From Clostridia bacterium (GTDB taxonomy: Bacteria > Bacillota_A > Clostridia > Peptostreptococcales > JAAYPU01): a stretch of 16,382 nucleotides of DNA. Below are positions 1 through 16,382 of this stretch, piece by piece (positions within the stretch are counted from its first letter, which is position 1; every line of letters begins with the position of its first letter). Under the pieces are notes generated by a model. It was not told the origin of the DNA, made no database searches, and saw nothing but the letters and a program-made list of their open reading frames with translations. The stretch lies in the NCBI GenBank assembly GCA_022360735.1, contig JAKSCF010000275.1, forward strand, positions 1 to 16,382, read 5' to 3'. Both the position numbers and the translations under genes were made by a program.

Positions 1-576
1 AATATTAAAATAATTAATGCAGATATTCTTAATACAAATATCAATGAAATGATTTCAGATGAAGAAAAATATCAGAGTGCAAAAATTATCGGCAATTTAC
101 CTTATTACATTACTACGCCAATTATCATGAAAATTCTTGAAGAAAAAGTGCCTGTTAAAAGTATTACCATTATGGTTCAAAAAGAGGTAGCAGATCGATT
201 AAAAGCAGAGCCGGGGGGGAAAGATTATGGGGCATTATCGGTTGCAGTTCAATATTATTGTGATGTGACATTTATTGCACAAGTCCCACGAAATGTTTTT
301 ATCCCTAAGCCTAATGTAGACTCGTCTGTTATCCGATTAGACGTAAGAGAAATACCATCGGTAAAAGTCGATGATGAGAAAGTATTTTTTAGAATGGTAA
401 AAGCTGGATTTAGCCAAAGAAGAAAAACACTACTCAATGCATTAAGCCATTTTTTAAATCAACCCAAAGAAGAAATTGAGAAAATTTTGATACAATCTGA
501 CATCGACCCTTTAAGACGAGCAGAAACCTTGTCCCTACAAGATTTTGCGGCCTTGTCTAATAACAGCATAAAATAA
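1..576 (+). CDS. rsmA: 16S rRNA (adenine-1518/1519-N6)-dimethyltransferase RsmA, 3' part
   Basis: The frame is open from base 1, so the gene begins outside the window and the Met at base 49 is internal. The visible 191 residues begin with an N-A-D-I-L segment that fits the SAM-binding acidic motif. The family's catalytic NLPYYITTPI motif follows, then the C-terminal rRNA-binding helices with AGFSQRRKTLLNAL. Family members are about 270-290 residues, so roughly 90-100 N-terminal residues are missing. The enzyme dimethylates two adjacent adenines in helix 45 of 16S rRNA late in 30S assembly. The stop codon TAA (574-576) lies inside the left arm of the following hairpin. The neighbour on the other side is convergent. 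Confidence 0.96.
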   Translation, partial: NIKIINADILNTNINEMISDEEKYQSAKIIGNLPYYITTPIIMKILEEKVPVKSITIMVQKEVADRLKAEPGGKDYGALSVAVQYYCDVTFIAQVPRNVFIPKPNVDSSVIRLDVREIPSVKVDDEKVFFRMVKAGFSQRRKTLLNALSHFLNQPKEEIEKILIQSDIDPLRRAETLSLQDFAALSNNSIK

Positions 577-643
577 ACACACCTTTATCCTATACAAGAT
601 ACCAGCAAGCTGGTATGCTAGCTATATGAACAGGTGTGTTTAT
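573..643. terminator. Nested hairpin between rsmA and a convergent gene, probable bidirectional terminator
   Basis: A perfect 12-bp inverted repeat (573-584 with 632-643, ATAAACACACCT/AGGTGTGTTTAT) encloses a second perfect 8-bp hairpin (599-606 with 609-616, loop AA). The outer stem ends in T/A-rich tracts on both strands. It sits between the stop codons of two convergent genes, the expected place for a shared terminator. The call rests on structure and position only. Confidence 0.75.
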
Positions 644-659
644 AAATATCCATTTTTTG

Positions 660-2132
660 TTATTCAAAAGGAATTTCTAATTGGCCTGTTTTTGCATTTA
701 CGGCAATAATCCAATAGCCATAGTCACCTTTTCTCTTCTTAGTCCCTTGAAGAGGCTGCCAGTATTCAAAACCAGACTTGCCACTGTCAGGCTGTTCATC
801 TTTCATATATCTTCCGGGAATACCGTAATAATAATAGAGTGTATTATTATTCTCATCCTTTTCGATTCCAAAGATATAATGCTGATACTTATATATCAAA
901 TCATGACAGCTGCTGGATGCTTCTTTTAGATTTTGATTATACATACTGTATGGTCTTATATACTCTGGATAACTTTGTAGATAAGAAGTATTTACAAATG
1001 GAATACTCATCAAATTCATGATCTTCCACCATTGACAACCTATCTTATCCACATCAAATGGTTCTGACTGATTATAGAATGGCAAAACATTTTCTAAATT
1101 AGTGCTGACAGCACGCACATAATTGGTAAAATAATTGTGAACATCATAAGGTTTTCTAGAAATCTTAGGTGTATCAATAGATTTACTGGAAAATGATTCA
1201 TCCCTTTCCGCTTTAACATTCAAAGATTCATCGCTTGCAGCTTTAACACTGGGTGCTTCATTGTTTGCAGCTTTAACATTGGGTGATTCATTGCCGGCAG
1301 CTTTGACATTTGATGGTTCATTGCTTGCTGCTCTAACATTAGGTGTTTGCTGGACAGCATTTAAATCCGGAGAAGGTTTTGTACCAATATCTACAGGTGG
1401 TGTTTGCCATGCTGCAGCAGCTTGTTTGGGTTCAGAATCCATTTCTATCTTTGTATCATTTTTAGTTTGATCTTCTTCAAGGGTGAGCTCTTCATTGGTA
1501 TCAGATATAGCTTCATCAATAGGCTCATTTTCTAAAACCTCAGGTGTATCTTGATTGACTTCCATTTCCGAGGGCTTTGACATGCTTTCTGAAGCAATTT
1601 TTATGACTTGCTCTTCCTGAGATACTTCTTGGGAAACTTCCTCAGATACTTCTTGGGATACTTCTTGAGGTGCTTCCGGATCAGGCGTATTAATGATTCT
1701 ATCTGCAGATTCAGACACGTTCTTATTCATATAGCCTGTTAAAACCGGATATAAGGAATCATCATCTAAGATATCCTTGTTTGGCTGCGCAACGATAGCA
1801 ATGATGCTAAAATCAAACAATTCATTATTTTCTCCATCGACGTTTAGGGCATTGAATCTAAAAACTTGCTCTCCTTTTCCATTTCGATCAATATAGAGCG
1901 TACCGGCATTGGCAACAATAGTATTATCATCTTTCTTACCAAACAAATAGAGTTTGTATAAATATCGTGCATCCTCATAATATTTGAGGTTTTGTGCGAT
2001 ACACCTGATTGTACCGCGATTGTTTCGAAATTCGATTTTAACATGACCTTTTACATTTTGATCTGTATTTCTGAATTGACTTTCTTTATCTTCAAGTATG
2101 ATAAAAGATCGTGAATATTTTATATAACTCAT
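660..2132 (-). CDS. Hypothetical two-domain protein with repetitive acidic linker
   Basis: The start is set at 2132 (MSYIKYSRSF) because GGGAGG lies just upstream; a longer frame to 2207 has no such site. This gives 490 residues. Residues 1 to about 130 look like a folded, beta-rich domain (ends of segments: KGHVKIEFRNNRG, GTLYIDRNGKGE, FDFSIIAIVA). About residues 130-335 form a low-complexity linker. It contains EVSQ-type 4-residue repeats, an acidic stretch, and five imperfect 10-residue NVKAA-x-(N/D)-E units. The last 150 or so residues are Tyr/Trp-rich and contain YYGIPGRY and GFEYWQPL. No signal peptide or membrane segment is visible. The layout resembles uncharacterised clostridial proteins with conserved ends and a variable middle, but I cannot assign a function. 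The gene is monocistronic, convergent with rsmA and divergent from the HD-domain gene. Confidence 0.85.
   Translation of the reverse strand: MSYIKYSRSFIILEDKESQFRNTDQNVKGHVKIEFRNNRGTIRCIAQNLKYYEDARYLYKLYLFGKKDDNTIVANAGTLYIDRNGKGEQVFRFNALNVDGENNELFDFSIIAIVAQPNKDILDDDSLYPVLTGYMNKNVSESADRIINTPDPEAPQEVSQEVSEEVSQEVSQEEQVIKIASESMSKPSEMEVNQDTPEVLENEPIDEAISDTNEELTLEEDQTKNDTKIEMDSEPKQAAAAWQTPPVDIGTKPSPDLNAVQQTPNVRAASNEPSNVKAAGNESPNVKAANNEAPSVKAASDESLNVKAERDESFSSKSIDTPKISRKPYDVHNYFTNYVRAVSTNLENVLPFYNQSEPFDVDKIGCQWWKIMNLMSIPFVNTSYLQSYPEYIRPYSMYNQNLKEASSSCHDLIYKYQHYIFGIEKDENNNTLYYYYGIPGRYMKDEQPDSGKSGFEYWQPLQGTKKRKGDYGYWIIAVNAKTGQLEIPFE
1210..1359 (-). repeat. Five 30-bp in-frame tandem repeats in the hypothetical gene
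   Basis: On the plus strand the unit GCTTTAACATTGGGTGATTC recurs with an exact 30-bp period starting at 1210, 1240, 1270, 1300 and 1330, diverging toward the ends. Each unit encodes ten residues of the type xNVKAAxNES. The period is a multiple of three, so copy number can change without a frameshift. Confidence 0.85.
1621..1680 (-). repeat. 12-bp in-frame tandem repeats (EVSQ units)
   Basis: Plus-strand units GATACTTCTTGG / GAAACTTCCTCA / GATACTTCTTGG / GATACTTCTTGA run from 1621 to 1668, with a degenerate fifth to 1680. They encode repeated Glu-Val-Ser-Gln in the linker of the minus-strand protein. Confidence 0.8.
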
Positions 2133-2317
2133 AAAAAACCTCCCAAAGGTAATGAATAGATTATTATTATAAATATATGAATGATACAAAAAAACATTCT
2201 TAGACAATGTATGAAAAATAAATAATTGGCAAAGGATTGTATCAGAAAAAAGTTCTATACCCCGTTAAGACCTATAGAATTTAAAGGAAATAAGAAAATA
2301 AAAAGAGGATAAATGTC

Positions 2318-2342
2318 AACAATAACGAATAGTGTTATTGTT
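2318..2342. promoter_or_regulatory. Perfect 9-bp inverted repeat upstream of the HD-domain gene
   Basis: AACAATAAC (2318-2326) and GTTATTGTT (2334-2342) are perfect complements around a 7-base gap, 31 bases before the downstream gene. The stem is AT-rich and lacks an adjoining T-tract, so an operator is as likely as an RNA hairpin. The rest of 2208-2373 shows no promoter good enough to call on either strand. Confidence 0.35.
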
Positions 2343-2373
2343 ATTAAAAATGACAATTTTTTTGTGAGGTGTA

Positions 2374-2946
2374 ATGATGAACCAAAGAGATAAAGCGTTT
2401 CATATACTAAAAGAGGAAATTAGTTCACCAAGATTAATTAAGCATAGCCTTGCTGTTGAAGCCGGAATGATAACATATGCAGGAATTTTTAATCAGGATA
2501 AAGATAGATGGGCAGCGATTGGTCTTTTACATGATATTGATTTTGAGAAATATCCTGATGAGCATCCTGCCAAAGCACCATCTTTTCTGGAAGAGCGAGG
2601 CTACGATGCAGATTTTATAAAAGCAATTTTAGGGCATTCAGATCAAATGAAAGTATCCAGAGATTCACTTGAGGCCAAAGCCTTATATGCAGTTGATGAG
2701 TTGTGCAGCTTTATTGTAGCCTGTGCATTAGTACGTTCCCCCAAAGGCTTTGAGGATATGAAAGTAAAATCGGTAAAAAAGAAGTTGAAAGATAAAGCTT
2801 TTGCAAGAGCTGTCAGCAGAGACATAGTGGCAAAAGGAGCAGAAGAACTGGGAGTTGAACTATCAGAGCATATTACGAATTTGATAGAAGGGTTATCCAG
2901 ACAAGAAGAGAAATTAAGAAATGAGGGATTAAGCCTTATTGAATAA
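2374..2946 (+). CDS. HD-domain metal-dependent hydrolase of unknown substrate
   Basis: The 190-residue protein has the order of conserved residues of the HD superfamily: a first His in LIKHSLAVE (about residue 24), the HD doublet in GLLHDIDFEKYP (53-54), then a histidine in DEHP and another in ILGHSD. These would bind a divalent metal and support phosphohydrolase or nucleotidase chemistry. The substrate cannot be read from sequence. Two adjacent ATG codons (2374 and 2377) are possible starts; GAGGTG at 2366-2371 gives slightly better spacing to the second. Nineteen bases separate it from the CvpA-family gene, suggesting one transcript. Confidence 0.85.
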   Translation: MMNQRDKAFHILKEEISSPRLIKHSLAVEAGMITYAGIFNQDKDRWAAIGLLHDIDFEKYPDEHPAKAPSFLEERGYDADFIKAILGHSDQMKVSRDSLEAKALYAVDELCSFIVACALVRSPKGFEDMKVKSVKKKLKDKAFARAVSRDIVAKGAEELGVELSEHITNLIEGLSRQEEKLRNEGLSLIE

Positions 2947-2965
2947 TTTTTAAGGGGAGGACATC

Positions 2966-3619
2966 ATGAACTGGATGGATATTGCTGTTGCAGCAATTAT
3001 TATCATTACATGTATAGAAGGATACGTAAAAGGACTTGTTATTTCAATTGTAAGTGTAGGAAGCTGGATTGTAGCAGGAATATTATCTATGAAATTTTAC
3101 CCTGTGGCAGCCGATTATATCATAGCGAATACAACATTATATGCTAGAATTAACGAAGCAGTTAATCGTCAAACTTTTTCAACCATCAGTGCGGATGTTG
3201 CCAATAGCGCATTGGATTTATCATCTATTAAATTGCCTATCATACTCAATGATATGATAGCAACCCATACATATACCGATAATACAGTAGGAGATATGGT
3301 TGCAAAATTAATGATTGACATCAGTAGTATCATTCTGATATTTTTTATTGTAAAAGTATTGTTATTCATTATTGCATTGATATTGGATAAATTTATGAAA
3401 CTTCCTTTTCTTAACCAGTTGAATCGTCTAGGTGGTCTGACATTTGGTTTTTTTAAAGGCGGAATCATTGTATGTGTTTTGTTAGCACTTTTAATTCCAA
3501 TAATCGGTATGACACATAATCAATTTATAGTGGATGGACTGGATTCTTCAGTAGTCTCAGGATATTTATATGATAACAATATCATACTTTCTATCATAAA
3601 AGGGTATCTTCTTAATTAA
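2966..3619 (+). CDS. CvpA-family integral membrane protein
   Basis: This is a 217-residue hydrophobic protein with the N-terminal signature of the CvpA family (MNWMDIAVAAIII, then CIEGYVKGL). Hydrophobic segments lie at about residues 5-25, 30-50, 108-135 and 160-185, with a polar loop (about 60-105) after the second. The start is preceded by a strong GGGGAGG site at the expected distance. The family was named for colicin V production in E. coli. Its role in Gram-positive bacteria is poorly defined, with envelope homeostasis suggested. It is probably co-transcribed with the HD-domain gene. Confidence 0.85.
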   Translation: MNWMDIAVAAIIIITCIEGYVKGLVISIVSVGSWIVAGILSMKFYPVAADYIIANTTLYARINEAVNRQTFSTISADVANSALDLSSIKLPIILNDMIATHTYTDNTVGDMVAKLMIDISSIILIFFIVKVLLFIIALILDKFMKLPFLNQLNRLGGLTFGFFKGGIIVCVLLALLIPIIGMTHNQFIVDGLDSSVVSGYLYDNNIILSIIKGYLLN

Positions 3620-3676
3620 GCCCTGATTTTTGTAGTTTATCGTGAATATTCAGGACTAAGGAAAGGATGAGTTAAT

Positions 3677-3880
3677 ATGCCAATGGAATTAAATATTGGT
3701 GATATAGTAGAATTAAAAAAACAACACCCTTGCGGCAACAACAAATTTGAAATTGCCAGAACGGGAATGGATTTTAGAATCATCTGCATACAATGTGGAA
3801 AGCATGTGTGGCTGAGTCGAAACAAACTTGAAAAACGGATAAGAAAAATAACACCAAAAGATGCATCCATAGATGAATAA
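3677..3880 (+). CDS. DUF951-type small protein
   Basis: This 67-residue protein begins with MELNIGDIVELKKQHPCGNN, then WLSRNKLEKRIRKI near the C-terminus, the pattern of the short DUF951 family common in Firmicutes. It contains three cysteines (one in HPCGN, one in IICIQCGKHVW with a second two residues on), which could bind a metal. The function is unknown; the small beta-rich fold suggests a nucleic-acid-binding role, which is inference. AAGGATGAG precedes the ATG. It lies 57 bases after the CvpA-family gene and may belong to the same transcript. No convincing terminator follows it before the leuA promoter. Confidence 0.88.
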   Translation: MPMELNIGDIVELKKQHPCGNNKFEIARTGMDFRIICIQCGKHVWLSRNKLEKRIRKITPKDASIDE

Positions 3881-3925
3881 AAAAATTAATATTTGTTAAA
3901 TTAAAATAAATTTTTAAAAAAACAA

Positions 3926-3954
3926 TTGACTTAAGATATTTCATTTGCTATAAT
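3926..3954 (+). promoter_or_regulatory. Promoter of the leuA T-box transcript
   Basis: TTGACT (3926-3931) and TATAAT (3949-3954) are separated by exactly 17 bases, with TGC just before the -10 box (near extended -10). This is a near-consensus housekeeping sigma promoter. Transcription would start near 3961, about 60 bases before T-box Stem I. The same arrangement recurs 2,158 bp downstream ahead of cimA. Confidence 0.9.
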
Positions 3955-4017
3955 CATTTCAAATATTTTTAATAAATAAATACATTGACAGAGTTATTAC
4001 TTCTTTTTAATAATAGG

Positions 4018-4240
4018 TTTAAGAGAGTCAGTGGTTGCTGGGAACTGATACCTTAAAAGAGTAAGCCTCGCTCTTGAGTATTATCTCCGAAAAATCGACT
4101 AAGAGATAACGGTAGGTCCCGTTATAAGACCACAGATTTGATAGAATCTGATTAAGTGGCTGTATTGATATACAGCAAAAAGGGTGGTACCACGGGAAAT
4201 TATTACTCGTCCCTACATTTATGTAGTGACGAGTTTTTTA
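4018..4240 (+). promoter_or_regulatory. T-box riboswitch leader of leuA
   Basis: This tRNA-sensing leader contains a Stem I start (AGAGAGTCAG at 4022), a conserved middle stem (4100-4151), and the canonical T-box AGGGTGGTACCACGGG at 4181-4196. It is followed by a terminator whose left arm includes the CGTCCC that competes for antiterminator pairing. Uncharged tRNA would stabilise the antiterminator and allow leuA transcription. The probable specifier segment is TTATCTC at 4081-4087, just before a GAAA element. It contains TTA and CTC (Leu) and ATC (Ile), so the specificity cannot be fixed by eye; position before leuA favours Leu. Between 4241 and 4415 there are only short repeats, and then the AGGAGG ribosome site of leuA. 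Confidence 0.95.
4205..4239 (+). terminator. T-box-controlled terminator upstream of leuA
   Basis: ACTCGTC (4205-4211) pairs with GACGAGT (4228-4234) and CTACAT (4213-4218) with ATGTAG (4221-4226). Six T residues (4234-4239) follow. This is the intrinsic terminator alternative of the T-box switch. Confidence 0.92.
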
Positions 4241-4344
4241 TTACGCTTAATTAAGATTTTAAACGTACTTAAGAGGGGGGAATATATCCTTAGGATAAAA
4301 TAAAAATATTGCTCAATAATAATTTTGTTAAGCAGTACAATTTG

Positions 4345-4377
4345 CTAAAGAATAGCAAACTACTAAAGAATAACAAA
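4345..4377 (+). repeat. 15-bp direct repeat, 18-bp period, in the leuA 5' region
   Basis: CTAAAGAATAGCAAA (4345-4359) and CTAAAGAATAACAAA (4363-4377) differ at one position. The first copy also forms a 6-bp hairpin with the preceding bases (TTTGCT 4341-4346 with AGCAAA 4354-4359). Its role is unknown, and slippage in AT-rich DNA would explain it. Confidence 0.6.
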
Positions 4378-4415
4378 AATGAAATATAAAAATAGAAATT
4401 AGGAGGATCATAAAA

Positions 4416-5933
4416 ATGACTAAAAAAATAATGATATTCGATACAACTTTAAGAGATGGAGAACAATCACCTGGATGCAGCATGAATATTAAAGAAAAAA
4501 TAGAAATGGCAAAGCAATTAGAACGATTAAATGTTGATATTATTGAAGCTGGATTTGCAGCAGCATCACCCGGAGACTTTTCTTCTGTAAAGGAAGTGGC
4601 GGATTCCATTAGAGGGTGTACGATAGCCAGCCTTGCCAGAACATTAACGGGTGACATTGATAGAGCATGGGAAGCTATTAAAAATGCAGAAAATCCACGT
4701 ATTCATACTTTTATTGCAACATCAGATATTCACATGAAATATAAATTAAAAATGGAGCCTGATCAAGTAAAGCAAAGAGCCATTGATATGGTGGCACATG
4801 CTAAAAAGTATTGCTCGGATATTGAATTTTCTGCTGAAGATGCAACACGTAGTGACCCATATTTTTTGGCAGAATTGTTTGAAGGTGTTATTCAGGCAGG
4901 TGCTACAACCATAAATATTCCAGATACAGTGGGGTATGTTACACCAAATGAATTTTATGAATTTATTACAACCATAAGAGAAAATACACCAAGTATGGAT
5001 AAAATTAATATTTCAGTGCATTGTCACAATGACTTAGGTCTTGCTGTTGCCAATACACTTGCGGCAGCTAAAGCAGGTGCAACACAATTTGAATGTACGA
5101 TTAATGGTATTGGTGAGAGAGCAGGTAATGCTGCATTAGAAGAGTTGGTCATGGTTATGGATACCAGAAAAGATATTTATAAAATGAATTCAAATATCAA
5201 GACGACTGAAATCATGCGCACCTCTTCACTTTTAAGTAGAATCACCGGTGTTAACGTACAGCCAAACAAAGCAATTGTAGGAAAAAATGCATTTGCTCAT
5301 GAATCAGGGATTCACCAGCATGGTGTTATGAATAATAAAGAAACTTATGAGATTATGACACCACAATCTATTGGCTTAAATAAAAACTCTATGGTCTTAG
5401 GAAAACACTCCGGACGACATGCTTTTGAAGACAGAATAAAGGAATTGGGTTATAACTTAACAAAAGAAGAATTAGATAAAGCATTTATTAAGTTTAAAAA
5501 TATTGCAGATAAGAAAAAAGAAGTATACGATAGAGATATTGACGCAATCATTGCCAAAGAATCTGTTCAGGTTCCAAAGACTTATTCATTGACAAGATTT
5601 GTTATCAACAGCGGCAATACGATAACTTCAACTGCATCGGTTATTTTGAATAAAGAAGGTAACGACATAGAAGAAGTTGCTATTGGCGATGGACCTATAG
5701 ATGCTGCTTTTAAAGCCATTGAAAAAATTGTTGGGATGAAACTTAAATTGGAAGATTATCATCTTCAATCCGTAACAGAGGGGGAAGACGCTCTAGGAGA
5801 TGCATTGGTTAAGTTGAGTAATGGAAATGGAAAAATTCATCCGGGTAGGGGACTTAGTACAGATGTTGTAGAGGCAAGTATTCATGCCTTCATAAATGCT
5901 GTTAATAAAATGATTTATGAAGACTCTATGTAA
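4416..5933 (+). CDS. leuA: 2-isopropylmalate synthase
   Basis: LeuA condenses acetyl-CoA with 2-oxoisovalerate to 2-isopropylmalate, the committed step to leucine. The 505-residue product has the full family layout. A TIM-barrel catalytic domain opens with TTLRDGEQSPG (residues 10-20). The metal and active-site motif HCHND is at 202-206, and GIGERAGNAALEE carries the Asn metal ligand at about 238. FAHESGIHQHG comes next, and from about residue 360 the C-terminal leucine-binding regulatory domain. That domain is complete, so feedback inhibition by leucine is likely. AGGAGG (4401-4406) supports the start. Expression should be controlled by the upstream T-box. A terminator follows, so the unit is probably monocistronic. 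The leuA frame stays open for 47 codons beyond the stop. Confidence 0.97.
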   Translation: MTKKIMIFDTTLRDGEQSPGCSMNIKEKIEMAKQLERLNVDIIEAGFAAASPGDFSSVKEVADSIRGCTIASLARTLTGDIDRAWEAIKNAENPRIHTFIATSDIHMKYKLKMEPDQVKQRAIDMVAHAKKYCSDIEFSAEDATRSDPYFLAELFEGVIQAGATTINIPDTVGYVTPNEFYEFITTIRENTPSMDKINISVHCHNDLGLAVANTLAAAKAGATQFECTINGIGERAGNAALEELVMVMDTRKDIYKMNSNIKTTEIMRTSSLLSRITGVNVQPNKAIVGKNAFAHESGIHQHGVMNNKETYEIMTPQSIGLNKNSMVLGKHSGRHAFEDRIKELGYNLTKEELDKAFIKFKNIADKKKEVYDRDIDAIIAKESVQVPKTYSLTRFVINSGNTITSTASVILNKEGNDIEEVAIGDGPIDAAFKAIEKIVGMKLKLEDYHLQSVTEGEDALGDALVKLSNGNGKIHPGRGLSTDVVEASIHAFINAVNKMIYEDSM

Positions 5934-6030
5934 GAAGGATTTAATGACAAAAAAGATTTGAAGGGACTTTATTATCTTACTAAAGCTGTAATAAGCGCAA
6001 TTAAAGAGGCAATGACGAATATCTATAAAG

Positions 6031-6070
6031 AAACAAGTCAAGTTTTTATTGAAACGGGGCTTGTTTTTAT
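6031..6070 (+). terminator. Probable intrinsic terminator after leuA
   Basis: AAACAAGTC (6031-6039) pairs with GGCTTGTTT (6058-6066, one G-T pair). An 18-base loop separates the arms, and a T-rich tract (TTTTTATTTC) follows. The long loop makes it weaker than the other terminators here. Confidence 0.6.
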
Positions 6071-6083
6071 TTCTTAAAAAGAT

Positions 6084-6112
6084 TTGACGAATTCATAAAT
6101 ATTTGCTATAAT
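6084..6112 (+). promoter_or_regulatory. Promoter of the cimA T-box transcript
   Basis: TTGACG (6084-6089) and TATAAT (6107-6112) have 17-base spacing, with TTTGC directly before the -10 as in the leuA promoter. Both boxes lie exactly 2,158 bp after their leuA counterparts. Confidence 0.9.
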
Positions 6113-6173
6113 ACATACAATTTATTTAATATGTAAATGCTATGATGGAGAGTTTTATTTTTTCATATTAAGG

Positions 6174-6394
6174 TCAAAGAGAGTCAGTGGATGCTGTGAG
6201 CTGATACCTTAGAAAAATAAGCATCACTCCGGAGTTTTATCTCTGAAATGCTTAGAGTAAGAGATAACGGTAGGTTCCGTTATAAGACCACAGGTTTGAT
6301 AGAATCTGACGAAGAGGCTGTTCTTATACAGCAATAAGGGTGGTACCACGGGCATATACTCGTCCCTACATGAATTGTAGTGGCGAGTTTTTTA
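6174..6394 (+). promoter_or_regulatory. T-box riboswitch leader upstream of cimA, paralogue of the leuA leader
   Basis: The same elements as the leuA leader appear in the same order: AGAGAGTCAG (Stem I), specifier segment TTATCTC at 6237-6243, the middle stem at 6258-6309, T-box AGGGTGGTACCACGGG at 6337-6352, then a terminator. The middle block matches 4100-4151 at 50 of 52 positions. The candidate specifier segment is identical in the two leaders, so both should respond to the same tRNA. Only the eroded leuA remnant lies between the leader and the cimA start. Confidence 0.95.
6358..6393 (+). terminator. T-box-controlled terminator upstream of cimA
   Basis: ACTCG (6358-6362) pairs with CGAGT (6384-6388) and CTACA (6366-6370) with TGTAG (6376-6380). 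Six T residues (6388-6393) follow. Confidence 0.9.
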
Positions 6395-6405
6395 ATATAA
6401 AAAAA

Positions 6406-6511
6406 TAAAAATGACAAGCAATTGGAGAAAAAGCATTTATAAAGTTTAAAAATATTATATACAAAAAAAGAAGTATATGATTGACTTATGGAGACTATAT
6501 GTAGGAGGGAT
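6406..6511 (+). pseudogene. Eroded remnant of a second leuA copy
   Basis: Two clear blocks align collinearly with leuA. Bases 6433-6480 match leuA from 5481: the first 24 bases agree at 23 positions, then AAAAAGAAGTATA recurs after small gaps. Bases 6483-6511 match 5912-5940, the end of leuA, at 24 of 29 positions. There the leuA-frame ending IYEDSM-stop appears as TYGDYM-stop (TAA changed to TAG). A weaker third match, ATAAAAATGAC ending at 6415, resembles the leuA start. Most of the roughly 1.5-kb gene is deleted, and the reading frame is broken. The remnant follows a duplicate of the leuA promoter and T-box, so the whole leuA unit was probably duplicated before decay. Its terminal ribosome-site-like sequence now serves cimA. 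Confidence 0.85.
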
Positions 6512-6514
6512 ATT

Positions 6515-8101
6515 ATGTTACAGAGGATTAAAATTTTCGATTCATCCTTAAGAGACGGAGCTCAAGCAAAAGGGATATCCTTTTCAGTAGAAGATAAGAT
6601 TAAAATAGTCCAATCACTTGATGATTTAGGAATTCACTACGTTGAAGCCGGTAACCCCGGTTCTAATTCAAAAGATATGGAGTTCTTCAATCGAGTAAAA
6701 GCATTTTCCTTCAAGCATGTAAGACTTACTGCTTTTGGGAGTACACGAAGAAAAAATATTTCTGTTGAAGAAGATAGTAATGTACAAAGCTTGCTGAAAG
6801 CATACACACCTGCCATTGCAATATTCGGTAAATCATGGGATTTTCATGTAACGGATGTCATTAAAACGACACTGGAAGAAAATTTAAATATGATTAAAGA
6901 TACCATTGGTTTTTTCAAAAAACATAATAAAGAGGTTATGTTTGATGCCGAACATTTCTTTGATGGTTACAAGTTTAATAAAGGATATGCCATTGAGTCG
7001 CTCAAAGCAGCGGTAGAGGGCGGTGTTGACAGTCTGGTATTATGCGATACCAATGGTGGGACTTTCCCGGAAGAAGTATACCAGATAACAAAAGAAGTTG
7101 TAGAAATGTTTGATGTAGAAGTGGGTATTCACTGTCACAATGACTGCGGAATGGCCGTTGCAAACTCTATAATGGCAGTCAATGCAGGAGCTATCCAAGT
7201 TCAAGGAACTTTCCTGGGATTTGGAGAACGGTGCGGGAATGCGAATCTTTCAACCATAATACCAAATTTACAGATGAAGAAAGGCTGCCAGTGTATAAGT
7301 GAAGAAAGCTTGCAAAAGCTGACGGATTGCTCAAAATATATTGCAGAAGTTACCAATATTAACCTGGACTCCAACATGCCTTATGTGGGGCAAAATGCTT
7401 TTGCTCATAAAGGTGGTATGCATATTGATGGTGTTACAAAAGCCAGCCATTCTTTTGAGCATATATCACCTGAGTGTGTTGGTAACTATAGAACTTTTTT
7501 GATGTCGGAGGTTTCAGGAAAGAATACCATCATTAAAAAGATTCAAAAAGTTGAACCGTCCATAACCAAAAGCTCTAAAGAAACTGAAGAATTGGTGGAT
7601 CTATTGAAAGAGTTAGAGCATGAAGGCTATCAATTTGAAGGCGCAGAAAGCTCTTTTGAAATGGTAATTCGCAAGCATTTAGGAAAATACAAACCACTAT
7701 TTAACCTTAAATACTATAGAATTATTGAAGAAGAACCCGTAATAGATAAACAAAGCAGTGCATCGGCTATGATAAAAATAAGCGTAGATGGAAAAGAAGA
7801 AATGACAGCTACGGAAGGGAATGGTCCTGTCAACGCATTGGATAAAGCCATACGTAAGGCGTTAGAAGTATTCTATCCCAGCTTAAAAGAGATGTACTTA
7901 ACAGACTATAAAGTACGTGTATTGGATGAAAGCAGCGCAACAGCTTCAAAAGTAAGAGTATTAATTGAATCTTCAGATGGAAAAAACAGGTGGACCACAG
8001 TTGGCGTATCCAGTAATATCATTGAAGCGAGTAAAATAGCTTTAGTAGATTCTATAGAATATAAGCTGATAAAAGATATGGAAAAAAACAAATTCATATA
8101 A
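6515..8101 (+). CDS. cimA: (R)-citramalate synthase
   Basis: CimA condenses acetyl-CoA with pyruvate to citramalate. LeuCD and LeuB then carry that to 2-oxobutyrate for isoleucine synthesis. The 528-residue protein resembles the longer citramalate synthase type. It has FDSSLRDGAQAKG (residues 8-20), VEAGNPGSNSKD, HCHNDCGMAVANS (from 206), GFGERCGNANLS, QNAFAHKGGMHIDG, and a C-terminal allosteric domain from about 390. DGAQ replaces the DGEQ of LeuA, as usual in this group. Homocitrate synthase-like chemistry is less likely. The start at 6515 is chosen because GGAGGG (6504-6509) precedes it. An in-frame ATG at 6488 lies inside the leuA remnant and adds residues unlike the family. The stop codon falls within the 81-bp regulatory repeat. 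Confidence 0.93.
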   Translation: MLQRIKIFDSSLRDGAQAKGISFSVEDKIKIVQSLDDLGIHYVEAGNPGSNSKDMEFFNRVKAFSFKHVRLTAFGSTRRKNISVEEDSNVQSLLKAYTPAIAIFGKSWDFHVTDVIKTTLEENLNMIKDTIGFFKKHNKEVMFDAEHFFDGYKFNKGYAIESLKAAVEGGVDSLVLCDTNGGTFPEEVYQITKEVVEMFDVEVGIHCHNDCGMAVANSIMAVNAGAIQVQGTFLGFGERCGNANLSTIIPNLQMKKGCQCISEESLQKLTDCSKYIAEVTNINLDSNMPYVGQNAFAHKGGMHIDGVTKASHSFEHISPECVGNYRTFLMSEVSGKNTIIKKIQKVEPSITKSSKETEELVDLLKELEHEGYQFEGAESSFEMVIRKHLGKYKPLFNLKYYRIIEEEPVIDKQSSASAMIKISVDGKEEMTATEGNGPVNALDKAIRKALEVFYPSLKEMYLTDYKVRVLDESSATASKVRVLIESSDGKNRWTTVGVSSNIIEASKIALVDSIEYKLIKDMEKNKFI

Positions 8102-8109
8102 CCTCCAGA

Positions 8110-8122
8110 TATGACAGCTATA
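8110..8122. promoter_or_regulatory. Candidate LysR-type operator upstream of leuB
   Basis: TATGACAGCTATA fits the T-N11-A pattern of LysR-type binding boxes with dyad ends TAT and ATA. It is centred about 54 bases before the predicted start of transcription, a usual place for such an activator site. It recurs at 10317-10329 with one change. Confidence 0.6.
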
Positions 8123-8134
8123 AATACTAGGCAT

Positions 8135-8163
8135 TTGAATTATATTATACATCCATATATAAT
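8135..8163 (+). promoter_or_regulatory. Promoter of leuB
   Basis: TTGAAT (8135-8140) and TATAAT (8158-8163) are 17 bases apart. The -10 region lies in an inverted repeat, ATATTATA (8142-8149) with TATAATAT (8158-8165). The imperfect -35 fits an activator-assisted promoter. Confidence 0.75.
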
Positions 8164-8245
8164 ATTTACAAACACACGATGGACTTGTGAACGATTTAGA
8201 AAACAATGAATAGGAGATTATATTACAAAAGAAAGGAAAACTAAA

Positions 8246-9316
8246 ATGGAATTTAAAATTGCCCTAATACCAGGTGATGGCATTGGACCTGATGTGATCG
8301 AAGAAGCAATAAACGTACTAGATAAAATAGGAGAAAAATATGGACATACTTTTAACTATGAAAAGTTATTAGCAGGAGGATATGCTTTAGACGAAACAGG
8401 AGAAGCCCTTCCCTCAGTGACACTAGAAACATGTAAAAACAGTGATGCGGTGTTATTAGGTGCAGTTGGCGGCCCTAAATGGGATAACCTGCCGGGTGAA
8501 AAAAGACCTGAGCAAGCGTTGTTAGGGCTTAGAAAAGGGTTAGGATTATTTGCAAACCTTAGACCGGCCATCTTATTTGAAGCTTTAAAAGAGGCTTGCC
8601 CTTTAAAGCCGGAAATTATCGGTGACGGATTAGATATATGTGTCGTAAGAGAATTAACAGGGGGTATCTATTTTGGAGAAAAGGGATTTAAAGATACCGA
8701 ATTCGGAAAAGGCGCATACGATGTAAAAATCTATTCTGAAGGCGAAGTAAAAAGGATTGCCAAAATAGCCTTTGAAATGGCTCTGAAAAGAGATAAAAAA
8801 TTAATGAGCGTTGATAAAGCAAATATTTTGGAAAGCTCAAGATTATGGAGAAAAGTAGTTGAAGAAGTAGCGAAAGAATACCCAGAGGTAGAAGTGAACC
8901 ATATGTATGTGGATAATGCCGCTATGCAGCTTGTAAGAAACCCTAAGCAGTTTGATGTTATCGTTACAGGTAACATGTTTGGGGATATCCTTTCAGATGA
9001 AGCCAGCATGATTACAGGATCTATCGGAATGTTACCTTCAGCAAGTCTTGGAGAAGGTAATTTTGGAATGTATGAACCTGTACACGGCAGTGCGCCGGAT
9101 ATTGCAGGACAAGACAAAGCCAACCCTATGGCAACCATTCTATCTGCTGCAATGATGCTTAGATATACATTGAACTGCTCTGAAGAAGCAGATATCATTG
9201 AAAAAGCAGTTAAAAGTGTTCTAGACAAAGGATATCGAACCGGAGATATTATGAGTGAAGGTATGAAGCTGGTAGGTACTAAAGAAATGGGACAGCTCAT
9301 TATGAATGAAATTTAG
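8246..9316 (+). CDS. leuB: 3-isopropylmalate dehydrogenase
   Basis: LeuB oxidatively decarboxylates 3-isopropylmalate using NAD+ to give 2-oxoisocaproate. The same enzyme class converts 3-methylmalate to 2-oxobutyrate in the citramalate route. At 356 residues it has family length. It shows [13 protein letters not shown] near the N-terminus, [22 protein letters not shown], the catalytic [15 protein letters not shown], and [10 protein letters not shown]. The metal-binding [14 protein letters not shown] and the NAD-site segment [16 protein letters not shown] follow. The start has a modest GAAAGG site nine bases upstream. It has its own promoter within the 81-bp repeat. No terminator separates it from cimA, so readthrough from cimA is also possible. 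Confidence 0.96.
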
Positions 9317-9374
9317 AAATTAGTATGGATGTTTTGTCAGCCGGTTAAGGAGTAAAATAAATAAACAATAATCG

Positions 9375-9417
9375 ACAGCTTAAGCAATATATGGTGAATA
9401 TTGTTTAAGCTGTTTTA
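9375..9417. terminator. Bidirectional terminator between leuB and the convergent lysR gene
   Basis: A 16-bp stem pairs 9375-9390 with 9398-9413 (one G-T pair) around a 7-base loop, followed by TTTT on the plus strand. The stop codon of the minus-strand regulator (9415-9417) abuts the stem. Confidence 0.85.
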
Positions 9418-10302
9418 ATATTGATTTGTTAGATGATTAATAAACTTTTTTGAAGCCAAAGACAGAGGGAAATTCCTATGATAGAGGATTCCTACTGCTC
9501 TTGGAGGTATAGGCGGCGCAATTGGAAGCTCTGAAAGATTACCTGAATTCAGGTCTTCTTGAATAAATTCTTTAATTAGGACAGTAATACCAAGACCTAA
9601 TTTAGCGAATTCTATTAATATATCCATATTACCGGTTTCAATTTCAGGTTTCGCAGTAATATTATTTAATATCAAATATTTATTAATGTATTTTCTGGTT
9701 ATATTATCTTCTTCCAAAAGCATAATCGTATGATCTGTAAAAAAGTTATCAGAATTCATAATATCATGACTTTCAATATAACTGTTACAAGCAATGAAGA
9801 CATCGTGAATATCCATGAGTTTTATGAATTCATAATTTTGGTTATCAAAGGGCTGACTGACAAGTCCAAAATCGATAATACCTTCATCAACAAGCTTTAA
9901 AGTTTCAAAAGTAGATCTGCTAAATATCTGAATCTTAACATTAGGATTTAAATGAATATATGTTTTAAGATGAGGCAGCAAGAGATGCTTGCAAAGAGTA
10001 GTGCTTACGCTCATTTTTAATGAGCCATACTCATTGGTTTTTATTTTATCAAGGATATTTACTCCAAGTGATAGTTCGGTCATTGCTTTTTCAACATAAT
10101 CAAAAAAAATACTTCCTTCATTAGTCAGTTTTACACCCCTTGAATTTCGAACAAATAGTGGAATGCCAAGTGCTTCTTCAAGTTTTTTGATGGACTTGCT
10201 TATTGCCGGTTGACTGATAAACAATTTTTCTGCTGCTTTTGATATATTTTTGCAGTTTGCTACGGTATAAAAAACTTTGTAGAGCTCCATATCAATATTC
10301 AT
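9415..10302 (-). CDS. LysR-type transcriptional regulator, probable regulator of leuB and leuCD
   Basis: The 295-residue protein begins MNIDMELYKVFYTV. It has an N-terminal winged helix-turn-helix typical of the family (about residues 5-63, including SKAAEKLFISQPAISKSIKKLE) and a periplasmic-binding-like effector domain from about 90. The start at 10302 is chosen because GGAGG (plus-strand CCTCC 10309-10313) sits six bases upstream; a longer frame to 10362 has poorer support. It is divergent from leuC, the classic arrangement for a LysR-type regulator and its target. The shared intergenic box is copied upstream of leuB. A pathway intermediate such as 2-isopropylmalate would be a logical effector, but that is inference. 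The protein probably also represses its own gene. Confidence 0.92.
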   Translation of the reverse strand: MNIDMELYKVFYTVANCKNISKAAEKLFISQPAISKSIKKLEEALGIPLFVRNSRGVKLTNEGSIFFDYVEKAMTELSLGVNILDKIKTNEYGSLKMSVSTTLCKHLLLPHLKTYIHLNPNVKIQIFSRSTFETLKLVDEGIIDFGLVSQPFDNQNYEFIKLMDIHDVFIACNSYIESHDIMNSDNFFTDHTIMLLEEDNITRKYINKYLILNNITAKPEIETGNMDILIEFAKLGLGITVLIKEFIQEDLNSGNLSELPIAPPIPPRAVGILYHRNFPLSLASKKFINHLTNQY

Positions 10303-10316
10303 ATATAACCTCCAGA

Positions 10317-10329
10317 TATGACAGATATA
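10317..10329. promoter_or_regulatory. Candidate LysR-type operator in the lysR-leuC region
   Basis: TATGACAGATATA is a T-N11-A box with TAT/ATA ends, the same as 8110-8122 apart from one base. It lies in the lysR 5' leader and about 54 bases before the predicted leuC transcription start, fitting activation of leuC and autorepression. Confidence 0.6.
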
Positions 10330-10341
10330 AATACTAGGCAT

Positions 10342-10370
10342 TTGAATTATATCATACATCAATATATAAT
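10342..10370 (+). promoter_or_regulatory. Promoter of leuCD
   Basis: TTGAAT (10342-10347) and TATAAT (10365-10370) are separated by 17 bases, as in the leuB promoter. The predicted leader before the leuC start is about 85 bases and shows no clear riboswitch. Confidence 0.75.
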
Positions 10371-10461
10371 ATTTACAAATACATGAAAAATATATTACTA
10401 TATAGCTGATATCCTGTATAGGAACACAGTCTAAAAATTAAAAAGAAAGTAGGAGAATAAA

Positions 10462-11745
10462 ATGGGTAAAACATTAGCTGAGAAAATATTTGATTCTCAT
10501 AGAGTAGATATGCCGTTTCCTGATACACATGTTTTGAAGTTGGATAGGGTGTTTTGCCATGAAATTACTACACCTATTGCGATTACAGATCTTATGGAAA
10601 GAGGGATGGATAGAGTTTTTGATGCTACGAAAATTAAGGTTGTTATTGACCATGTGACACCTGCTAAAGACTCAAAAACTGCCGAACAAGGAAAAATATT
10701 ACGTGACTGGGCAAAAAGACACAAAATTAAAGACTTTTTTGACATTGGAAGAAATGGAGTATGTCATGCGATTTTCCCTGAAAAGGGATTTGTAAGACCC
10801 GGATACACAATTATTATGGGGGATTCACACACATGTACTCATGGTGCATTTGGAGCTTTTGCAGCAGGAATTGGAACCACAGACCTTGAGGTAGGAATAT
10901 TAAAAGGTGTTTGTTCTTTTCATTTTCCCGAAACAATTAAAATAATACTTAATGGGGAATTGAAACCTGGCGTATATGCAAAAGACGTGATTCTTTTCAT
11001 TATTAAAGAGCTAACTGTAAACGGAGCAACCAATAAGGTTATAGAATTTACAGGACCAATTGTGGAAGCTATGTCAATGGAATCACGTATGACATTATGT
11101 AACATGGCAATTGAAGCTGGTGGGACAAGTGGAATATGCTACCCTGATATGACGACAGTTGAGTATTTATGGGATTTCATCAAAGATGAATTTTCTTCTA
11201 AAGAAGCAGCATTAGCTGAGTACTCAAAATGGGTTTCGGATGAAGACGCTTCTTATGCGAACGTATATGAGTATGATGTTACAGATTTGGAGCCAATGGT
11301 AACTTTTGGATTCAAACCGGATCAAGTTAAATCAGTCAACGAGATGTCAGGTACAAAAGTTGATCAGATTTATATTGGAAGCTGTACAAATGGTCGTATA
11401 GAAGATTTGAGAATTGCAGCAAGTATTCTTAAAGGCAAAAAAATCAGCGATGATGTTCGTGGAATAGTAAGCCCTGCAACACCTGATGTATATTCTATGG
11501 CATTAAAAGAAGGCATTATACAGATTTTCCAAGACTCTGGTTTCTGTGTTACGAACCCAACCTGTGGCGCTTGTTTGGGAATGAGCAATGGTGTACTTGC
11601 CGATGGAGAAGTTTGTGCATCTACGACAAATCGTAACTTCAATGGTAGAATGGGTAAAGGCGGCACAGTGCATCTTATGAGTCCTGCAACTGCTGCAGCT
11701 ACAGCAATTGCAGGTGAAATTACTAATTCAGAGTTATACAAATAA
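10462..11745 (+). CDS. leuC: 3-isopropylmalate dehydratase, large subunit
   Basis: With LeuD it isomerises 2-isopropylmalate to 3-isopropylmalate, and citramalate to 3-methylmalate in the citramalate route. The 427-residue length fits the short LeuC/HacA-like type rather than the roughly 470-residue enterobacterial form. Landmarks are GDSHTCTHGAFGAFAAG, IGSCTNGRIEDLR and PTCGACLGMSNGVL. The cysteines in the last two (Cys308, Cys368 and Cys371) are the usual three [4Fe-4S] ligands of aconitase-family enzymes. STTNRNFNGRMG and SPATAAATAIAG follow near the C-terminus. A GTAGGAG site precedes the ATG. leuD follows after 19 bases in the same transcript. Confidence 0.96.
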   Translation: MGKTLAEKIFDSHRVDMPFPDTHVLKLDRVFCHEITTPIAITDLMERGMDRVFDATKIKVVIDHVTPAKDSKTAEQGKILRDWAKRHKIKDFFDIGRNGVCHAIFPEKGFVRPGYTIIMGDSHTCTHGAFGAFAAGIGTTDLEVGILKGVCSFHFPETIKIILNGELKPGVYAKDVILFIIKELTVNGATNKVIEFTGPIVEAMSMESRMTLCNMAIEAGGTSGICYPDMTTVEYLWDFIKDEFSSKEAALAEYSKWVSDEDASYANVYEYDVTDLEPMVTFGFKPDQVKSVNEMSGTKVDQIYIGSCTNGRIEDLRIAASILKGKKISDDVRGIVSPATPDVYSMALKEGIIQIFQDSGFCVTNPTCGACLGMSNGVLADGEVCASTTNRNFNGRMGKGGTVHLMSPATAAATAIAGEITNSELYK

Positions 11746-11764
11746 TAAGTAGAGGAGGACCAAA

Positions 11765-12289
11765 ATGAAAAAATTTAGTGGAAAAGTTTTATTTTTAAAT
11801 AGAAGTGATATCAATACAGATGAAATCATTCCTGCAAAATATTTAACTGAAATTACTAAAGAGGCATTAAAACCTTATTTATTAGAAGATTTAACGCTTG
11901 AAGGCTTTAATAATGTAGAAGATATTAAAAATAAAGCTGTAATTGTAACAAGAGAAAATTTTGGTTGCGGATCTTCTAGAGAGCATGCTCCATGGGCTTT
12001 GGAAGTCAACGGAATCAATGTTGTTATAGCTGAAAATTTTGCAAGAATATTCAGACAAAACATGTACAATTGCGGTATGTTTGCAATAGAATTACCAAAA
12101 GATAAAATTGAATATATATTTGATAATTTTTCAGATAAAGATACTTCTATAGAAATTGATGTTGATAATAATAGGATTGTTATAACAGCACCAGATCAAT
12201 CAGAAGAAATATTTTTTACTGTTGGCGGATTTGATAAGACACTTGTTAAAGAAGGCGGCTGGGTTGGTTACGCTGATAAAAATTATTAG
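11765..12289 (+). CDS. leuD: 3-isopropylmalate dehydratase, small subunit
   Basis: This is the swivel-domain partner of LeuC. The 174-residue protein matches the short bacterial/archaeal type. It has DINTDEIIPAKYLTE near the N-terminus and the substrate-binding NFGCGSSREHAPWAL. The ending GGWVGYADKNY is plausible for the family. The upstream GAGGAGG site and 19-base gap from leuC support coupled expression. A strong terminator follows within 80 bases, ending the leucine block. Confidence 0.95.
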   Translation: MKKFSGKVLFLNRSDINTDEIIPAKYLTEITKEALKPYLLEDLTLEGFNNVEDIKNKAVIVTRENFGCGSSREHAPWALEVNGINVVIAENFARIFRQNMYNCGMFAIELPKDKIEYIFDNFSDKDTSIEIDVDNNRIVITAPDQSEEIFFTVGGFDKTLVKEGGWVGYADKNY

Positions 12290-12331
12290 GAAAGAGAATG
12301 TGGGCTGACCTTAGAATCAAGAATTTATAAT

Positions 12332-12369
12332 AAAGAAGATTTTTCATTATGGAAAGATCTTCTTTTTAT
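12332..12369 (+). terminator. Intrinsic terminator after leuD
   Basis: Bases 12332-12345 pair with 12352-12365 (one G-T pair) around a 6-base loop, and the right arm runs into TTTTTATTTT. Confidence 0.88.
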
Positions 12370-12481
12370 TTTGAAAAGACAAAATATCTATGCTATATTT
12401 ATTTTTTCAGTAATGCCTTTGCTGGGTAATTTTCAAGAAAATATTAAGCAAGAATTATTTAATTTATAGTGTTAACGACTA

Positions 12482-12501
12482 GCAATAATTGAAATTATTG
12501 C
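12482..12501. promoter_or_regulatory. Perfect 9-bp inverted repeat upstream of the sigma-54 activator gene
   Basis: GCAATAATT (12482-12490) and AATTATTGC (12493-12501) are perfect complements separated by two bases. No T-tract follows and the 2-base gap is too tight for a simple RNA hairpin, so a protein-binding site is the better guess. It lies 50 bases before the chosen start codon. A possible TTG start in the same frame (12489) falls inside it. Elsewhere in 12370-12551 I see no confident promoter. Confidence 0.4.
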
Positions 12502-12551
12502 AATATTGTGATATTTTAAAATTAGAGAAAGATAGAAAGCAGGGAATACGG

Positions 12552-14420
12552 ATGACCACATCATATGTAGAATACTCACATAAACGATGTAAAGAGATGG
12601 GTGTTCCTTTTGATAGAATATATAGTGATAAAATCATTACCGACCAGGAGCTGCAAAAAAGATTGGAAGATAATAAAAATCTGATTTTGACAGCGGGGCC
12701 GTATATGGATCAGCTATATAATTTTGTAAAAGGATCAGGTTTTTTTGCCATGCTTACAGATGCAGAAGGCTGTATATTGAACATTATAGGAGATGAAAAT
12801 ATTTTATCTGAGGCATTTTCCCTTAAGATGATACCAGGTGCATTCATGGATGAAAAGAGCATCGGAACCAATGCTATGGGAACTGCCTTAGCAGAAGGAT
12901 ATGCTGTACAGATATCAGGAAAGGAGCATTATGTGACCGCTTATCACAGATGGACGTGTTCCGGGGCGCCTATTAGAGGCTCCAAAGGCCGGCTTATTGG
13001 GTCTTTGGATTTAACAGGATATAGCGAATATGTTCATTCCCACACCTTGGGTATGGTTGTTGCTGCGGCCAATGCCATAGAAAAAATGCTGATGATAGAA
13101 GAATACAGCTCAAAATTAATCTTGGCAAAAAATCGTGTTGAAACAATTGTGGAGTCTATTTCGGCAGGCATTCTTACAACCGATATAACCGGTAAAATTC
13201 TAACCATAAATAAATATACAATGAATATGTTTGGCATGTCAAAAAAAGAAATAATGAATAAAAATATCGAAGAATTGTTTGATGGATTAGACCGCGTGCG
13301 GCAGGTCATTCAATCCGGTAACAATTTTTTAGAAGAAGATGTCCACGTCAATACAAATACAAACAAATTACATTTTACACTCAGCGCATATCCCATTGTA
13401 GATGAAAGAGGACTGAAGGAAATCATTTTTGAATTCAAAGAAATCAAAAAAAACCGTAAACAGGCAGATAGAATTATTGGCAGCAAGGCTATTTACACAT
13501 TTGACAAGATTATAGGCTGCAGTACCAGATTTCTTGAAATTGTTGAATATGCAAAGAAAATTTCTGACAGCAAGTCTACCATATTAATTACAGGAGAAAG
13601 CGGCACAGGTAAGGAGGTCTTTGCCCAAGCCATACATAATCATAGCAGCAGAAAGGAAAGTCCTTTTGTTGCCATTAATTGTGGCGCTATTCCCAGCAAT
13701 CTTATAGAATCTGAATTGTTCGGATATGAAGAAGGTGCTTTTACAGGAGCGAAAAAAGGCGGGGCAGCCGGGAAGTTTGAAATCGCTGATGGTGGAACCA
13801 TTCTACTGGATGAAATTGGTGAGATGCCGGTAGATATGCAGACCAAACTTTTACGTGTTATTGAAGAAGGTGTTATAAACAGGGTTGGCAGCAATAAGCA
13901 AAAACCCATAGATGTTAGAATCATAGCGGCAACTAATAGAGAGCTGTCAATTGGGGTAGAAGATGGAACCTTTAGACTGGATTTGTATTACAGATTAAAT
14001 GTTCTTCCTATTCGTCTGCCGTCATTAAGAGAACGAAAAGAAGATATCGTACCTATTGCACAGTATTTTATTAAAGTGATATCAAAACGATTGAATAAAA
14101 AAGAAGTAGAGATATGCTCTGAAATCGTTAAAGAGCTTCAAAGCTATCATTGGCCGGGAAATATCAGAGAGCTTGAAAATGTTATTGAAAGGATCATCAA
14201 TACCCAGTCTGTCCCAAAGCACGTAGGTGACAACAAAGTGTCTTTGGACACCTTAGAAGAAATTGAAGAATGTCTTGACTTGGAACAGGTAGAGAAGGTG
14301 TTTATTCAAAAAGCTTTGAGTAAATATGAAGGGAATATTACTTTAGCAGCAAGAAAATTGGGAATAGGAAGAAATACGCTCTATAGAAAAATGGGAAAAC
14401 ATAAAATTAAGTGTTCGTAA
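12552..14420 (+). CDS. Sigma-54-dependent transcriptional activator (GAF/PAS-AAA+-HTH)
   Basis: The 622-residue protein has a GAF-like sensor in an AcoR-like region (about residues 45-190, with SIGTNAMGTAL and HRWTCSGAPIR). A PAS domain follows (about 205-310), then the AAA+ sigma-54 interaction domain. In it, GESGTGKE at 348-355 is Walker A, GAFTGA at 395-400 is the sigma-54 contact loop, and TILLDEIGEMP is the Walker B region. A Fis-type helix-turn-helix ends the protein (LAARKLGIGRNTLYRKM). All parts needed for activity are intact. The ATG at 12552 is preferred over an in-frame TTG at 12489 because AGGGA precedes it and the TTG lies in a palindrome. The gene ends just before a sigma-54-type promoter for the AOR operon, its likely target. 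The signal sensed is unknown, perhaps an aldehyde or a redox cue. Confidence 0.94.
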   Translation: MTTSYVEYSHKRCKEMGVPFDRIYSDKIITDQELQKRLEDNKNLILTAGPYMDQLYNFVKGSGFFAMLTDAEGCILNIIGDENILSEAFSLKMIPGAFMDEKSIGTNAMGTALAEGYAVQISGKEHYVTAYHRWTCSGAPIRGSKGRLIGSLDLTGYSEYVHSHTLGMVVAAANAIEKMLMIEEYSSKLILAKNRVETIVESISAGILTTDITGKILTINKYTMNMFGMSKKEIMNKNIEELFDGLDRVRQVIQSGNNFLEEDVHVNTNTNKLHFTLSAYPIVDERGLKEIIFEFKEIKKNRKQADRIIGSKAIYTFDKIIGCSTRFLEIVEYAKKISDSKSTILITGESGTGKEVFAQAIHNHSSRKESPFVAINCGAIPSNLIESELFGYEEGAFTGAKKGGAAGKFEIADGGTILLDEIGEMPVDMQTKLLRVIEEGVINRVGSNKQKPIDVRIIAATNRELSIGVEDGTFRLDLYYRLNVLPIRLPSLRERKEDIVPIAQYFIKVISKRLNKKEVEICSEIVKELQSYHWPGNIRELENVIERIINTQSVPKHVGDNKVSLDTLEEIEECLDLEQVEKVFIQKALSKYEGNITLAARKLGIGRNTLYRKMGKHKIKCS

Positions 14421-14429
14421 ATGGAACGG

Positions 14430-14448
14430 TGCGCCATAATGAAACGCA
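14430..14448. promoter_or_regulatory. Candidate enhancer site 1 for the sigma-54 activator
   Basis: TGCG-N11-CGCA is a dyad (arms 14430-14433 and 14445-14448). The block 14430-14447 matches 14464-14481 at 14 of 18 positions. It is centred about 117 bases before the predicted transcription start, a usual enhancer distance. Confidence 0.5.
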
Positions 14449-14463
14449 ACATTTTTAAAACAA

Positions 14464-14482
14464 TGCTCCAAAATAGAACGCC
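14464..14482. promoter_or_regulatory. Candidate enhancer site 2 for the sigma-54 activator
   Basis: This is a second copy of the upstream block with a less perfect dyad (TGCT-N11-CGCC). It is offset 34 bp from the first copy, roughly three helical turns, and centred about 83 bases before the predicted start. Confidence 0.42.
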
Positions 14483-14492
14483 AAAAAGAGTT

Positions 14493-14530
14493 ACGCCTGT
14501 AATTTATTAAAATTACAGGCGTTTTTATTT
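14493..14530 (+). terminator. Intrinsic terminator after the sigma-54 activator gene
   Basis: A perfect 13-bp stem (14493-14505 with 14510-14522, loop ATTA) is followed by TTTTTATTT. It insulates the AOR operon from the activator transcript and sits between the candidate enhancer and the -24 element. Confidence 0.92.
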
Positions 14531-14545
14531 GGCATAGCTTTTGCG
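14529..14545 (+). promoter_or_regulatory. Sigma-54 (-24/-12) promoter of the AOR operon
   Basis: TTGGCATAGCTTTTGCG fits the sigma-54 consensus, with the invariant GG at 14531-14532 and GC at 14543-14544 separated by exactly ten bases. Transcription would begin near 14556. An adjacent enhancer-binding activator gene supports the call. Confidence 0.85.
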
Positions 14546-14646
14546 TTTGAGATGTATAAATGTATTAACATATAAAAAATATTTGTTATAAGGGTTTTAG
14601 GTAGTAATACTATTTTGTGCGGACTAAAAATTTAAGGAGGTGTAGG

Positions 14647-14669
14647 CCGATAATCCTAAGTATTGTCGG
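14647..14669 (+). other. Hairpin between a strong Shine-Dalgarno site and the ferredoxin start codon
   Basis: CCGATAAT (14647-14654) pairs with ATTGTCGG (14662-14669) in an 8-bp stem with one G-T pair and a 7-base loop. AAGGAGG lies at 14634-14640, but no ATG, GTG or TTG stands at normal spacing from it. The best start codon is at 14677, just after the hairpin. Folding would bring the two closer. Confidence 0.5.
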
Positions 14670-14676
14670 AAAACGT

Positions 14677-15150
14677 ATGAGTAAAATTTTAATCATTGCA
14701 CCCAAAAAATGTATTGGGTGCAAAACCTGCGAAGTCGTATGTTCTTTTGGGAAAACCATGGCATGTAACCCTAAAAACGCTGCAGTTACGGTACATGATT
14801 ATGAGGAGGTTGGGATTGCTGTACCTATGATGTGTATGCAATGTGAAGACGCTGCATGTATGAAGGTCTGTCCAGTTTCAGCGCTGACAAGAGACGAGGA
14901 AGGCGTTGTTAACATTGATTTTGACAATTGTATAGGTTGTAAAATGTGTATCAGTGCCTGTCCATTTGGAAATGTATCTTTTAATTCTGAAAATAAAAAG
15001 ATAGTAAAATGTGATACTTGCATTGGTGAAGCAAAATGTGCAGAATTCTGTCCCTCAAAAGCCATTGAATTTATTGAAGCTACAGGCTTGAATATGGCAA
15101 ACAAGGAAAAAATGGCTCAAAAATTTAAGGAAGTATTTGAGGAGGTGTAA
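14677..15150 (+). CDS. Polyferredoxin with four [4Fe-4S] motifs, electron-transfer partner of AOR
   Basis: The 157-residue protein begins [22 protein letters not shown]. It contains four cysteine-rich motifs of four Cys each: [35 protein letters not shown] and [14 protein letters not shown]. Sixteen cysteines are enough for four [4Fe-4S] clusters. This is the HycB/CooF-like small-subunit type often encoded beside AOR genes, and it would shuttle electrons between the tungsten enzyme and ferredoxin. The ATG at 14677 matches where family members begin but has only a weak GGA nearby. A longer frame from GTG at 14617 would encode the Shine-Dalgarno site and is rejected. Non-ATG starts such as ATA 14650 are possible. 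AOR follows after two bases, implying translational coupling. Confidence 0.9.
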
Positions 15151-15152
15151 AA

Positions 15153-16382
15153 ATGTACGGCTGGATAGGAACCATATTAAGAATTAATTTATCTGACGGA
15201 TCCATAAAAAAAGAAACCCTGAATGAGAAATGGGCAAAAGAATATCTTGGCGCTAGAGGCCTGGGAACAAAATATTACACTTCAGAGGTCAACCATGATG
15301 TAGAGCCATTAAGTGAAGACAATAAGCTAATCTTTATGACAGGACCATTAACAGGTACATTTGCAACTTCATCAGGAAGATACAATGTTGTAACAAAAGG
15401 TCCTTTAACAGGAACTATTGCGGCATCAAATTCCGGTGGATTTTTTGGACCCGAATTAAAATATGCAGGATATGATGGTATTATTCTCGAAGGAAAAGCA
15501 AAAGCACCGGTATATTTATACATCAAAGATGGTGACGTTGAGCTCAAAGATGCCGCTGAGCTATGGGGTAAAAATACATCTGAGACAACGGATATGCTGA
15601 CAGAGAAATATGGCAGCGATTATAAAGTTGCTTGTATTGGGCCTGCTGGTGAAAAATTGGTGCTGTATGCAGGTGTTATGAATGATAAAAACAGAGCTGC
15701 CGGACGGACAGGTGTGGGCGCAGTAATGGGATATAAAAATTTAAAAGCAGTGGTTGTTCGAGGTTCAAAGTCTATAAAAATAGCCGATCCGGAAGGCTTT
15801 TATGAAGTATGTAAAGATGCAAGAATTAAGTTGAAAGAACACCCTGTAACCGGTACAGGACTTGGTACATATGGAACGGAAATACTCGTCAATATTATCA
15901 ATGGCATCGGTGCTTTTCCAACCAATAATTGGAAAGAAAGCACTTTTGATAAAGCAGACGAAACGGGTGGAGAAGCTTTGGTAGACAAATATCTTTTAAG
16001 AGGAAAAGGTTGTTTTGCATGCGGTATTGGATGCGGTAGACTTACAAAGGTCACAGGAGAGTTTGAGGGATATGGAGAAGGTCCCGAATATGAAGCGGCA
16101 TGGGCGCTGGGAGCTGATTGTGGTATTGATGATCTAGGGGCTATTTGTAAAGCAAATTTTATATGTAATGAGTTTGGTATGGACCCCATTACTCTAGGTT
16201 CTACGATTGCCTGTGCAATGGAAATGTATGAAAAGGGTATTATTACAGAAGAAGAGCTTGGAGGACCGCTTAAATTTGGTGATGGAAAAGCATTAGTTGA
16301 TTTCACAACAAAAATAGGTTTAAGAGAAGGTTTTGGTGACATCATGGCACTTGGGTCTTATCGTATGGCAGAAAAATATGGA
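15153..16382 (+). CDS. Aldehyde:ferredoxin oxidoreductase (tungsten type), 5' part
   Basis: This frame runs open to the window edge, giving 410 residues of a family usually about 600-700 long. The enzyme interconverts aldehydes and carboxylates with ferredoxin, using a tungsto-bispterin cofactor. The N-terminus, [16 protein letters not shown], then [10 protein letters not shown] and [18 protein letters not shown], are typical of the family's first domain. [20 protein letters not shown] is the cofactor-binding segment. CFACGIGC at 287-294 supplies three [4Fe-4S] ligands (Cys287, 290 and 294); the fourth is expected beyond the window. A strong GGAGGTG site precedes the ATG, inside the end of the polyferredoxin gene. 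It is presumably controlled by the sigma-54 promoter. The aldehyde used is unknown. Confidence 0.93.

Follow-up and report, generated by a model that had tools for sequence, protein, structure and literature searches.

Organization of the leuA and cimA Region

The window, by which we mean the whole stretch of 16,382 nucleotides analyzed here, is apparently a whole contig. It carries, in order, a gene that we take to be cvpA-like, a small gene (3677-3879), promoter 1, T-box 1, leuA, promoter 2, T-box 2, a remnant of leuA, cimA, leuB, a divergent LysR-type gene, leuC, leuD, and a sigma-54-type regulator. The features of the leuA and cimA region are the following.

3926-3954, forward strand: promoter 1 (TTGACT-17-TATAAT), 11 of 12 consensus positions; a consensus match only
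3976-4217, forward strand: T-box 1, the leuA leader (RF00230, 137.2 bits)
4067-4069, forward strand: T-box 1 specifier CUC (Leu), from the specifier column of the leader alignment
4205-4234, forward strand: T-box 1 terminator hairpin (fold prediction)
4416-5933, forward strand: leuA, 2-isopropylmalate synthase, intact (TIGR00973, 731.6 bits, cut-off 598.7)
6029-6068, forward strand: predicted terminator-like hairpin behind leuA with a U-rich 3′ arm (−16.8 kcal/mol, z −4.88, 0 of 200 shuffles)
6084-6112, forward strand: promoter 2 (TTGACG-17-TATAAT), 11 of 12 consensus positions
6133-6370, forward strand: T-box 2, the cimA leader (RF00230, 135.5 bits)
6223-6225, forward strand: T-box 2 specifier AUC (Ile), the lone ATC among nine aligned leaders, the other eight having CTC
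6358-6388, forward strand: T-box 2 terminator hairpin (fold prediction)
6420-6511, forward strand: remnant of a second leuA, including its stop codon TAG (6502-6504) and the cimA ribosome-binding site (0 of 2000 shuffles); disabled by a 2-nt frameshift and a 379-nt deletion, and lacking the leuA sequence before about 5470
6515-8101, forward strand: cimA, citramalate synthase (TIGR00977, 736.4 bits, cut-off 450)

The two promoter-like sites have the same spacer of 17 and lie exactly 2,158 bp apart (3926-3954 and 6084-6112), the offset reported in the initial annotation. The hairpin at 6029-6068, absent from the output of a simple terminator scan with a loop limit of 8, could on the basis of its predicted fold end leuA transcripts and separate the leuA and cimA units. 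Another promoter-like site (10 of 12 positions) is found at 8135-8163 in the gap between cimA and leuB and could give leuB its own start. The longest cimA frame begins at ATG 6488, inside the leuA remnant; the ribosome-binding site and the related loci favor ATG 6515, and automatic annotation may misplace the start at the former.

Two Intact T-Box Leaders

At the Rfam gathering threshold (93 bits for RF00230), two elements were found in the window, T-box 1 and T-box 2. Both cover model positions 1-219 of 219, and the score of the second nearly equals that of the first (135.5 versus 137.2 bits). The UGGU bulge of the antiterminator is present and unchanged in both. When five leaders were compared, 92.6% of the cells in the T-box secondary structure paired and 8 of the 47 pairs had changes in both partners, where slid controls gave 1-2; only 4 of 500 shuffles reached 8. 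The set comprises just five sequences, and further pair types were no more numerous in it than in the shuffles (203/500). The helix of the terminator pairs in 98.3% of the cells of the aligned leaders, where variation is too small for a covariation test. In each leader, the specifier fits the pathway that it precedes, CUC before leuA and AUC before cimA. Both leaders are T-boxes by their gathering score, a specifier matched to the pathway, a maintained structure, and a UGGN bulge with a competing terminator.

A Remnant of leuA Precedes cimA

Three pieces of the sequence between T-box 2 and cimA are collinear with leuA: 6427-6456 is identical to leuA 5475-5504 at 28 of 30 positions, 6457-6481 to 5507-5531 at 21 of 25, and 6482-6511 to 5911-5940 at 25 of 30. 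Gapped local alignment lengthens the remnant leftward to 6420 (leuA 5470). Relative to leuA, bases 5505-5506 and 5532-5910 are gone. The initial annotation had described two leuA pieces (24 of 29 and 23 of 24 matches); their collinearity with leuA stands, with figures that were slightly conservative, but the picture of two islands does not, since most of the ∼90 bp is leuA. The old leuA stop codon, also noted there, is retained as TAG at 6502-6504, 10 nt from the cimA ATG at 6515.

The local alignment scores against leuA are 76 (6396-6481) and 35 (6470-6514). Neither was reached in 2000 dinucleotide shuffles, whose maxima were 49 and 31, so that the fossil passed the comparison with shuffled sequence proposed for it. 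In 52 control windows from other parts of the contig, on both strands, the scores did not exceed 27 and 21. Chance similarity is ruled out by the shuffles and the control windows together. With collinear similarity above chance and disabling changes, 6420-6511 is a genuine pseudogene remnant of leuA.

The Undivided Unit of Related Loci

Related loci were collected in a genome scan, from which the best 80 of 584 confirmed loci were kept, and in a second search of 98 relatives of genome G001, 87 of which gave some match and which yielded 25 cimA-like loci. The nearest among the loci compared are L001, L141, and L142, with cimA at 80%, 79%, and 77%; the last value covers the first 150 residues, since the L142 gene lies at a contig end. 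Closer relatives of CimA, P0002 (87%) and P0003 (84%), were encountered at the protein level. The leuA of the window falls outside these three in a leuA tree, with support of 0.99. All three relatives have cvpA, the small gene, one T-box found, an intact leuA, and cimA starting 9-10 nt past the leuA stop. They share with the window the neighbors, a related leader, and the leuA-cimA junction, and differ in that their unit is undivided and has a CUC specifier, whereas that of the window is split.

The spacing of stop codon, 10 nt, and ATG at the end of the remnant equals the leuA-cimA junction of the relatives; leuA was therefore once intact at this place, with cimA in the same unit. The 3′ end of the remnant is the native leuA-cimA junction, carrying the ribosome-binding site of cimA. 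The initial annotation had read the locus as the capture of cimA by an inherited switch. This part has to be given up: because cimA already follows leuA under one T-box in 3/3 nearest relatives, it was by this comparison separated rather than captured, having already belonged to a leuA unit that duplication and the loss of the inner leuA split in two. The tandem duplication of promoter, T-box, and leuA that had been proposed, followed by deletion inside the second leuA, is supported and leaves the second T-box before cimA. Relatives had been suggested as the place to look for a second, intact leuA or for more of the remnant; neither was seen in any of the neighborhoods inspected, and in the three relatives the unit is undivided.

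The genes further downstream also differ in order. In the window (8246-12289), leuB follows cimA, and leuC-leuD lie behind the divergent LysR-type gene; the order in L001 and L141 is cimA-leuC-leuD-leuB. The similarity of the window LeuC is only 44% to those of G001 and G005 but 90% (residues 68-427) to one in G006, with LeuD at 83%; the window is not paired with G006 in the leuA tree. A replacement or transfer of leuCD in the window is likely on these sequence comparisons.

Descent and Timing of the Two Leaders

T-boxes 1 and 2 are identical at 236 of 310 aligned positions and group together in 235 of 300 neighbor-joining bootstraps (FastTree support 0.917). The 3′ halves of the leaders give 262 bootstraps and a support of 0.967, the 5′ halves 43 and 0.393. 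In the best block of 54 columns, the two leaders match at 51, close to the 50 of 52 positions given for a middle block in the initial annotation, and 12 of 2000 column shuffles reach this value; 39-42 of 53-54 is the figure for the relatives in the same block, where they differ. Outside it, T-box 1 and T-box 2 match at 185 of 256 positions, a level no higher than that of T-box 2 with the three relatives (184/253, 186/254, and 184/248). Equally extreme blocks are obtained for T-box 1 against L142 (51, 0/2000 shuffles) and L001 (50, 13/2000), and uneven identity alone is for this reason no proof of gene conversion. Conversion between the leaders of the window is possible.

The time of copying does not follow from the leaders by themselves. 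The remnant is more informative, as it is identical to the leuA of its own window at 74 of 85 positions and to those of L001, L141, and L142 at 64, 60, and 67 of 85. FastTree groups it with the window leuA (support 0.911), which is the sequence nearest to it in 1905 of 2000 column bootstraps (78 coding columns, ties shared). Among the sites that set the window leuA apart from all three relatives, the remnant agrees with the window at five and with the relatives at three; two of the latter three fall in the region of the stop codon and ribosome-binding site. This proximity favors, as far as the alignments go, a duplication that took place once the lineages of the window and the three relatives had separated.

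It is unlikely that the duplication instead predates that split, with the relatives having recombined back to one unit and the middle of the window leaders having been homogenized later by gene conversion. Such an order of events would account for the failure of the 5′ halves to group (43/300) and for the single closely matching block, in which the relatives differ, beside the lower identity outside it. It does not sit well with a remnant closer to the window leuA than to that of any relative, nor with the equally extreme blocks between T-box 1 and L142 or L001.

The sequence between the intact leuA and promoter 2 was also inspected. No match to cimA was found in 5934-6075, and alignment of the sequence behind intact leuA with the cimA starts of the window, L001, L141, and L142 gave scores reached by 356, 101, 509, and 938 of 2000 shuffles. 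A cimA remnant behind the intact leuA is therefore unsupported, its scores being no better than those of shuffles. The spacer at 5934-6083 has no clear source in the compared parts of the window, L001, and the relatives, the best match in the three relatives being 47 bases in G005 (E = 1.3e-4), and it gave no phage match at E 1e-5. A megablast search of 3900-8101 against plasmids returned nothing similar.

A Probable Change of the Specifier from Leucine to Isoleucine

Nine leaders were aligned: T-box 1, T-box 2, those of L001, L141, and L142, and the leuA-only leaders of L155, L156, L157, and L151. In a further leuA locus, L158, no T-box motif was found. The specifier column reads CTC in eight of the nine, and ATC in T-box 2 alone. 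AUC is one base from CUC. In the figures taken from the TBDB article (PMC7778990), AUC accounts for a fraction of 0.99 of isoleucine specifiers and CUC for 0.77 of leucine specifiers. T-box 2, which would be inherited from a leucine switch, now reads as an isoleucine switch, and a response to tRNA-Ile is predicted from its codon. The earlier idea that an inherited tRNA-sensing switch drives cimA holds for the inheritance; it overlooked the change of specifier to AUC (Ile).

The enzyme encoded by cimA is the entry to the citramalate route to isoleucine. Threonine deaminase scores above the cut-off in the relatives G001 and G005, and cimA therefore need not be the sole route to this amino acid. 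In G001, tRNA-Leu(GAG) has an A before CCA, which fits the UGGU bulge. The same base is the discriminator of tRNA-Ile. The draft genome G001 gave 32 tRNA matches, none of them to tRNA-Ile(GAU). Since 74 of 310 aligned positions differ between T-box 1 and T-box 2, the specifier is not the sole change between the leaders.

T-boxes are also found before cimA elsewhere. In L151 and L153, from other Clostridia, the T-box immediately preceding cimA reads ATC by eye and passes Rfam, and that in L022, identified by motif only, likewise reads ATC by eye. L151 resembles the window in having leuA behind a CTC T-box and cimA directly behind an ATC T-box (L153 offers the cimA part only) but has the two genes on opposite strands. 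T-boxes leading larger operons that reach cimA read ATC in 12 of 16 loci and CTC in four (L144, L152, L154, and L160; by eye), so that an isoleucine T-box before cimA is common, not universal. Profiles named intervening genes in 5 of these 16 loci, as ilvN, ilvC, and ilvB. The leader of L144 (genome G092) that ends near 2913 has CTC, in contrast to the ATC of the related L143, L145, and L146; perhaps this is another one-base switch of the specifier, in either direction.

T-box 2 might instead still be a leucine switch, or read another frame of the specifier loop, with AUC a product of drift. Alternative frames are possible in T-boxes according to PMC7778990. This explanation is improbable given that AUC is the standard isoleucine specifier and fits the downstream pathway, that the structure of T-box 2 is maintained, and that ATC also stands in the T-boxes immediately preceding cimA in L151 and L153.

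A Proposed History of the Locus

We consider it probable that the unit was duplicated, that the inner leuA was lost, and that the specifier of the inner T-box changed from CUC to AUC, giving a leucine-switched leuA and an isoleucine-switched cimA. The ancestor would have had one unit of promoter, leucine (CUC) T-box, leuA, and cimA, with about 10 nt between the leuA stop and cimA. In the lineage of the window, the part comprising promoter, T-box, and leuA would have been duplicated in tandem, and the inner leuA, adjoining cimA, would have been lost through a large 5′ deletion, the 379-nt internal deletion, and the 2-nt frameshift. The last bases of leuA were plausibly retained because they hold the ribosome-binding site of cimA. 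The inner T-box would then have diverged, its specifier changing by one base, perhaps under selection. This would leave leuA with a terminator of its own and a switch for tRNA-Leu(GAG), and give cimA a separate promoter and a switch for tRNA-Ile(GAU). When tRNA-Ile is uncharged, it is expected to stabilize the antiterminator and thereby to switch on cimA, and with it the citramalate entry to isoleucine. More tentatively, duplication and gene loss may have split the regulation of a two-gene operon, possibly with cimA being lost in turn from the first copy as the complementary step, and specificity may have followed by one specifier base.

An assembly artefact, in which loci of two strains were joined in one contig, is very improbable: although the window is apparently a whole contig of 16,382 bases, the longest exact run common to 3880-5960 and 5961-8101 is 18 bases, short for a mis-join, and a join would not place a leuA fragment with deletions at the native junction of leuA and cimA. 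Least probable of all is that T-box 2 derives from a different isoleucine T-box in the genome, the leuA fragment alone being local; moves of this kind have been proposed for T-boxes (PMC2494555), but with G001 as the comparison genome, T-box 2 matches the leuA T-box at 225 of 280 positions (score 277) and the other 19 T-boxes with scores of at most 95.

Comparison with Known Systems

Duplication of a T-box with a change of specificity is a route already proposed (Wels et al., 2008, PMC2494555). Analogous to that route, a copied T-box with a changed specifier stands here before a gene of another amino acid; there, in the portion consulted, the route was inferred from leader similarity, whereas here the element was evidently copied with its gene, the remnant of which is still on site. 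Two T-boxes at one branched-chain locus also occur as contiguous elements in branched-chain operons (PMC12452182). Those stand side by side before one operon, whereas the leaders in the window flank a whole gene and have a promoter-like site each. None of the papers listed in searches of open-licence literature is described there as treating a cimA T-box or a leuA remnant behind a T-box; absence from print is not claimed.

The locus is an unusually readable instance of the proposed route of duplication with changed specificity. Moves of regulatory RNAs to new genes and changes in what they sense are mostly inferred from similarity of leaders. Here, one locus has both the remnant of the donor gene and the difference in specifier, and three relatives retain the undivided arrangement. 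A pair of leucine and isoleucine T-boxes evolved from one ancestor would help to test which further changes, besides that of the specifier, are needed to switch tRNAs, here between a tRNA with a long variable arm (Leu) and one with a short arm (Ile). If the more tentative reading is true, the locus would hold a natural RNA switch whose ligand changed to suit the gene that remained behind it, in a form that can still be read.
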